Below the pieces are notes generated by a model. It was not told the DNA's origin, searched no databases, and saw only the letters and a program-made list of their open reading frames with translations. A stretch of 64,000 bases of DNA. It comes from Verrucomicrobiia bacterium (lineage in GTDB: Bacteria > Verrucomicrobiota > Verrucomicrobiia > Limisphaerales > Fontisphaeraceae). A program made the position numbers and the translations under genes. Every line of letters starts with the position of its first letter. The first letter of the stretch is position 1. Where the stretch lies: NCBI GenBank assembly GCA_026414565.1, contig JAOAIT010000018.1, positions 1-64,000 of the forward strand, given 5' to 3'. Of the stretch, positions 1 through 64,000 are shown in pieces.

Positions 1-221
1 TTGGCGGCGAATTCCTTGAATTCAGGTGTGGAGAAGACCTCAGCGTCCAGTTTTTTGCACCAACCGCACCAATCGCTGCCGGTGAAGTTGATGAAGAGCA
101 ATTTGTTTTCCTTTTTGGCCTGGTTGAGGGCGGCATTGAAATCAGTGACCCAGTTCAATTCTGCGGCACCGAGCCAGCCGGCCACGAGCAGGGTTGCCAG
201 TGCGAGGATTATTTTTTTCAT
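1..221 (-). CDS. Thioredoxin-like periplasmic protein, C-terminus outside the window
   Basis: Read on the minus strand, an ATG at 219-221 opens a frame that stays open to the window edge (73 codons). The N-terminus is a signal peptide: MKK followed by a hydrophobic stretch ending near GWLGAAE. After it come a short helix, the segment NKLLFINFTGSDW and the motif WCGWCKKL. A CxxC motif after a beta strand ending in FTGSDW is typical of the thioredoxin_7 group of exported thioredoxin-like proteins. The likely role is disulfide or redox chemistry in the periplasm, but the substrate cannot be guessed. It lies about 70 nt downstream of the GH172-like gene on the same strand. The cis-proline region that would confirm the fold lies outside the window. 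Confidence 0.8.
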   Translation of the reverse strand, partial: MKKIILALATLLVAGWLGAAELNWVTDFNAALNQAKKENKLLFINFTGSDWCGWCKKLDAEVFSTPEFKEFAA

Positions 222-288
222 AAGTTGTGCGTAAGGCTCGTTGAGTTTAACGAATCGTTCTGTTCGTAGGACGTTTCACAAGCGCCGT

Positions 289-1881
289 TTATTCAGGGGG
301 CTGCCGCTCGGCATACCAGAAAACGGTGCCCGGGTATGAGCCAAGATACTCGTTATGATGACCGTGCTCAAACCCAATTTTTGCATGTTTTGTGAAGTTG
401 AGCCGGTCGGCGAGATGGAAGCGATAGGCAATTTTGGGGGTGCCGTTGTCCAGCAGACCGTAAAGAGGGCGGGTGAGAGGGCCGCCGTAAAAGTACCAGC
501 CGCAACGGAAGTAATCTTCCGTGCCCGTGCCATGCCAGGCCGGGGGAAAGGCCTCACCGTCCACGTAGAACCGGTCGTCGCCCTCGAGGGTGGCGTTGGC
601 CAGCTCGAGGATGCAGCCGACGAAATGGCCACGGCCGCGAGTTTCAAGGAGCACGATGTCCCGGGCTTTCTCGGTTTTGTCGGTGATGCGGGCAGCGTGG
701 AAGTAAAACAGCCCGGGCTGTGGCCAACCCTGGCGGAAGGTGGTCTGGACTTTAACCTCGAGGGGTTGGTCCGGGTTTTGCAGGACAAGCTTAAGCGATC
801 GGCGGCAGGGCATGGGCCAACGGCTGTAATAGGCGCCGTTGGTGTCCACCCCCATGGTGAGTGCGTGGAATCGGGCCTGCGGACGTTGGTCGCGGCTGAA
901 CCCCCAAAACTCCCGGAGGGTCATGTCCACCAGGTTGAGACCATCGGCTTCCACACGCATGCGGAGGGCATCGGCCTTCGCTTGACCCACGTCGAGGCGA
1001 AACATCTCCAGAATACCCTGGGTTTCCGCCAGGAAGATGGTCACGGGCTGGCCGGTGGGCAGGGGGAAGGTTGCCGTGGGGCTGAGGGCGGGCCATGCCA
1101 ATTCCCAGGCGGCGGTTTGCCGCAGGCTTTCGGGGGTGGAGCTGGCCACGGGCGCAGGCAGGCGTTGGAAGCTGAACTGATGATAGAGGTGGGGGATAAT
1201 TTCGCCGCGGCCATTTTTGCGATGGGTATAAGAGTCACGATGGCCTTCGAGGGTAATTTTTAAGGATTGGGCATAGCTTATGGGCGCATAACAAAGCCAC
1301 CCGCCACTGCTTTTTTCGGCCAAACCGGGGGGCAGCAAGGGATTATTTTCAAGCCACTCCGGCAGAGGAGCGGAGAGGCGCGGCCGGGGCTCGCCGTCGA
1401 AGTAGAAATTCAATGTGCCGCCGAGGTAGGCCTGACCTTGCTTGTTTTTGCCGGTAAACCAGATGCTGGTGATGACGCCGGGGCCTTTTTCCTCAAAAAG
1501 CACCCATGCCGAGTGGGCGTTGGAAAAACTCAGGCCTGATGGCTCCACGCGGATTAGATTGCCCGAGTCGTAGTTGGCATCGTTATAGTCAAAGCCGCTT
1601 CGGAGATAGGTTTTGGTCGAGTCTGGCACCGGCAGCCAATGAAGGGAGAGGGGATTGGGTTGGAGCAGCAGGGGGACGGCGGCGAAAGTAGAGAAGCAGA
1701 TGGCCAGAGGCATCAGGCAAAGCGCGAAGCAGGATTGCCGCGGTTTAGGAGGCAGACGGAGCACCAGAGCCAATATTTCGGCCAGGAGAAGGTTTTTGGT
1801 GGGGGCATTCCTGGCGGAGGAGCGGGAGGGAGGAGGAGGCTTGGCGATCATAAAGGATGGGTGGCCCTGAGGGGAGACCAT
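289..1881 (-). CDS. DUF2961 / GH172-like glycoside hydrolase
   Basis: The 530-aa product carries the DUF2961 hallmark GTGTEDYF near residue 455, plus typical blocks such as GPGVITSIWFTG and DRFYVDGE. Some DUF2961 members are now classified as GH172, which act on fructofuranosides or arabinofuranosides; the substrate here is unknown. The first 70 residues are odd: a Pro/Ser/Arg-rich stretch precedes the hydrophobic segment MPLAICFSTFAAVP. The true start may therefore be an internal Met (for example residue 57), which would give a normal signal peptide. The ATG at 1881 follows the stop of the upstream ROK kinase by 9 nt, suggesting a kinase-hydrolase operon for sugar release and phosphorylation. 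Family assignment is firm; the start is not. Confidence 0.85.
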   Translation of the reverse strand: MVSPQGHPSFMIAKPPPPSRSSARNAPTKNLLLAEILALVLRLPPKPRQSCFALCLMPLAICFSTFAAVPLLLQPNPLSLHWLPVPDSTKTYLRSGFDYNDANYDSGNLIRVEPSGLSFSNAHSAWVLFEEKGPGVITSIWFTGKNKQGQAYLGGTLNFYFDGEPRPRLSAPLPEWLENNPLLPPGLAEKSSGGWLCYAPISYAQSLKITLEGHRDSYTHRKNGRGEIIPHLYHQFSFQRLPAPVASSTPESLRQTAAWELAWPALSPTATFPLPTGQPVTIFLAETQGILEMFRLDVGQAKADALRMRVEADGLNLVDMTLREFWGFSRDQRPQARFHALTMGVDTNGAYYSRWPMPCRRSLKLVLQNPDQPLEVKVQTTFRQGWPQPGLFYFHAARITDKTEKARDIVLLETRGRGHFVGCILELANATLEGDDRFYVDGEAFPPAWHGTGTEDYFRCGWYFYGGPLTRPLYGLLDNGTPKIAYRFHLADRLNFTKHAKIGFEHGHHNEYLGSYPGTVFWYAERQPPE

Positions 1882-1890
1882 GCTCCCCCT

Positions 1891-2853
1891 TTAGTGGGAT
1901 GGGGTTTGAGCGGCAAGAAGCAAAGCCCCCATGGGGACGGCATCTTCCTGCCAGGCGGCCAGGCGAACGGCGGGCACGGGGTGAAATGCCTCCATGACGT
2001 AGGCAGGCAGCCGGGCGGCGACAGTGGCGCGCAGTGGCTCACCCACAAGGGACAGCCCGCCGCCAAGCACAATAACCGCGGGATGGCATAGATGCACGAC
2101 ATGAGACAGGGCGAAGGCCAGGTCGTCGGCCACTTCATGGAGCAGGCGGCGGGCGTCCTCGTCTCCGGCGGCGAGGGCAGGGGCAAGAGTGCGAGCTTCG
2201 CCGCCCGTTTGTTTGAACTGGGCCAGGAGGGCAGCCCAGGGGCCGGTGAGGCCGCGGGAGCGGAGCTCCCGGATGCGTTTGTCCACGGCCCAGCCGCTGC
2301 AGCGGTGTTCCACGATCAGGCCTTCACGATTGAGGCGGAGGTGGCCGATTTCGGCCTCGCCGGGGAGGGCGCCGTGATAGATCTGCTCATTGACCACCAA
2401 GCCTCCCCCCACGCCGCTGCCCAGAGTGACGTAGAAAACAGGGTTGGCGCCCTGGCCTGCGCCGAGGCGGGCTTCAGCGAGGGCGGCGGTGTTGGCGTCG
2501 TTTTCAATCTGCACGGGAAGGTGGGTGAGATGGCGGAGCCAGTCGGCAAGGGGAAAGTCGGCCCAGCCGGGCACCTGGTGGGAGCAGCGAATGATGCCGC
2601 GCTGCCAGTCCACCGGCCCCCCGAAGCCCACCCCGAGAGCGCGGACAGGATGTTCGCGCAAGAGGGCAGGGAGTGTGGCCGTGAGCTGTTCCCGGATGCC
2701 GTGGCCGCCGGCCTCGGGTTTAACGGTAAAACGCTGGCGGTGGGCGATGTGGCCGGGGCGTCCCAGGACAATTTGTAATTTAGTGCCGCCAATTTCGATG
2801 CCGGCGAGGGTGTGCGCGGTGGATTCAGGCGGTTTGGGCGGCGGTAAGTTCAT
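1891..2853 (-). CDS. ROK-family sugar kinase (glucokinase-like)
   Basis: The 320-aa protein has the ROK layout. An N-terminal ATP-binding loop (GIEIGGTKLQIVLG, about residues 18-31) is followed by GVGFGGPVD, the catalytic-region block IENDANTAALAEA, the glycine-rich GSGVGGGLVVN, and the GEIGH-like segment PGEAEIGHLRLN with the downstream His/Cys region. ROK proteins are cytoplasmic ATP-dependent hexose kinases or sugar-sensing repressors. No N-terminal helix-turn-helix is present, so a kinase is favoured. The canonical zinc-binding CxCGxxGC is not intact here: the sequence reads HRCSGWAVD. The sugar is likely a hexose, but the sequence alone does not fix it. It is the first gene of a probable pair with the GH172-like hydrolase downstream. 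Confidence 0.88.
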   Translation of the reverse strand: MNLPPPKPPESTAHTLAGIEIGGTKLQIVLGRPGHIAHRQRFTVKPEAGGHGIREQLTATLPALLREHPVRALGVGFGGPVDWQRGIIRCSHQVPGWADFPLADWLRHLTHLPVQIENDANTAALAEARLGAGQGANPVFYVTLGSGVGGGLVVNEQIYHGALPGEAEIGHLRLNREGLIVEHRCSGWAVDKRIRELRSRGLTGPWAALLAQFKQTGGEARTLAPALAAGDEDARRLLHEVADDLAFALSHVVHLCHPAVIVLGGGLSLVGEPLRATVAARLPAYVMEAFHPVPAVRLAAWQEDAVPMGALLLAAQTPSH

Positions 2854-2969
2854 ACACCGAGGCGACGGTTACGATGGATAAGGAGGGAGAGGGTCGGCGT
2901 CGAGGCCGGCCTGTCCCTCAGCCGCAGTAGAACCTGGCCTGCCAAGGAGAAACCCCCTGCCCCCATGCC

Positions 2970-4295
2970 TTACTCTCCCGGGCCGGAGCCTTCCTGGCCG
3001 AGGCTGTCGATGATGGAGATCAGCGGCAGGAAGAGGGCGATGACGATGCTGCCGACGATGACCGCCAGAATCACGATCATGATCGGCTCCAGCAGGGAGG
3101 TCATAGCGGCGACGGCGTTGTCCACTTCGTCATCGTAGTTGTCGGCAATTTTCATCAACATTTCCGGGAGCGCGCCGGTTTGCTCGCCCACGTCCACCAT
3201 GCTGATGACCATGGGCGGGAAGACGCCGGAGGCCTCCAAGGGGGCGGTAATGGTTTCGCCTTCCTTGACGCTTTCGTGGACGGCGGAGACGGCATCCGCC
3301 ACGATCACGTTGCCGGAGGTCTCTTTGACAATGGTAAGCGCCTGGAGAATGGGCACACCGCTGCTGATCAAGGTGCCCAGGGTGCGGGTAAAACGGGAGA
3401 TGGCGACTTTCTTGATGACGGGACCCAGGACGGGCATGTTGAGTTTGAAGCGGTCGAAGAGCTTGCGCCCTGCCTTGGTACGGATGAAGACCTGAAAAAG
3501 GAAAAACAGGGCACCCAGCACACCCAAGGTGATGACGAAATGATTGGCAATCATGTCGCTAATCCCCAAGACGATCTGGGTGAATTGGGGCAGCTCTTTG
3601 CCGGGGCCAAGGAGGTCCACAAAGATGGCTTTGAATTTGGGGACGACATACACCATGAGGACGCCCAGGATGGTGACGGCCACCACGAGCACCGCCACGG
3701 GATAGAACATGGCGGAGATGACCTTGCCCTTAATTTTTTGGGCCTTCTCCATGAACTCGGCCAAGCGGTTGAGCACGACTTCCAATACGCCGCCCAGCTC
3801 GCCGGCCTTGACCATGTTGACGTAGAGGCGGTTGAAGACCTTGGGATGCTGGGCCAGGGCTTCGGAGAAGGTGCTGCCGCTTTCGATGGAGGCGCCCAAA
3901 TCACCGATGATTTTTTTGAGCAGGGGGTGTTTTTCCTGTTTTTCCAGCACGCGAAGGCCACGCAACAGCGGGAGGCCGGCATCCACCAGGGTGGCCAACT
4001 GACGGGTAAAGGTGGTGAGGACCTTGCTTTTGACGCGGTCGGTAAGGCCGGGGATTTTGATGTTGAGATTGAGATTGATTTCCTTATGCAGCCCGCCTTT
4101 TTTGCCGGGGGCGCCTTTGGTCTCGGCGGGTTTGGCTTTGGCCTTGTCCTTGTCTTTATCCACCTGGACGATGCGGGTGGGGTGGAGCCCCATGTCCTTG
4201 ATGCGGGAGATGGCCTCGTTCTGGGAGCCGACTTCCAAAGTGCCCTTGGTCTCCTTCCCCCGGGAGTCCATGGCCACGTAACTGAATTTTGGCAT
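2970..4295 (-). CDS. pilC: Type IV pilus inner-membrane platform protein PilC/GspF
   Basis: The 441-aa protein starts MPKFSYVAMDSRGKETKG, the classic PilC/GspF N-terminus. It has two GspF domains, the first opening with FTRQLATLVDAGLPLLRGL and the second with FTRTLGTLISSGVPILQAL. Three hydrophobic segments are visible, at about residues 195-220, 245-275 and 405-430. A Lys/Ala/Pro-rich low-complexity linker occupies about residues 47-80, between the N-terminal extension and the first domain. The protein forms the membrane platform on which the pilus motors act. It is the last gene of the pil cluster, 14 nt after the upstream pilB-like gene. GspF of a type II secretion system is the alternative, but the adjacent pilT favours a type IV pilus. 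Confidence 0.92.
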   Translation of the reverse strand: MPKFSYVAMDSRGKETKGTLEVGSQNEAISRIKDMGLHPTRIVQVDKDKDKAKAKPAETKGAPGKKGGLHKEINLNLNIKIPGLTDRVKSKVLTTFTRQLATLVDAGLPLLRGLRVLEKQEKHPLLKKIIGDLGASIESGSTFSEALAQHPKVFNRLYVNMVKAGELGGVLEVVLNRLAEFMEKAQKIKGKVISAMFYPVAVLVVAVTILGVLMVYVVPKFKAIFVDLLGPGKELPQFTQIVLGISDMIANHFVITLGVLGALFFLFQVFIRTKAGRKLFDRFKLNMPVLGPVIKKVAISRFTRTLGTLISSGVPILQALTIVKETSGNVIVADAVSAVHESVKEGETITAPLEASGVFPPMVISMVDVGEQTGALPEMLMKIADNYDDEVDNAVAAMTSLLEPIMIVILAVIVGSIVIALFLPLISIIDSLGQEGSGPGE

Positions 4296-4309
4296 AAGGG
4301 TCGTTGTGG

Positions 4310-6013
4310 TCAGGTGTACTTAACGACTTCTTCAATAGTAGTATCACCATCAAAGATGCTGCGCAAGCCGTCTTCGCGCAGGGTGACCATGCCCAGCTCC
4401 ACCGCCTTCTGGCGGATGACGACGGTGGGGGCCCGTTCATTGATGAGGATGCGAATGGGCTCGGTGATGGGCAGCAGTTCAAAGATGCCTTTGCGGCCCT
4501 TGTAACCGGTGTCATTGCAGGTGTTGCAGCCGCGACCGTAGTAGAACATTTTGTCTCCGATGTCGTGGGGGGAGAGGTTGAGGAGGGCGAGCTGGCTTTC
4601 GGTGGGTTCAAAGGGGGTGCGGCATTTTTTGCAGATGGTGCGCACCAGGCGCTGGGCCAGTACGGCCATGAGCGAGGAGGAAATGAGAAACGGCTCGACG
4701 CCCATGTCAATCAAGCGGGTGACGGCGCCGGGGGCGTCGTTGGTGTGGAGGGTGCTGAGCACGAGGTGACCAGTCAGGGAGGCCTGGATGGCGATTTGGG
4801 CGGTTTCGACGTCGCGCATTTCGCCCACCATGATGATGTCGGGGTCCTGGCGGAGGAAGGCGCGGAGGGCCTTGCCGAAGGTCATGCCGACGGCTTCGTT
4901 GACGGCCACCTGCATGATGCCTTCGATGTCGTACTCCACCGGGTCTTCGATGGTCAGCAGTTTGGAGTCAATGGTGTTGACCTTGCGCAGGCAGGAGTAA
5001 AGGGTGGTGGTTTTGCCGGAGCCAGTGGGGCCAGTGACGACGATGATGCCGTTGGGCTGCTGGATGGCCTCGAGCATGTAGTCGTAAACATACTTGGGGA
5101 AGCCCAGGGACTCGATGTCGAGGTTGACGGCGGAGCGGTCGAGGACGCGGAGCACCACCGATTCACCGAACTGGGTGGGCAGGCAGGAGACGCGCATGTC
5201 CACCTGGCGGTTGCCCATGGGGAAATTGATGCGTCCGTCCTGGGGGAGGCGGCGCTCGGAGATGTTGAGATTGGCCATGACCTTGATGCGGGAGATCACG
5301 GGCAGGGCCAGGTGTTTGGGGGGCGGGGCCATTTCATAGAGGGCGCCGTCCACGCGGTAGCGGATTTTGAACTCGTCCTCAAAAGGCTCGAAATGGATGT
5401 CGCTGGCGCGGTCTTTGATGGCCTGATAGAGGACGAGATTGACGAATTTGATGATGGGCGTTTCGTTGGCCAGGTCCATCAACTCGCCCAGGTTTTCCTC
5501 GGAAACCTCGGTGATTTCGCGCGCGATGTGCTCGTCTTCGCCCAGTTCCTTGAGGGCGCTGCTGACGTCCACCCCCTCCTCGCCGTAGTAGCGGGAGATG
5601 GCCCGCTCAATGGCGTTGGGGTCGGCCACCACGACGATGATTTCGCGGCCGCTGCTGACGCTGATGTCGTCGGCCGCGGTCAAGTTGAAGGGGTCGGCCA
5701 GGGCAACCTGCACGGAATTGCCATAGACGGCGACGGGGACGCATTGGTACATGCGGGCGACAGCCGCCGGGATGGTGGCGATGACATCGGGAGGGATTTC
5801 CCGTTTTTCAAGCTCCACCACTTCGGTGCCGAGGGCTTCGGCCTTGACCTGGAGCTGGGTTTCCATGTCCATGAGGCCAAAGTCAGCCAGGATTTGGTGG
5901 ATGGGCTTGGCGGTGCGCTGGTGTTCCTGGACAACTTCTTCGATCTGCATGTCATCCAGCAAGGCGCGCTCGCGGATGAGATTCAGGAAGGGATCGTGGA
6001 TGAGGTCGGGCAT
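4310..6013 (-). CDS. PilB/GspE-type assembly ATPase, second copy
   Basis: This 567-aa secretion ATPase has an N-terminal GspE_N/MshEN-like region, Walker [11 protein letters not shown], the Asp box, Walker [10 protein letters not shown] and the His box [11 protein letters not shown]-terminal zinc-binding tetracysteine (CKKC ... CNTC) follows, typical of extension ATPases and absent from PilT. The role is hydrolysing ATP to drive pilin polymerisation at the cytoplasmic face. A TTG at 6019 lies in frame, but the ATG at 6013 gives the normal MPDLIHDPF start and is preferred. It sits between pilT and pilC in one minus-strand cluster. A second ATPase of the same type begins the cluster, so the two may serve different pili, or one may be a pseudopilus or type II secretion motor. 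Confidence 0.9.
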
Positions 6014-6025
6014 AGGCAACGCAAA

Positions 6026-7168
6026 CTAGGCGGTGGGGGCCGTGGCCGTGGCGGCGGGGGCGGTGCCGGCGCGGGCGGCCTCGGCGGCCTTGGCGATGTC
6101 GTATTCCTGGAGTTTTTGCATCATGGTAACGGGGTCCTGGCACTTATTGATGACCTCCTCACGGGCAATGATGCCCTGCATGTATTTTTCCATGAGGTAG
6201 CCGTCGAGGGTGACCATGCCGTATTTGGCGCCGGTTTGGATGTCGGAGGCGATGCGGAAGGTTTTGTTGTCGCGGATCAGGGCGGCAATGGCGGGGGTGT
6301 TGATCATGATTTCATACACCGCCACGCGCCCGGGCTTGTCGCAACGCGGGATGAGCAACTGGGAGATGACCGCCTGCAGCACGGTGGAGAGCTGGATGCG
6401 GATCATTTCCTGCTGGTTCATGGGGAAGGCGTTGACGATACGGTCGATGGTTTTGGCGGCGCCGGTGGTGTGCAGGGTGCCGAAGACCAGGTGGCCGGTT
6501 TCGGCGGCGGTGATGGCGGCCTCGATGGTTTCGAGGTCGCGCATTTCGCCGACGAGGATGATGTCGGGGTCCTGGCGGAGGACGCGGCGCAGGGCCTCGG
6601 CGAAACTGGGGACGTCCACGTGCACCTCGCGCTGGGTGACAATGGCCTTTTTGTGGTAGTGGTAATACTCGATGGGGTCTTCGATGGTGACGATGTGGGC
6701 GTCATCCCGCTCCTGGTTGATGATGTCAATCATGGAGGCGAGGGTGGTGGATTTGCCCGAGCCGGTGGGGCCGGTGACGAGGATGAGGCCGCGCGGTTTG
6801 TAGAGGAGGGTCATGATGGTCTGCCGCGGGAGGCCGATCTGCTCGAGGGTAAGGAGTTTGTTGGGGATCTGGCGCAGCACCAGGGCGAACTGGCCGCGCT
6901 CCTTGAACACGGAAACACGGAAGCGCGCCATGTCGCCAAAGGCGAAACCGAAGTCGGCGGTGCCGTTTTCGCGGACCTGCTGGATGTGGTCATCGGAGGA
7001 GATGCTGCGCATGAGCTCCTCGGTGTCTTCGTTGGTGCAGGGGGGGCCTTCGACGCGATGAAGGATGCCGTGCAGGCGAATGACGGGGGGCACCCCGACA
7101 CGGATGTGCAGGTCGGAGGCTCCTTCGGAGACCACCAACTGCAGGAGATCGGACATCTGATAGGACAT
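6026..7168 (-). CDS. pilT: Type IV pilus retraction ATPase PilT
   Basis: The 380-aa product starts [21 protein letters not shown], the usual PilT opening. It has Walker [10 protein letters not shown], the [14 protein letters not shown] Walker B, and the PilT-type FGTLHT his-box region followed by ARIG-like regulatory helices. The zinc tetracysteine of PilB is missing, as expected for a retraction motor. PilT depolymerises pili and powers twitching. The C-terminus carries a short Ala/Thr/Pro-rich tail (last about 20 residues), slightly longer than usual. The frame stays open upstream of 7168, but only this ATG gives the conserved N-terminus. It is flanked on both sides by PilB-type ATPases on the same strand. 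Confidence 0.93.
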
Positions 7169-7223
7169 AACGCTTACGAGCTTCTCAAGTCGGTTGTGTG
7201 AACACCAGGGGCATGGGTTAGGT

Positions 7224-8945
7224 TTAATCCACGTCGGCCAGCGTGGCGCGGATGACTTCTTCCGGGGTGGTAAGCCCGGCCAGCACCTTGCGGGTGCCGT
7301 CTTCACGCAGGGTGCGCATGCCGGTCTCGCGCGCCCGGGCGCGGAGGATGGAAGCCTGGACCTTTTCGTAGATCAGCTTGCGGGCTTCATCGTCCACCAC
7401 AAAAATCTCGAAAATGCCCATGCGCCCCCGGTAACCGGTTTTATTACAATCGCCGCAGCCGCGGCCCTTGAGGAAATTGGCGCCGGGGGTGTTGGGGTCG
7501 AGGTTGAGGACGCGGCGCTCGTGTTCCGTGGGGTCGTAGGGGGCGGCGCAGCGTTTGCAGACTTTGCGGACGAGGCGCTGGGCCATGATGGCGCGGGTGG
7601 AGGAGGCGACAAGGAATGGTTTGACGCCGATGTCAATCAAGCGCGTCACGGCGCTGGGGGCGTCGTTGGTGTGCAGGGTGCTGAAGACCAGGTGACCGGT
7701 GAGGGAGGCGTTAATGGCAATGGAGGCGGTTTCGAGGTCGCGGATCTCACCAATCATGATGATGTTGGGCGCCTGGCGCAGCATGGCACGCAGGGCGGCG
7801 GCGAAGGTCAGGCCGACGACTTCATTGACCTGCACCTGGTTGATGCCGCTGAGGAGGTATTCCACCGGGTCTTCCACCGTGATGATCTTGCGGTCGGGGC
7901 GGTTGATGAAATTGAGCACGGAGTACAAGGTGGTGGTCTTGCCGGAGCCGGTGGGGCCAGTGACCAGGATGATGCCGTCGGGGAGGCCGATGAGGCGCTC
8001 GAAGGTTTGCTGGTCGTCGGTGAAAAAGCCCAGTTCCGGGAGGCCAAGGCGCAACCCTTCCTTGTCCAGGATACGCATGACGATGCTTTCCCCGTGGTTG
8101 GTGGGGATGCAGGAGACGCGGAGGTCAATCATCTTGCCGCCGACGGAGGTCTGGATGCGGCCGTCCTGGGGGATGCGCCGCTCGGCGATGGACATGTTGG
8201 ACATGATTTTGATGCGGCTGATGATGGAGGCCTGGAGCTTTTTCGGGGGGCCTTTGATTTCATGCAGCACACCATCAATGCGGTAGCGGACGCGGAAGGA
8301 CTTGGAGAGGGGTTCGAGGTGGATGTCCGAGGCGCGCATTTTGAAGGCCTCGACGATCATGTTGTTGACCAGGCGGATGATGGGGGCATCGGATTCGACG
8401 ACGGAGCCGTCGTCTTCGCCCGCGGCCTTGGTCATGGCCTGCACCGCCACATCCCCTTCGGTGATGTTTTGGATCATCATCCCCACCTGATCGTCCTCGG
8501 CGCCGTAGTACTTGGAGAGGGCGGCGTCAATCTCGGCATCGGAGGCCACTTTGACCTCGATTTCCATCTTCAAGGCATGGTGGAGGGCGTCGATGGTATC
8601 GAGGTCGGAGGGGTCGGAGAGGGCCACGGCCATGGTGTTGCCGTGTTTGTAAATGGGGATGGCGCGGTAGCGTTTGGCGAGGTCACGGCGCAGGGAGGAA
8701 ATGACACTGTCCTCAATGCGCAGGTCCGCCAGTTGCACCACTTCGGCGCCGAAATACACGGCTTTGGCGTTGGTGACATCCTGGGGGGTAATCCACCGGC
8801 GCGCCAGGAGTGTATCCACCACGCCGGCGCCACCGGCTTCCGCTTCCTGCCGGGCTTGAGCCACCTGGTCATGGGTCACAACGCCCATGTCCATGAGCAG
8901 GTCCAATAAATAATCGTCTTTGGCAGCCACAAAATTGGTTGTCAC
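7224..8945 (-). CDS. pilB: PilB/GspE-type assembly ATPase, first copy
   Basis: The 573-aa (or 583-aa) extension ATPase has an N-terminal MshEN-like domain, Walker [11 protein letters not shown], Walker [13 protein letters not shown], His box STLHTNDAP, and zinc cysteines CKRC plus CGDC near the C-terminus. It should drive pilus assembly. No ATG fits: a GTG at 8945 preceded by AGAAAGG gives [17 protein letters not shown], and another in-frame GTG lies at 8975. The first is preferred. It is the first gene of the pil cluster and has a good minus-strand promoter at 9001-9030. The copy downstream of pilT is a clear paralogue with a different N-terminal domain. Which of the two is the true PilB cannot be decided from sequence. 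Confidence 0.9.
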
Positions 8946-9000
8946 TGCCGCCGGGCCTTTCTGGGGGACTCCCACCGGCGGCGTATGGAGTTCTGATAAA

Positions 9001-9030
9001 ACTGTATCCGTGAAACCGGGGCAAAGTCAA
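9001..9030 (-). promoter_or_regulatory. Putative sigma70 promoter of the pil cluster
   Basis: On the minus strand TTGACT (9025-9030) and TACAGT (9001-9006) are separated by 18 nt, about 55 nt upstream of the preferred GTG start of the first pilB-like gene. This is a match to consensus by eye and is untested. Confidence 0.45.
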
Positions 9031-9220
9031 CATGGGCGCGGAAAAAAACGTGCCGAGGCGAGGGAAACCCGGGCTGTGCGGAGCTTGATGAGGGGGCTTT
9101 TTTCCAGATTTCGCCTGCCGGGGTGTTTCCCCGCAGCGGGCTGATGGGGAGGGGGGCATGGTTGGCGACTAGAGGGTGCGAAGGTGCGGTTGCCGGGAGG
9201 CGTTTCCGGCGCATTTTCGT

Positions 9221-9249
9221 TTGCGAAAGCTGCCCTTTGCCGTTACTGT
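9221..9249 (+). promoter_or_regulatory. Putative promoter, possibly giving a leaderless transcript
   Basis: TTGCGA (9221-9226), a 17-nt spacer and TACTGT (9244-9249) lie immediately before the ATG at 9256. Only six bases separate the -10-like hexamer from the start codon, so transcription would begin at or next to the A of the ATG. No Shine-Dalgarno sequence is visible. Confidence 0.35.
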
Positions 9250-9255
9250 GCGCCA

Positions 9256-9528
9256 ATGGCGAGTCAACCGGCCAAAAAGAAGAGAAAAAAAGCCCTCCTG
9301 CTGGGGGTGGGACTGGACAGCGATGGTCACAAACGGGTGACCACGGGGCCGAACTTTGCCCTGGTGGGGGGGACGGAGGAGACCCATGAGGCCATGACCG
9401 AGAAGGCCATCAAAATCAATGAAAAGCTGGCGCGGCGGGGGAAGACGCTGGATGACGTGAGCCGCGAGGAATTTGATGACATTGCGCACGAGGTGGGGTT
9501 GAAGAAACTTGAACCACCGCAGAATTAA
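9256..9528 (+). CDS. Small conserved protein of unknown function
   Basis: The 90-aa protein begins MASQPAKKKRKKALLLGVGLD, a lysine-rich start. It continues with the block DGHKRVTTGPNFALVGGTEETHEAM and a helical C-terminus (TEKAIKINEKLARRGKTLDDVSREEFDDIAHEV). No signal peptide or catalytic motif is visible. I believe similar small proteins, with the GVGLD...DGHKR...FxLVGGxEETHExM pattern, are widespread in Verrucomicrobia and Planctomycetes without a known function; this is from memory and unverified. The basic N-terminus could bind nucleic acid. The ATG at 9256 is preferred because the frame upstream has no family-like residues and a promoter-like element abuts it. It converges on the PAS receptor gene. 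Confidence 0.75.
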   Translation: MASQPAKKKRKKALLLGVGLDSDGHKRVTTGPNFALVGGTEETHEAMTEKAIKINEKLARRGKTLDDVSREEFDDIAHEVGLKKLEPPQN

Positions 9529-9573
9529 TTAGGCACGGCTGGAATGCCGCCCAAGCAGCGGGCGGAATGGAGC

Positions 9574-11799
9574 CTATGAGGCGGGGGACGGCGGGGGAGG
9601 CGATTCGCCGGGAAGTTTCAGGTCAGCCAGTTCGGGGTAAAGTTTTTTGACGCACTCAGGGCATAGGCCATGAGTGAAACGGGCCTCGGAGTGTTGTTGG
9701 AGATAGACCTCGATTTGATTCCAATAGCCCTGGTCATCCCGGATTTTTTTGCAATTGGCGCAAATGGGCAGAAGGCCGCTCAAAGTTTTGACATTATCCA
9801 GGGCCTCCTGCAGCTCGATGATGAGTCTTTCACGCTCCTGCTGGGCCAGGCGCATTTCGGTGATGTCGCGCACGACGCCGACGATTTTGACGGTTCCGCT
9901 TTGGGGCATCAGCACGGTGGCCGCTTGCTCGTGGAGGATGCGCACGCGTCCATCGGGCAGGAGAACGCGAAACTCGTGATCGAAGGTGCCACCCTCGTGA
10001 ATCAAGGCGGTGATGCGCTGGCGCAGAGAGTCGCGGTCTTCGGGATGGACCAGTTGATAAAAGTTTTCGCGGGTGGGCACGAACTGGTCCGCCTGGAGGC
10101 CGAGAATGCGGTAGGTCTGGTCGGACCAGAGCAGGTGTTGGGTGGTCAGGTCAAGCTCCCAACTGCCGACATTGCCGACGCGCTGGGCCAGTCTCAGGCT
10201 GGCCTCGCGTTCCTGCAAAGCCTGTTCGGTGTGCTGGCGCTCCACAATGTCGGCCTGGAGCAGCTCATTGGCGCGGCGCAATTCGCGGGAAGCCAGCCCG
10301 GCGGTTTGGAAGATGTAAATGAACCAGGCGGTGAGCACACCCATCACGGCGCCCCCCCCGAGGAATAGCCGCGGCAACAGGCTGAGCGAGCGCTGGACCA
10401 GCTCGCGGCGCGGAATGACCTCCAGCCGCCAGTAGGCACCTTCAAAATGGATTTCGCGGATTTGGGCGTAGCCATTAAAAACGGAGCGGGAAGCCGATGC
10501 CGCGGGAAAAACCAGGTGGTGCCGGCTGCGCATGTCGAGCAGGCGCATTTCAAAGAGCCCGGCCAGCCGGGACCAGTTGTATTGGGCGAGGGAAGCATAG
10601 CGGAATACGCCCACCAGCGCGCCTTCGTAGCGATCCTGCCGGTAAAGCGGCAGATAGATCAGGAATCCCAAGCCCCCTTGTTTCAACAGGAGGGACTCAC
10701 TGACGGCAGGCCGGCGGCGGTTCCGGGCCTGTTCCAGGGCCTGGCGGCGTGGGTCATCAAAGATGCCGGATTGGTTCAGGATGGCTTCGTTGCCCGCGCG
10801 GGGGACACACCAGCGGACGATGCCGTCGGGGTCCAGCCATTGCAGTGCCTGGACATCGGGATGGCGTTTGATGACCAGCCCGGCCAGGTGCTCAAATTGC
10901 GCTTGAGTCAGCGGGCCTTCGGCGATCCAGACGTCGGCCACAAACTGAAGGGCGGAGCTATAGTAACTAAGCTGATTGGTCCAGGAGGCGGCAGCGAGGT
11001 CGGCTGCATCGGAGCAGTTTTGGCGTAGGGACTGGCTTTCCTCGTTGCGCAGCGTCTGCCCAAAGATCAGGGCCACGGTAAAAACAGCCATGCCGCTGGC
11101 GATTGCCGGCAAGGGGGAGGGCCGCTCGGAGGAGGGAGGTTTTTTGAGGCGAAGCCAGAGCAGCAGGGTGACGTTGGCCAGAGCAAAGGCCAAAGCGGTG
11201 TGGAAGGCCATTAAATTGAAGCGGCCCCAGGCCTGGTCTGGCGCCAATCCCTGCGCAAAACCCACCATGGCGGCGAGGGCGATGGCGATCACCATGCAAC
11301 TCAGCACGTTGATGGAAATCACACAGGATTCCGGGAGGTTTTTCTGCGAAAGCAATCCTACGGCCAGACTGGTGAGCAGGAAGCAAAAACCTGAGCTGAG
11401 AGCGACGAGTGTGGGGGACTGGCTGCCTACGGGGGATTGCGGGGTGATCATCCAGTGATCTATTCCCAAAGAGATACCGCTGAGGTGCTGGAAAACGGTC
11501 AAGCAGCCCAAACCCAGGGGGAGGATGGCCAACAGGCGGGTCAGCAGGCGACGGTCGAAGGTTAGCGCCAGGAGTGCAGCCCCCAGGAAAACGAAAGCGA
11601 GGGCGGAATTGTAGGCCATGGGGACCCAATCGGTGCGCCAGTGGGTGAGGCGGTCGTTTTGCAGATGCCAGCCGGCCAGGGTCACCAACCCCAAAAGCAA
11701 CAGCAGGACCGACAATCCACGACTGATCCCTATACGCCAGCGCGGGCTCAGCCACGTCTGGTCCGGAGACGCTGCCGGATTGGTGGAATTAACGCTCAT
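9574..11799 (-). CDS. Membrane CHASE-PAS receptor with a C-terminal Cys4 motif and no kinase domain
   Basis: In this 741-aa protein, residues 1-250 hold about seven hydrophobic segments. About 255-470 is a CHASE-like extracytoplasmic sensor (LQFVADVWI ... VQALQWLDPDG ... GFLIYLPLY). A further membrane segment lies near 475-500, followed by a coiled coil (505-535) and a PAS/PAC domain (535-655) ending VGVVRDITEMR. The rest is only about 85 residues: a coiled coil, then LLPICANCKKIRDDQGYW and HGLCPEC (cysteines 680, 683, 713, 716). No H-box, ATPase, GGDEF or EAL domain follows. The C-terminal block is known from PAS and response-regulator proteins but has no settled role; metal binding or redox sensing is an inference. 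Its ATG at 11799 diverges from ptsI. Confidence 0.85.
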   Translation of the reverse strand: MSVNSTNPAASPDQTWLSPRWRIGISRGLSVLLLLLGLVTLAGWHLQNDRLTHWRTDWVPMAYNSALAFVFLGAALLALTFDRRLLTRLLAILPLGLGCLTVFQHLSGISLGIDHWMITPQSPVGSQSPTLVALSSGFCFLLTSLAVGLLSQKNLPESCVISINVLSCMVIAIALAAMVGFAQGLAPDQAWGRFNLMAFHTALAFALANVTLLLWLRLKKPPSSERPSPLPAIASGMAVFTVALIFGQTLRNEESQSLRQNCSDAADLAAASWTNQLSYYSSALQFVADVWIAEGPLTQAQFEHLAGLVIKRHPDVQALQWLDPDGIVRWCVPRAGNEAILNQSGIFDDPRRQALEQARNRRRPAVSESLLLKQGGLGFLIYLPLYRQDRYEGALVGVFRYASLAQYNWSRLAGLFEMRLLDMRSRHHLVFPAASASRSVFNGYAQIREIHFEGAYWRLEVIPRRELVQRSLSLLPRLFLGGGAVMGVLTAWFIYIFQTAGLASRELRRANELLQADIVERQHTEQALQEREASLRLAQRVGNVGSWELDLTTQHLLWSDQTYRILGLQADQFVPTRENFYQLVHPEDRDSLRQRITALIHEGGTFDHEFRVLLPDGRVRILHEQAATVLMPQSGTVKIVGVVRDITEMRLAQQERERLIIELQEALDNVKTLSGLLPICANCKKIRDDQGYWNQIEVYLQQHSEARFTHGLCPECVKKLYPELADLKLPGESPPPPSPAS

Positions 11800-11936
11800 G
11801 GAGTTGGGCTATGAGGACGAGCAACGGGTGGGACAGGCCATGAATCCCGTCCGTGGAGGCCCGGGCGGCGGAAAGGGGCACCTGGATAAGGTTTTGCTTT
11901 TCATTTTGGTGCAATGCTTTACGATGCCATCGTATC

Positions 11937-13715
11937 ATGGCTGGTTTGGCAAAGACAGGCGAAAAAGTGTTGCGGGGCATTCCTGCTTCGGGGGGGGTAT
12001 GCAGGGGCAAGGTGCTGGTGCTGGGCAGTCGTGAGCAGAAGGTGGCGCGCCTGGAGATGACGGAGGCGGACGTGCCGGGCCAGGTGGCGCGCTTCGAGCA
12101 GGCGCTGGTGCAATCCCGTCAACAACTCCTGGAGTTGCAGGAGCAAATTCGCGCCCGGGTGGGGGCCAAGGATGCGGACATTTTCACCGCGCATTTGTTG
12201 ATCCTGGAGGACCCGTTACTGGTGGACGAGGTCATGAGACTGATCACGGAAGAAAAAGTCAACGCCGAATATGCCCTGCAATGCGCCATCGATAAATACG
12301 TCAATGCGTTGGAGCAGATACAGGATGAACTGTTGCGGGAGCGGACGGCCGATTTGCGGGACGTCGGGGATCGAATTTTGAACAATCTGTTGGGCTGTGT
12401 GGACGAGCACCAGCTCAAACTGCTCACCGAGCCGAGCATAGTCATCAGCCATGATTTGACGCCATCCACGACGGCGCTGCTGGACAAGACCAAGATATTG
12501 GGATTTGCCACCGACGTGGGCAGCCGCACGTCACATACGGCAATTCTGGCCCGCAGCCTGCAGATTCCGGCGGTGGTGGCGTTGAAGACGGTGAGCCAGG
12601 AGCTGGCCACGGGGCAGCAGGTGCTGTTGGACGGCTACAACGGCCTGCTGATCATCAATCCTTCAGACCAGACGTTGTTTGAATATGGTCACCTGGTGCG
12701 GCGGCAGGTGACGCTGCAGGAGAAGCTGCGGGCCATACGGGATCAGCCGGCGGTGACGTTGGATGGGCATCGGGTGCTGTTGTCGGCCAATATCGAGCAA
12801 CCTGCGGATGTGGAGGCGGTGAAAGCGAGCGGGGCGGAGGGAGTGGGACTGTTTCGCACCGAGTTCATCTATCTCAATCGTGAATCCGCGCCGGACGAGG
12901 AGGAGCAATATCAGGCCTATTTGTCGGTGGCCGAGGCGTTGCATCCGGCGCCGGTCATCATCCGGACGCTGGATTTGGGGGGGGATAAATTTTTGACGCA
13001 TGTCAATGTGGGGCCGGAGACCAGCAGCTTTTATGGGTGGCGGGCAATCCGTTTCTGTCTGCATCGGCGGGATATTTTCCGGACGCAAATCCGGGCGATC
13101 TTGCGCGCCAGCGTGCGGGGGAATGTGAAATTGATGTATCCGATGGTTTCGATGACGCGGGAGATCGAGGAGGCCAACACGCTGGTGGCGGAATGCAAGG
13201 CGGAGCTGCGGGCGGAGGGGCGGGCATTTGATGACTCGATGGAGATTGGGGCGATGATCGAGGTGCCCTCGGCGGTGCTGGTGGCCGATGCCCTGGCCCG
13301 GCGGGTAAAGTTCTTCAGCATCGGGACGAACGATTTGATCCAGTACACGCTGGCGGTGGACCGGATGAACGAGCATGTGGCGCATCTTTATCAGCCCACG
13401 CATCCGGCGATACTCAAACTCATCCGGGAGACGGTGGAGGCGGCGCATCGGCAGGGCATCTGGGTGGGGGTATGCGGGGAAATGGCGGGCGATCCGGTGC
13501 TGGTGCCGTTGCTGCTGGGGCTGGGCGTGGATGAGCTGAGCGCCGCGCCCTCGGCGGCGGCTCAGATCAAGTTTTTAATCCGGCGCCTGAAGATGAGCGA
13601 GGCCCGGGAGCTGGTGGAATTTGCGCTGCAGAGCGAGGACGCGGGCGAGATTCAGGAACGCTCGCGCCAACTGGCCCGGAATGCGGCGCCCAGTTTGTTT
13701 GAGACGGAATTGTGA
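11937..13715 (+). CDS. ptsI: PTS enzyme I (phosphoenolpyruvate-protein phosphotransferase)
   Basis: The 592-aa protein transfers phosphate from PEP to HPr in the cytoplasm. The N-terminal swivelling domain has the phospho-acceptor region GSRTSHTAILARS (His200 in this numbering). The PEP-binding TIM barrel shows GVGLFRTEFIYL, LDLGGDKF, a block ending FFSIGTNDLIQYT and VCGEMAGDP. Length matches the family (about 570-590). The ATG at 11937 is chosen because the start GEKVLRGIPASGGVCRG is canonical, although the frame is open further upstream. HPr and EII components are not in the window, so it may serve a sugar PTS or a regulatory PTS. An ACGAT-gcc-ATCGT inverted repeat lies just before the start codon. 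Confidence 0.95.
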   Translation: MAGLAKTGEKVLRGIPASGGVCRGKVLVLGSREQKVARLEMTEADVPGQVARFEQALVQSRQQLLELQEQIRARVGAKDADIFTAHLLILEDPLLVDEVMRLITEEKVNAEYALQCAIDKYVNALEQIQDELLRERTADLRDVGDRILNNLLGCVDEHQLKLLTEPSIVISHDLTPSTTALLDKTKILGFATDVGSRTSHTAILARSLQIPAVVALKTVSQELATGQQVLLDGYNGLLIINPSDQTLFEYGHLVRRQVTLQEKLRAIRDQPAVTLDGHRVLLSANIEQPADVEAVKASGAEGVGLFRTEFIYLNRESAPDEEEQYQAYLSVAEALHPAPVIIRTLDLGGDKFLTHVNVGPETSSFYGWRAIRFCLHRRDIFRTQIRAILRASVRGNVKLMYPMVSMTREIEEANTLVAECKAELRAEGRAFDDSMEIGAMIEVPSAVLVADALARRVKFFSIGTNDLIQYTLAVDRMNEHVAHLYQPTHPAILKLIRETVEAAHRQGIWVGVCGEMAGDPVLVPLLLGLGVDELSAAPSAAAQIKFLIRRLKMSEARELVEFALQSEDAGEIQERSRQLARNAAPSLFETEL

Positions 13716-13767
13716 GGGCGGTCAAGATGGGAAGCGCAGGAAAAGCGGCTGATTCAATGAAAAACGC

Positions 13768-13796
13768 TTGTGAGCGGGACAGGCTGCCGATATTAG
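13768..13796 (+). promoter_or_regulatory. Putative sigma70 promoter of gltA
   Basis: TTGTGA (13768-13773), a 17-nt spacer and TATTAG (13791-13796) lie about 55 nt upstream of the gltA ATG. A clear AGGAGAG ribosome binding site sits 5-6 nt before that ATG. Confidence 0.45.
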
Positions 13797-13854
13797 TTTT
13801 TTGCACGACGCATTAAGCTGACTGAATACACAACCCCCAGACAGGAGAGCGCTC

Positions 13855-15144
13855 ATGAATAAAACGGCGACGCTGACGATTGATGATAAAACCTATACGC
13901 TGCCGGTGGTGGAGGGCAGCGAGGGCGAGAAGGCGATTGACATTTCCGCCCTGCGGCAGCAGAGCGGGTATATCACGTTGGATGATGGCTACGGGAATAC
14001 CGGCTCGTGCAAGAGCAAGATCACGTTTATTGATGGAGAGCGGGGCATCCTGCGCTATCGGGGGATTCCGATTGAGGAGCTGGCGGAGAAGTCGTCCTTC
14101 ATTGAGACGGCCTATTTGATCATCTACGGGGAGCTGCCGAATCGGAAGCAGTTGCAGCGGTTTTCGGATTTGTTGACCAAGTGCGAGAATCTGCACGAGG
14201 ACATGAAGTATCACTTTGAGGGGTTCCCCTCGACGGGGCATCCGATGGCGATCCTGTCCTCGATGATCAACGCGACGAGCTGTTTTTATCCGGAGGTGAT
14301 GAAGGGGTATGATCCGGCAACGTTTGATTTGATGGCGGCGCGGTTGATTTCGCAGGTGCGCACGATTGCGGCCTTTGCGTATCGGAAGGCGCACGGGCTG
14401 CCGATCATTTATCCCAAGCCCAGCTACAAGTACACGGCCAACTTTCTGCACATGATGTTCAGCGAGCCCTACCAGGATTACGAGCTGCAACCGGAGGTGG
14501 TGTGGGCGCTGGATTTAATTTTCCTGCTGCATGCCGACCACGAGCAGAACTGCTCGACGGCGACGGTGCGTTTTGTGGCGTCGAGCCGGGCCAATTTGTT
14601 TGCCTCGGCGGCGGCGGGGGTGTGCGCGTTGTGGGGGCCGCTGCATGGCGGGGCCAATCAGGCGGTCATTGAGATGCTGCAGCAGATTCACGACAGCGGG
14701 GATGATGGGCGCAAGTTCATCGAGATGGCCAAGGACAAGACGAGCGGCAAGCGGTTGATGGGTTTTGGGCATCGGGTGTACAAGAATTATGATCCGCGCG
14801 CCAAAATCATCAAGGCGCGGTGCGATCAGTTGCTCAAGGCGCTGAAATTGAATGATCCGCTGCTGGACATCGCCAAGCGTCTGGAAGAGGCGGCCTTGAA
14901 TGATCCGTACTTTATTGAGCGCAAGTTATATCCGAATGTGGACTTTTACAGCGGCATCATCATGCGTGCCATTGGCATCCCCATCGAGATGTTCACGGTA
15001 ATTTTCGCCATTGGCCGCATGCCCGGCTGGATCGCCAATTACAAGGAGATCATGGAGAGCGGCGACAGCCGGATTTATCGCCCGCGGCAGATTTATGTGG
15101 GGCCAACGATGCGCCCATATACTCCGTTGAAGAATCGGGGTTGA
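13855..15144 (+). CDS. gltA: Citrate synthase
   Basis: The 429-aa type II citrate synthase condenses oxaloacetate and acetyl-CoA, the entry step of the TCA cycle. It starts [21 protein letters not shown] like other long bacterial enzymes. It contains the active-site blocks [26 protein letters not shown] and [16 protein letters not shown], plus the C-terminal [11 protein letters not shown]. Length and N-terminal beta domain fit the hexameric NADH-regulated class, but regulation is not proven from sequence. A good AGGAG site precedes the ATG, and an intrinsic terminator follows the stop codon, so it appears monocistronic. Together with sdhCAB elsewhere in the window it supports an oxidative TCA cycle. 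Confidence 0.97.
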
Positions 15145-15147
15145 GCC

Positions 15148-15173
15148 GCCGGCTGAATCAGCCGGCCATTTTT
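15148..15173 (+). terminator. Intrinsic terminator after gltA
   Basis: A GCCGGCTG / CAGCCGGC stem with a three-base loop is followed after two bases by TTTTT. It begins 3 nt after the gltA stop codon. Confidence 0.75.
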
Positions 15174-15258
15174 GCGGCGCCAGGGGGCGCGGAAGCGGCA
15201 GGAGCTTCCCGCCGGGCAGGGGGCGTTGCCCGGGAGGTTGGTGGGAGCGCCTGAGTGA

Positions 15259-15501
15259 TCAGGAGCGCGTGGGGTCCACGCTGGTTTCTGTTAGCAGAGC
15301 CGGGGCTGCCTCCCGCAAAACCGGGTCCGTCTGGGGGCCGGGGGCGTTCAAGACTGCCTGGCGCATTTGTTGAAACCACCAGTGCGCGCCGGGGAGACGG
15401 CGCTGGCGGCGGGGGGTGTGGCGCAGGTTGGCCGAGGAGGGCAGGCCCAGCTCCATTTGCCGGGCGTGGGAGCGGTACAGGTTTTTCATCGTCGTTTTCA
15501 T
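15259..15501 (-). CDS. Small basic protein with an LPGAxWWFxQMR motif
   Basis: Read on the minus strand this is an 80-aa protein starting MKTTMKNLYRSHARQMELGL. It continues with an Arg/His-rich stretch (RHTPRRQRRLPGAHWWFQQMRQAV) and a less ordered tail. I recall similar small Verrucomicrobia proteins with a basic patch followed by LPGAxWWF and QMR, but have no database support here. The composition (aromatic pair next to a basic cluster) is not what random GC-rich antisense frames give. In-frame Met codons also lie at 15549 and 15516; MKTTMKN is chosen because homologues remembered begin this way. Function is unknown. It lies alone in the gltA to GH5 interval. Confidence 0.5.
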   Translation of the reverse strand: MKTTMKNLYRSHARQMELGLPSSANLRHTPRRQRRLPGAHWWFQQMRQAVLNAPGPQTDPVLREAAPALLTETSVDPTRS

Positions 15502-15744
15502 TTTGACCGCCGCCATTTTGGGCCAGTGGGGTGGACATTTGTTGTCCAACCCTCAATTCTTTTATCGGCAAAGTGGAGGGGGACTTGAACAGGGGCCACG
15601 GTGCCGGGGGGCCAGGCGTATGCTGCCTGCCGGGTTCAAGGCGGGGGCGGGGGCGAAGGGGGAAGCGATAGCTCGGGCATGGCTGGGAAAGGGGAGGTTG
15701 ATTTGATGATGAAGGCGCGGGCGAACGTCCAACCCTAGCAACCT
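15502..15744. other. Non-coding remainder of the gltA to GH5 gap
   Basis: The interval 15145-15744 holds the gltA terminator, the small minus-strand gene and this remainder. The remainder is G-rich and carries several short open frames without family-like sequence. I see no convincing promoter, RNA gene or repeat in it. Confidence 0.4.
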
Positions 15745-17250
15745 ATGAACACAAGAACGTGTTGGCTGACGGGATTACTACTGTTAATGGCTGGCGGAGC
15801 CCCGGCGGCGCCGGATCCGCAGGTGGTGGGCGGAGTGGATATATCGAGGTGGCGTGGGTTTAACCTGCTCGAAAAATTCACGCTGCGCCAGAATGCGCCT
15901 TATGTGGAGGACGATTTTCGCTGGATTGCCGAGCTGGGATTTAATTACGTGCGGCTGCCGGTGGATTATCGCTGTTACGTTCAGACCAACAACTGGCTGG
16001 AGTTTCGGGAGGAGGTGTTGAAGCATTTTGACCAGGCGATTGCCTACGGGGACAAGTACAACATCCACGTATCCATCAATCTGCATCGGGCCCCGGGCTT
16101 TTGCATCAACCCCCCGGCTGAGCCGACCAATTTGTGGACGGAAGAGGCTCCGTTGGAGGCATTTGTAGCGCATTGGGTGATGTTTGCGCGGCGATACAAG
16201 GAGGTGCCCTCGTCCCGGCTGAGTTTCAACCTGCTGAACGAGCCGACGCGGCACACCCGGGAGCAATATCTGAAGGTCTTTTCGCGGGCGATCGAGGCCA
16301 TTCAGGCGGTGGATCCCCGGCGGCTGATCATTGTGGACGGAATGAATGTAGGCTCCCAGCCGGTGAAGGAATTTTTGCGCTATTCCAATGTGGTGCAGGC
16401 CACGCGGGGGTACCATCCGGGCACGATATCCCATTACCGTGCCAATTGGGTGCAGGGCAGCGATCAGTGGGCGGAGCCGGTGTGGCCGCCGGTGCCGGTG
16501 AATGGGATGTTGTACGGGCCGGCCAAGCCAGAATACCAATCGCCGTTGACCCTGCAGGGAAAATTTCCGGCCGGCACCAGGCTGGTGTTGCAGGTGCAGC
16601 AAATCTCGGTCAAAGCGCGGCTGGCTGCCAAGGCGGATGGAGAAGCGTTGGGTGAATTGCTGTGCGATCCGGGCGTGCAGAAACAGGATTGGAAAGTGTC
16701 ACCGGAAAGCCGGCAGTACACCTACCATGAGCCGGTGAATCCCTTGCGGTGGACGGTGACATTACCCAAGGCCGCCGAGGAAGTGACCGTGGCCAATGTG
16801 GAAGGGGATTGGGTGCGGCTGCGGGAGATTACCCTAACGCTTCCGGGGGGCAGGACCAACGTGGTGCGTCCGGATGCCCCATGGGGCCGGAAGCAAAGCC
16901 CGCTGCGGGTGGATGCCAGCGGCCGATTCCTGCCGCCAGCCGGCGTGTCCGCCGATCAAACGCTGCGGGATTTTCTCAAGCCCTGGGTGGAAATTCAGGC
17001 GGCGGGGCAGGGGGTGTTTGTGGGGGAGTGGGGATGCTTCAACCGCACCCCGCATCCGGTGGCTCTGGCCTGGATGAAGGACTGGCTGGAGTTGTGGAAG
17101 CAGCATCGGATGGGTTGGGCGTTGTGGAATTTCCGCGGGAGTTTCGGGATATTGGACAGTGGCCGGAATGACGTGAATTACGAGGATTTCCACGGGCACA
17201 AACTGGACCGGCAGATGTTGCAATTGTTGCAGCAGTATTTGAAGTATTAA
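15745..17250 (+). CDS. Secreted glycoside hydrolase family 5 protein (endoglucanase-like) with an inserted domain
   Basis: The 501-aa protein has a signal peptide (MNTRTCWLTGLLLLMAGGAPAA). The GH5 barrel starts GGVDISRWRGFNLLEKF. The general acid/base is Glu166 in FNLLNEP and the nucleophile is Glu428 in VFVGEWGCF; RGYHP is also present. The barrel is interrupted between about residues 260 and 395 by a beta-rich segment (VLQVQQISVKARLAAKADG ... VEGDWVRLREITLTLP) resembling a carbohydrate-binding jelly roll. It probably cleaves beta-glucan or a related beta-linked polysaccharide outside the cytoplasm. A GH16 glucanase follows 12 nt downstream, so the two are probably co-transcribed and cooperate. 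Confidence 0.88.
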   Translation: MNTRTCWLTGLLLLMAGGAPAAPDPQVVGGVDISRWRGFNLLEKFTLRQNAPYVEDDFRWIAELGFNYVRLPVDYRCYVQTNNWLEFREEVLKHFDQAIAYGDKYNIHVSINLHRAPGFCINPPAEPTNLWTEEAPLEAFVAHWVMFARRYKEVPSSRLSFNLLNEPTRHTREQYLKVFSRAIEAIQAVDPRRLIIVDGMNVGSQPVKEFLRYSNVVQATRGYHPGTISHYRANWVQGSDQWAEPVWPPVPVNGMLYGPAKPEYQSPLTLQGKFPAGTRLVLQVQQISVKARLAAKADGEALGELLCDPGVQKQDWKVSPESRQYTYHEPVNPLRWTVTLPKAAEEVTVANVEGDWVRLREITLTLPGGRTNVVRPDAPWGRKQSPLRVDASGRFLPPAGVSADQTLRDFLKPWVEIQAAGQGVFVGEWGCFNRTPHPVALAWMKDWLELWKQHRMGWALWNFRGSFGILDSGRNDVNYEDFHGHKLDRQMLQLLQQYLKY

Positions 17251-17262
17251 CCTGAAAAATCA

Positions 17263-18117
17263 ATGTTTATGCGAAAACACACACGCGTTTGGGCATGGGG
17301 CCGGGCCGTTGGACTGGCCTGCTGGCTGGGGACTCTGGGGTTGCAGGCGGCACAATGGGAGTTGGTGTGGGCCGACGAGTTCAACGGGACGGGACTGCCG
17401 GATCCGGCCAAGTGGGACTATGAAGAAGGGTGGATCCGGAATAATGAGCTGCAATATTACACCCGCGGGCGGCTGGAAAATTGCCGGCAGGAAAATGGGG
17501 TGCTGGTGATTGAGGGGCGCAAGGAGAAATTCCGCAACCCCCATTTTCGGCCAGACGCTGATCCCAAGAGCCGCAAATCCGGCCGGGAATATGCGGAATA
17601 CACCGCGGCAAGCATCAACACGCTGGGGAAGGCCAGTTTCCTGTATGGGCGGGTGGAGGTGCGAGCCAAGCTGCCCCAAGGTCGGGGGGTGTGGCCGGCG
17701 ATTTGGATGATGGGCACCAACCGGGTGACGGTGGGCTGGCCGCGCTGCGGGGAGATTGACATTATGGAATTTGTGGGCAAAGCCCCGACTAATGTGCATG
17801 CCACAGTGCACTGGTTTGGGGAGGGCAGGCACCAATCGCTGGGAGGAAAGATTGTGACGAATGCGCCCTACGATGGTTTTCATATTTACGCCGTGGAATG
17901 GTTTCCGGACCGGATGGATTTTTACTTTGATCATATCAAATATTTTACCTACCCCACCGACAAGGCCGGGGCGGGACCCGACAATCCCTTTCGGAAGCCG
18001 CATTATTTGCTGATAAATCTGGCTCTGGGCGGCTCCTGGGGAGGAACGATGGACGATGCCGTGCTGCCGCAGAAATACCTGATTGATTACGTGCGGGTGT
18101 ATCGGCAGAAGCCGTAG
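17263..18117 (+). CDS. Secreted GH16 beta-glucanase (laminarinase-like)
   Basis: The 284-aa protein has a signal peptide ending near GLQAA. The GH16 core begins WELVWADEFNGTGLPDPAKW and carries the catalytic signature GEIDIMEF (Glu164, Asp166, Glu169). Flanking blocks GVWPAIWMMG and YLLINLALGGSWGG are typical of beta-1,3(4)-glucanases of the laminarinase group, the likely activity, although GH16 also includes agarases and carrageenases. No extra binding module is present. It follows the GH5 gene by 12 nt, which suggests one transcription unit for glucan breakdown. MFM and MRK are both possible starts, two codons apart. Confidence 0.92.
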   Translation: MFMRKHTRVWAWGRAVGLACWLGTLGLQAAQWELVWADEFNGTGLPDPAKWDYEEGWIRNNELQYYTRGRLENCRQENGVLVIEGRKEKFRNPHFRPDADPKSRKSGREYAEYTAASINTLGKASFLYGRVEVRAKLPQGRGVWPAIWMMGTNRVTVGWPRCGEIDIMEFVGKAPTNVHATVHWFGEGRHQSLGGKIVTNAPYDGFHIYAVEWFPDRMDFYFDHIKYFTYPTDKAGAGPDNPFRKPHYLLINLALGGSWGGTMDDAVLPQKYLIDYVRVYRQKP

Positions 18118-18261
18118 GGGTGGCAGGAGAGGTGCAAGGGCGCGGCAGCTCAGGATTCCTGGGGCTCGTGGGGGGCAACGCGTGAGCAGGAGAGTGGTGA
18201 AGCGTCGAGGGGCGCAACTTTTTTTTCGGCTTGGTGTAGTAATCAAAGCAGGCGTATATTC

Positions 18262-18921
18262 ATGGCGGACATGATGTATTGGCGAATCATGGTGGGGATA
18301 ACGGCGGTCTTGCTGGCCGGCGTGGGAGGAGTGATGTCGCTTGATACCAAGGAGGAGAAGCTGCCCGGCAAGAGCATTACCGAGCGCAATGCCTTTAATT
18401 TGAAAGCGCCAACCCCGCCCGCTCCACCGCCGCCGCCGCCGCCGCCGGCGACGAAAGTTAATTTGACGGGGGTGTTCAGCATCATGGGGAATAAGCGGGC
18501 AATTTTGCAGATTACGGAGCCGGGCAAGAACAACTCCGAGTCGCGGATTGTGCAGGAGGGGGACAAGGAAGGGGACATTGAGGTGCTGGCGATAGACACC
18601 GTGATGGAGACGGTGCGGGTCAAGATTCGGGATCAGGAGAAGGAATTAGATTTCAAGAAGGATGGGATTGCTCCGCCCACGGCACCCGCGGGGGCATTTA
18701 CGATGACCAATCTGGTGGCCAGACCGGGTGTAACGGTATTGCCCGGGGGCGCTTTGAATGCCACGACCGGCACGCCGATGCCCGTACAACCGCCGCCGAA
18801 TCTGCCGCCGGGGGCGCTTTGGCGGCCGGATGGGACCGTGATCATGCCGGGGACAGGGGTAACCAATCCCGCAGGAGCGGCGCTGTACCAGCCGCCCACG
18901 CGCATCATACGGACGCCGTAG
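18262..18921 (+). CDS. GspC/PilP-like single-pass periplasmic protein
   Basis: The 219-aa protein has one N-terminal transmembrane helix (about residues 7-25) and ERNAFNL. A proline run (about 50-62) follows, then a compact beta domain (VNLTGVFSIMGNKRAILQI ... VQEGDKEGDIEVLAID ... VRVKIRDQEKELDF). It ends in a Pro/Gly-rich, probably unstructured C-terminus. A helix, proline linker and small domain with LxGVF...GxxRAIL resembles the HR region of GspC or PilP, which link inner-membrane platform and secretin. It stands alone, about 9 kb from the pil ATPases. A TATATT hexamer lies one base before the ATG, so translation may start at the ATG at 18271 or 18274 instead. The family call is tentative. 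Confidence 0.6.
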   Translation: MADMMYWRIMVGITAVLLAGVGGVMSLDTKEEKLPGKSITERNAFNLKAPTPPAPPPPPPPPATKVNLTGVFSIMGNKRAILQITEPGKNNSESRIVQEGDKEGDIEVLAIDTVMETVRVKIRDQEKELDFKKDGIAPPTAPAGAFTMTNLVARPGVTVLPGGALNATTGTPMPVQPPPNLPPGALWRPDGTVIMPGTGVTNPAGAALYQPPTRIIRTP

Positions 18922-18949
18922 GCGAGGGCCGGTTCCTACCAAACAAGAC

Positions 18950-18978
18950 TGGCCAGCGGCGGGGGTGCAGGATATAAT
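18950..18978 (+). promoter_or_regulatory. Promoter-like element with perfect TATAAT, probable leaderless start
   Basis: TGGCCA (18950-18955), a 17-nt spacer and a perfect TATAAT (18973-18978) are followed by GGGGGT and then the ATG at 18985. The expected transcription start coincides with the first base of the start codon. Confidence 0.45.
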
Positions 18979-18984
18979 GGGGGT

Positions 18985-19845
18985 ATGAAACCCGCAGAAG
19001 CCTACCTGGCCAAGGCCAGGGAAATTATTGCCTGTGTGGCGGGGCAGATGGCAGCCATTGAACAGGCAGCGGATTGGTTTGCCGAGGCCATTCTGGCCGG
19101 GCGCATGGTGCACGTCTTTGGGACCGGGCAATGTCGCGCGATGGTGGAGGAGTTTTGGCCGCGCAACGGGTCATTTCCCGGATTTCATCCCATTGTCGAG
19201 CTGGCTCTCAGCGCGCCCAATCCGGTGGGAGCCAATGGCCCGCGGCAGGCGATGTATTTGGAAAATACACCCGGTTTGGCGGAGCAAATTCTGAAGAACT
19301 TTGCGCTGCACCGCAAAGACGCCGCGCTCATCATCACGTCGAGCGGCTGCAGTGTGGTGCCGGTGGAAATGGCCGCTTTATTTCAAAAACGGGGCATCCG
19401 GGTGGTGGCACTGGTGAGTGTGCGGCATTCGGCGGTGAGCGCCTCGCGGCATGCGGAGGGGCGTAAGGTGCAGGATTTTGCAGATTTGGTGTTGGACACG
19501 GGGGCGCCGACGGGGGATGCGCTGATAACGGTGGAGGGGATTGAGGAGCCGGTGGGGAGTGCTTCCACCTTGGGGGGGTGTCTGGTGATTAATTGCCTGA
19601 AAGTGGAAGTGGCGCGCAGGCTGGTGCAAGGGGGGCATCCGCCGAGGGTGTTGGTGGCGCCAGCGCTGGCGGGTCAGGAGCGGGCTCATGGTTTGTTTGA
19701 GCTGGCGGTGGCGGAGCAGGCCCGTTTGTTGGCCAAACTGCATCAGGAACTGGAGGCGCAAACGGAATCCATGACCAGTTTTCGCCGGCGGGCGCCGGAG
19801 AAGCCGCCGGAGGAATTTGATACCGGCTCCTTTTTTATCACCTGA
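18985..19845 (+). CDS. SIS-domain sugar isomerase-like protein (UPF0309 type)
   Basis: The 286-aa cytoplasmic protein has a SIS fold: helix-rich start, VHVFGTGQCRAMVEEFWPRNGSFPGF around residues 40-70, LIITSSGCSVVPVEMA near 115-130 and GIRVVALVSV. This arrangement matches the UPF0309 group of phosphosugar-binding proteins related to GmhA and the SIS domain of GlcNAc-6-phosphate regulators. The substrate is probably a phosphorylated sugar, but no activity can be fixed. The C-terminal 45 residues are charged and not part of the SIS fold. A HAD phosphatase lies convergently 6 nt downstream. A strong leaderless promoter-like element abuts the ATG. Confidence 0.82.
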   Translation: MKPAEAYLAKAREIIACVAGQMAAIEQAADWFAEAILAGRMVHVFGTGQCRAMVEEFWPRNGSFPGFHPIVELALSAPNPVGANGPRQAMYLENTPGLAEQILKNFALHRKDAALIITSSGCSVVPVEMAALFQKRGIRVVALVSVRHSAVSASRHAEGRKVQDFADLVLDTGAPTGDALITVEGIEEPVGSASTLGGCLVINCLKVEVARRLVQGGHPPRVLVAPALAGQERAHGLFELAVAEQARLLAKLHQELEAQTESMTSFRRRAPEKPPEEFDTGSFFIT

Positions 19846-19851
19846 GCCGAT

Positions 19852-20526
19852 TCATTGCAGCGCTTCGAGCGGAAAATTTTCCAGGGTGGCGACGGCCCAA
19901 TCTGGGGCATGGTGTTGAAGTTCGGACAGCGTCGCGCCGCCGGTGGCGACTGCGAGGGTTTTGGCGCCGATGGCGCGGCCACAGCGGATGTCATGGGGGG
20001 TATCGCCCACCACCAGGACTTCGTGGGGCTGCAGAGAGTCTCCCAGGAGGGCGCGGCCGCGGGCCAGGGCGATGCGGGCAATTTCGTTGCGGTCCTCGTG
20101 ATCATCGGCAAAAGCGCCGGTGACAAAGGGCCCCCAGAGGCCAAAATGGCGCAGTTTGATTTCGGCGCCAAGGCGGATGTTGCCGGTCAGCAAGCCCAGG
20201 ACGGGGGGAGGGTGTTGCGTTTGCAGGGCCGTGATAAATTGCGTTACGCCCGGAATAACGCCGCCGGTGGACTCGCGGAGGTAGTGATCGAGCAGGAAGA
20301 TGTAGCAGTCAAAAAAGCGGCGCATGTCTTCCGGGGTGGCTTCCCGGCCGTGCTGGCGCAGGAATTCCCGCACCAGACTGGTGTCTGTGCGGCCGGCGAA
20401 ACTCATGGTTTCCGTGCCGTTGCCGAGGCCGAATTCAACAGCAAAAGCCCGGGCAAAAGCCTTGACTCCCGCGCCGTGAGTGCGGATGAGCGTGCCGTCA
20501 ATATCAAACAGGGCCAGCCGGACCAT
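19852..20526 (-). CDS. HAD-superfamily hydrolase (phosphoglycolate phosphatase-like)
   Basis: The 224-aa protein has motif I DIDGTLIRTHG at the N-terminus, motif II GLLTGN (Thr in LLTGNI) and motif III/IV VVGDTPHDIRCGRAIGA. A helical cap between motifs I and II marks subfamily IA, which includes phosphoglycolate and beta-phosphoglucomutase-type phosphatases. Substrate is not predictable. The start MVRLALFDIDGT at 20526 is chosen; the open frame upstream has no homology-like content. It is convergent with the SIS gene and divergent from the metallo-hydrolase gene. Confidence 0.88.
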   Translation of the reverse strand: MVRLALFDIDGTLIRTHGAGVKAFARAFAVEFGLGNGTETMSFAGRTDTSLVREFLRQHGREATPEDMRRFFDCYIFLLDHYLRESTGGVIPGVTQFITALQTQHPPPVLGLLTGNIRLGAEIKLRHFGLWGPFVTGAFADDHEDRNEIARIALARGRALLGDSLQPHEVLVVGDTPHDIRCGRAIGAKTLAVATGGATLSELQHHAPDWAVATLENFPLEALQ

Positions 20527-20535
20527 AGTGCGGCA

Positions 20536-20564
20536 AAGGTAGGAGCGGAAGTGGGGACGGGCAA
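20536..20564 (-). promoter_or_regulatory. Putative promoter of the HAD gene, very short leader
   Basis: On the minus strand TTGCCC (20559-20564), a 17-nt spacer and TACCTT (20536-20541) precede the ATG by 9 nt. Confidence 0.3.
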
Positions 20565-20668
20565 CTGAAAAAGGATTTGTGGGGAGCCTCTGTCTGCAGG
20601 GGGTCCCGGCGAGCCACATAGGCTCCGTCGTGAGTGGCGGCACGGGGCGGGGGGGGAGGGGTGTGGCC

Positions 20669-20698
20669 TTGACAAGGCGGGTTAAGGTCACAGATTAA
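20669..20698 (+). promoter_or_regulatory. Putative promoter with consensus -35
   Basis: A perfect TTGACA (20669-20674) is followed after 18 nt by the weaker GATTAA (20693-20698). The ATG at 20703 follows only 4 nt later and no ribosome binding site is visible. Confidence 0.35.
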
Positions 20699-20702
20699 GG
20701 GC

Positions 20703-21704
20703 ATGGCCAAAAGCCGCCGGAAGTGGCTGAAATACACGCTCATGGCCGCCGGTGTGGGGGCGGTAACGGGGGCGTGGTGGGTGCAGCATTCGAAGAGCCG
20801 TTTGGCGCGGATATTGCGTATGTTAAGTTCTGATTATTTCCGGCGCATGGCCGCGCCGTCGCACCGGCCCGAGCCGCAGCAGTGGTCGGATCGCCATGTT
20901 ACTTTGAGCTGGCTGGGGCACGCCACCACCTTGATTAATTTCCTGGGAATCCGGCTATTGTTGGATCCGGTGTTCAGTCAGCGGGTGGGGCCGGTGGGGT
21001 GGTTGGGGAACGTTGGTCCCAAGCGATATATAGCGCCGGCGTTGGGGGTGGCGGAGCTGCCGGAGGTGGAGCTTATTCTGCTGTCTCATGCGCATTATGA
21101 CCATTTTGACCGCCCCACATTGCGCCAACTGCCAAAACAGGCCACGGTCATTACGGCGCCGGAGACGAGTGATTTGCTGGAGGGCATGGGTTTCAGGGTG
21201 GTGAAGGAGCTGGATTGGAATGAGCGATACGTTTTCCGGAATGGGGGCGGAGAGCTGGAGGTGCAGGCGGTGCAGGTGCGGCATTGGGGGCAGCGCTGGC
21301 CCAACAAAAAGGTGCGGGGATACAACGGCTACATTTTGCGGCGGGAGGGGCGGTCGGTGTTATTTGCCGGAGATACCGCCATGACGCCGCTGTTCAAACA
21401 GCACCGGCGGTTGGGGCCGTTTGATTTGGCCATCATGCCGATTGCGGCGTATGACCCCTGGATTTGGAATCATTGCACGCCGGAGGAGGCGGTGGAGATG
21501 GCCAATGATGCGGGGGCGCGTTTCATTGCGCCGGTGCATCATGAGACCTTCAAGCTGAGTGATGAACCGATGGATGAACCCGTGCGGCGGTTTTGTCGGG
21601 CGCTGGCGGACGAGCCTTCCCGGATTGCGTGGCGGCGGGTGGGGGAGACGTTTGCGCTGAATGAGCAGGGGGTGGCGGTCAAAGTTCAGCGGTCTTCGGC
21701 ATAG
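20703..21704 (+). CDS. MBL-fold metallo-hydrolase, NAPE-PLD/UlaG-like, membrane-anchored
   Basis: The 333-aa protein has an N-terminal positively charged segment and one hydrophobic helix (about residues 11-27), perhaps a Tat/Sec signal or anchor. The metallo-beta-lactamase core follows: LSWLGHATTLI, LLDPVFSQRVGP, and the metal ligands SHAHYDHFD (His129, His131, Asp133, His134). FAGDTAMTP and PVHHETFKLSDEP come later. The DPVFSxRxxP and HAHYDHxD arrangement matches the family of bacterial N-acylphosphatidylethanolamine phospholipase D-like enzymes. Actual substrate is unknown; phospholipid or phosphodiester cleavage is the reasonable guess. It overlaps the 3' end of the convergent EEP gene by 19 nt. 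Confidence 0.88.
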   Translation: MAKSRRKWLKYTLMAAGVGAVTGAWWVQHSKSRLARILRMLSSDYFRRMAAPSHRPEPQQWSDRHVTLSWLGHATTLINFLGIRLLLDPVFSQRVGPVGWLGNVGPKRYIAPALGVAELPEVELILLSHAHYDHFDRPTLRQLPKQATVITAPETSDLLEGMGFRVVKELDWNERYVFRNGGGELEVQAVQVRHWGQRWPNKKVRGYNGYILRREGRSVLFAGDTAMTPLFKQHRRLGPFDLAIMPIAAYDPWIWNHCTPEEAVEMANDAGARFIAPVHHETFKLSDEPMDEPVRRFCRALADEPSRIAWRRVGETFALNEQGVAVKVQRSSA

Positions 21705-22618
21705 ATCGTGGCCACGATGGGGCGATGATCGGAGGCCAGCCCCCAATTGGGCAGGGCGAGGACATAGGTTTCCTCGGGGATCCACTCGGCGGCCATGCCT
21801 TTGCTCAGGAGGATGTAGTCAATGCGGCTGTAGGAGTCTTCCAGGCCGTAATAATGCGTCCAGGTGATGCGGCGTGCATCCTGCCGGTTATTGAGAGGAG
21901 GCAGGCTGTCGCCGTTACGCTCGGCGGGTCGGGTATCCACCAAACCATTGCGGGCGTTGGCCCGGCCGAGGACGGTGCGCAATGTCCGGCTGTCCTTGGT
22001 GTCGTTGAAGTCACCTAGAACGACCAGATTCAGCTTGGGATTGGCGGTCAGGCGGGTCTCAATGATTTCCCGGAGGAGGCGGGCCTCCTGTTCCCGCATT
22101 TCGGCTTCGTCGCCTTCGGGAATGGGGCGGCGGGATTTGAGATGCACGGCGATCAGGGTGAACTGGTAACCTTTGGGTCCCTGCAAATCCACCTCCAGAA
22201 AGGCACGGCTGACATGAAAGCGGCGCCCGTAGAGCAGGTAGGTCAGGTTGGTGTGCGGTCGGCGGGCAACAAGGGGCAGGCGACTCAGCAGGGCGACGTG
22301 AATGTTGGTGTCCCAGCCGCGCACCCATTCCCAATGGGGCAGGGAAAGTCCCTCGGCCTGCAGGGAATCGCGCAGCTCCAACAGGGCATTGGTGCTGCCC
22401 ATTTCGACGAGGGAAATGACGTCGGGTTGGAGGGCGCGGATGCTCTCTCGGATTTTGGCGCGGGCTTCCGGGGTTTTGGCGGGGCGGGTGCCGGCGGGTT
22501 GGTCCAGGTAATTTTCGAGATTGTAATGGGCAAGGCGGATTTTCTCCGCGGCGGCCGCCGACGAAAGGCCGGCCAGGAGCAGGCAGAGACTAATAAAAAC
22601 AAGTATTAGAACGCGCAT
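21686..22618 (-). CDS. Exported endonuclease/exonuclease/phosphatase family protein
   Basis: The 310-aa protein carries a signal peptide (MRVLILVFISLCLLLAGLSSAAAA). The EEP fold follows: LAHYNLENYL, DVISLVEM (catalytic Glu), AVHLKSRRP, LGDFNDTKDS and the terminal SDHRPIVATI. These enzymes are Mg-dependent phosphodiesterases acting on DNA, lipids or sugar phosphates; export suggests a scavenging role. The ATG at 22618 is preferred over the TTG one codon upstream. A good promoter-like element lies 9 nt before it. Confidence 0.88.
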   Translation of the reverse strand: MRVLILVFISLCLLLAGLSSAAAAEKIRLAHYNLENYLDQPAGTRPAKTPEARAKIRESIRALQPDVISLVEMGSTNALLELRDSLQAEGLSLPHWEWVRGWDTNIHVALLSRLPLVARRPHTNLTYLLYGRRFHVSRAFLEVDLQGPKGYQFTLIAVHLKSRRPIPEGDEAEMREQEARLLREIIETRLTANPKLNLVVLGDFNDTKDSRTLRTVLGRANARNGLVDTRPAERNGDSLPPLNNRQDARRITWTHYYGLEDSYSRIDYILLSKGMAAEWIPEETYVLALPNWGLASDHRPIVATIYAEDR

Positions 22619-22627
22619 CAAGCGGAT

Positions 22628-22656
22628 GAATTACGGGGTGGGAGGGAAGAAGTCAA
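22628..22656 (-). promoter_or_regulatory. Putative promoter of the EEP gene
   Basis: On the minus strand TTGACT (22651-22656), a 17-nt spacer and TAATTC (22628-22633) lie 9 nt before the start codon. Confidence 0.4.
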
Positions 22657-22772
22657 AGCCGATTCATCTGGGTGGGCGGGGGGGCGAGCGGAGGCTGGAG
22701 GGATGGCCTGCTTGAGGCGGCGGTCCGGCCGGCTGGTGGATGAAGCAGCGAAGGGGCAAAGTGCAAAAAATC

Positions 22773-22818
22773 TTGTCAGGGGGCAAAGCTGCCACTAAAA
22801 GGGGCGTGTGAGTCACAC
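22773..22818 (+). promoter_or_regulatory. Putative promoter with a palindromic operator at the start site (GST-phoH)
   Basis: TTGTCA (22773-22778), a 17-nt spacer and TAAAAG (22796-22801) are followed at once by the perfect inverted repeat GTGTGA-G-TCACAC (22806-22818). The repeat covers the expected transcription start, which is where a repressor would act. It lies about 100 nt upstream of the GST gene. The rest of the 302-nt gap 22619-22920 shows only the divergent EEP promoter and G-rich sequence. Confidence 0.4.
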
Positions 22819-22920
22819 CATGGTTTATCCAACGGCGCCCACCGAAATTGGACGCTGCGGGCGGCGGGCGGCGGGGTGTCGTGGGCGGCAGGCGCTTCAA
22901 TCCTCCATTCTGGCAAATCC

Positions 22921-23589
22921 ATGATGGTTTTGGTGCAATTTCCGTGGAGCCCGTTTTGCCTGGTGCAACGGCGCATCCTGGAGTATTCAGGGGCAAAATA
23001 TAAGCTGCATAACATTCCATGCACGGATCGCCGGCTGGTGTGGCGGTTGACCCGGCAGCGGTATTATCAGGTGCCGATTCTCAAGGATGGCCGGAATGTG
23101 ATTTTTGAGACGGATCACGAGTCGCAGGTTATCGCCAAATACGTGGATAACGCCCTGGGTCTGGACTTGTTTCCACGCTCACTCGCCGGGGTGCAGAATA
23201 TTTTGTGGCGGCACATTGAAAACGAAATTGAAGAAGTTTGTTTCAAGCTGAACGACATTTATTTCCGGGAGTTTGTGCCGGCAAGGGAGCATTTGGAATT
23301 CATCCGGTTCAAGGAGCGGAAATTCGGGCGGGGTTGCCTGGAGCAATGGCGGCGGCAGCAGGTGACGCTGTTGGAGGAGCTGCAACGGCGGCTGCTGCCG
23401 TTTGAGCAGATGTTGACTACCCGCCCGTTTTTGTTGGAGGAGCGTCCGCGATTTGTGGATTTTGATTTATACGGCATGCTGGCCAATTTTTTGTACAGCG
23501 GTCATTACCAGTTGCCGGCGCCCCACAACCGGCTGGCCGAGTGGTATCAGCGCATGGACACCTGCCGCCGAACTGACTTCAGCCTGTGA
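22921..23589 (+). CDS. Glutathione S-transferase-like protein
   Basis: The 222-aa protein has a thioredoxin-fold N-terminal half (MVLVQFPWSPFCLVQRRILE, then YYQVPILKDG and the ESQVIAKYVD block of the glutathione site). An all-helical C-terminal half ends LAEWYQRMDTCRR. A Cys in SPFC at the catalytic position suggests an omega- or beta-like, thiol-transferase type rather than a classical tyrosine GST. Its substrate is unknown. The ATG at 22921 (MMVLVQ) is chosen. The stop codon overlaps the GTG start of the phoH-like gene (GTGA), implying translational coupling. Confidence 0.8.
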   Translation: MMVLVQFPWSPFCLVQRRILEYSGAKYKLHNIPCTDRRLVWRLTRQRYYQVPILKDGRNVIFETDHESQVIAKYVDNALGLDLFPRSLAGVQNILWRHIENEIEEVCFKLNDIYFREFVPAREHLEFIRFKERKFGRGCLEQWRRQQVTLLEELQRRLLPFEQMLTTRPFLLEERPRFVDFDLYGMLANFLYSGHYQLPAPHNRLAEWYQRMDTCRRTDFSL

Positions 23590-24881
23590 AAAACTACATA
23601 CTCGACACCAACGTCCTGCTGCACGATCCCAACAGTCTCTTCAATTTTCAGGAAAATCACGTCCTGATTCCCATCGAGGTCATTGAAGAGATTGATCGTT
23701 TCAAGCGCGAGGCGACGGAGCTGGGGCAAAATGCCCGCACCGTGAGCCGGACGCTGGATGCGCTGCGGGAGCAGGGGGCTTTAAGCGCGGGGGTGCCGCT
23801 GCGCAACGGGGGGCTGTTGAAGATTCTGTTTCATCAAAACAATGGCAACGGCCATCATCATCACAGCGTGGACAGCCGCATTTTGGCGCTGGCACTGGCC
23901 GTGCAGGAAGCGGACAAGGGACGCAAGACGGTGCTGGTGACCAAGGACATCAATCTGCGCATCCGGGCCGACGCCTGCGGACTGGCGGCGGAGGATTACG
24001 AGACCGATCATGTGCGGATTCAGGATTTGTACACGGGGATGTTTGAAAAGACGGTCAGCGCCGAGCAGATGGCGGCGTTTCGCACGCAGGGTGAGCTGGA
24101 GGTGCCGCTGAACGGCCATTATCCCAACGAGTATTGTGTGTTGAACGATGCGGGCAACCCACGGCGGCCGGCTCTGGCCAAGGTGGATGTGACAGGCCGG
24201 AAACTGGTGCCGATTCTGGATTGCCGGGAGGGGGTATGGGGGATCAAACCGCGCAACCGGGAACAACATTTTGCCCTGGATGCCCTGTTGGACGAGCGCG
24301 TCCGGCTGGTGACCCTGATGGGCAAGGCGGGCACGGGCAAGACCTTGCTGGCGATGGCGGCAGGGTTGAAGAAGACGGTGCAGGACCGGGAGTTTCGGCG
24401 GCTGGTGGTGGCGCGGCCGACGGTTTCTGTGGGACGGGAGCTGGGCTTTCTGCCGGGGACGCTGGAGGAGAAGTTAAATCCTTGGATGCAACCCATCCAT
24501 GACGCGCTGGAGATGCTGAGCGACTTGAACATGGGCCATGAACACCGGCGGGCCTCGGATTTGTTGCGCAGCGGCACGATTGTGGTGGAGGCACTGAGTT
24601 ATATTCGCGGGCGGAGCATTGCCAACCAGTTCATGGTGATAGACGAGGCGCAGAACCTGACGCCGCTGGAGGTGAAGACGATTTGCACCCGCGTGGGACA
24701 CGGCACCAAGCTGGTGTTCACCGGGGATCCCTACCAAATTGATAATCCCTATGTGGATTCGGCCTCCAATGGTTTTAATTACCTGGTAAGCCGTTTTCGT
24801 GAGCAGCCGCTGGCGGCGCACATTGAATTGCAGAAAGGGGAGCGGTCAGAACTGGCGGAGCTGGCGGCGAATATATTGTAG
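23586..24881 (+). CDS. PIN-PhoH family protein (PhoH2-type RNA helicase/nuclease)
   Basis: The 431-aa protein has an N-terminal PIN domain (YILDTNVLLHDP ... EEIDRFKRE ... VDSRILALAL). This is joined to a C-terminal PhoH ATPase domain with Walker A GKAGTGKTLLA (about residue 246), VARPTVSVG, FMVIDEAQN (Walker B) and FTGDPYQID. Proteins of this architecture (PhoH2) are reported to unwind and cut RNA. It starts at GTG 23586, overlapping the GST stop by 4 nt, so the two are probably co-expressed. It converges on pyrD. Confidence 0.93.
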   Translation: MKNYILDTNVLLHDPNSLFNFQENHVLIPIEVIEEIDRFKREATELGQNARTVSRTLDALREQGALSAGVPLRNGGLLKILFHQNNGNGHHHHSVDSRILALALAVQEADKGRKTVLVTKDINLRIRADACGLAAEDYETDHVRIQDLYTGMFEKTVSAEQMAAFRTQGELEVPLNGHYPNEYCVLNDAGNPRRPALAKVDVTGRKLVPILDCREGVWGIKPRNREQHFALDALLDERVRLVTLMGKAGTGKTLLAMAAGLKKTVQDREFRRLVVARPTVSVGRELGFLPGTLEEKLNPWMQPIHDALEMLSDLNMGHEHRRASDLLRSGTIVVEALSYIRGRSIANQFMVIDEAQNLTPLEVKTICTRVGHGTKLVFTGDPYQIDNPYVDSASNGFNYLVSRFREQPLAAHIELQKGERSELAELAANIL

Positions 24882-24923
24882 AGCAGGGAGAGCACGGCAG
24901 CGCCGGCGCCCACCGGCGGCGAG

Positions 24924-25841
24924 TTATATTCGCGGCAACTTCACGGAGCCGACAAGGCTTTTGAGGTCTTCAATTCCGTGGCGTTGCATATATTCGCGGA
25001 TGCCTTCCAGAACGCGCAGGGAGGTTTGCGGCTCGTAGAAGTTGGCAGTGCCTACGGCCACGGCGGAAGCGCCGGCGATGATGAACTCCAGGGCGTCCTC
25101 GGCGGATTGAATGCCGCCCATGCCAATGATGGGGATTTTGACGGCGCGGGCGGCCTCCCAGACGAGTTTGATGGCAATGGGTTTGATGCAGGGGCCAGTG
25201 AGGCCGCCGGTGATGTTGGCCAGGCGGGGACGCCGGGTTTCGATGTCAATGGCCATGGCCGGGAAGCTGTTCATGATGGAGAGCGCATCGCTGCCGGCTG
25301 CCTCGGCGGCCTGGGCATAAGGGACGATGCTGGCCACGTTGGGGCTGAGTTTGGTGATGAGCGGGAGGCGGGTGGCTTGACGGCAGGCCGAGACGACTTT
25401 TTCCAGGAGGCGGACATCGGTGCCAAAGTGTGAGCCGCCTTCCTTGATATTGGGGCAGGAGACATTAAGTTCCAGGGCGCCGACGCCTTCGAGGGCGTCA
25501 AAACGACGGGCAACTTCAGCGTATTCTTCCAGGGTGCGTCCCCAGATGTTGATGATGACTGGGACCTTGAGGGTTTTAAGGAAAGGCCAGTATTTTTCAA
25601 TGAACCCGTCCACGCCGGGGCCTTGGAGACCGATGGCATTGATGAGGCCGCTGGCGACTTCCACGGTGCGCGGGGTGGGGTTACCGCGGACAGGATCGAG
25701 GCGGATGCCCTTGACCACCACGGCCCCGAGCTGGTTCAAGTCGAGCAGGCGGGCATATTCCACACCGTAGCCGAAGGTGCCGGAGGCGACGGTGACGGGG
25801 TTGGGCATCACCAAAGAACCGATGCGAACGGACCAGTTCAT
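24924..25841 (-). CDS. pyrD: Dihydroorotate dehydrogenase, class 1B catalytic subunit
   Basis: The 305-aa FMN-dependent TIM-barrel enzyme oxidises dihydroorotate to orotate in pyrimidine synthesis. Visible blocks are NPVTVASGTFGYGVEY, IGLQGPGVDGF, LELNVSCPNIKEGG (catalytic cysteine rather than the serine of class 2), PIIGMGGI and AGASAVAVGTAN. Class 1B is also indicated by the neighbouring electron-transfer subunit pyrK, whose stop codon overlaps this ATG (ATGA). The enzyme is therefore expected to use NAD+ through PyrK. Confidence 0.96.
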   Translation of the reverse strand: MNWSVRIGSLVMPNPVTVASGTFGYGVEYARLLDLNQLGAVVVKGIRLDPVRGNPTPRTVEVASGLINAIGLQGPGVDGFIEKYWPFLKTLKVPVIINIWGRTLEEYAEVARRFDALEGVGALELNVSCPNIKEGGSHFGTDVRLLEKVVSACRQATRLPLITKLSPNVASIVPYAQAAEAAGSDALSIMNSFPAMAIDIETRRPRLANITGGLTGPCIKPIAIKLVWEAARAVKIPIIGMGGIQSAEDALEFIIAGASAVAVGTANFYEPQTSLRVLEGIREYMQRHGIEDLKSLVGSVKLPRI

Positions 25842-26623
25842 GCCATGACCTCCCAGGCGATGGTGTGGGCGTTGAAGACGGGGCCTTCGGTGCAGGTGCG
25901 TTGGTATTCCCAGCCCTCAGCGGAACGGATGGGAATGACGCAGGTGAGACAGACCCCCACGCCGCAGCACATGTGTTCGTCCATGGAAAGCTCAGCTTCG
26001 ACGTTAAACTCGCGGGCCAGGTCGCTGACGGCCTTAAGCATGGGATTGGGGCCGCAGGCGTGGAGCCGGACGTTTTGGGTGCCGCGCTGCAATTCCTCGC
26101 GCAAGGGCTGAGTCACCAGCCCTTTGATGCCGTAGCTGCCGTCCTCAGTGGTGGCGCGGACCTCCCAGCCGAGGGCGCGAAATTCGTTTTCGCAGAGAAT
26201 GTCGCCCTGTTTGCGTCCGCCGACAAAGACGATGCCGGGGCGGGGGGAGCGTTCAGCCAGGAGGTACAGGGCCGCCATGCCATAGCCGCCGGCGACAAGC
26301 AGGGGGCGAATCTCGGGGGAAGAGGGAATCGTAAAACCGTGTCCCAACGGGCCGATGACACTAAGTCCCTGCCCGGGTTTGAGGCGGGATAGTTGATGGG
26401 TGCCTTTGCCGACGGTTTTGTAGAGCACGGACAACGTGTGGTCCCGGACTTGAAAGATGCTGAAGGGGCGGCGCAGCAGCGCCTCGCGCAACAGCGGCAC
26501 ACGGATATGCACAAATTGCCCCGGCTGCACCAGCGGAGCGATGTGCTCCGCCTGCAACACGAGCCGGTAATACTGGCCGGTAAAATTGTCGTTGGCCAGG
26601 ATGATGGCGTCCTGCTCAACCAT
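25838..26623 (-). CDS. pyrK: Dihydroorotate dehydrogenase electron-transfer subunit
   Basis: The 261-aa flavoprotein passes electrons from PyrD's FMN to NAD+. It has an FAD-binding barrel (LLRRPFSIFQV, VGKGTHQLSRLKPG, VIGPLGHGF), an NAD-binding half (LLVAGGYGMAALYLLAE) and a C-terminal [2Fe-2S] cluster site HMCCGVGVCLTC with a distal Cys in QRTCTEGPVF. It comes first in the pyrK-pyrD pair, overlapping by 4 nt. Length is normal. Confidence 0.95.
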   Translation of the reverse strand: MVEQDAIILANDNFTGQYYRLVLQAEHIAPLVQPGQFVHIRVPLLREALLRRPFSIFQVRDHTLSVLYKTVGKGTHQLSRLKPGQGLSVIGPLGHGFTIPSSPEIRPLLVAGGYGMAALYLLAERSPRPGIVFVGGRKQGDILCENEFRALGWEVRATTEDGSYGIKGLVTQPLREELQRGTQNVRLHACGPNPMLKAVSDLAREFNVEAELSMDEHMCCGVGVCLTCVIPIRSAEGWEYQRTCTEGPVFNAHTIAWEVMA

Positions 26624-26776
26624 GCGCGGGGAGCATGGGGGGGGCGGGCTTTCCTGTCAATGTTGGGATAAAAGGGGTTGAATGACGCATTGCCCCCCAT
26701 GCTTTGGCAAAATTATCCATGCCGTTTCCGCTGGATGGTTCATGAGGGGGTTAGGCGGTGGGAGGCATAATTTTGC

Positions 26777-26805
26777 TTTGCAGTTTGGCATTTTTGCCGT
26801 ATAGC
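26777..26805 (+). promoter_or_regulatory. Putative promoter of the roadblock-mglA operon
   Basis: TTTGCA (26777-26782), a 17-nt spacer and TATAGC (26800-26805) lie 55 nt upstream of the ATG at 26861. A TTGGCATTTTTGCC inverted repeat (26786-26798 region) sits inside the spacer and could be an operator. Confidence 0.35.
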
Positions 26806-26860
26806 TTGCCAAGAACCGTTTAGCAGCGTCCGAAACGCAGCGCATGTTAAAGGCCTGAAC

Positions 26861-28588
26861 ATGTTCGAAAAACTCAAACAACTTTTCAAAAAGCCGGCGC
26901 CTGCACCGGCTGTTTCCAAGCCCGCACCTGCAGCACCTGCACCGGCTTCTGCTGCACCGGCCAGGCCTGCAACAGCGCCTGCGCCTTCGACTCCGGCTCC
27001 ATCGAAGCCTGCCGCTCCCGCTCCCTCGCCAGCTCCGGCCCCGACAGCGGTGCGGACGCCGACAGGGGATGAACTGCCCATTCCGTTGCAGGCCATTGTC
27101 GAGAAGCTGCCGGCGTCACTGGCGCGCAAGGTGGCCAATCCCAATGAGGTGTTGCTACTTCCCAAGAAATTGGTGACGCAGCAATTGCCATCGGGGGCGG
27201 TGAGATTTGCGTTTGCCGATCTCCGGAAGTTGGCGCCGCCGGGGGCCTTACTGGAGGCGGGAGAAGAGGACCAAAAGATGGTGGAGATTCCGCTAAGTGA
27301 GATTCTGCCCAAGTTGTCCCCGACGGATTTTGGCCGCCGAACGGATCAAAAGGTGATTGAGATACCCGATGAGGTGGTGGGGTTGTTTGGTCCCAAAGGC
27401 GAGCCGGTAACGCCACCAAAGACGACGGTGATCGGAGTTGCGCCAGTCGAGACTCCAACCCAGAAACCCGCGCCTGCCCCTGCGGCACCGTCCAAACCAA
27501 CAGCCTCGCCGCCGGCCAAGCCGGCGCCGGCGCCTGCGCCCGCGACCGCTCCGGCGGCAATCAAGGCTCCAGAGCCGCCGCCGGCCGCTCCACCACCGGC
27601 CCCCAAACCGGCGGAGCCGGCAGGTCCATTGAAGGTTTCCGCCGATTTATTGCAGCAGATGACGGCGGCAACAGCGGCTAAACCTGCTGCGCCGGCATCG
27701 GCGCCGGCGCCAGCTCCTGCCGCCGCACCTGCGGCCGCGCCGTCCGCGCCGCCGGGCATGGTGGCCGTGCCGGTGACGGCAGTCAGCGCCAACTGGCCGG
27801 ATGCCATCAAAGCGGAGATACAACAGTTCAAGTTGGGTGAGGGCAGTCTCCTGGTGCCGGTGGGGGAAATGGAGAAGGCGTTGAAGAGCGGCAAGGTGGC
27901 TTTTAGTTGGAGCCAGTTGTTGTCCTGGACGAATCCCTCGCTGAAGACGACGCAGGGCAATGTGACGGTGGAGCTGGCGTTGAAGGTGGTGGCGCCGCTG
28001 TTCCTGGCGGTGAGCAAGTTGCCGGCGCCGAAGAAGAAAGTGGAGATCGATCCGAACATTCCCGACATGTTCGTTGGCAAAGGGGCCCCGGCGGCCGCGC
28101 CCGCGGCGGAAAGCGCGCCGGCCGCGCCCGCGGCACCGGCAGCCGCACCTGCTCCCGCGCCAGCAGTTGCGCCGGCGGCCGCTCCCAAACCAGCGCCCGC
28201 TCCGGCACCGGTGCCGGCGCCTGCACCCGCCAAGCCGGCGATTGCCGCGCGCACCCCGGCGGAAGCGGTGCAGGTGGCCATCAAACTGCCCGGGGTTGCC
28301 GGGGCGGTGGTGGCTTCGGAGGATGGATTGTCGGTGGCCGCGCAGGTCTTGCCGCCGCTGGCGGGGGACAAGGTGGCGGCCTTTGCGCCGCAACTTTTCC
28401 AGCGCACCGCGCAATATGCGAAGGATCTGGGGGCGGGCGCATTGGAGGGGCTTTCCTTCACTTGCAATGGGACGGCCTGGCGGGTGAGCAAGTGTGGGAA
28501 GGTGTATCTGGCGGTGGTCAGCCAGCCGCAGCGGGCGCTTCCGCTGGCGGAACTGGCGCAACTGGAACGCGAGCTGTCGAAAATGTAA
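26861..28588 (+). CDS. Pro/Ala-rich multidomain protein ending in a roadblock/LC7 domain
   Basis: In this 575-aa protein a basic amphipathic start (MFEKLKQLFKKP) leads into long Pro/Ala linkers. Between them sit a folded segment at about 71-180 (IPLQAIVEKLPASLARKV ... VRFAFADLRKL ... VEIPLSEILPKL) and a related copy at about 300-408 (VPVTAVSANWPDAIKAEI ... VAFSWSQLLSW ... ELALKVVAPLFL). About 464-575 is a roadblock domain (LPGVAGAVVASEDGLSVA ... KVYLAVVSQPQ). Roadblock domains dimerise and bind Ras-like GTPases; the mglA gene starts 12 nt downstream. By analogy with MglB it may be a regulator or scaffold of that GTPase. The repeated domain is not one I can name. Linkers total about 250 residues. 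Confidence 0.75.
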   Translation: MFEKLKQLFKKPAPAPAVSKPAPAAPAPASAAPARPATAPAPSTPAPSKPAAPAPSPAPAPTAVRTPTGDELPIPLQAIVEKLPASLARKVANPNEVLLLPKKLVTQQLPSGAVRFAFADLRKLAPPGALLEAGEEDQKMVEIPLSEILPKLSPTDFGRRTDQKVIEIPDEVVGLFGPKGEPVTPPKTTVIGVAPVETPTQKPAPAPAAPSKPTASPPAKPAPAPAPATAPAAIKAPEPPPAAPPPAPKPAEPAGPLKVSADLLQQMTAATAAKPAAPASAPAPAPAAAPAAAPSAPPGMVAVPVTAVSANWPDAIKAEIQQFKLGEGSLLVPVGEMEKALKSGKVAFSWSQLLSWTNPSLKTTQGNVTVELALKVVAPLFLAVSKLPAPKKKVEIDPNIPDMFVGKGAPAAAPAAESAPAAPAAPAAAPAPAPAVAPAAAPKPAPAPAPVPAPAPAKPAIAARTPAEAVQVAIKLPGVAGAVVASEDGLSVAAQVLPPLAGDKVAAFAPQLFQRTAQYAKDLGAGALEGLSFTCNGTAWRVSKCGKVYLAVVSQPQRALPLAELAQLERELSKM

Positions 28589-28600
28589 CTCAACAACACT

Positions 28601-29218
28601 ATGGCGATCATCAATCAAGCCACGAAGGAGCTGCAGGTCAAAATCGTATATTATGGGCCGGCCAAATGTGGCAAGACCACCAATCTGGAGCAGGTGCATG
28701 CCAACGTGCAGGTGGCCAGCCCCGAGAACAAAGGGAAGATGGTCTCGCTGGCCACCAGTTCGGACCGCACGCTGTTTTTCGACTTCATGCCCCTGGAGGC
28801 GATGGCCATCAAGGGATACAAGACCAAATTCCAACTGTACACGGTGCCGGGCCAGGTGATCTACAACACCACCCGGCAGTTGGTGCTGCGCGGAGTGGAT
28901 GGCATTGTGTTTGTGGCGGACAGCCAGTACGACAAGATGCAGGAGAACGTGGAGAGCTTTCAAAACCTGATTGACAACCTGAAATCGCTCAAACTCAACC
29001 TCGACGACATTCCGTACGTGTTGCAGTACAACAAGCGGGATTTGCCGAATGTGGCGCCGATCGAGTACATGGAGTTCCTGCTGAACAACCGCGACGTGCA
29101 GGTGCCGTCTTTTCCGGCAACGGCCACGAAATGCGAAGGGGTCTTTGAGACGATGAACATGATTGTGCGGATGCTGCTGCACAAGTTCATCAATTTGGGC
29201 GGGAAGAAGATTGCCTGA
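28601..29218 (+). CDS. mglA: MglA-type small GTPase
   Basis: The 205-aa GTPase closely resembles Myxococcus MglA: IVYYGPAKCGKTTNLEQV (P-loop, 19-27), DRTLFFDFMPLE, YTVPGQVIYNTTRQL (the MglA switch-II with TVPGQ in place of DxxGQ, 80-93), GVDGIVFVADSQ and the guanine-specificity NKRD (144-147). MglA switches the poles and directs type IV pili and gliding motors in myxobacteria. The pil genes at 2970-8945 make a motility role plausible here. It is flanked by two roadblock-domain genes, upstream by 12 nt and downstream by 1 nt, so all three should form one operon. Confidence 0.95.
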   Translation: MAIINQATKELQVKIVYYGPAKCGKTTNLEQVHANVQVASPENKGKMVSLATSSDRTLFFDFMPLEAMAIKGYKTKFQLYTVPGQVIYNTTRQLVLRGVDGIVFVADSQYDKMQENVESFQNLIDNLKSLKLNLDDIPYVLQYNKRDLPNVAPIEYMEFLLNNRDVQVPSFPATATKCEGVFETMNMIVRMLLHKFINLGGKKIA

Positions 29219-29219
29219 T

Positions 29220-30014
29220 ATGGGCTTTCCGCAACTGATCGAGGAGGATTTTCAGTGCCTGGATCAGGCGCTGAAAGACCTGCTCGGCAAAACAGAAGCC
29301 GAGGCAGCCCTCCTGGTCGAAAAAGCCGGTCATTTGATTCATCAGGCTGGCGAACAGAATGCCTTTCCCCCGGATGTGCTGGCGACGCTGGCCTCCAATT
29401 CCTTCAATGCGGTGCAGTTCATGGCCGGGTTGCTGAATGAAGACAAGTTTCCCGGCCTTTATCAACAGGGGGAGCGCTGCAGCACGCTGATGCTCAATGT
29501 GGATGAGCACTGCATGTTGGTGGTGATTTTCCGGGCCGACATCAGTGTGGGGGCGGTGCGGTACTATGCGCAGGAGACGGCCAAGACGATTGCGCAGCAA
29601 ATCAAGGTGGCACAGGAGCGCGCGCCGTCGGTGAGTTTTGATTTGACGGATTTGAATGTGTCGGATGTGCAGGCTTTGTTTCGCCGCAAGGACGAGCCTG
29701 CGGCGCCAGCGCCCGCCGCTGAAGCGGCGCCGGAGAGCGCCGTGGCGGCTGACCCACCGGAACCGGAGACGCCTATGGAACCCCTCATGGCCAAACGTGG
29801 CCCCTACATTGTTTCGCTGAATGCCGGCACGCATTGGTGGTGTGCTTGTGGACGTTCCCAAAGCCAGCCGTTTTGTGATGGAGCGCACAAGGGCACGGGA
29901 TTGAAGCCGCTGGCCGTGGAAGTGACAGAAACCAAGCGCGTAGCGCTGTGCGGCTGCAAACACACGCACAACCCGCCGTATTGCGACGGCACCCACGCCA
30001 AGCTGCCAGCCTGA
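29220..30014 (+). CDS. Roadblock/LC7 protein fused to tandem CDGSH iron-sulfur motifs
   Basis: The 264-aa protein has residues 1-155 that read as a roadblock/MglB-like domain (VLATLASNSFNAVQFMAGLL ... GERCSTLMLNVDEHCMLVVIF). An Ala/Pro-rich linker spans about 156-190. The rest is a double CDGSH module: CACGRSQSQPFCDGAH (Cys208, Cys210, Cys219, His223) and CGCKHTHNPPYCDGTH (Cys244, Cys246, Cys255, His259). Each matches C-x-C-x2-(S/T)-x3-P-x-C-D-G-(S/A/T)-H, the Cys3His1 ligand set of [2Fe-2S] mitoNEET-type clusters; tandem pairs occur in CISD3-like proteins. The ATG at 29220 starts right after mglA's stop. A redox-controlled GTPase partner is an inference. An in-frame ATG at about 29775 could also yield a separate CDGSH peptide. 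Confidence 0.85.
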   Translation: MGFPQLIEEDFQCLDQALKDLLGKTEAEAALLVEKAGHLIHQAGEQNAFPPDVLATLASNSFNAVQFMAGLLNEDKFPGLYQQGERCSTLMLNVDEHCMLVVIFRADISVGAVRYYAQETAKTIAQQIKVAQERAPSVSFDLTDLNVSDVQALFRRKDEPAAPAPAAEAAPESAVAADPPEPETPMEPLMAKRGPYIVSLNAGTHWWCACGRSQSQPFCDGAHKGTGLKPLAVEVTETKRVALCGCKHTHNPPYCDGTHAKLPA

Positions 30015-30028
30015 GCACGGCGAAACAA

Positions 30029-30051
30029 CGCCCGGGTGGGGATGCCGGGCG
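30029..30051 (+). terminator. Weak hairpin after the mglA operon
   Basis: CGCCCGG / CCGGGCG can pair with a nine-base loop, 15 nt after the stop codon of the roadblock-CDGSH gene. No T-tract follows, so it may only slow transcription or protect the 3' end. Confidence 0.25.
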
Positions 30052-30185
30052 CGGAGCAAGGCTCCAGATTACAACGTCCGGCGACTTCCCCGGAAGGCAA
30101 TTCCAAAGGGCCTGAGTCTGGTCAGGGGCATTTATAGCCGGGAGGGGGATGGGTGCCAAGGCGGGGGATGGTCATGGTTTTTGCA

Positions 30186-30215
30186 TTGGCCTAGAGGCAC
30201 AAGGGCCTTTAAGAT
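30186..30215 (+). promoter_or_regulatory. Putative promoter of the Cache-PAS-CBS-DUF294 gene
   Basis: TTGGCC (30186-30191), an 18-nt spacer and TAAGAT (30210-30215) lie about 55 nt upstream of the preferred ATG at 30272. Confidence 0.35.
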
Positions 30216-30271
30216 AACGGAGTGGTGGGCAGGCAGATTGCCCGGCGCAACAGCCTTCCCGCGTGTGTCCC

Positions 30272-32797
30272 ATGCAAGTCCATCCCACAGGCCCGCGAGC
30301 GCAGCCGCACTGGCAAAGCTTTTTTCTTCACATTGTTTCGCCGGCCATTTTAACGCTGGCCCTGTTTCTGGTTCTGATCTTTGGCGTGATCATTCCCACC
30401 ATGCGCAAGAACATCATCGAGCGCAAAAAGGAAATGATCCGGGAGCTGACGCATGCGGCGTGGAGCGAGCTGGCGGGGATGTACGAGCAGGAGCGGCTGG
30501 GGGTGTTGACACGGGAAGCGGCGCAGCAGGCGGCCATCAGCCGGATTCAGAACATGCGGTACGGGGAGGATGGGAAAGATTACTTCTGGATATCGGATAT
30601 GAAAACCCAGATGGTCATGCATCCGTACCGTCCGGATTTGAACGGCCAGAGCTTGCTGGAGTACGCCGATCCCACCGGCAAAAGACTGTTTGTGGAATAC
30701 ACGCGGGTGGTGGCACGGGAGGGGGCCGGCTATGTGGATTATTATTGGCAATGGAAAGATGATGAGTCGCGGGTGGTCCCGAAACTTTCGTATGTCAAGG
30801 GTTTTGCGCCCTGGGGATGGATTGTCGGGACCGGCATTTATTTGGAGGACGTGCGGGCGGAGATCCGGCAGGTTACGCGCCGGGTGCTGCAGATATCGGT
30901 GGGCATCGCCGTGATCATTGCGGGTTTGCTGGCCTATATCAGCCAGCAGAGCTTGAACATGGAGCGACAACGGCGCCGCGCCGAGCTGGCCCTGCGGCGT
31001 TCCGAGGAGAAATACCGCCTGTTGGTGGAGAGCGCTGCCGAGGGGGTCTTGCTTGTCCTGCAGGATCGGCCGGTCTTTGCCAATAAAACCCTGCTCAGCC
31101 GGCTCGAGTACACGGAGGAGGAGCTGACGCAACAGCCCCTGGAGGCGGTGCTGCAATTGCTGCCCAATGGCAGCGTGGACCGGGCGCGCGCAGAGCGACA
31201 TGCCCGTTTAATCAACAAGCGGGGTGAGGCGGTGGATGTGCTGGTCACGGCCACGCCAGTCATCATGGGGGAGCAAACCGGCCAGATTTTAACCCTGAAA
31301 GACCTGGCGGCGCGCAAGCGGACGGAGGAAACGCTGGCGCGACTGGTGGCGGACCTGCAAAGTTTGTTGCCGCTGGCCACCCGTTCCATCAAGACAACGC
31401 CGTTGAAAATCAGCACGTGCAGCCTGGATACGCCCATATCCGCGGCGGCGGCGGCGATGACACGCAACCAGAGCAGCGCCATGCTGGTGCTGTCGCCGAC
31501 GGGCGTTCCCATCGGCATTGTCACGGACCAGGACTTGCGCGCGCGGGTGCTGGCGGCCGGCTTGTCCGTGTCGCGGCCGGTGGCGGAGGTGATGAGCGCG
31601 CCGCTGGTGCGCATCGAGGAGCGGGCCCTGTTGTTTGAGGCCGCGCGCCTGATGTATGAGCGGCAGGTGCAGCATCTGGTGGTGGCGGATGCGACCGGGG
31701 CGGTGAAGGGGATATTGACCAGCGCCGAGGTGCTGCATGCGCAGCGGCATGCCATCGGGACGCTGCTGGGGGAAATTCAGGAGGCGCCCACGCCGGAAGC
31801 GCTCCGGGACAGCCGGGCCAAGCTGCCGGTGTTTGTCAAGGCGCTGCTGGAGAGCGGGGCGCGGGTGGAAAGTGTTACGCGCATCATGACGGCAGTATCG
31901 GATGCCGTCTTGAAACGGCTGATTGAACTGGCGGAGGCGCGGCTGGGGCCGGCGCCGGTGGCGTATGCGTTTGTGGTGCTGGGGAGCGAAGCGCGGGAGG
32001 AGCAAACCCTGGCCACCGATCAGGACAATGCCATCATCTACGCCGATGTGCCGCTCGAACGCAACGCAGCCGTGCAGCAATGGTTCCTGCGACTGGGCGA
32101 AACCGTCTGCGGCTGGCTGGATCTGGTGGGCTACCGGCGTTGCAAGGGGGAGGTGATGGCCTGCAATCCCAAATGGTGCCAGCCGCTCAGCCGGTGGCGC
32201 CAGTACTTCAGCGAGTGTGTGGCGGCCAATCGGCCGCAGGATCTGCTTGATGTGAATGTGTTTTTTGATTTTCGCTGCGTTTATGGGGAGGCCGCCCAGG
32301 TGCATCAACTGCGCGAGCATCTGCATCTGGAGCTGGAGGGGGAGCAGCGGCATGCCTTTTTCTTTCACCTGGCGGAAACCACCTTGCAATTCCGTGCGCC
32401 GCGCGGATTCTTTGGCAACATTCAACTGGAGAGGTCGGGCGAGCATCCACCCGCGTTTAACGTCAAGGCGGCGTTGATTCCGTTGGTGAACTTTGCGCGC
32501 ATTTATGCGCTGCAGCGGCGGGTCGCGGAGACGAATACGCTGGAGCGCCTGCATCGGTTGCGGGATCTGGGGGTGTTGCTGCCCGGCAGTCACGATGAAC
32601 TGGTGCAGGCTTACACCGCCCTGATGCAGATGCGGCTGGCGCATCAGGCGGCCCAGATTGGGCGCGGCGAGCCGCCGGACAATTTTCTGCCGCTGGAGGA
32701 GCTGACGCAAATCGAGCGGTCGGTGTTGAAAAAAATATTTGCCGACATTGCCGTGTTCCAGGCGCGGTTGCAAACGGACTTTGCCAGGACGACTTGA
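30272..32797 (+). CDS. Membrane receptor: Cache - PAS - tandem CBS - DUF294 nucleotidyltransferase-like
   Basis: In this 841-aa protein an N-terminal TM helix (about 21-42) is followed by an extracytoplasmic Cache domain (45-200; YGEDGKDYFWISD ... HPYRPDLNGQ), a second TM helix (207-224) and PAS (245-350). Two CBS motifs (about 372-495; VTDQDLRARVL and LTSAEVLHAQ) follow. The DUF294 putative nucleotidyltransferase region has GSEAREEQTLATDQDNA (571-587), and a helical DUF294_C domain (about 690-830) follows. Cytoplasmic CBS-DUF294 proteins often accompany acetate-type symporters, and here DUF485 and actP lie 1.4 kb downstream; addition of a membrane Cache sensor is unusual. GTG 30263 is an alternative start. 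The metallophosphoesterase start codon follows 6 nt after this gene. Confidence 0.85.
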   Translation: MQVHPTGPRAQPHWQSFFLHIVSPAILTLALFLVLIFGVIIPTMRKNIIERKKEMIRELTHAAWSELAGMYEQERLGVLTREAAQQAAISRIQNMRYGEDGKDYFWISDMKTQMVMHPYRPDLNGQSLLEYADPTGKRLFVEYTRVVAREGAGYVDYYWQWKDDESRVVPKLSYVKGFAPWGWIVGTGIYLEDVRAEIRQVTRRVLQISVGIAVIIAGLLAYISQQSLNMERQRRRAELALRRSEEKYRLLVESAAEGVLLVLQDRPVFANKTLLSRLEYTEEELTQQPLEAVLQLLPNGSVDRARAERHARLINKRGEAVDVLVTATPVIMGEQTGQILTLKDLAARKRTEETLARLVADLQSLLPLATRSIKTTPLKISTCSLDTPISAAAAAMTRNQSSAMLVLSPTGVPIGIVTDQDLRARVLAAGLSVSRPVAEVMSAPLVRIEERALLFEAARLMYERQVQHLVVADATGAVKGILTSAEVLHAQRHAIGTLLGEIQEAPTPEALRDSRAKLPVFVKALLESGARVESVTRIMTAVSDAVLKRLIELAEARLGPAPVAYAFVVLGSEAREEQTLATDQDNAIIYADVPLERNAAVQQWFLRLGETVCGWLDLVGYRRCKGEVMACNPKWCQPLSRWRQYFSECVAANRPQDLLDVNVFFDFRCVYGEAAQVHQLREHLHLELEGEQRHAFFFHLAETTLQFRAPRGFFGNIQLERSGEHPPAFNVKAALIPLVNFARIYALQRRVAETNTLERLHRLRDLGVLLPGSHDELVQAYTALMQMRLAHQAAQIGRGEPPDNFLPLEELTQIERSVLKKIFADIAVFQARLQTDFARTT

Positions 32798-32802
32798 GGA
32801 TT

Positions 32803-33600
32803 ATGCGGGTGTTGATTGTAGGAGATGTCCACGGCCGCCATCACCTGCTGGCCGAGGGACTGCGGCAGGCGCAGGCGGAATACCGCATTGCAGCGGCCAT
32901 CCAGGTGGGAGATTTCGGCTTTTATGGGCCGTGGATGCAACAGGCCCATCTGGAGGGGCTGCGCTTTCCGGTGCCGTTGCATGTGATTGACGGCAATCAC
33001 GAGGATCATCAGTGGTTGCAGCGCGCCCTGGCCGCGGGGGCCGAGCAGGAGTGGCGGACAGAAATGAACCTGCATTATCAACGGCGGCCTTCGGTGACCC
33101 GGCTGGGTTCCAGCACGGTGGGATTTCTGGGGGGGGCGCTGCACGTGGACCGCCCGCAGAAGCACAATTGGTTGAGCGGCTGGCCGAATTATATTCTTCC
33201 CGCGCAACGCGAGCGGGCGGCAGAGCTGTTCAATCAGCATCAACCGGAGCTTATTGTGACCCATTCCTGTCCCTCGCGCATCGGCATCGGCCTGGCCACG
33301 TCGGACGAACTGCAGCCGGAGGTGGCGCAGCACATCACGGCAGCCGGTTTTGACGCCGGCCCGCCGGATGATTGTGGAGACGTGGAGCTGCGGCAATTAT
33401 GGCTGAGCTTGCAATATCGTCCGCGCGCCTGGGTGTTTGGGCATTTTCATCGGGACCACCAAAGGGTGGTGGAGGGCACGCAATTCGTATGCGTGGGCAG
33501 TGATCTCAGCTCCCGCAAGCGTCAATTGGTGCTGTGGGACACCGAGGAGAAGCGCCTATTGCTCTGTCCGTCCGATCCGAGTGACGCGGGGGACTGGTAA
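32803..33600 (+). CDS. Calcineurin-like metallophosphoesterase
   Basis: The 265-aa protein has the five metallophosphoesterase motifs: GDVHGRHH, QVGDFGFYG, IDGNHEDHQW, VTHSCPSRIG and FGHFHRDHQ. It may hydrolyse phosphoesters such as cyclic nucleotides or phospho-proteins; the substrate is unknown. The ATG at 32803 is preferred over the TTG at 32794 because GAGGA lies 2 nt before it. The gene follows the Cache-PAS-CBS-DUF294 receptor by 5 nt and probably belongs to the same transcript, so it could modulate the receptor's signal. Confidence 0.88.
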   Translation: MRVLIVGDVHGRHHLLAEGLRQAQAEYRIAAAIQVGDFGFYGPWMQQAHLEGLRFPVPLHVIDGNHEDHQWLQRALAAGAEQEWRTEMNLHYQRRPSVTRLGSSTVGFLGGALHVDRPQKHNWLSGWPNYILPAQRERAAELFNQHQPELIVTHSCPSRIGIGLATSDELQPEVAQHITAAGFDAGPPDDCGDVELRQLWLSLQYRPRAWVFGHFHRDHQRVVEGTQFVCVGSDLSSRKRQLVLWDTEEKRLLLCPSDPSDAGDW

Positions 33601-34152
33601 AGGGGCAGACCTGAGGGGGCGGGATTGGGTTGCGTCTGAAGCGTTTAATAATATATATGAATAATGCTAATTATAAATGAATAATTTATAAGATAATATA
33701 TTATATTTCTCTTGCTTAAAGCATGATTTTTCCGCCATGCTTTGCCTGCATGCCCCGCAGGAATGAAGTCAACGGTTTCATGGTGGCCGGTCTGACAGGC
33801 TGGTGGTCGGGGGCTTTACGGCACTGGCAAGAGATATGCCTCAACAATCCTTAAACGCTGCTTCCTGCCACAATCGTGCTTCATTATGGGCTGGGGCAAT
33901 GTTGACGTGCACCAACAGCCTACCCCGTTCATCCGGGGGTGGTGGGACCTGTAGGGGGCGCCGACGGATCTGCGGCATGGCTCAGGGGCGTCTTGGGTCG
34001 TGTGGCGGACGGCGGGAGGCGACTGGGACGATTTAACGGGCGGGCGCGCGAATAGATGGGTGAAACCATGAACCAACAAACCAGCGGCCCTATGCGCTGT
34101 TTAGTGCCCGGGCAGCGCAGTGGGGCGGCAAAAACCAATAACAGACCCAACT
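33601..34152. other. 552-nt intergenic region with an AT-rich island
   Basis: Nothing coding was found here. From 33644 to about 33720 the sequence is almost only A and T, against a GC-rich background. Inside are two direct copies of ATGAATAAT (33657-33665 and 33677-33685, 20 bp apart) and a perfect 12-bp palindrome ATAATATATTAT (33693-33704). Just after it GCATG...CATGC (33721-33740) can pair. The remaining part is G-rich without clear promoter, RNA or repeat. It may be an UP-element or nucleoid-protein site controlling the downstream DUF485-actP pair. Confidence 0.55.
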
Positions 34153-34422
34153 ATGGCAGGACTGGATTTCAAAGCTCCTCAAGCTAAAGAACAGGAAGAC
34201 GCAGCGGTGGTGGCGTATAATTCCCGCATGGGGGTGCTGCTGTTTTTTGTGTATGTGCTGTTTTATGGAGGTTTCATGGCATTGAGCGCCTTTGCGCCGG
34301 AAGTGATGAGCCGGCCATTTTTGCGCGGGGTGAATCTGGCGGTGGTGTATGGGTTTGCGCTGATCCTGGCCGCGCTGGTGCTGGCGTTGGTCTATATGAA
34401 GGTGTGCCGTAAGAGCAAATAA
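34153..34422 (+). CDS. DUF485 (YjcH-like) small membrane protein
   Basis: The 89-aa protein has two hydrophobic helices (about residues 22-46 and 55-84). It also carries the DUF485 signature of a short charged N-terminus and GVNLAVVYGFALILAALVLALVY. DUF485 proteins (E. coli YjcH) are encoded next to acetate/cation symporters and probably help their assembly or activity. The ATG at 34153 gives MAGLDFKAPQ; an upstream GTG would add a non-family tail. The actP gene starts 15 nt downstream with a strong AGGAGGAG site between them. Confidence 0.9.
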   Translation: MAGLDFKAPQAKEQEDAAVVAYNSRMGVLLFFVYVLFYGGFMALSAFAPEVMSRPFLRGVNLAVVYGFALILAALVLALVYMKVCRKSK

Positions 34423-34437
34423 GGAGGAGGAGCTGCC

Positions 34438-36360
34438 ATGATTCACGAGACTTCCTGGATAGCGGTGGTGGTGTTCCTGGTTTTTGCCGGCGTTGTGCTG
34501 GGCATTAGTTTTTATCTAGGCTCCCGCGCCAAGTCCGCCAGCGGCTATTTTGCCGCGGGAGGCGGCATTCATTGGGCGGTGAACGGGGTGGCCTTCGCGG
34601 GAGACTATTTGTCCGCCGCTTCCTTTCTCGGCATTTGCGGCATGATTGCGTTTTTTGGGTACGATGGATTTTTGTATTCCATCGGGTATCTGGCGGGGTG
34701 GATTGTGGCGTTGTTCATCATTGCGGAGCCGCTGAAACGGCTGGGGCGGTTCACTTTTGCCGACGCGCTGGACAATAAGTTCAACTCCCGCGGCATCAAA
34801 CTGGCGGCGGGCATCAGCACGCTGGTGGTAAGTTGTTTCTATCTGATTCCGCAAATGGTGGGCGCCGGGGCGCTGGTGCAACCGTTGTTGGGCTTTCCTC
34901 ATTTTGTGGGGGTGGTGGTGGTAGGCTCGGTGGTGACGCTGATTGTCATGACCGCCGGCATGGTTTCGACGACCTGGGTGCAGTTCATCAAGGGGACCAT
35001 GCTGGTTTTGCTGTGCGCCTTTATTACGGTGCTGATTTTATTTCGCGGCGTGACGACCAAACCCACGGACGCGGACGGGAGGCCGCTGCCCCTGTTGAAA
35101 CGCAACGTGCCGGCGGCTGAAGTCATCAACGCGCCGGGGAATACCGTCCTGCCGCCGGAAGGGGGATGGGAGGGAAAGCCGTATGTGCGGGTAAGAAACG
35201 CGGCGGGGGTGGTTTCTGTGTGGCGCAAGGAGGGCGATTTATTATCTGAAACACAAACCATTACCGTGTTGAAAGATGGCCGCAAACTGGTCAACGGCCT
35301 GCCGCGGGGGAAGAAGGAGGGCGAGGCGGATCTGAAGCCGGTGGGCTATGCCTCACGACTGCCCGGCGGGGTGGAGAAAACGGGGCCACTGGGGCCGTTC
35401 GCCTTTTTGCGCACCATGCAGGACAGCGAGGTGATCTTGTGGAGTTCAGAAAAAATCGTCGAAGCCAACGGCGGCAGCACCACCGTTTATTATCAGCGGC
35501 CCACTGAGGGCAAAGATTTCATGGCGCCCGGCTCCAGCCCGACGTTCAGGAAGGTGCGGGGCGAGAAACTGACCGACAAACTGGATTTTCTTTCGTTGAT
35601 GCTGGCCCTGTTTTGCGGCACGGCCTCACTGCCACACATTCTGATACGTTACTACACCGTCAAGGATCAGTTGAGCGCCCGTAAAAGCACGGTGGTGGGG
35701 ATTGCAGCCATTGGTTGTTTCTACGTCCTGACGTTGTTTCTGGGGCTGGGCGCCATGACCAGCGGGACGCTGGACGTTACGGACTCCAACATGTCAGCGC
35801 CGTTGTTGGCGCGGAGTTTCAATGAGTTTTTGTTTGCGGTGCTGTCCGCGGTGGCGTTTACCACGGTGCTGGGGACGGTTAGCGGGTTGATCATGGCAGC
35901 CAGCGGGGCTGTGGCGCATGATTTGATGACCCATGTGTTCAAGATGAAGCTCGATGAGTTTCAAAAGGTGCGGGCGGCCAAGGTGGCCGCGCTGGCGGTG
36001 GGTTTGCTGGCCATCTGTCTGGGGATTTTATTTGCCCGCATGAATGTCAATTTTCTGGTGGGGTGGGCGTTCAACATTGCGGCGTCAGCCAACCTGCCGG
36101 CGCTGGTCATGCTGCTGTTCTGGAAGCGTACCACCAAGCAGGGCATTACGGCGGCGATCATCGTGGGCATGTTGTCTTCGCTGGCATGGATCCTCCTGAG
36201 CGCCCAAGCGTACAAGGATGTCTATGGTTTGGATCCGGCCCGCGCGATTGTGCCATTCAGCCAGCCGGCCATTGTGACCATCCCGCTGGGCTTTCTGGTG
36301 TTGGTGGTGGTTTCCTTGCTGACGGCCAAATCGCCTGAGCCATCCAAAGCCACTGCCTGA
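34438..36360 (+). CDS. ActP-like sodium:solute symporter with a large extracytoplasmic insert
   Basis: The 640-aa SSS-family transporter, about 90 residues longer than E. coli ActP (about 549), is probably for acetate or another short monocarboxylate. N-terminal helices hold GSRAKSASGYFAAGG and AFAGDYLSAASFLGICG; later blocks are GTASLPHILIRYYTVKD and TVLGTVSGLIMAASGAVAHDL. Residues of about 202-378 form a hydrophilic stretch without helices, containing DADGRPLPLLKRNV, YVRVRNAAGVVSVW and VYYQRPTEGKDFM. This must sit outside the membrane, on the periplasmic side if normal topology holds. It follows DUF485 by 15 nt and is the last gene of that pair. Confidence 0.9.
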   Translation: MIHETSWIAVVVFLVFAGVVLGISFYLGSRAKSASGYFAAGGGIHWAVNGVAFAGDYLSAASFLGICGMIAFFGYDGFLYSIGYLAGWIVALFIIAEPLKRLGRFTFADALDNKFNSRGIKLAAGISTLVVSCFYLIPQMVGAGALVQPLLGFPHFVGVVVVGSVVTLIVMTAGMVSTTWVQFIKGTMLVLLCAFITVLILFRGVTTKPTDADGRPLPLLKRNVPAAEVINAPGNTVLPPEGGWEGKPYVRVRNAAGVVSVWRKEGDLLSETQTITVLKDGRKLVNGLPRGKKEGEADLKPVGYASRLPGGVEKTGPLGPFAFLRTMQDSEVILWSSEKIVEANGGSTTVYYQRPTEGKDFMAPGSSPTFRKVRGEKLTDKLDFLSLMLALFCGTASLPHILIRYYTVKDQLSARKSTVVGIAAIGCFYVLTLFLGLGAMTSGTLDVTDSNMSAPLLARSFNEFLFAVLSAVAFTTVLGTVSGLIMAASGAVAHDLMTHVFKMKLDEFQKVRAAKVAALAVGLLAICLGILFARMNVNFLVGWAFNIAASANLPALVMLLFWKRTTKQGITAAIIVGMLSSLAWILLSAQAYKDVYGLDPARAIVPFSQPAIVTIPLGFLVLVVVSLLTAKSPEPSKATA

Positions 36361-36563
36361 ACCGGCTGATGGCAAATGAGCGGTGATCAGCGTGCGTGCG
36401 TCCAAAAACCCTGCCGCGCGCGGGCCATACCCTAAAGGCCGTTGGCTCCCTTCAAGTTGTCCTTAAGCCAGGACGGACTGGTTTTGTCCAAGGTAAAAGG
36501 GCATTTGATGATGAGGGGTAGGCGGACTTGTCCCCGATAAAGTCAAGCCGCGTTGTTCGCAGA

Positions 36564-37616
36564 TTAAGGAACAGATTGGGCGGATTGAAGGCGGTGGATG
36601 GCCCAGCGGGCGTGTTCGGCAATCAGCGGCTCAGGGTCTTGGGCGGCCCTTGCCAGTTCAGGCAGGGCGGCGGCGTTGCCCAGGTTGCCCAAGGCCACGC
36701 AGACATTGCGGAGCAGGCCCCGGCGTTTGGCGCGCTGGAGGGGGGTGCCATGAAATTTCTGGCGAAATCCATTTTCGTCGAGCCGCAGCAGCTCCAGCAG
36801 GTCGGGGGCTTGCAAGTCAGGGCGGGCCCATTGGCGCAGAAGTGGGGAAGCATCACCGGCAAAACGGTTCCAGGGGCAGACCTCGAGGCAATCATCACAG
36901 CCAAATATGCGTGTTCCGATGAGCGGTCTGAACTCCTCCGGGATGGCCCCTTTTAGCTCGATGGTGAGATAGGAGATACAGCGTCGGGCGTCGAGGGTAA
37001 AGGGGGCGGTGATGGCGCGGGTGGGACAGGCAGCCAGGCAACGCGTGCAGGTGCCGCAACGGTTGCGCTCGGGTTCGTCGGGCGGGAGGGCGGCGGTGGT
37101 CAGGATTTCTCCGAGGAGGAGCCAGTTGCCGTGGTGGCGGTTGATGAGCTGGGTGTGTTTGCCAATGAAGCCGATGCCGGCACGCTGGGCCAGGGCGCGT
37201 TCCAGGATGGGGCCGGTATCCACGTACCAGAGGCTGCGGGCGCCGGGCCCGGCGTGGTGGTCCAGATAGGCGGCCAGTTGAGCCAGTTTATCACCCATCA
37301 CCTGATGGTAATCAGGGCCGCGGGCATAGCGGGCAATAAAGCCGGAGGAAGCAGAGCTTGACGAAGGTGGAGCAGGGTAGGCGGCGGCCACACAAACCAC
37401 GCTGCGCACGCCGGGGAGGACGGCTGCAAGGTTCTCGCGTTTGGGCAGGGAGCGGGCCATCCATTGCATCTCCCCGTGCCGGCCGTCTGCCAGCCATTGG
37501 CGCAAATGGTGTTCGGGGTCGGGGGAGTCGGCCTGGGTTACGCGGCAGAGAGAGAAGCCGAGCTGACGGGCCAAATCCTGCAGAGCCGTTTTGAGGGAGT
37601 GAGACATGGCGGTCAT
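36564..37616 (-). CDS. queG: Epoxyqueuosine reductase
   Basis: The 350-aa protein reduces epoxyqueuosine to queuosine in tRNA wobble position 34, using cobalamin and two [4Fe-4S] clusters. It shows the two ferredoxin motifs (CGTCTRCLAACPT and CDDCLEVCPWN), the FIGKHTQLI-type block and C-terminal HEAT-like repeats ending near ARWAIHRL. The ATG at 37616 overlaps the aroK stop (ATGA); an alternative Met lies three codons in. Other queuosine genes are not in the window. The enzyme is cytoplasmic. Confidence 0.96.
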   Translation of the reverse strand: MTAMSHSLKTALQDLARQLGFSLCRVTQADSPDPEHHLRQWLADGRHGEMQWMARSLPKRENLAAVLPGVRSVVCVAAAYPAPPSSSSASSGFIARYARGPDYHQVMGDKLAQLAAYLDHHAGPGARSLWYVDTGPILERALAQRAGIGFIGKHTQLINRHHGNWLLLGEILTTAALPPDEPERNRCGTCTRCLAACPTRAITAPFTLDARRCISYLTIELKGAIPEEFRPLIGTRIFGCDDCLEVCPWNRFAGDASPLLRQWARPDLQAPDLLELLRLDENGFRQKFHGTPLQRAKRRGLLRNVCVALGNLGNAAALPELARAAQDPEPLIAEHARWAIHRLQSAQSVP

Positions 37617-38152
37617 CCGCCGCTGGCCTGCCGGTTTAGAAACTCATGCAGGATGTGTTGCACGATTTCGCGGGAGGGCCGTCCGTCTGAGGAAATCAGA
37701 AGGTCTGCCCGGCGATAAAAGGGTTCACGTTGGGCCAGCAACTCACGGATGCGCGCGAGGGGGTCAGGATGTTGGAGGAGCGGGCGATGCGAGTTGTGGC
37801 GGACGCGCTCAAAGATGGTTTCGGGAGAGGCCCAGAGGCAAACGAGATAGGCGTGCTGGCGGAGCCGTTCGAGATTATCGTCATGGCAGGGCAGACCCCC
37901 GCCGGTGGCGATGACGGTGCGCTGGCGTTTGGCCAGGTCGGCCACCAGTTGTTGTTCCAGGGCGCGGAAGTGGGCTTCGCCGGACTGGCTGAAGATTTCA
38001 GGGATGGATTTGCCGGCGGCGTTTTCGATCCATTGGTCGGTATCCAGGAATTCATAGCCCAACTGCGCAGCCAACAGGCGGCCGATGGTGGTTTTGCCGG
38101 TGCCCATGAAACCGATGAGCGCCAGGTTGGTGATGTTGCGCAAGGCGGTCAC
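37613..38152 (-). CDS. aroK: Shikimate kinase
   Basis: The 179-aa P-loop kinase makes shikimate-3-phosphate in aromatic amino acid synthesis. The sequence shows GFMGTGKTTIGRLLA (Walker A), DTDQWIEN (DxD for Mg/shikimate), a GGGLPC-like shikimate-binding loop (ATGGGLPCHDD) and the lid RHNSHRPLL. Length is typical. It begins 38 nt after the SNF2 stop codon and overlaps queG by 4 nt, so these form an operon-like minus-strand run. Confidence 0.95.
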   Translation of the reverse strand: MTALRNITNLALIGFMGTGKTTIGRLLAAQLGYEFLDTDQWIENAAGKSIPEIFSQSGEAHFRALEQQLVADLAKRQRTVIATGGGLPCHDDNLERLRQHAYLVCLWASPETIFERVRHNSHRPLLQHPDPLARIRELLAQREPFYRRADLLISSDGRPSREIVQHILHEFLNRQASGG

Positions 38153-38190
38153 AGCATAAAGATAGTGCAGGTGGGCGGCGACTGCAGCCC

Positions 38191-41100
38191 TTAGTCTTCG
38201 CGGAAGAGGTATTCCAAGTCGGCCTGGGTGAGGCTGCGGGTAAAGCCTTCTTCGCCCAGGACATCGGCAATGGTCTGGGCCTTGCGTTGTTGCAGGTCCC
38301 AGATTTTTTCCTCCACGGTGCCGGGGCTGATCAGGCGGTAAGCGTTGACGGTGCGGGTCTGGCCGATGCGGTGCGAGCGATCAATGGCCTGGGCTTCAAC
38401 GGCCGGGTTCCACCAGGGATCATAAAGGATGACGTAGCTGGCGGTGGTGAGGTTGAGGCCCGTGCCGGCGGCCCGCAAACTGAGCAGGAAGACCGAGGCC
38501 TTGGGGTCGTTTTGGAAGGCCTGGACGACGGCCTGGCGTTCTTTGGTTTCCCCGGTGAGGATGTGGGTGGGGATGCCGCGCTGCTGGCACTCTTTTTCCA
38601 GCAGCCGCAGCATTTGCACAAATTGCGAGAAGAGCAGCACTTTGTGGTTCTGGGCCAGGAGAGGTTCCAGCAGTTCAAAGAGGGTTTCCGTTTTGCCGGA
38701 GGGCGAGTCGTTGCCCACCAGCGCGGGATGGCAGCAGATTTGGCGCAGGCGCGTGAGGGCGGCCAAGACGTGCATTTTGCTCTTGTTGAGGCCCTTCTCG
38801 GCGACGATCTGCGAGATTTGCTCGCGGCTGCGGCGCAGTTCGGCCAGGTACAATTTGCGCTGCTGTTCGCCGAGTTCGCAGTCGCGGCGCTCCTCGATGC
38901 GGTCCGGCAGGTCTTTGGCGACCTGTTGTTTAAGCCGCCGGATCATGATAGGGCGCAGGCGGGCTGAAAGACGGCGGCGGGCGATGCGAAGCTGGGTCAG
39001 GGCTTCTTCACCGTCGCCGGAAACTTTAGGCTCATACAGCTCATGGAAATGTTCCTGGGTGCCGAGGTAGCCGGGCTGGATGAAGTCGGTGATGCTCCAG
39101 AGGTCGAGCAGACGGTTTTCCAAGGGCGTGCCGGTGAGGGCCAGGCGCTGGTCGGCTTTAAGTTCCTTCACGGACTGGGTGACCTGGGCGGTAGGGTTCT
39201 TGATGAATTGGGCTTCGTCCAGGATGACGGCCCGGAAGGAGAACTTGGCCAGCTCGGCCAGGTCGCGGCGGAGCAGGGCATAATTGGTGACAATCAGGTC
39301 GTAGTGCGGGATTTGTTTGCGCAGATTATGGCGGGCCTGACCGCTTTCCAGCACCAGGACGCGCATGTCGGGCACGAATTTTTCGGCCTCCCGCCGCCAG
39401 TTGTGGAGCACGGAGGCAGGACAGATGACCAGGGAGGGCTTGGGGTTTTTGTGATGCTCATGCTTCAGCCACGCCAGCCAGGCGAGCGTCTGGAGGGTTT
39501 TGCCCAGGCCCATGTCATCCGCCAGAATGCCGCCGAGTTTGAGGCGGGTGAGATGGCAGAGGAAATCAAAGCCCTCTTTTTGGTAGGGACGCAATTCGGC
39601 TTTGACATTGGGCGGAAGGGGCACGGAAGGAATGCCTTTGAAGTTGGCCAGGCGCTGGCGCAAGGTGCGCATCTCTGGCGTGTCGGCAAAACGGCCGAGT
39701 TCGGCAGGGTCGAGGTGGGCGGCCTGCTCCAAGCCGACTTTTTGCTCGATGGGGCTTAAATCTTCCAGCCCCAAATCCGCCATGACCTCGTGGGCCTGGG
39801 CGAGGGCTTCGGTGTTAAGCTCCACCCAGCCGGCATCGGGCAGTTTGACAAAGCGGCTGGTGGCGGCGGCCAGGCGTTCGAGGTCGGCCCGGGTCAGGCG
39901 CATGCCTTCAGCCTCCCATTCGGCGGAGACGCTGAGCCAGTCAATGCCGCTGCCCTTGACGATGAGTTTGGGCCGCAGGAGCTTGGGCTGAATGAAGAGG
40001 CGCTGAAAGGCCGGATTCCCCAGATATTCGGCCTCTTTGGGGCGGCTGGGCCAGATGGCGGCCAGGGTGCCAAGAAAAGTTTCATTGGCATCACCCACCC
40101 ATAAACCGGGTTCGGGGGTAAACCAGTCAAGGCGGCGGAGCCATTGCGTGGCGGCATCCAGGCGTGGATCTTCGAGGACTTGGGGGTGAGTGGCAGAGGA
40201 AGAGGGAGTGGAGCCGTTGCCGTTGTCAGCGTGGTTTAATGGCTGCCACTCCTGGCCTGTCCAATGCCATTGACTGCCGTCGCGCTCGCTAATGGCCAGA
40301 AGCTGCAGGCGCACGGTGTCGCCCTGCAGTTCAAAGACAAAGCGGGGGCGGGCACGATGCGTGATGCAGATTTCATCCCAATTGATGGCGCCGTGCACGT
40401 CCTGGCGGCGCAAATGAAGGCGGAGCCGCGCCCCCAGCTTGGTAATGGGGATGCCCGCCTGGGAGCTCCAAAACTCCAGGAGTTCGGCGGGTGGCGGGTT
40501 GCGCATGAGGTAGAAGCGATGGCCGACCAGCAGGAGCCTTGGATGGCCGGCGAAGAAGCGGGCATCGCTTAGGGGGAGCTGGCGTCCATCGCTGAGTTTG
40601 ATTTGATGATGCAACCACAGGTGTTGGTCATTTTCCTGCACCAGGGGTGTGACTTCGGCCATTTCGCCAAAGAATTGCAACGGCTCGGGATGATCGGCCT
40701 GTTCAAGGCGGCGGGTGTGTCCCCATTGGACCAACCAGAGCAGGAGGGAGGCGCCTTGCAGCTTGAGATATTCGGACTCCGGGTTTTCCTGTCCATGCTG
40801 GCCGGCAATCCATTGCACAAGCTGCCAGTCGTCCTGGGAAAAAAGTTCGCGCTCGGTCTGGTTACGGGTGCTGAGTTCCAGGATTTCACCCAGTTGGCGG
40901 TTTTTGACGCCAGAGCGTGGGCGGTAAAGATTCAAAAAAAGGCGCAATTCATGCAGGTAGGGGGTGTCGGCCAGGGGGGTGACGGAACAGAGCAGGCGCA
41001 GGGTGGCGCGGGGGGCATCCAAATGCTCAGGGGGAGGCGGGATGAGCCACTGTTCCAGGATGCGCAGGTATTGTTGTTCACGTTCCGCCTGGTCGCGCTC

Positions 41101-41496
41101 GGCCAGGCGTTGGTAGTTGGCAAAGGGGGCCAGTTCGGAGGGCAGCGAGCGGCCGGTGCGGAGGAAGAGAAAGGCCAGCTCCTCCAAACGGTTCTGGCCG
41201 TGATTGGCCAGCATGCGCGGCCACCAGTCACCGTCGGCAAAATCCTTGCGGGAGAGGGAGAGTTTTTCAAAGTAATCCTCGAGCAACAGCCAGGCGCGCT
41301 GGGAGTCATTGCAGCGGGAGAACAACTCGAGGATTTCTCTGCGTTCTGCGACACGCTCCTTGGAATCGGTCAATTCACGGCGCAAATCAGCCAGGGCACC
41401 ATAGGTTTGTTCCAATACGCGGTGGTGGGCGTCGTACTTGGCCGTGCCGGCTGAGTAACGGGGCGCCCTTCCGCCTTTTTTGCTCGTTCTTGCCAT
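38191..41496 (-). CDS. SNF2-family DNA-dependent ATPase
   Basis: The 1101-aa helicase-like protein has its motor in the C-terminal 450 residues: ILADDMGLGKTLQTLAWL (motif I, about residue 655), VILDEAQFIKN (DEAQ box), ALTGTPLENRLLDLW, then HRIGQTRTVNAYRLISPGTVEEKI (motif VI region). The first about 600 residues are long, mostly helical and partly repeat-like, with no recognised zinc finger. Such proteins remodel protein-DNA complexes; bacterial SNF2 proteins have few known functions. The ATG at 41496 is chosen over the TTG at 41517: GGAG lies 7 nt before it. A perfect 8-bp hairpin lies in the leader. Confidence 0.9.
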   Translation of the reverse strand: MARTSKKGGRAPRYSAGTAKYDAHHRVLEQTYGALADLRRELTDSKERVAERREILELFSRCNDSQRAWLLLEDYFEKLSLSRKDFADGDWWPRMLANHGQNRLEELAFLFLRTGRSLPSELAPFANYQRLAERDQAEREQQYLRILEQWLIPPPPEHLDAPRATLRLLCSVTPLADTPYLHELRLFLNLYRPRSGVKNRQLGEILELSTRNQTERELFSQDDWQLVQWIAGQHGQENPESEYLKLQGASLLLWLVQWGHTRRLEQADHPEPLQFFGEMAEVTPLVQENDQHLWLHHQIKLSDGRQLPLSDARFFAGHPRLLLVGHRFYLMRNPPPAELLEFWSSQAGIPITKLGARLRLHLRRQDVHGAINWDEICITHRARPRFVFELQGDTVRLQLLAISERDGSQWHWTGQEWQPLNHADNGNGSTPSSSATHPQVLEDPRLDAATQWLRRLDWFTPEPGLWVGDANETFLGTLAAIWPSRPKEAEYLGNPAFQRLFIQPKLLRPKLIVKGSGIDWLSVSAEWEAEGMRLTRADLERLAAATSRFVKLPDAGWVELNTEALAQAHEVMADLGLEDLSPIEQKVGLEQAAHLDPAELGRFADTPEMRTLRQRLANFKGIPSVPLPPNVKAELRPYQKEGFDFLCHLTRLKLGGILADDMGLGKTLQTLAWLAWLKHEHHKNPKPSLVICPASVLHNWRREAEKFVPDMRVLVLESGQARHNLRKQIPHYDLIVTNYALLRRDLAELAKFSFRAVILDEAQFIKNPTAQVTQSVKELKADQRLALTGTPLENRLLDLWSITDFIQPGYLGTQEHFHELYEPKVSGDGEEALTQLRIARRRLSARLRPIMIRRLKQQVAKDLPDRIEERRDCELGEQQRKLYLAELRRSREQISQIVAEKGLNKSKMHVLAALTRLRQICCHPALVGNDSPSGKTETLFELLEPLLAQNHKVLLFSQFVQMLRLLEKECQQRGIPTHILTGETKERQAVVQAFQNDPKASVFLLSLRAAGTGLNLTTASYVILYDPWWNPAVEAQAIDRSHRIGQTRTVNAYRLISPGTVEEKIWDLQQRKAQTIADVLGEEGFTRSLTQADLEYLFRED

Positions 41497-41513
41497 GTTC
41501 CAGCTCCGTCTCG

Positions 41514-41535
41514 CCAAACCCGCCGAGGGGTTTGG
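41514..41535 (-). promoter_or_regulatory. Perfect hairpin in the leader of the SNF2 gene
   Basis: CCAAACCC (41514-41521) pairs exactly with GGGTTTGG (41528-41535) around a six-base loop. It lies about 18 nt upstream of the ATG, directly ahead of the GGAG ribosome-binding site, and has no T-tract, so it is not an ordinary terminator. It could control access to the start codon. Confidence 0.4.
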
Positions 41536-41670
41536 TAATACTTAATGATGCCACAATGAATGGCCAATTCGGTCAACAGAAAAGTGAAAAACCGGGCGGA
41601 AGTTACCTGTAGCGTGTGACCCCGGAGCATAAGGGGGTGCCGCAGTGGAGGTTGAGGCGCCCGGAACGGG

Positions 41671-43332
41671 TTACCAGCGGTAGCGTAGAGCCGAAGCTTT
41701 GCGGGCAAGGGTGCGGGCCAGGTGCAAGGCTTGGGTGGCGGGGACGTTATGGAGGTGGGGGCCGCCGCCGGTGGAGGTTTGGCCGGCTGAATCCAAGCGG
41801 ATGCTGGCCACGCCGTGCCACCGGTCCAGCGGGGTTTGGTGGACGATGATGGCCTGGGTGTTGCGGACAGGCACGATCCAGGTCTTGCGACTGAGCCAGC
41901 CCTGGCGGCTCCAGAAGAAATACTCGCCGAGACGGTATCCCAAATGTCGGTAGGCCTGGACATTAAGCCAATAGACGAAGGGAAGCAGGCCCAACAGCCA
42001 CAGGCCCATCCAGCTTTGCCAGGCGAGACAGGCGGCGGCGGTTAACAGGAGCACCATCCAGGCGCCTTTGAGGGTACCGCGCCGGATGGCCCGGGGGGAA
42101 ACACGCTGCCAAGGAGTTTCTGGTTCATCGCCAAGGGCGGGCAACACGGCCGGGAGCAAGGGTTCAATGGCAGAGCGTTTTAGGACGGGCACCAAGACGT
42201 CGTGGCCGCTTTTGCCCTCTTCTCCCTCCTGGGGGGTGCTGCCAGCGGTGTCGGCGCGCAAAGTGGCCAGTCCGAGACAGCGACGCAGCCAGGGTTCATC
42301 AATGCGGAGCACTTGAATGCGGCGGCGGGGCAGGCTGGAAATGCGGCGAGTGAACAAGCCATAGCTGCGGCGCAAATCCTCGCCATAACGGCTCAGGGTG
42401 AAGCCGTAAAAGAGCGTAATGGAGCCGGCGACGGAGAAGATGAGGCCGATGGTTAAAAGTCCCAAGGCCAGCGCCAGGGCGCCTGTCCAGGAAAATCCTG
42501 CTGCGGGGTTGGCCGCCTGGTTAACCGATTGTTCCAGGAAGCGGCCCAGTTGCTCATAAACGCTTTCGGGCAGCAGATCATCGAGCTGTTGCCAGATCAC
42601 CAGCAGCACCACCAGGGCCGAAGCGATGTAATTGGAGGTCAGGCCCGCGCGGACCAGATCACCGAGGGTGAGCCGGCATAAGATTTCTTCAGCGGCAGGG
42701 GGCATGCTCGTTGAAGCATCAGTCGTCGCGGCGGTGGCCGGCAGGGCACGCCCGGCATGTTCGAGGATGAGGAGGCGGAGTTTCTCGGCCTCGGCGGAGG
42801 AGAGCACAGAGAGATTGGCCTCGGCCCCCTGGCCGCCGGCGGTTTCAATTTGAAGTTCGACGACGCCGAGAAGGCGTTGGAGGAGGGATTGCTCGATGCG
42901 CACGTCTTGGACACGAGCAAGGGGGATTTTGCGTTCCAGGCGTCCCACGAGGCCCTGGGTGGTAATCAACTCGTAGGGGGTGATGCGGTAGGAAAAAGTG
43001 AAATAACGAATGAGAGAGTAAGTAAGCGACAACCCCATCATTAAAGCGATCCAGAAAAAGAAAGCGCCCTCGGTGCGCCGTCCCAGGAAAAGAACAATAA
43101 CCAGGGGAATAAGGAAACTGCGAATGGCCTGCCCGACGGTGAGCAAGAGGGTGAAGGGGTGCAGGCGTCCCTCCACCAGGGCAGCCAGGGAGGTGGCGGG
43201 TTGGGGGGCCGAGGCCGCAGGCAGTGGCGGGGGAATAACGGGTGAGGGAGAATAGACCGGCGGCGGCACCCCGGGCAGAATGGGAGGTGGCTTGGGAGGA
43301 GGTGGGTTTGGATTTTCTGGATCAGACGCCAT
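41671..43332 (-). CDS. YdbT-like membrane protein with three bacterial PH domains
   Basis: The 553-aa protein has a Pro-rich N-terminus (about residues 1-45), then pairs of transmembrane helices and bPH2 (DUF304) domains. The first bPH2 core reads RITPYELITTQGLVGRLERKIPLARVQDV, the second follows LFYGFTLSRYGEDLRRSYGLFTR, and the third ends near WIVPVRNTQAIIV. YdbT in Bacillus works with YdbS in envelope stress and resistance to some antimicrobial peptides; that is known for few members. The gene overlaps the upstream YdbS-like gene by 11 nt. It probably resides in the inner membrane with PH domains facing the cytoplasm. Confidence 0.85.
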   Translation of the reverse strand: MASDPENPNPPPPKPPPILPGVPPPVYSPSPVIPPPLPAASAPQPATSLAALVEGRLHPFTLLLTVGQAIRSFLIPLVIVLFLGRRTEGAFFFWIALMMGLSLTYSLIRYFTFSYRITPYELITTQGLVGRLERKIPLARVQDVRIEQSLLQRLLGVVELQIETAGGQGAEANLSVLSSAEAEKLRLLILEHAGRALPATAATTDASTSMPPAAEEILCRLTLGDLVRAGLTSNYIASALVVLLVIWQQLDDLLPESVYEQLGRFLEQSVNQAANPAAGFSWTGALALALGLLTIGLIFSVAGSITLFYGFTLSRYGEDLRRSYGLFTRRISSLPRRRIQVLRIDEPWLRRCLGLATLRADTAGSTPQEGEEGKSGHDVLVPVLKRSAIEPLLPAVLPALGDEPETPWQRVSPRAIRRGTLKGAWMVLLLTAAACLAWQSWMGLWLLGLLPFVYWLNVQAYRHLGYRLGEYFFWSRQGWLSRKTWIVPVRNTQAIIVHQTPLDRWHGVASIRLDSAGQTSTGGGPHLHNVPATQALHLARTLARKASALRYRW

Positions 43333-43843
43333 CGTCTCCTCCTTTGGCTACCAGCTCGTCGCGAAGGCGGGCAGCCTGGCCCGCGTCCAACCCCGGAATA
43401 ACCAGCACGGCATCGTGGGTGCCGGCGGTATGCAGGGAGAGGGTGGCCAGTCCCAGAGATCGTTCCAGCGGGCCGGAGTGCAGGTCCACGTGTTGCAAGC
43501 GGGAGAGCGGAAGCAGTTGGATTGTTTTCCACCAGATGCCAAAATGGATTTCCAGGACGGTGCCATCGAGCCGATATCCCCAGTTGGCGTAGGCACGCGG
43601 TGGATACCAAAAGAACAGGAACAGACGCAAGGCAAGCATGGCACCCAACAGGAGGACGGCGAGGGGCAGGGAAATGACCCGATTCCAGGCGAGCACGGCC
43701 ACGGCGAGGAGGGTGGCCGCCAGCCAGAAGGCGCTGTTGATGGCCTGGCTGATTTGCCAGAGGCGGATGACGCGCGGATCGAGTTTTTGCAGGGCGAGGT
43801 CGCGCTGTTCAGGAATGGTATCCACGAGCAAACTTTGGCGCAA
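43322..43843 (-). CDS. YdbS-like small PH-domain membrane protein
   Basis: The 173-aa protein has two N-terminal hydrophobic helices (about residues 35-55 and 60-80) followed by a bPH2 domain (WGYRLDGTVLEIHFGIWWK ... LSRLQHVDLHSGPLERSLGLA). Only non-ATG starts are available: TTG at 43843, TTG at 43831 or GTG at 43825, so the exact start is open. It overlaps the ydbT-like gene by 11 nt, the usual YdbS-YdbT arrangement. Confidence 0.78.
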   Translation of the reverse strand: MRQSLLVDTIPEQRDLALQKLDPRVIRLWQISQAINSAFWLAATLLAVAVLAWNRVISLPLAVLLLGAMLALRLFLFFWYPPRAYANWGYRLDGTVLEIHFGIWWKTIQLLPLSRLQHVDLHSGPLERSLGLATLSLHTAGTHDAVLVIPGLDAGQAARLRDELVAKGGDDGV

Positions 43844-43894
43844 AAGCGGGAGGGTGAAAACGAAAAATGCTAGAACTGGGGGGATACGCCGGGC

Positions 43895-44962
43895 TTAGGG
43901 CGACATGGGGAAACGCCTGGAGTGAGGCAGAAGCCGAGGCCGAAAATCGTCCCAAAGGACTTCCACGGCCGAGATCATCCAGGTGCGGCCACGATCGGGA
44001 TTGCCTTGAAAAAAGAGGTAAGTGTGGCCGTCCGGGTCTTCAAAAATGCCTGGATGTCCACTTTCGCTGTGGTTCCAGGAGCCCGGTGGGCCATGGGCCA
44101 GGAAGGGCTGGGTAGCAAGCCGTGTCCACTGCACGCCGTCGCGACTGGTGGCGACGCCAATTTGCTGAGGGTCATTGTTATAGCCGCCGGCATAGAACAT
44201 GACGAACGTATCGCCGCGGAGGGTGACGGAGGGGGCCTCGATGCAGCGCGTCTCCCAGGGCAGTTCCGGGCGTAAAATGGGGCCGTGGCCCTGGAGTTTC
44301 CAAGCTGCGCGGCTTATGGCGTTGCTGAGGCTGGCGGTGGCCACTCCCAACATCTGGGTGCGCCCGGAGGGGTCGCGGGTGGCAAAATAGAGCCACCATT
44401 GGTTTTGCCAAATGAATGGCTCAGCATCGATCGCCCGACCATTGTTCCAGTCGCCCGTGGGCCGAAAAATGGGATTATCGGGGTGGCGTTGGAAGTGAAG
44501 GCCATCCTTGGAGGAGGCATAACAGATGGCATCACGCGGGCCGTTGCCGTAGGTCTGGTAGAACAGGTGGACCTGGCCATTCCACACGCGGGCGGCGGGG
44601 GCGCAAAGGCCATTTTGGTCGCATTCCTGGGCGGGCCATAGCTCGGCCACTTTGCGCCACTTTATCAGGTCCTGGCTTTCGGCAATGCCCACGCTCCAAC
44701 CACGAGGAGCATTGGTGGGCGCCAGCTCGGCGGCAAAGGGCGGCAGCGAGTAATACATGAGATAGCGTCCGCCGAAATGGATCACACAAGGGTCCTTGGC
44801 ATAAGGCCGGCCCAGGCGGGAATCATCGCTGAACCAGAATGGTGGCAATGGCGGGACAGCAGACGCGGGGCAGGGCCGCGGAGCAAGGCACAAAGTGGCC
44901 CCCATGGCTGCCCATGCGGCAACCTGATGCCCCAAATGCCTGAGGTTCATGTATCGGCCCAT
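43895..44962 (-). CDS. Secreted GH43/GH32-like five-bladed propeller protein
   Basis: The 355-aa protein has a signal sequence (about residues 10-36, ending SAVPPL). Five-bladed propeller features are DPCVIHFGGRYLMYYS (first catalytic Asp candidate), DAEPFIWQNQWWLYFATRD (second Asp) and CIEAPSVTLRGDTFVMFYAGG (Glu). The end reads HPGIFEDPDGHTYLFFQG. This acid triad resembles GH43 and its relatives (arabinofuranosidase, xylosidase, fructosidase), but substrate is unknown. It begins 3 nt after the HIT gene; an internal ATG at 44950 is an alternative start. A role in plant- or algal-polysaccharide breakdown is likely. Confidence 0.75.
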   Translation of the reverse strand: MGRYMNLRHLGHQVAAWAAMGATLCLAPRPCPASAVPPLPPFWFSDDSRLGRPYAKDPCVIHFGGRYLMYYSLPPFAAELAPTNAPRGWSVGIAESQDLIKWRKVAELWPAQECDQNGLCAPAARVWNGQVHLFYQTYGNGPRDAICYASSKDGLHFQRHPDNPIFRPTGDWNNGRAIDAEPFIWQNQWWLYFATRDPSGRTQMLGVATASLSNAISRAAWKLQGHGPILRPELPWETRCIEAPSVTLRGDTFVMFYAGGYNNDPQQIGVATSRDGVQWTRLATQPFLAHGPPGSWNHSESGHPGIFEDPDGHTYLFFQGNPDRGRTWMISAVEVLWDDFRPRLLPHSRRFPMSP

Positions 44963-44965
44963 GGC

Positions 44966-45310
44966 TTAGCCGGGAGGCCAGCGCATGTGCCGTCCGCCCA
45001 GGATGTGGACATGAAGGTGGGGTACGGATTCGCCTCCTTCGGCGCCGTTGTTGATGACGAGACGGTAGCCGCGCTGGTCAAGGCCGGCGCGGCGGGCGAC
45101 TTCCGCGGCTTTGAGGAGGAGGTGTCCCAAAAGGGACTGATCCTCGGGCGTGGCTTCGTTGAGGCGGGGGATCGGCTTGCGTGGTACGATGAGGATGTGA
45201 GTGGGGGCCTGCGGGTGAATATCTTTGAAGGCCACCACCTGGTCATCTTCGTAAACGATGTCCGCAGGGATTTCGCGGGCGGCGATTTTTTCAAAAATGG
45301 TTTTGCTCAT
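44966..45310 (-). CDS. hinT: HIT-family nucleotide hydrolase (HinT-like)
   Basis: The 114-aa protein shows the HIT block VPHLHVHILGGRHM. It also has the conserved start TIFEKIAAREIPADIVYEDD and the AFKDIHPQAPTHILIVPRK block. HinT hydrolyses adenosine phosphoramidates. The ATG at 45310 (MSKTIFEKI) is taken, as the upstream residues are not part of the family. It is first in a run continuing into the GH43-like gene. Confidence 0.93.
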   Translation of the reverse strand: MSKTIFEKIAAREIPADIVYEDDQVVAFKDIHPQAPTHILIVPRKPIPRLNEATPEDQSLLGHLLLKAAEVARRAGLDQRGYRLVINNGAEGGESVPHLHVHILGGRHMRWPPG

Positions 45311-45484
45311 AGCAGAATGTGATGCTGCTGACCCACGCGGTTTAGGATAGGCCAACGCACTGGAGCGTGCAAGGACATCCGGGCAAGGGAGGAGATGGCT
45401 TGCTTTTAGCGGCGGAATGAGGCAAGGTCAGAAGCGTGATTCCGGTACACAGGCGCCAGACAGGCCGGGCCAAAGGTTGACGGC

Positions 45485-48259
45485 ATGTTTTTCCCGGGTG
45501 GCAGCTCCATTCAGCGCAAATTAACGCTGATCATCACCTTGAGCAGCGTGGGGGCGCTGTTATTGGCAGCGGTGGCGCTGGTCATCTATCTGAACAATCA
45601 GGCGCGGACGGCGCTGGTGCAGCAACTGCAGACGCATGCGCGGTTCATCGGCAACAGCAGCATCGCGGCGCTGGTGGCGGAGGATCCGGGGGTGGTGCGG
45701 GATTTGATGGACAGCCTCAAGGTGGACCGGCGGTTCATTGCGGCGTGCATCTATACCAGGGACGGGCGGACTTTTGCCACCTACACCCGGGGGGATGTGC
45801 ATGGCTACAGTTTTCCGAAACAACCGCTGAGTGGGTCGGTATGGTTTGATCCGGATGGAGTGGCAGTGGCGGAGGCCGTGCTATTCCAGAACGAGCCCAA
45901 GGGGGTGGTGTACCTTAAGGGTGAGCCTGCCCGCGTGGCGCCGGAGTTTTGGAAGGTGCTGGGTGGGGTGTTGGGGGCGTTGACCTTGTTGGTGGCGCTG
46001 GTGGCGCTGCGTGTTCAGCGGTTGATTTCCCAGCCCATTCTGGATCTGGCGCGGGTGGCCAATGAGGTGGCGGCCCACCAGAATTATTCCCTGCGGGCCA
46101 TCAAAAGCAGTGATGATGATTTGGGGCACTTGGTGGGCAGTTTCAATTGGATGCTCACGCAAATCCAGGCCCGGGAGCAGGAGCTGCAGAAAGCCCGGGA
46201 CGAGCTGGAGCAACGGGTGGCGGAACGGACGGCCGCGCTGGTGCAGGCCAATGAATTGCTGCGCAAGGAGAATCTGGAGCGGCAACGGGCGGATGAGGCG
46301 CTGCGCAACTCGCAGCAGAAGCTGCTGATGCATGTGCAGCAGACGCCCTTGGGGGTGATAGACTGGAATCTGGAGTTTCAGGCCATCAATTGGAATCCCT
46401 CGGCGGAGCGGATATTCGGGTACACCGAGAGCGAGGCGATTGGGAAGAACGGGGCGGACTTGATCTTTCCGGAAAGTGCGCGGCCCAACGTGAAGCGATT
46501 GTGGGAGGATTTGCTGGCAGGGCGTGGGGGCAAGCGGGTGGTGCATGAAAACCGGACCAAGACGGGGGCCACGATCATTTGCGAATGGTTTAACACGCCG
46601 CTGGTGACCATTGACGGGCGCGTGGTGGGGGTGTCGTCGCTGGTGCTGGATGTGACGCACCGGCAGCAGGCGGAGGAGGCCCTGCGGCGGTCGGAGGAAC
46701 TGTTCAGCAAGGCGTTTCGTGCCAGTCCGCAGGCCATCAGCATAGCCACGCTGTTGGGGGGGCAGTTTGTGGATGTGAACGACAGTTTTCTGGCGTTGTT
46801 TGGCTACCGGCGGGAGGAGGTCATCGGCCACACGATGCAGGAGCTGGGGATGTGGGAAAAGCCGCAGGATCGGCTGAAATTGTTTCAGCGCCTGCAGGAG
46901 GCACGGCGTTTCCGCGAGGAATTATGCCTGTTTCGGAGCAAGGACGGCAGCAGCCGTAAGGCGCTGGTGTCGGCGGAATTGATCAATTTGGGGACGGAGC
47001 CCTGCACGTTGTTCATTTATCATGACATCACGGAGCGGCTCAGTTTGGAGGAGCAGTTGCGGCAGTCGCAAAAGATGGAGGCGGTGGGGCGCCTGGCGGC
47101 GGGGGTGGCGCATGATTTCAACAACATTCTGACGATTATTCAGGGGCATACGGCGTTGTTGTTGCGCAAGACTTCGCTGCCGCCGCCGCAACTGGAGTCG
47201 CTCAAGCAGGTGGCGGGGGCGGCGGAGCGGGCGGCCAACCTGGTGCGGCAATTGCTGGCGTTCAGCCGGCGGCAGGTGATGCAGACCAAGACGCTGGATT
47301 TGAATGAGACGGTGCAGAACATGGGGCGGATGTTGAACCGGATGCTAGGCGAGGATGTGGTGCTGGAGTTTCAGTGTGCGCCGGAGCTGCCACCGATTGT
47401 GGCGGATGTGGGGATGATGGAGCAGGTGATTCTGAATTTGGTGGTCAACGCCCGGGACGCCATGCCCCTGGGAGGGCATGTGCTGATTGCCACGGCGGTG
47501 GTTAACGTCAATCCTGAAGCCAGCCGGCGGCATCCGGACGCGCGGCCGGGCCAGTTTGCGCGTTTGAGCGTGAAGGACACCGGTTCGGGGATTGACCCGT
47601 CCATTTTGCCGCGGATTTTTGAGCCGTTCTTCACCACCAAGGAGGTGGGCAAGGGGACGGGGCTGGGATTGTCCATGGTGTATGGGATTGTCAAGCAACA
47701 CCAGGGGTGGATTGAAGTGGAGAGCGAACTGGGGCGGGGGACTACTTTTCACATTTTTCTGCCGTTTGCACCGGCGGCGACCCCGGTGGGCGGCGAGACC
47801 AGGGCTGGAGAAGAGGCGCTGGACGGGCATGAGACGATCATGGTGGTGGAGGACGAGGCGGCCTTGCGGGAGCTGGTGCGGACGGTTTTGGAATTCCATG
47901 GCTACAAAGTCATCACGGCTTCCAACGGAGTGGAGGGGCTGCGCGTGTGGGAGGAACACCAGGGCCAGGTGGACTTGCTGGTCACCGACATGGTGATGCC
48001 GGAAGGCATCAGCGGGCGGGTGCTGGCGGAACGCCTGCAAAGCCGGAAACCTGATCTGAAGGTGATTTTTTCGAGTGGATACAGCCTGGATCTGTTTTCC
48101 AAAGATTTTACGCTGCGGGAGGGATTTAATTTCCTGGCCAAGCCCTACCATCCCACGACGCTGGCGCGGGCGGTGCGGGCGTGCCTGGATGGGCAGCCTT
48201 TGCCGCCGGAATGCAGTCCCAAAGCGGCGTCGCTGGGGCCGGCGCGTCCGGGGGCCTAA
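45485..48259 (+). CDS. Hybrid sensor histidine kinase with receiver domain
   Basis: The 924-aa protein starts with a TM helix (about 15-36), an extracytoplasmic sensor (37-160) and a second TM helix (about 160-185). HAMP (about 186-235), a coiled coil and two PAS domains (about 285-395 and 410-520) follow. The DHp has VAHDFNNILT (His543 as phospho-acceptor), and the HATPase_c shows GMMEQVILNLVVNARDAM, DTGSGID and GTGLGLSMVYGI. The REC domain has Asp835 in VTDMVMPEG. The N-terminal sensor looks like a CHASE8-type domain. Output is probably by phosphorelay to another response regulator; the signal is unknown. Confidence 0.93.
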   Translation: MFFPGGSSIQRKLTLIITLSSVGALLLAAVALVIYLNNQARTALVQQLQTHARFIGNSSIAALVAEDPGVVRDLMDSLKVDRRFIAACIYTRDGRTFATYTRGDVHGYSFPKQPLSGSVWFDPDGVAVAEAVLFQNEPKGVVYLKGEPARVAPEFWKVLGGVLGALTLLVALVALRVQRLISQPILDLARVANEVAAHQNYSLRAIKSSDDDLGHLVGSFNWMLTQIQAREQELQKARDELEQRVAERTAALVQANELLRKENLERQRADEALRNSQQKLLMHVQQTPLGVIDWNLEFQAINWNPSAERIFGYTESEAIGKNGADLIFPESARPNVKRLWEDLLAGRGGKRVVHENRTKTGATIICEWFNTPLVTIDGRVVGVSSLVLDVTHRQQAEEALRRSEELFSKAFRASPQAISIATLLGGQFVDVNDSFLALFGYRREEVIGHTMQELGMWEKPQDRLKLFQRLQEARRFREELCLFRSKDGSSRKALVSAELINLGTEPCTLFIYHDITERLSLEEQLRQSQKMEAVGRLAAGVAHDFNNILTIIQGHTALLLRKTSLPPPQLESLKQVAGAAERAANLVRQLLAFSRRQVMQTKTLDLNETVQNMGRMLNRMLGEDVVLEFQCAPELPPIVADVGMMEQVILNLVVNARDAMPLGGHVLIATAVVNVNPEASRRHPDARPGQFARLSVKDTGSGIDPSILPRIFEPFFTTKEVGKGTGLGLSMVYGIVKQHQGWIEVESELGRGTTFHIFLPFAPAATPVGGETRAGEEALDGHETIMVVEDEAALRELVRTVLEFHGYKVITASNGVEGLRVWEEHQGQVDLLVTDMVMPEGISGRVLAERLQSRKPDLKVIFSSGYSLDLFSKDFTLREGFNFLAKPYHPTTLARAVRACLDGQPLPPECSPKAASLGPARPGA

Positions 48260-48360
48260 ACGGGCCCTCGGAGCAATTGCCCGGGATTCCAAGGCAGGAA
48301 GAAGGCAGAATTACAGCGAGGATTTGCGCCTTTCACTGGGGAGAGGCAATTTATCAGCCT

Positions 48361-49917
48361 ATGATGCAATCAGCCAACGAGGATGCATATAGTTGTCAGT
48401 TGGACAGCGGCCGCAAGGTGGACACCCCATGCACGGTGGTGATTTTTGGGGCCAGCGGCGATTTGACGGCGCGCAAGCTCATCCCGGCCCTGTATCACCT
48501 CTATGCTGAAGGACGGCTTCCCGAGCCGTTTCAGGTCATTGGGGTGGCGCGAAGGCCCAAAAACCATGAAACCTGGCGAGAGGAATTGCGGGCGGCCTTG
48601 GAGCGTTTTTCCCGCACGGGTGCGCCGTCGGCCGAGCGCTGGCAGGCCTTTGCCGGGCGGGTGTTTTATTGCGAAGGAGATTTTAACCAGGCACAGACCT
48701 ATGCACGCCTGAAGGAGATGTTGGCGAAGTCACCGGTGGAGGCCCTGCGGCGGAATCTGTTGTTTTATCTGGCGGTGGCGCCCAGCCAATTTGGCGAGGT
48801 CAGCCAGCATTTGCATGAGGCCGGATTGTTGCAACGGATGGGGGATTCAGGCGGCTGGCAGCGGCTGTTGGTGGAGAAGCCCTTTGGGCATGATTTACGC
48901 AGCGCCCGTGAATTGAATCATCATTTGCTGCGGCTGGTGGATGAGCAGCAAATATTCCGGATTGACCATTACCTGGGCAAGGAGACGGTGCAGAACATTT
49001 TGATGTTCCGGTTCAGCAACTCGATATTTGAGCAGCTTTGGAATCGGCAACTGGTGGATCACGTGCAGATCACCGTCAGCGAACAGCAGGGGGTGGGCGA
49101 TCGGGGAGGGTTTTACGAGGAGGCGGGGGCGTTGCGCGACATCGGGCAGAACCACTTATTGCAGGTGCTGGCCCTGGTGGCCATGGAGCCGCCGGTGACG
49201 CTGGAGAGTGAGGCGGTGCGCAATGAGAAGGTGAAGCTGCTCAAATCCATACGCCCCATCACAGCGGCACAGGCGGCGACGCAGGCGGTGCGGGGGCAGT
49301 ATTTTGCCGGCACCATTGAAGGGCAGCCCGTGCCGGGGTACCGGCAGGAGGCCCGCGTCAAACCGGATTCCAACGTGGAGACGTTCATGGCCTTGAAACT
49401 GCACATAGACAACTGGCGGTGGTCGGGGGTGCCGTTTTACTTGCGCAGTGGCAAGCGGCTGCCGTTGAGCGCCAGCGAAGTGCGGGTGCAGTTTCGGCCC
49501 GCCCCCAATGTGCTCTTTGCGGCGCAGTGCGGGCCGCAATTGGATGTGAATGCGATCACGCTGCGCCTGCAGCCCCATGAGGGGATCAGCCTGCGGTTCA
49601 ATGGCAAGGTGCCAGGCTCAAGCCTGCGGGTGCGGCCGGTGCGCATGCATTTCAGTTACAACACGGAGTTCGGGGCCTATACGCCGGAGGCTTATGAGCG
49701 GTTGTTGCTCGAGGCCATGGCCGGAGATGCCACTTTGTTCATCCGCAGCGACGAAGTGGAGGCGGCATGGAGCCTGGTGGATCCCATCCGCCAGGCGTGG
49801 GCGGCGCCGTTGTCGAACCGCGAATTCTATGCCGCAGGCACGTGGGGCCCGGTGGCGGCAGAGGAGCTTATGGCGCGGGATGGGCGCGAGTGGCGGAATC
49901 CGCAGCCGGTGGCCTGA
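48361..49917 (+). CDS. zwf: Glucose-6-phosphate dehydrogenase
   Basis: The 518-aa enzyme makes 6-phosphogluconolactone and NADPH, the entry to the oxidative pentose phosphate pathway. It has the Rossmann start VIFGASGDLTARKLIPALY, the substrate-binding RIDHYLGKETVQN, and VEKPFGHD. The frame is open far upstream into the sensor kinase gene, but ATG 48361 gives the normal start (MMQSANEDAYS). It lies about 100 nt after the hybrid kinase gene and may be read through from it. Its partner 6-phosphogluconolactonase is not adjacent. Confidence 0.96.
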   Translation: MMQSANEDAYSCQLDSGRKVDTPCTVVIFGASGDLTARKLIPALYHLYAEGRLPEPFQVIGVARRPKNHETWREELRAALERFSRTGAPSAERWQAFAGRVFYCEGDFNQAQTYARLKEMLAKSPVEALRRNLLFYLAVAPSQFGEVSQHLHEAGLLQRMGDSGGWQRLLVEKPFGHDLRSARELNHHLLRLVDEQQIFRIDHYLGKETVQNILMFRFSNSIFEQLWNRQLVDHVQITVSEQQGVGDRGGFYEEAGALRDIGQNHLLQVLALVAMEPPVTLESEAVRNEKVKLLKSIRPITAAQAATQAVRGQYFAGTIEGQPVPGYRQEARVKPDSNVETFMALKLHIDNWRWSGVPFYLRSGKRLPLSASEVRVQFRPAPNVLFAAQCGPQLDVNAITLRLQPHEGISLRFNGKVPGSSLRVRPVRMHFSYNTEFGAYTPEAYERLLLEAMAGDATLFIRSDEVEAAWSLVDPIRQAWAAPLSNREFYAAGTWGPVAAEELMARDGREWRNPQPVA

Positions 49918-49922
49918 GGACG

Positions 49923-49949
49923 AGGCCCGAGGCCGGGGGCCTTGACTTT
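49923..49949 (+). terminator. Putative terminator between zwf and sdhB
   Basis: AGGCCC (49923-49928) can pair with GGGCCT (49937-49942) around an eight-base loop, followed by TGACTTTT. The hairpin fills the 32-nt gap between the two convergent genes and could serve zwf. Confidence 0.4.
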
Positions 49950-50723
49950 TCAGCCAGCGCCCTGAGCCGACTGGGGCGGATCTCCTTTGAGCAGGGCCAC
50001 GGCGAAATCCCGATTAAGCCGCGCAATGAAATCGAGGCTGATGTTCTTGGGGCAAACGGCCTCGCAGGAGCCGGTCACGGTACAGGCGCCGAAGCCGGCT
50101 TCATCCATGGCTTCCACCATGGCCTTGGCGCGACGGTAGCGCTCAGGCTGGCCCTGGGGCAGGAGGCCCAGGTGGGAGACCTTGGCCGCCACAAAGAGCA
50201 TGGCGCTGGCGTTTTTGCAGGCGGCCACACAGGCCCCGCAGCCAATACAGGCGGCTGCATCCATGGCGCGATCTGCATTCTCTTTGGGCACAGGGATGCT
50301 GTTGGCATCGGGGGCGCTGCCGGTGCGGACGGAGATGAAGCCGCCGGCCTGCATGATTTTGTCGAAGGCCTTGCGGTTGACCACGAGGTCCTTGATGACG
50401 GGGAAAGGCCGGGCGCGGAAAGGCTCGACGATGATGGTTTCCCCATCTTTGAAACTGCGCATGTAAGTCTGGCAGGTGGCCACGCCGCGATGCGGGCCGT
50501 GGGGTTTGCCATTGATGACCAGCGAGCAGGTGCCACAGATGCCTTCGCGGCAGTCGTGATCAAACGCGATCGGCTCCTGGCCTTTGAGGGTGAGGTCCTC
50601 ATTGACCACGTCCATCATCTCCAGAAAGGACATGTTGGGGTTCAGCTCCGGCGTTTCGTAAATCTCGAAGGCGCCGGGGGCGTCGCTGTTTTTCTGCCGC
50701 CAAACCTTGAGTTTAACTTTCAT
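49950..50723 (-). CDS. sdhB: Succinate dehydrogenase/fumarate reductase iron-sulfur subunit
   Basis: The 257-aa subunit carries three clusters. The [2Fe-2S] motif is [19 protein letters not shown] with a distal Cys in ATCQ; the second is [11 protein letters not shown] and the third [15 protein letters not shown]. It passes electrons from SdhA's FAD to quinone through SdhC. Sequence style (KVWRQKN..., ARFNRDF-like C-terminus) fits the Bacteroidetes/Verrucomicrobia type B complex II. It is last in the sdhC-A-B order. Confidence 0.96.
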
Positions 50724-50746
50724 AGAACGATCGTGCCGTAGTAAAA

Positions 50747-52663
50747 TTACTTGTAACTGCGCGTGCCCATTTTGACTTCCTCGTACACCAGCGGCTCGGT
50801 GTGGCGCACCGGCGGTTTATTGGGGCCTTGATATTCCCAGACGGCCACATGGGCGAAGTTCACATCGTCGCGTTTGCACTCGCCGTCTTCGTACTGGTAT
50901 TCCTCGCGGAAATGACCGCCGCAGGACTCGCGGCGTTCCAAGGCGTCCAGGCACATCAGCTCGGCCAGTTCCATATAATCGGCCACCCGGCCGGCGCGTT
51001 CCAGCGCCTGATTGAGGTTGTTGTCTTCACCGGGCACATTGACATTTTTCCAATACTCCTCGCGGAGGGCGGGAATGAGCTGGAGGGCCTTCTTAAGTCC
51101 GGCCTCATTGCGGGCCATGCCGCAGTATTCCCACATGATGTTGCCCAGTTCCTTGTGGAAGGAGTGCACCGTGCGCTTGCCTTTGGCGGCCAGCAGCCGT
51201 TTGATGATCCAGCGGACGTTTTCCTCAGCCTCCTGAAAGGCCATGTGCGAGGTGGCGGGGCGTTTGCCCGGGTCCTGGGTGGCCAGGTAGTTGCCGATGG
51301 TATAGGGAATGACGAAGTAGCCATCGGCCAGGCCCTGCATGAGGGCGCTGGCGCCCAGGCGGTTGGCTCCGTGGTCGGAGAAATTGGCCTCGCCCAAAAC
51401 GAACAATCCGGGAATGGTGCTCATGAGGTGGTAGTCCACCCACAGGCCGCCCATGGTGTAATGGACGGCCGGATAAATGCGCATGGGAACCTGGTAGGCA
51501 TCTTCGTTGGTAATTTCGTGATAGATGTCGAAAAGGTTGCCGTAACGCTCGCGCACTTTTTCGATTCCCAGCCGTTTGATGGCGTCGCTGAAGTCCAGGT
51601 ACACCCCCCGGCCGGTTTCGCCCACCCCGCGGCCTTCGTCGCACACGCGCTTGGCGGCGCGGGAGGAGACGTCGCGTGGGGCGAGGTTGCCGAAGCTGGG
51701 GTAGATGCGCTCAAGGAAGTAATCGCGCTCCTCCTCGGGGATTTGATTGGGGGGACGCTTGTCGCCCGCCTTTTTCGGCACCCAGATGCGGCCGTCGTTG
51801 CGGAGGGACTCGCTCATCAGGGTAAGCTTGCTTTGGTAATCGCCGGTGACGGGGATGCAGGTGGGATGGATTTGGGTGAAGCAGGGGTTGCCAAAGCCTG
51901 CGCCGCGTTTGTAGGCGCGCCAGATGGCGGTGGCATTGGACTGGCGGGCGTAGGTGGTGAGGTTGAAGACGTTGCCGTAGCCGCCGGTGGCCAGGACGAC
52001 CGCATCGGCGTTGTGGCGGCTGATTTCGCCGGTGATAAGATTGCGGACGATGATGCCCTTGGCCTGGCCGTCCACCACCACCAGGTCAAGCATTTCGCAA
52101 TGGGTAAAGGATTGGACTGTGCCGGCGGCAATCTGGCGGACCAAGGCAGAGTAGGCCCCCAGGAGGAGCTGCTGACCGGTCTGGCCGCGGGCGTAGAACG
52201 TGCGCGAGACCTGGGCGCCGCCAAAGGAGCGATTGTCCAGCAGCCCGCCGTATTCCCGGGCAAATGGCACACCCTGGGCCACGCATTGGTCAATGATGTT
52301 TACGCTGACCTGGGCCAGGCGGTACACGTTGGCCTCGCGGGCGCGGAAATCGCCGCCCTTGAGGGTGTCGTAGAAAAGCCGGTACACCGAGTCACCATCG
52401 TTTTGATAATTTTTAGCGGCGTTGATGCCACCCTGGGCGGCGATGGAATGCGCGCGGCGGGGGCTGTCATGATAGACAAAGTTTTTAACCTTGTACCCCA
52501 GCTCGCCGAGGGTGGCGGCGGCCGATGCCCCGGCCAGACCAGCGCCGACGACGATGATTTCGTATTTACGCTTGTTGGCCGGGTTGACCAGCTTGTTTTC
52601 AAACTTGCACTTGTCCCATTTCAGCGCCAGCGGGCCTGAGGGAATGCGGGAATCGAGTTTCAT
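50747..52663 (-). CDS. sdhA: Succinate dehydrogenase/fumarate reductase flavoprotein subunit
   Basis: The 638-aa FAD-binding subunit has the Rossmann motif [19 protein letters not shown] and the FAD-anchoring His region [22 protein letters not shown]. Further blocks are [25 protein letters not shown], and the C-terminal [13 protein letters not shown] with the active-site Arg. It oxidises succinate to fumarate at the inner side of the membrane. The gene is 21 nt after sdhC and 23 nt before sdhB, one operon. Confidence 0.97.
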
Positions 52664-52684
52664 GTTACGTCAAAGGGTTGGGCT

Positions 52685-53500
52685 TCATTTTGCCGGGGGC
52701 AGCGGCGGGACCTGGGCAGGGGCCGGCAGGCTTTTGGATGACACGGCTTGGGTCACGGCCTCCTCCAGGTGTGCCCTGCCGAGACCCAGAAGCACCGCGG
52801 CCGGAATGGAAAGGTAACCGATCAACAGGAGCAAGGCGATGGCTTTGGCGGCTTTTTCGATCAGGGGGCTGTACACGTGATTGCGAAAGCCCAGGGATTG
52901 AAACATGGCGGCGATGCCGTGGCTCAAGTGCAGGCAGAGCAGGCTTACGCCGATGGCGTAGCAGAGGGAAATCCAGGGGTTGCGGAAACCGGCGATCATC
53001 ATGGCGTACACATCGGGACGGGTTTCGCCGGTAAGCAGCCGTTCCTTCAAATCCTGGAACTTGATGGGGGCCACCGGCCCATCGGCTTTCACCACGCTGA
53101 GCGGGTCAATTTTGACGGTGTAGTGCAGCAGGTGGAAAATGATGAACGCGGCCACCACCAGGCCGCCGACCAGCATGGTGCGCGACGCCAAACTGGCGGC
53201 CAACGGCGGCTGGCCGTGAGCGTAGTCCACTGGACGAGCGGCGCGGTTCTCCAACGTCAGGCGGATGGCCGAGATGACATGGAGCACCACCATGCCCAGC
53301 AGGAACAGGCGCACCGGCCAGAGCAGCTCCACGTTGCTTTGCAGGAAATGGGCGTAACGGTTGATGGCTTCCGGGCCGAGAAAAATCTGGAGGTTGCCGA
53401 TCATGTGGCCGATGACAAACAACACCAGCACCACGCCGGAAAGGGCCATCAGGTATTTCTTCCCCAAAGAGGAATTCCAAATGCGCAATACCAGGTTCAT
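52685..53500 (-). CDS. sdhC: Succinate dehydrogenase cytochrome b subunit (type B, single anchor)
   Basis: The 271-aa membrane protein has about five transmembrane helices. His residues placed for two haems lie in GHMIGNLQIFLG, LHVISAIRL, FHLLHYTVKI and LHLSHGIAAMFQSLG. This TIGR02046-like single-subunit anchor replaces SdhC plus SdhD of other bacteria. It transfers electrons to quinone; whether toward menaquinone is not certain. Its C-terminus is Pro/Ala-rich. It is the first gene of the operon with a promoter at 53556-53583. Confidence 0.93.
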   Translation of the reverse strand: MNLVLRIWNSSLGKKYLMALSGVVLVLFVIGHMIGNLQIFLGPEAINRYAHFLQSNVELLWPVRLFLLGMVVLHVISAIRLTLENRAARPVDYAHGQPPLAASLASRTMLVGGLVVAAFIIFHLLHYTVKIDPLSVVKADGPVAPIKFQDLKERLLTGETRPDVYAMMIAGFRNPWISLCYAIGVSLLCLHLSHGIAAMFQSLGFRNHVYSPLIEKAAKAIALLLLIGYLSIPAAVLLGLGRAHLEEAVTQAVSSKSLPAPAQVPPLPPAK

Positions 53501-53555
53501 GAAACAAAATTATGTCATTGAGGGTCGCAGAACCTCTGCGAGCACATGCCGGGAG

Positions 53556-53583
53556 AGATTAAGGAAAGTCTTGACATCGTCAA
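53556..53583 (-). promoter_or_regulatory. Putative promoter of sdhCAB
   Basis: On the minus strand TTGACG (53578-53583), a 16-nt spacer and TAATCT (53556-53561) lie about 55 nt upstream of the sdhC ATG. The region 53590-53625 upstream of it is AT-rich and could act as an UP element. Confidence 0.45.
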
Positions 53584-53654
53584 TCATGTTTTAATGAATT
53601 AGATATTCTAATCTACTGAGAGCGAGTTTAGCGGGGTGAAAGCTGAGCATTAGC

Positions 53655-54365
53655 TCAGGTGTTTTCGCTGGAAAGCAGCAGATGGCCGCCAGCCAGTTCC
53701 ACGACGGTGGGCACCTCGAGCAGGGAGGTGATTTGGCCGGCCGTTTTGTGCAAGGCGCCACGGACCAAATGCAAGGTTTGCAAGCCGGCCGATCGCGCTC
53801 CCTCCACATCTTCCAGATAATGATCGCCCACATGGAGGATTTGCTCTGGCGGCAGGCCAAGCTGGCGGACAGCGATTTCAAAGATGACCGGGCTGGGCTT
53901 GTTAAAGGCGACTTCGCAGGAGGGGACGATGACATCAAAAAAACCGGTCAGCTTGAAAGCGGAGAGCAGGGGACGCAGACGGTTGTCCCAGTTGGAGATG
54001 ACGCCCATCGGAATTCCGTGACTGGCCAGTTCGTCGAGGGTGGGCAGGACATCTTCAAACAAGTGCCAGGCCTCCACGTGGGCGAATTCCTCGTACAGTG
54101 CGGGGTAAAAGGCCTCCGGCAGCCGGTCTGCATGGGCGCCAAAGGTGCGGCGTACCAGGGCAAACCAGGCTTCCTGCGAGTAATCAAACTCCCCTTTTTG
54201 GCGCCATTCACGCGCAAAATTTTCCTCCAATTCCGCGGCGGATGCCGCCTGCAACCCAAACTCGCGCGCCACGCGGGCATAGATCTCTCCCACGGGCTGG
54301 GCCGGCCGGAGCAGCGTGCCCCCCGCGTCAAAAGTTACGGCTCGAATGGGTTTGGTGTCGAGCAT
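53655..54365 (-). CDS. HAD-superfamily hydrolase, HDHD3/REG-2-like
   Basis: The 236-aa protein has motif I as FDAGGTLL, motif II GVISNWDNRLR and motif III/IV around VGDHYLEDVEGARSAG. The second Asp of the usual DxDGT is Gly here (DAGGT), a feature of REG-2/HDHD3-like subfamily IA members. Its substrate is unknown, probably a small phosphorylated metabolite. It is upstream of sdhC on the same strand with a 154-nt gap, so it is probably separate. Confidence 0.85.
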   Translation of the reverse strand: MLDTKPIRAVTFDAGGTLLRPAQPVGEIYARVAREFGLQAASAAELEENFAREWRQKGEFDYSQEAWFALVRRTFGAHADRLPEAFYPALYEEFAHVEAWHLFEDVLPTLDELASHGIPMGVISNWDNRLRPLLSAFKLTGFFDVIVPSCEVAFNKPSPVIFEIAVRQLGLPPEQILHVGDHYLEDVEGARSAGLQTLHLVRGALHKTAGQITSLLEVPTVVELAGGHLLLSSENT

Positions 54366-54535
54366 GTGTACAGGTCATTCTTAGCTTAAGTGGGGCGGGA
54401 TACCAAATGTTTTTTCGCCCGCGGGTCGAGGCAGTTCAGGGGGGCGAATGGACAGAGCCGGGCAAGGGGGAAAATCGGAGGCAGCAATCACAGGAAACGC
54501 CCGGTCCCTCTGTTAGGATGAGGGTGAATTCAGCG

Positions 54536-54564
54536 TTGGCTCGGGGAGGGGTGGGTGGTAGGCT
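54536..54564 (+). promoter_or_regulatory. Putative promoter of the DUF1080 gene, leaderless geometry
   Basis: TTGGCT (54536-54541), a 17-nt spacer and TAGGCT (54559-54564) are followed 7 nt later by the ATG at 54572. No ribosome binding site lies between. Confidence 0.35.
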
Positions 54565-54571
54565 TCGAGGC

Positions 54572-55306
54572 ATGAAAATGACATCCTTCCTACTGAAGCC
54601 CTTGGCTGGTTTGGTTGTCGCTGCGCTTTGCCTTGTGGGGCAGGGTTGCGGCGTGAAGACCACCCACACGATTACGTCCATGCGACCCATGTTTAACGGC
54701 AAGGATTTGCAAGGTTGGGAGGGGGTGCCGGGCTGGTGGGAAGTTAAGGATGGGGTGATTGTGTGTGAAAGCACGCCGCAAAAGCCGTGCAACAAGAGCC
54801 ATTACTTGATTTGGAAGGGCGGGGAGCCGGGGGATTTTGAATTTCGTTGTCAATGGCGCATTACGGGACCGGCCAATTCGGGGATTCAATTTCGCAGCAA
54901 GGCGCTGGCCGATTATGACACTTGGGGATACCAGGCGGACATTGATGCCGCAGGAGAATATGTGGGGTGCCTCTATCAACATGAGCGGGGACTGGTGGCC
55001 AGGCGAGGCGAGAAAGTTCATTTTGACAAAGACGGCAAGCGGACGGTGACCGTCTTTGCCCGTGCTGAGGACTTGCTCAAGGTCGTCAAGCCGGGGGACT
55101 GGAATGAATATCGTGTCCTGGCGCAGGGGCCGGCCATTAAATTATGGATCAATGGCGTGTTGATGTGCGAGGTGGAGGATTATCAACCGAAGTTTGCGCT
55201 GCCCAAGGGGGTGATTGCCCTGCAAATGCACCAAGGCCCGCCGATGAAGGTGGAATTTCGGGAGCTTTATATCCAGGAAATGCCCGCAGCGGCTTCCGCC
55301 AAATGA
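54572..55306 (+). CDS. DUF1080 (3-keto-disaccharide hydrolase-like) lipoprotein
   Basis: The 244-aa protein has a signal sequence of lipoprotein type (MKMTSFLLKPLAGLVVAALC, then LVGQGC with Cys near residue 26). The DUF1080 beta-sandwich follows: MFNGKDLQGWEG, WWEVKDGVIVCE, DFEFRCQWRI, NSGIQFRSKA and WNEYRVLAQGPAIKLWINGV. Members of this abundant Planctomycetes/Verrucomicrobia family hydrolyse 3-keto-glycosides or bind carbohydrate. The lipobox is imperfect, so simple secretion is possible. It is convergent with the sialidase-like gene. Confidence 0.88.
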   Translation: MKMTSFLLKPLAGLVVAALCLVGQGCGVKTTHTITSMRPMFNGKDLQGWEGVPGWWEVKDGVIVCESTPQKPCNKSHYLIWKGGEPGDFEFRCQWRITGPANSGIQFRSKALADYDTWGYQADIDAAGEYVGCLYQHERGLVARRGEKVHFDKDGKRTVTVFARAEDLLKVVKPGDWNEYRVLAQGPAIKLWINGVLMCEVEDYQPKFALPKGVIALQMHQGPPMKVEFRELYIQEMPAAASAK

Positions 55307-55325
55307 GGCACGGGCAGGGATCTGG

Positions 55326-56387
55326 TCAGGGCAGCCTGGCCAGGTCTATAACGGCGTGTTTGATGCGCAGCCGTTTCCAAGTGTAGGTGATGTGGAGAAG
55401 CCCGTCGCGGGTTTGAATGACGGCGGGGTACGAATATTCGCCCGGGGTGTCTTCAAGGGTAAGGACGGGTTGCCAATTTTGGCCGTCATTGGAGAGAGCG
55501 ACATTCAAGGGGGTGCGGCCACGGTCGGTGTGATTGTAAACCAGGACGTGGCGGCCGTCCTTCAGGGTCAGGGCGTCCGTGCCGGCATTGGGGTTGGGCA
55601 GGTCAAGTGTGGTCATGGGGCCCCAGGTTTTTCCCTGATCACTGGACCAGATTTGGAAGATTTTTCCCTGACGGGTGCGGCCGACGGCCTGCAGGCGGCC
55701 GTTGGGGTGAATCAGGAGGCTGGGCTGAATGGCTCCCAATTCCTTGCCGTCGTTTACGGGCCCGATTAATTCCCAAGTACGGCCGAGGTCGGGAGTGCGC
55801 TCGAAGTGCACGCGCCAGCCGGCGTGTTCGGAACTGGAGCCGCAAAGGATGTCGCCATTGGGGAGTTGGATGGGCTTGTTTTTTACGGGGCCGAGGATGT
55901 CTTCGGGAAGACGGCGGGGGAGGCTCCAAGTTTGTCCGGCATCATCGGAGGTCATTAACATGCCCCACCAGGTGGAGGGGCTGGGGCCAACTTTGTAAAA
56001 AAGCATCAGCGGCCCCTGGCGGGGCTGGAAGAGGACTGGGTTCCAGCAGGGATAGCGTTTGTTGGCATGTTGGATGCCATTGGCGACTTCCACCGGTGTG
56101 GACCAGCGGCCTTCGCGATGGCGGGAAAGCCAGATGCCGACATCCGGATTTTGCTCGTGGCGGCCACCGAACCAGGCGGCCACGAGGCCCTCGGCAGTTT
56201 CGACGAGGGTGGAGGCGTGGCACTGGGGGGTGGGTTGTTGCTCGAAAATGAACTCGGAGAGCACGAGGGCATTGGAGGCCATGGCGGCAGGGGGCGGGGG
56301 TGTTTGTGGCCAGATTTGAAACGCGCCCAAGGTCAGCCAGATACAACCACCGAGAGCCAGAAGATAAATGCGCTGCATGGCTGTCAT
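55326..56387 (-). CDS. Exported BNR/sialidase-like protein
   Basis: The 353-aa protein has a signal peptide (MQRIYLLALGGCIWLTLGA with a short cut region). A six-bladed propeller with several Asp boxes follows: SDDAGQTW, TPDLGRTW, SSDQGKTW and SNDGQNW. The arginine-triad and catalytic residues of true sialidases cannot be checked by eye. The nearest group is BNR_2, found next to rhamnosidases and other glycosidases in this phylum. ATG 56387 or 56378 may be the start. It probably acts on extracellular glycans. Confidence 0.82.
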   Translation of the reverse strand: MTAMQRIYLLALGGCIWLTLGAFQIWPQTPPPPAAMASNALVLSEFIFEQQPTPQCHASTLVETAEGLVAAWFGGRHEQNPDVGIWLSRHREGRWSTPVEVANGIQHANKRYPCWNPVLFQPRQGPLMLFYKVGPSPSTWWGMLMTSDDAGQTWSLPRRLPEDILGPVKNKPIQLPNGDILCGSSSEHAGWRVHFERTPDLGRTWELIGPVNDGKELGAIQPSLLIHPNGRLQAVGRTRQGKIFQIWSSDQGKTWGPMTTLDLPNPNAGTDALTLKDGRHVLVYNHTDRGRTPLNVALSNDGQNWQPVLTLEDTPGEYSYPAVIQTRDGLLHITYTWKRLRIKHAVIDLARLP

Positions 56388-56501
56388 GGTGGGAATTCCG
56401 GGCAGAACGGCAAGAGCAAAGCGACGCACTTTTGGGCACCGTCAGTTTGCACGTCTGGACCGGCTTTCCAGGCTGGCCCCGCAACCGGGACATCGTTGCC
56501 C

Positions 56502-57920
56502 TCAGGTGGCGGCGGGGGCAGGCTGCCAGCCGAAGAGGCGGCGCTCTTTGATGATTTGAACCACTTGCGGCGGGACCAGGGATTCCCATGAGGGATCGCC
56601 GCGTTGGAGCCGGGCCAGGGCGTCGGCCGAGGTGATGTTCAGGCAGGTGGGATCGTAGTTGCGGATGTCCTCGATGAATTTCTTTTCGCGCAAATAAGCA
56701 TAAAGAGGGCGGAGGTGCGGCTCGGGTTGAAAAGTCTCCGCGTTGATGAGCTGGCCGGTTTGGGGATCGCGCATGGGATAAAGGTAAAGTTTCAAATCAT
56801 TTTTGAAGAGCCGGCCGAAGGATTCGAGAATGCCGCCCTCGAGGTCGGTATAAAACTTTTCGGAGAACAGCTCGCGCAGGGCGGGGGCGCCGATGGCGAT
56901 GCCGATGCGTTTTTTGGTATGGCGAAAAAGGTAATTGGCGAGGCGGAAGAAACGGGCGTAGTTGGAAATGAGCACGGTCTGGCCCAGCGTCCCCAGGATG
57001 TCGGCACGATCCAAAAAATCGCGATGGTCAATGCCGCTGGGGGAGGTGGTGAGGCTGCGCAGGGTCATTTCCATGATGACGGCGACTTCCGCGGGGTCGG
57101 CCTGGGCGTCCTGGATGAATTGGGCACGGGCATTTTGGAGCAGGTCGAGGGTGAGCCGGGTGACGGGGCGGAAATTGCCGCGCTCGACGAGGATGGGGCG
57201 TTTATAAAGGTATTCGGCGGCCTGCACCACTTCGCCGTCGGCGGTGAACATGGCCGCATCCGTCAAGCCGTGGCTGACCAGTTCGAGGCTCATCAGGCGG
57301 TTGTCCACGCCCGCGAAGGCGGGGCCGGAAAAACGGACGAGGTCCACCTCGACGCGTTCGGTGGTGAGGTTGTCCAGGAGCGACATGATGAGGGCGCGCG
57401 GCTGTTGATGAAAGTAGAGCGCCCCATAAATGAGGTTGACGCCCATGACGCCCAGCGCCTCCTGTTGCATGACGCTTTCGCGGTCCAACATGCGGACATG
57501 AATGATGATGTCCGAGGGTTCACCGCGGGGTTCGGTCTGGAAGCGAATGCCCAGCCAGCCGTGGCAGTCGTTATTGCCGCGGAAACTCTTAACGGCCACG
57601 GTATCGGCAAAGACAAAAAACCGGGTGGTGGCTCCGCGCTTGGCGTCCAGCCGTTCCACAAGGAGCTGATATTCATGGTCCAGCATGGTGCCCAGGCGTT
57701 GACGGCTGACGTAGCGTTTGCACTGGCCGTAAATAGCGTCGCTGAAGGTCATGTCGTAGGCGGACATGGTTTTTGCCACGGTGCCCGCGGCGCCGCCGAC
57801 GCGGAAGAACCAGCGCGCCACTTCCTGGCCGCCGCCAATTTCGGCAAAGGTGCCGTAGGAAGTGGGGTCCAGATTAATCTGCAACGCTTTTTGATGGGTC
57901 CCGAGGATTTCCCGGCTCAT
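56502..57920 (-). CDS. Conserved protein of unknown function
   Basis: The 472-aa protein starts SREILGTHQKALQINLDPTS and shows well-formed conserved-looking blocks: YGTFAEIGGGQEVARWFFRVGG, MSAYDMTFSDAIYGQCKRYVSRQRL, GNNDCHGWLGIRFQT, MQQEALGVMGVNLIYGAL and GLTDAAMFTADGEVV. I recall homologues in many bacteria, sometimes wrongly labelled TonB-dependent receptor; nothing here looks like a beta-barrel receptor, and no signal peptide or transmembrane helix is seen. It is probably a soluble cytoplasmic protein. A TAATAT hexamer (57929-57934) lies 8 nt before the ATG. The gene is upstream of the sialidase-like gene and downstream of the Ig-like gene. Confidence 0.8.
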   Translation of the reverse strand: MSREILGTHQKALQINLDPTSYGTFAEIGGGQEVARWFFRVGGAAGTVAKTMSAYDMTFSDAIYGQCKRYVSRQRLGTMLDHEYQLLVERLDAKRGATTRFFVFADTVAVKSFRGNNDCHGWLGIRFQTEPRGEPSDIIIHVRMLDRESVMQQEALGVMGVNLIYGALYFHQQPRALIMSLLDNLTTERVEVDLVRFSGPAFAGVDNRLMSLELVSHGLTDAAMFTADGEVVQAAEYLYKRPILVERGNFRPVTRLTLDLLQNARAQFIQDAQADPAEVAVIMEMTLRSLTTSPSGIDHRDFLDRADILGTLGQTVLISNYARFFRLANYLFRHTKKRIGIAIGAPALRELFSEKFYTDLEGGILESFGRLFKNDLKLYLYPMRDPQTGQLINAETFQPEPHLRPLYAYLREKKFIEDIRNYDPTCLNITSADALARLQRGDPSWESLVPPQVVQIIKERRLFGWQPAPAAT

Positions 57921-58046
57921 GCGTGGCTATATTAGCGTAAAACTCAATAATGACGAGTGCGATTTACAACAGACATGGAAGGAGGCAGGCCTGTGACACA
58001 GCCTGCTGGTGACAGGTTTCGCGGAGACGGACCGGCCTGCGCACCG

Positions 58047-59387
58047 TCAAGGCAGAGTCTGGCGGAGTCGGTAAAAGCGTTGCGAAGAGGGGGGCGCACT
58101 GTCACTTATGGTTTTCAGGGTGCCGTCCCCCGGCACGGTGAGCAGCGGCGTCCAGTTGGTGCCGCGCAAGGTGTTTTGGTATTCGAGGGTGTAGTGAAAA
58201 CCGGGGAGGGTGTTTACCTGCAGGGAGAACTGGCCGGCTTGCAAGCGGGGTGACTGCAGCCGCGGGGCGGGGAGGAAGGTGACTTCATCCAGGTAACCGG
58301 CGTCGTCGCCAGCGCTGCCGGCGCTGTCTTTCACATACACCCACTCGAGCACGGCGCGGCCGGGGGGGACGGGGAAGGTGCGTTTTTCCCAATCAACTTC
58401 AGCGTAGATGAAGTCTTGTTCGACGTTGTTGATGGTGAAGCTCAGAGCGTCGCCGTCACTGGAGACTTTCCACCAGAAGGAGATGAATCCCGGGCCGGTG
58501 ACGGTGGTGCTGATGGCGCTGGCTTCGTTGTCAAAGAGGGGCGGGGATTGAGCTGCAGCCACGCCGTCATGGGTGGTGACGCTTTGCGGTTCCCAAGGCG
58601 CAAAGGGGGTGGTTTCCCAGAGCAGGTGAGGGGCATTGAGGGCGACCGCCAGGGGGTCGAGAGTGACGGTGACGCGGGCGGTTGCACTGGTCACGACGCC
58701 AAAAGGATTGCGGACAACGAGCCGATAGGCGCCGGCCTGGTTGGTGAACACGCCGGGGATGCGCAAGACGGCCTGAGTGGCGCCGGCCAGCGGGGAGCCA
58801 TTAAAATACCACTGATAAGCCAGAGGGAGACTGCCGGAGACAAAAGGGTTTAGAATCAGCTCGTCGCCGGCCAGGATGTCCACGTTGGCGGGGTCGCGGA
58901 TCACCCGGGGCGGGTTGTCACCGGGGGTGAAGGTGACTTCATCGAGCCAGGCGGCGTCGCCCATCATGGAAAATCCGGGCAACTTGGCGTACGTCCATTC
59001 CAAAACGTGTTGACCGGCGGGCAAGGGAATGCTCACCAGCTCCCATTCGTATTCGCCATTGATTTCCAGGGTTTGGCCGAGGACGCTGAAGCGGAGGTAA
59101 CCCAATTCATAGTCGGTGGAAACCTTCCACCAGAATTCAATCCGGCCCGGGCCGGTAACGGTGGTGCGGAGCCAGGAGGACTGGCCCGCGGACAAGAAGG
59201 CCGAGCGCGCGGCGCTTTCATCGTCATGGGTGATGTCGAACACCTCCACCCAGGGGCGGTCGGGGCTGGTGGACCAGGGCAGCGCGGGATTGAGGGCACT
59301 GCCGAGGTCGGCATAAGCGGCCAGGGAGCAAAGAAGGAAGAGGCCTTTCCACGGAAGGAAACTTCGTAACGCGCGCGGAGTTAACAT
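58047..59387 (-). CDS. Secreted protein with duplicated jelly-roll modules around an Ig-like domain
   Basis: The 446-aa protein has a signal peptide (WKGLFLLCSLAAYADL). A first module follows (GRIEFWWKVSTDYELGYLRFSV ... AGQHVLEWTYAKL ... AWLDEVTFTPG), then an Ig-like domain (VDILAGDELIL ... AGAYRLVVRNPFG) and a second copy of the first module (GFISFWWKVSSDGDALSFTI ... RAVLEWVYVKD ... GYLDEVTF). The C-terminal block YTLEYQNTLRGTNWTPL ... RFYRLRQ is common at the ends of Verrucomicrobia secreted proteins. The role is probably surface attachment or polysaccharide binding. The start at ATG 59387 fits the signal peptide. Confidence 0.8.
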   Translation of the reverse strand: MLTPRALRSFLPWKGLFLLCSLAAYADLGSALNPALPWSTSPDRPWVEVFDITHDDESAARSAFLSAGQSSWLRTTVTGPGRIEFWWKVSTDYELGYLRFSVLGQTLEINGEYEWELVSIPLPAGQHVLEWTYAKLPGFSMMGDAAWLDEVTFTPGDNPPRVIRDPANVDILAGDELILNPFVSGSLPLAYQWYFNGSPLAGATQAVLRIPGVFTNQAGAYRLVVRNPFGVVTSATARVTVTLDPLAVALNAPHLLWETTPFAPWEPQSVTTHDGVAAAQSPPLFDNEASAISTTVTGPGFISFWWKVSSDGDALSFTINNVEQDFIYAEVDWEKRTFPVPPGRAVLEWVYVKDSAGSAGDDAGYLDEVTFLPAPRLQSPRLQAGQFSLQVNTLPGFHYTLEYQNTLRGTNWTPLLTVPGDGTLKTISDSAPPSSQRFYRLRQTLP

Positions 59388-59428
59388 AAGTGATTCCTCA
59401 TGGGGCCTGGCGGGCTGAAGGGGCCGGG

Positions 59429-62400
59429 TCAGCGGCCGCAACAATGCTTGTATTTCTTGCCGCTGCCGCACGGGCAGGGATCGTTGCGGCCTACTTTGGG
59501 GCCGGTGCGCACCGGTTTGGCCTTGGCGAGGGCCTGGTTGGCTTCGCTGACAATGTCGCTTTCCTTGCGCGGGGGCGCGGCGCCAGGCTCTGCGGCGGGG
59601 GCTGAGCCAAAGGCGGAGGTGCTTTCATGCACGGTCTGTTGCGGCAGGCTGCGGAGGAAATTTTCGAGGGCCATGAGGCTGGAGGCGCTGCTGAAGATGT
59701 TGTGGCAAACCTCGGATTTGATGTCCACCATCAGTTCGTCAAACATCTTGTAAGCCTCGGCCTTGTATTCGATGAGCGGGTCGCGCTGGCCATAGGCGCG
59801 AAGGCCAATGGCGTTGCGGAGGCTGTCCATGTTGTAGAGGTGCTCCTGCCAGCGGCGGTCAATGGCGGTGAGGATGGTGTAGCGTTCAATTTTTTTAAGC
59901 GCGTTGGGCTCCTCAAATTGCACCTTGAGTTCGTAGGCATCGCGCACGGCCTTGATGACGGCCCGGCAGACGGCCAGTTGGGCGGGGGTCATGCCATCGA
60001 ACATGGAGCCGGGGACGGGGGATTCGGTGGCGGTGTCGGCGATCTGAGCCAGTTGCTGTTCGGGCAGGGAGATGGGGAAATTGAGGTTGATCCAGTCGGC
60101 CAGGCCGCGCAGGTTCCATTGGTCGCGCTCCTCGTCCGTGGTGATGAATTGCATCACCTTGGTCTGCACCACCTCCTCCATAATGTCCATCAGGCGGTCC
60201 CGGACGTCGTCGGCGTGGATGATTTCATTGCGGAACCTGTACACGACTTCGCGCTGTTTGTTCATGACGTCGTCGTACTCCAGGACGCGCTTGCGGATTT
60301 GGAAGTTTTGCTGTTCGACCCGCTTCTGGGCCGATTCAATGGAGCGGTTGAGGAGCGGGTGCTGCAATTCCTGACCCTCCTCATAGCCCATTTTTTCCAT
60401 GACCTTGACGATGCGGTCCGAGCCGAAGAGGCGCATGAGATCGTCTTCCAGCGAGATGAAAAAGTGGGAGGAACCCGGATCCCCCTGGCGGGCGCAGCGT
60501 CCGCGCAACTGGCGGTCAATGCGGCGGGCCTCGTGCCGTTCGGTGCCGATGACATGCAGGCCGCCCAGGTCGGCCACGCCGGGGCCGAGCTTGATGTCGG
60601 TGCCACGTCCGGCCATGTTGGTGGCGATGGTGATGGCGCCACGCTGACCGGCACGGGCCACGATTTCCGCCTCCTGCTGGTGGTATTTGGCGTTGAGGAC
60701 GGAGTGAACCAGACCCACGCGCTGGAGCATGCGGGAAAGGTGCTCGCTGGTTTCCACGGAAACGGTACCCACCAGGATGGGTCGGCCCTGGGCGTGGATT
60801 TCCTGGATCTCCTTGAGGACGGCCGCGAATTTTTCCCGTTTGGTTTTATAAACGGAGTCGTTGAAGTCCTTGCGGATGCAGGGTTTGTTGGTGGGGATGA
60901 CCAGCACGCCCAGCTTGTAAATGTCGTAAAATTCCTGTGCTTCGGTTTCCGCTGTGCCGGTCATGCCGGCCAGCTTGGTGTACATGCGGAAGTAATTCTG
61001 AATGGTGATGGTTGCGTAGGTTTGGGTTTCCTTTTCCACCTCAACGCCCTCTTTGGCTTCCACGGCGGAATGGAGGCCGTCGCTCCAGCGGCGTCCGGTC
61101 ATCAGGCGGCCGGTATTTTCGTCCACGATGATGACTTTATTATCCTGCACGACGTAATGGACATCGCGGAGGTAAAGGCAGTAGGCCTTGAGGAGCTGGG
61201 AGATGCAGTGGATGGTTTTGGCTTTTTCTTCAAACTGGGCCTGAGCCCGGGCTTTCAGTTCAGCGCGCTTGCGCGGGTCGGTTTCCGGGCCGGTGTCAAT
61301 GGCATGGTAGAGGGAAATCAGGTCCGGCATCACGAAGGCATCCGGGTCATTGGGGCTGAGGAATTTGCGCCCTTTTTCGGTGAGGTCGGCCTCGTGGGTC
61401 TTCTCGTCCATCGCAAAGAACAACTCCTCCTTGGTGGCGTACAGCTCCCGCTTGGACTGGTCGGCGTGGAGCTGAAGCTCGGCGTTGTTCATGAGGCGGA
61501 TGTTTTCCGGATTTTCCAGCAGACGCATCAGGCCTTCGGAGCGTGGCTGGCCCATTTTGACTTTGAAGAGGAGCAGGCCGATCTGGCGTTCGAGTTCCTC
61601 GGGGTTCTGCGGGTTCGAGCCGTCCTCGGGATGCAGCTTTTTCATGAGCTCCTCGGCTTCGCGCAGGAAGCGGTTGCACAACTGCTCCTGGGCGCGCACG
61701 AGGCGTTCCACCATGGGTTTGTGTTGAAGGTAATGATCGTTGTCGGCGTTAACGACGGCGGGGCCGCTGATGATGAGCGGGGTGCGGGCTTCATCAATCA
61801 GAATGGAGTCCACCTCGTCCACAATGGCATAGTAGTGGCCGCGTTGGACCTGCTCTTCCGCGGTGGTGGCCATGCCGTTGTCGCGGAGGTAATCAAAGCC
61901 GAATTCGGCGTTGGTGCCGTAGGTGATGTCACAGTAATACTGCTCGCGGCGGACGGAGGGAGGCTGGTCGTGCAGAATGCAGCCGACAGTGAGGCCGAGG
62001 AAACGGTACACCGCGCCCATCCATTCGCTGTCGCGGGCGGCGAGGTAATCGTTGACGGTGACCACATGCACGCCGCGGCCGGTGAGGGCATTGAGATAGA
62101 CGGGGAGGGTGGCGACCAGCGTTTTGCCTTCGCCGGTGGCCATTTCGGCGATGCGTCCCTTGTGCAAGGCCCAGCCGCCCATGAGCTGGACATCAAAGGG
62201 CACCATATCCCATTTGAGGGTATGGCCGCGCACGACGATTTCGGTGCCCAGAAGACGGCGGCAGGCATTTTTCACGACGGCAAACGCCTCGGGCAGGATG
62301 GCATCCAGCTCGCGCTGCAATTCGTTATTATCCTGAATGGTGGATAATCTGGCTTTCCAGGCGGCGGTTTTCTCGCGCAACGCCTCGTCGGGGAGGCTTT

Positions 62401-62506
62401 GGAGCTCCTGCTCAAGCTGGTTGATTTGACGCACCAAGGGCAGGAGGCGCCGCAATTCACGGTCATTTTTTGACCCGAAAATCTTTTTAATGATGTACCC
62501 TAGCAT
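59429..62506 (-). CDS. secA: Preprotein translocase motor SecA
   Basis: The 1025-aa ATPase drives Sec-dependent export at the inner membrane. It has MATGEGKTLVATLPVYL (Walker A), DEVDSILIDEARTPLIISG (DEAD-like box), GRPILVGTVSVETSEHLS, the block ATNMAGRGTDIKLGPGV, and the C-terminal zinc motif CPCGSGKKYKHCC. It is longer than E. coli SecA (901 aa), mainly through an insert around the N-terminal half (HPEDGSNPQNPEELERQ). A TTGACG promoter lies upstream. The Ig-like gene follows 41 nt downstream. Confidence 0.98.
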   Translation of the reverse strand: MLGYIIKKIFGSKNDRELRRLLPLVRQINQLEQELQSLPDEALREKTAAWKARLSTIQDNNELQRELDAILPEAFAVVKNACRRLLGTEIVVRGHTLKWDMVPFDVQLMGGWALHKGRIAEMATGEGKTLVATLPVYLNALTGRGVHVVTVNDYLAARDSEWMGAVYRFLGLTVGCILHDQPPSVRREQYYCDITYGTNAEFGFDYLRDNGMATTAEEQVQRGHYYAIVDEVDSILIDEARTPLIISGPAVVNADNDHYLQHKPMVERLVRAQEQLCNRFLREAEELMKKLHPEDGSNPQNPEELERQIGLLLFKVKMGQPRSEGLMRLLENPENIRLMNNAELQLHADQSKRELYATKEELFFAMDEKTHEADLTEKGRKFLSPNDPDAFVMPDLISLYHAIDTGPETDPRKRAELKARAQAQFEEKAKTIHCISQLLKAYCLYLRDVHYVVQDNKVIIVDENTGRLMTGRRWSDGLHSAVEAKEGVEVEKETQTYATITIQNYFRMYTKLAGMTGTAETEAQEFYDIYKLGVLVIPTNKPCIRKDFNDSVYKTKREKFAAVLKEIQEIHAQGRPILVGTVSVETSEHLSRMLQRVGLVHSVLNAKYHQQEAEIVARAGQRGAITIATNMAGRGTDIKLGPGVADLGGLHVIGTERHEARRIDRQLRGRCARQGDPGSSHFFISLEDDLMRLFGSDRIVKVMEKMGYEEGQELQHPLLNRSIESAQKRVEQQNFQIRKRVLEYDDVMNKQREVVYRFRNEIIHADDVRDRLMDIMEEVVQTKVMQFITTDEERDQWNLRGLADWINLNFPISLPEQQLAQIADTATESPVPGSMFDGMTPAQLAVCRAVIKAVRDAYELKVQFEEPNALKKIERYTILTAIDRRWQEHLYNMDSLRNAIGLRAYGQRDPLIEYKAEAYKMFDELMVDIKSEVCHNIFSSASSLMALENFLRSLPQQTVHESTSAFGSAPAAEPGAAPPRKESDIVSEANQALAKAKPVRTGPKVGRNDPCPCGSGKKYKHCCGR

Positions 62507-62526
62507 GTTGCCTACAGTGACGAAGT

Positions 62527-62555
62527 ACCCTACGGGAGAACCAGGCCATCGTCAA
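62527..62555 (-). promoter_or_regulatory. Putative promoter of secA
   Basis: On the minus strand TTGACG (62550-62555), a 17-nt spacer and TAGGGT (62527-62532) lie about 20 nt upstream of the secA ATG. Confidence 0.4.
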
Positions 62556-62727
62556 ATGCGCAGATTTTAACGCGGGCCACCGGCGGCGGGGCGGGGCGGG
62601 TGGGAGTTTCTGTTGCGGTGCGCCCGTTAATGCCGTATGGTGACGTTCTGCTGTTGCCTGAGAACAGGCGGCAATCTGACCTTCCCCGGTGATGGCCGCG
62701 GAAGGAGAGGTATCTAATAAAGGCATT

Positions 62728-63399
62728 ATGAAAAAAGTGGCGTTATTGATTGATGGCGGGTGGTTCACCAAAGTGCTGCGCAAAGAACTGGCGGAGACAG
62801 TTTCCAATGGCCATGCGCGCCGGCCCACGGTGACGGCGGAGGTGGTACGCAAGAATGCGTTGTTGGCGCTGGATAGCGACGAGGAGGAGCCGTGGCGCAT
62901 TTTTTATTATGATGCCTATCCCTATGATGGCATGGTGACCAATCCAGTTGATGGAAAGTCCACTGACTTTGGCACCAGTCCCACCAATGCATACGCCACC
63001 AAGCTGTTCAAGGAACTGGGCCAGATGGACTTGGTGGCCCTGCGACGCGGTGTGCTCAAACCGCGCGGCTGGCTGTTGACGGAGAGTTTCGTGCGCGAAT
63101 CGCTGGCCGCGGCACAAAACAACGCCCCGGTGCCGGCCCTGGAGCCGGAGGATGTGACTTTTGCTCTGGAGCAAAAGGGGGTGGACATCCGGGTGGGTTT
63201 GGATGTGGCCACGCTCGCCATCAAACGCCTGGTGGACCGGCTTTTGATTTTCTCGGGGGATACCGATATCGTGCCGGCGATGAAACTGGCGCGGCGGGAG
63301 GGTTTGCAGGTGGCGGTGGTGGAAGTGGGGGGCACGCGTCTGAGCGCCGAGCTGGTGGAGGACGCGGATTTCCTCCGGCACATTGAGCCGGTGATGTAG
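62728..63399 (+). CDS. NYN-domain (PIN-like) nuclease-like protein
   Basis: The 223-aa protein has NYN features: KKVALLIDGGWF at the start, FYYDAYPYDG, KGVDIRVGLDVATLAI and LLIFSGDTDIVPAMKLARREGLQV. Acidic residues D11, D63/D67 and the SGDTD block form the expected metal site. NYN proteins are RNA-processing nucleases. The ATG at 62728 (MKKVALL) is used; the frame upstream is not family-like. A TAATAA hexamer 7 nt upstream may give a leaderless mRNA. Confidence 0.85.
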   Translation: MKKVALLIDGGWFTKVLRKELAETVSNGHARRPTVTAEVVRKNALLALDSDEEEPWRIFYYDAYPYDGMVTNPVDGKSTDFGTSPTNAYATKLFKELGQMDLVALRRGVLKPRGWLLTESFVRESLAAAQNNAPVPALEPEDVTFALEQKGVDIRVGLDVATLAIKRLVDRLLIFSGDTDIVPAMKLARREGLQVAVVEVGGTRLSAELVEDADFLRHIEPVM

Positions 63400-63530
63400 G
63401 CCGCATCAAGGTCAGCTCCGATGCCACGGCGGGGCGGGCGCCTCCGGGGATTGGGGTAATCAATCGGTCAAGCAACGGTGGTATGTCGTGGAAAGATGGG
63501 ATTCGCCGACATCGGCAGGTGCATCGGAGC

Positions 63531-64000
63531 ATGAAGCACCTGATGTCGGTTGTCTTGGCGCCTTGGTGCCGGCTGCGCGGCAAGCCACCTGCATTGATTC
63601 CGCGGCGGCTGAGGGCAGCGTTTACCTTAGGGGGGAAGATCGAGGTTTTGTATGCCTACGTGGACGGTTCGCGAGCGGTGCCCTATCGCTACAGCCGGGA
63701 GCGCATCGCCGAGGTTTGTCGGCGGGTGGCGGCGGGCGAAATGGGGCATTATGGGGGAGTGGATGCGTGGTTGTATGCGGCGCTGGCACGTTATCCAATT
63801 GCCGGGCAGCGGGTGGCCATCATGGGCAGCGCGGATCAGGGCTATGGTCCGTGGTATGAGGGGGTTTGCCTGCATTATGGCGCCCAGCCGGTAACGGTGG
63901 ACTATAATCCCGTTGAATTTGAGGATGAACGGCTGCAATTTATGCGGGCGCCGGTGGACTTGGCCCGGGTGAGACCCTTTGATGCGGCATTGTCCATTTC
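63531..64000 (+). CDS. DUF268-like protein, 3' end outside the window
   Basis: A frame opens at ATG 63531 (MKHLMSVVLAPWCRL) and runs to the window edge (156 codons). It includes VAIMGSADQGYGPWYEGVCLHYGAQPVTVDYNPVEFEDERLQF and ends VDLARVRPFDAALSI. The GPWYEGVCLxxGAxxVxxVDYNP pattern resembles DUF268 or methyltransferase-like proteins that bind a small cofactor; this is a loose match. The first 30 residues are basic and may not be coding. The missing C-terminus would decide the family. Confidence 0.5.
   Translation, partial: MKHLMSVVLAPWCRLRGKPPALIPRRLRAAFTLGGKIEVLYAYVDGSRAVPYRYSRERIAEVCRRVAAGEMGHYGGVDAWLYAALARYPIAGQRVAIMGSADQGYGPWYEGVCLHYGAQPVTVDYNPVEFEDERLQFMRAPVDLARVRPFDAALSI

Follow-up and report, generated by a model that had tools for sequence, protein, structure and literature searches.

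The window, by which we mean the whole 64,000-nucleotide stretch of DNA analysed here, lies in contig 18 of a genome assembled in 71 contigs (4.3 Mb, 97% complete). It carries on its plus strand a run of three closely spaced genes, the last of which (29220-30014) encodes in a single frame a 264-aa protein that joins an MglB-type roadblock domain, through a linker, to a tandem CDGSH unit. The features of the locus are as follows:

26861..28588, + strand: first gene of the operon, encoding an Ala/Pro-rich protein of 575 aa with a C-terminal roadblock/LC7 domain (Robl_LC7 2.5e-6, residues 475-553)
28601..29218, + strand: mglA, encoding a small Ras-like GTPase of 205 aa (M. xanthus MglA 5ymx, 7.8e-63)
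29220..29690, + strand: MglB-type roadblock part of the fusion, residues 1-157 (Pfam, NCBIfam and structure matches)
29640..29690, + strand: MglB C-terminal (Ct) motif, residues 141-157 (aligned to the end of 6izw_B)
29691..29777, + strand: linker rich in Pro, Ala and Glu, residues 158-186 (translation)
29778..30011, + strand: tandem CDGSH unit, residues 187-264 (zf-CDGSH; 3tbn and 6avj matches)
29841..29888, + strand: first CDGSH motif, C208, C210, C219 and H223 (translation)
29949..29996, + strand: second CDGSH motif, C244, C246, C255 and H259 (translation)

The gaps between these genes are 12 nt (first gene to mglA) and 1 nt (mglA to the fusion gene, whose ATG stands at 29220), and the three would form an operon read as a single transcript, in agreement with the linkage to mglA reported in the initial annotation. 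A relative of the C-terminal part of the 575-aa protein precedes mglA in most related loci, and the order with mglB directly behind mglA is also common to most of them. The Chthoniobacter flavus record (L003) contains relatives of all three operon genes, the third as a plain MglB, and was discarded as a candidate fusion. The 575-aa protein harbors repeated short hydrophobic modules before its C-terminal roadblock domain and may be, besides the MglB, another roadblock partner for MglA, as is MglC in Myxococcus. Among the neighbors in the window are pyrK/pyrD-like genes upstream of the operon and, behind the fusion gene, a gene (30263-32797) for an 844-aa protein with a Cache sensor, a weak PAS match, two CBS domains and DUF294 nucleotidyltransferase parts. 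Some 20 kb from mglA, three T2SSE-type ATPase genes (one PilT-like, two related) lie in a row on the minus strand (4310-8975). In the genome G041, a gene that lies upstream of the mgl operon and diverges from it (L073:9623-10846) encodes a response regulator receiver with DUF4388; families at that upstream distance recur in more than 50 genomes, and their identity with the receiver-DUF4388 gene is putative.

Both halves of the fusion were recognized above the curated Pfam cut-offs, with Robl_LC7 at residues 16-104 (1.9e-7) and zf-CDGSH in two stretches (1.3e-17). The NCBIfam MglB model covers residues 6-142 (5.2e-17) with 62.4 bits, which misses the equivalog cut-off of 200; because this model (GTPaseActivMglBThm) takes its name from Thermus-like MglB and its cut-off was missed, the roadblock half is filed as an MglB-like homologue and not as that equivalog. 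A comparison with solved structures matched residues 6-155, Ct region included, to MglB of Myxococcus (6izw, 1.9e-11), and residues 187-261 to 3tbn, a tandem CDGSH protein from bacteria (3.6e-23), and to CISD3 of humans (6avj, 6.3e-20). The CDGSH half follows the CISD type 6 pattern, in that two C-x-C-x8-CDGxH motifs, separated by some 20 residues, retain all eight ligands, and two labile [2Fe-2S] clusters, each held by three Cys and one His, are predicted from these ligands and from the relatives 3tbn and 6avj. The profile and structure matches and the translation thus bear out an MglB-like roadblock domain with a tandem CDGSH pair and eight ligands, as first annotated; the added label 'mitoNEET-type' (type 1) has to be replaced, since in the CISD scheme (PMC3174974) the pair belongs to type 6, the tandem and monomeric CISD3/Miner2 proteins. 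The predicted structure was left unused since it was too poor (mean pLDDT 43.6, model from five sequences). A free CDGSH product starting at Met185, which is preceded by GGAG, was rejected as a general feature; the congener G001 keeps Met185 but not GGAG, and Met is absent from this position in the remaining three fusions.

An unbroken fused frame was found in at least five of the 320 genomes of the order, distributed over three families: the window's genome, its congener G001 and G002 belong to one family, and G013 and G004 to two further ones. All five retain both full ligand motifs and a linker without stop codon, though linker length ranges from near zero in G004 to about 50 residues and is long and variable in four of the five. 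A comparison of the window with the congener G001 (93% identity, genome in one contig of 4.7 Mb) gave a dS of 1.18 over the fusion gene and dN/dS values of 0.033 for the roadblock part, 0.043 for the linker and 0.039 for the CDGSH part, with 0.008 for MglA; purifying selection acts strongly on the two halves and also acts on the linker. That two genes were joined by a sequencing error, as considered in the initial annotation, or by an assembly error has a practically nil chance, and nothing was found in its favor: the same open frame is present in five independent genomes, one of them a single 4.7 Mb contig, and between window and congener synonymous changes are many and amino-acid changes few on either side of the join. 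This reading is refuted because the fused frame is open in independent genomes, and the fusion is a true one. A sample of 387 genomes of the phylum showed no further fusions; the window's genome and G043 were the only ones there in which mglB and CDGSH matches shared a contig. A profile search of genome contigs (5 loci) yielded no further fusion, and a plasmid search returned seven records with the CDGSH half only and no fusion. The depth of the fusion search is this phylum, and the rarity of the architecture applies within it. A Limisphaerales bacterium record (L004) was rejected as a fusion because stops precede its CDGSH gene. As for relatives without the CDGSH half, named at the outset as counter-evidence, the congener and the family member G002 keep it, but in the order most genomes with mglB have it unfused.

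In the window's own genome, the single MglA match found and the two roadblock matches all lie in the mgl operon, making the fusion the sole MglB found, and CDGSH matches occur solely in the fusion gene. With no second CDGSH protein found in this genome, the fused copy must serve any general CDGSH role. This favors the main rival to the reading that we prefer below, well possible though short of probable, in which the CDGSH pair is a tethered passenger that keeps its ordinary iron, Fe-S or electron work on a flexible linker and perhaps gains a place in the cell, leaving MglA unaffected. The long, variable Pro/Ala/Glu linkers of four of the five fusions would suit such a passenger, as would the fact that most MglBs have no CDGSH; however, G004 is almost without a linker, and the CDGSH pair recurs beside mglB and may have fused twice.

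The recurrence beside mglB was counted in 97 genomes, of which 58 bear mglB: five are fused, nine have a CDGSH gene directly downstream and tail to tail (on the opposite strand, in eight families), 15 carry it at another place, and 29 gave no CDGSH match. In this count G002, whose two matches overlap, stands as fused on account of its unbroken frame, and the 15 include G040 and G084 (weak, partial match). The tail-to-tail pair is present, for example, in G078 and G043. In a set of 86 labelled loci, 24 were called tail-to-tail; both motifs are whole in 22, and the remaining two are cut by a contig end (G073) or a decayed remnant (G040). Frequencies were taken from the 97 genomes because the 86-locus set is biased: G215, G207, G216, G222 and G228 were included on account of an adjacency already seen, and in addition G207 has a 979-base gap and four loci lie too near a contig end to judge. 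The remnant in G040 (L080:5963-6073) is tail to tail with mglB, and an intact copy resides on another contig of that genome. Over the 97 genomes, 29 have both genes, 29 mglB only, nine CDGSH only and 30 neither, and the Fisher p of 0.0065 carries no weight because it is uncorrected for relatedness or incompleteness. The tail-to-tail count likewise does not equal a number of independent events, as neighbors share descent. Besides the family that holds MglB and CDGSH, shadows and one low-complexity cluster, no family was found downstream of mglB in more than five genomes. Neighboring ORFs were called mechanically, so that opposite-strand shadows were counted too. One downstream family, at +98 in 10 genomes, overlaps the CDGSH genes and was taken as their shadow, and one other numbers 5 genomes; the merged low-complexity cluster spans 78 genomes, mostly upstream of mglB but extending to +1984.

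Since a separate CDGSH gene adjoins mglB in nine of the 58 genomes, the fusion joined genes that are often neighbors, although fusing a tail-to-tail neighbor would require the CDGSH gene to have turned round. Most unfused MglBs terminate at residue 156-170, no more than about ten residues from the Ct motif, which makes the natural MglB terminus the point where the CDGSH unit was attached; the exceptions in length are G047 (189), G051 (182) and G140 (222), with G049 misread in the computation. The MglB of G140 (L053, gene from 2620, about 222 aa) has a C-terminal extension other than CDGSH. In a tree of MglA plus MglB from 81 loci, four fused rows group together (95/64) and G004 joins them weakly (85/20), with the unfused, long-branched G047 among the fused rows, and the fused label needs two changes. 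The CDGSH half of G004 is sister to the separate copy of the same genome (99/92), which, together with its near-nil linker, suggests a second, separate fusion event in G004; a single origin was not rejected (p-AU 0.171, over only 76 columns). The fusion is missing from most genomes of the order that bear mglB, so MglB has no general need of CDGSH.

The Ct motif, behind which the CDGSH unit was added, is well maintained, with D141, L142 and F154 conserved in >95% of 81 loci, and the C-terminal extension aligns at the place of the M. xanthus Ct-helix, the helix itself being predicted. For M. xanthus it is reported that exchange is driven by the Ct-helix of one protomer of MglB, which binds an MglA pocket away from the nucleotide, while the MglB dimer face gives the GAP action (PMC6785124, PMC11016934); Asn37 and Arg98 of MglB are described as necessary for this GAP action to be full. 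In the 6izw_B alignment these residues are Ala36 and His97 in the fusion; in the MglB of T. thermus, too, the Arg98 position is occupied by His, so the two residues may not define the MglB family. The P-loop of the window's MglA (GPAKCGKT) has Ala at the position of Ras Gly12 (Gly21 in M. xanthus), as do 72 of the 81 loci, with Gly in seven and two not read. In Thermus MglA, a G21V change is reported to lower kcat sevenfold, the residue there being Val and here Ala (PMC3000849). Because MglA has Ala at the Gly12 position and the MglB half has Ala36 and His97, the GAP action of the fusion on MglA is unsure.

Our preferred reading, held tentatively and at not quite an even chance, is that the fusion is a sensor-coupled MglB, in which the state of the [2Fe-2S] clusters tunes MglA via the adjacent Ct-helix, with the siting of type IV pili as the likely output. 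The roadblock part would dimerize and bind MglA as MglB does, and the CDGSH pair would hold two [2Fe-2S] clusters; the state of these clusters (reduced or oxidized, intact or lost) would alter the reach of the Ct-helix to the MglA pocket, shifting the GAP/GEF balance on MglA and, as its output, the siting of type IV pili. This suggests that cell redox or iron state may feed into the MglA polarity and motility switch. NEET clusters are described as labile, and the reduction of the mitoNEET cluster as taking up a proton (PMC6006223). Type IV pili are a plausible output because the genome contains nine PilT-model matches, four of them above cut-off and three of the nine at 4616-8366 of the window; PilT/PilB-type ATPases are present in this genome, and MglA of M. 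xanthus is reported to stimulate type IV pilus formation.

By analogy with M. xanthus, the position of the CDGSH unit directly behind the Ct motif, the exchange-active part there, favors the sensor-coupled reading; so do the unbroken, conserved fusions under purifying selection, the CDGSH gene adjoining mglB more often than any other downstream gene, and the possible second fusion. The sole MglA, MglB and CDGSH found in the genome share one operon, and a sensor-roadblock fusion of like kind is described from the phylum (PMC4476040), which lends it a parallel. Against it, the linker range from near zero to about 50 residues speaks against one fixed allosteric coupling, no CDGSH was found in 29 of the 58 mglB-bearing genomes and a copy away from mglB in 15, tail-to-tail genes are not co-transcribed, and the residues at the Gly12, Asn37 and Arg98 positions leave the GAP action unsure. 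A wider version, which we consider rather unlikely, would make the protein an Fe-S-gated exchange and GTPase-activating factor, whose cluster state frees or hides the Ct-helix; across the order, the separate CDGSH protein encoded beside mglB would be a partner of MglB in trans. If it were true, the Fe-S input to MglA would predate the fusion, which, perhaps made twice, hard-wired it.

The influence may also run in reverse, with MglA and MglB placing the CDGSH domain so that polarity sets the site of Fe-S or electron-transfer activity, a reading we judge improbable. We know of no polar Fe-S partner, which counts against it, and no gene of the operon points to one. In its favor, MglB is reported as a polar protein in M. 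xanthus (PMC6785124), and NEET proteins are described as handling clusters and electrons (PMC6006223). A structural role, in which the clusters merely stabilize MglB or help it to oligomerize, appears very improbable: the tandem unit is described as a compact monomeric fold that could act as a clamp (PMC3174974), but NEET clusters are reportedly labile (PMC6006223) and the MglBs of related genomes manage without CDGSH.

Of the nearest known systems, the fusion resembles M. xanthus and T. thermophilus MglB, the roadblock GAP/GEF of MglA, in its roadblock fold by sequence, its C-terminal motif and the position of its gene beside mglA, and it differs from them by the linker and tandem CDGSH unit behind the Ct motif. 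HGbRL of Methylacidiphilum infernorum, of the same phylum, likewise combines a cofactor domain and a roadblock in one chain; it has an N-terminal haem globin, whereas the fusion has a C-terminal Fe-S unit, and it is a paralogue apart from an mglA-mglB-like pair, whereas the fusion is the sole MglB and adjoins mglA (PMC4476040). The signal relay of HGbRL is proposed there and not shown (PMC4476040). Response-regulator-roadblock fusions similarly place an input domain on an MglB-like roadblock, theirs being an N-terminal receiver and ours a C-terminal Fe-S unit (PMC4316618).

As the initial annotation had supposed, no described roadblock-CDGSH protein was found in the literature searched, mainly open-access papers, and HGbRL is the nearest precedent in kind, one that it had not named (PMC4476040). 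Papers pairing CDGSH with roadblock were, by title, animal proteome or expression studies only, and nothing in the literature searched tied MglA/MglB to CDGSH, or MglA and roadblock to iron-sulfur. Input domains joined to roadblock regulators are already known; what is new here is that the input domain is an Fe-S one and that it sits on the sole MglB found in the genome. A readable [2Fe-2S] absorbance on a small-GTPase regulator would make redox or iron control of a polarity switch testable with two purified proteins, and the tandem CDGSH proteins of bacteria, about whose roles little is known, would gain a concrete partner. The matter also bears on the ways, other than the Frz/RomR route of Myxococcus, in which environmental state is passed to MglA. 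On the CDGSH side, the fusion shares its tandem unit with CISD type 6, and fusions are described for type 5 (with glutamate synthase) and type 7 (with DUF1271), while the seven CISD types as described in the accessible part of that survey include no roadblock/LC7 fusion (PMC3174974). Another arrangement of such units was observed in an Omnitrophota record (L006:6001-6466), where two tandem-CDGSH units follow each other in close succession in different frames.
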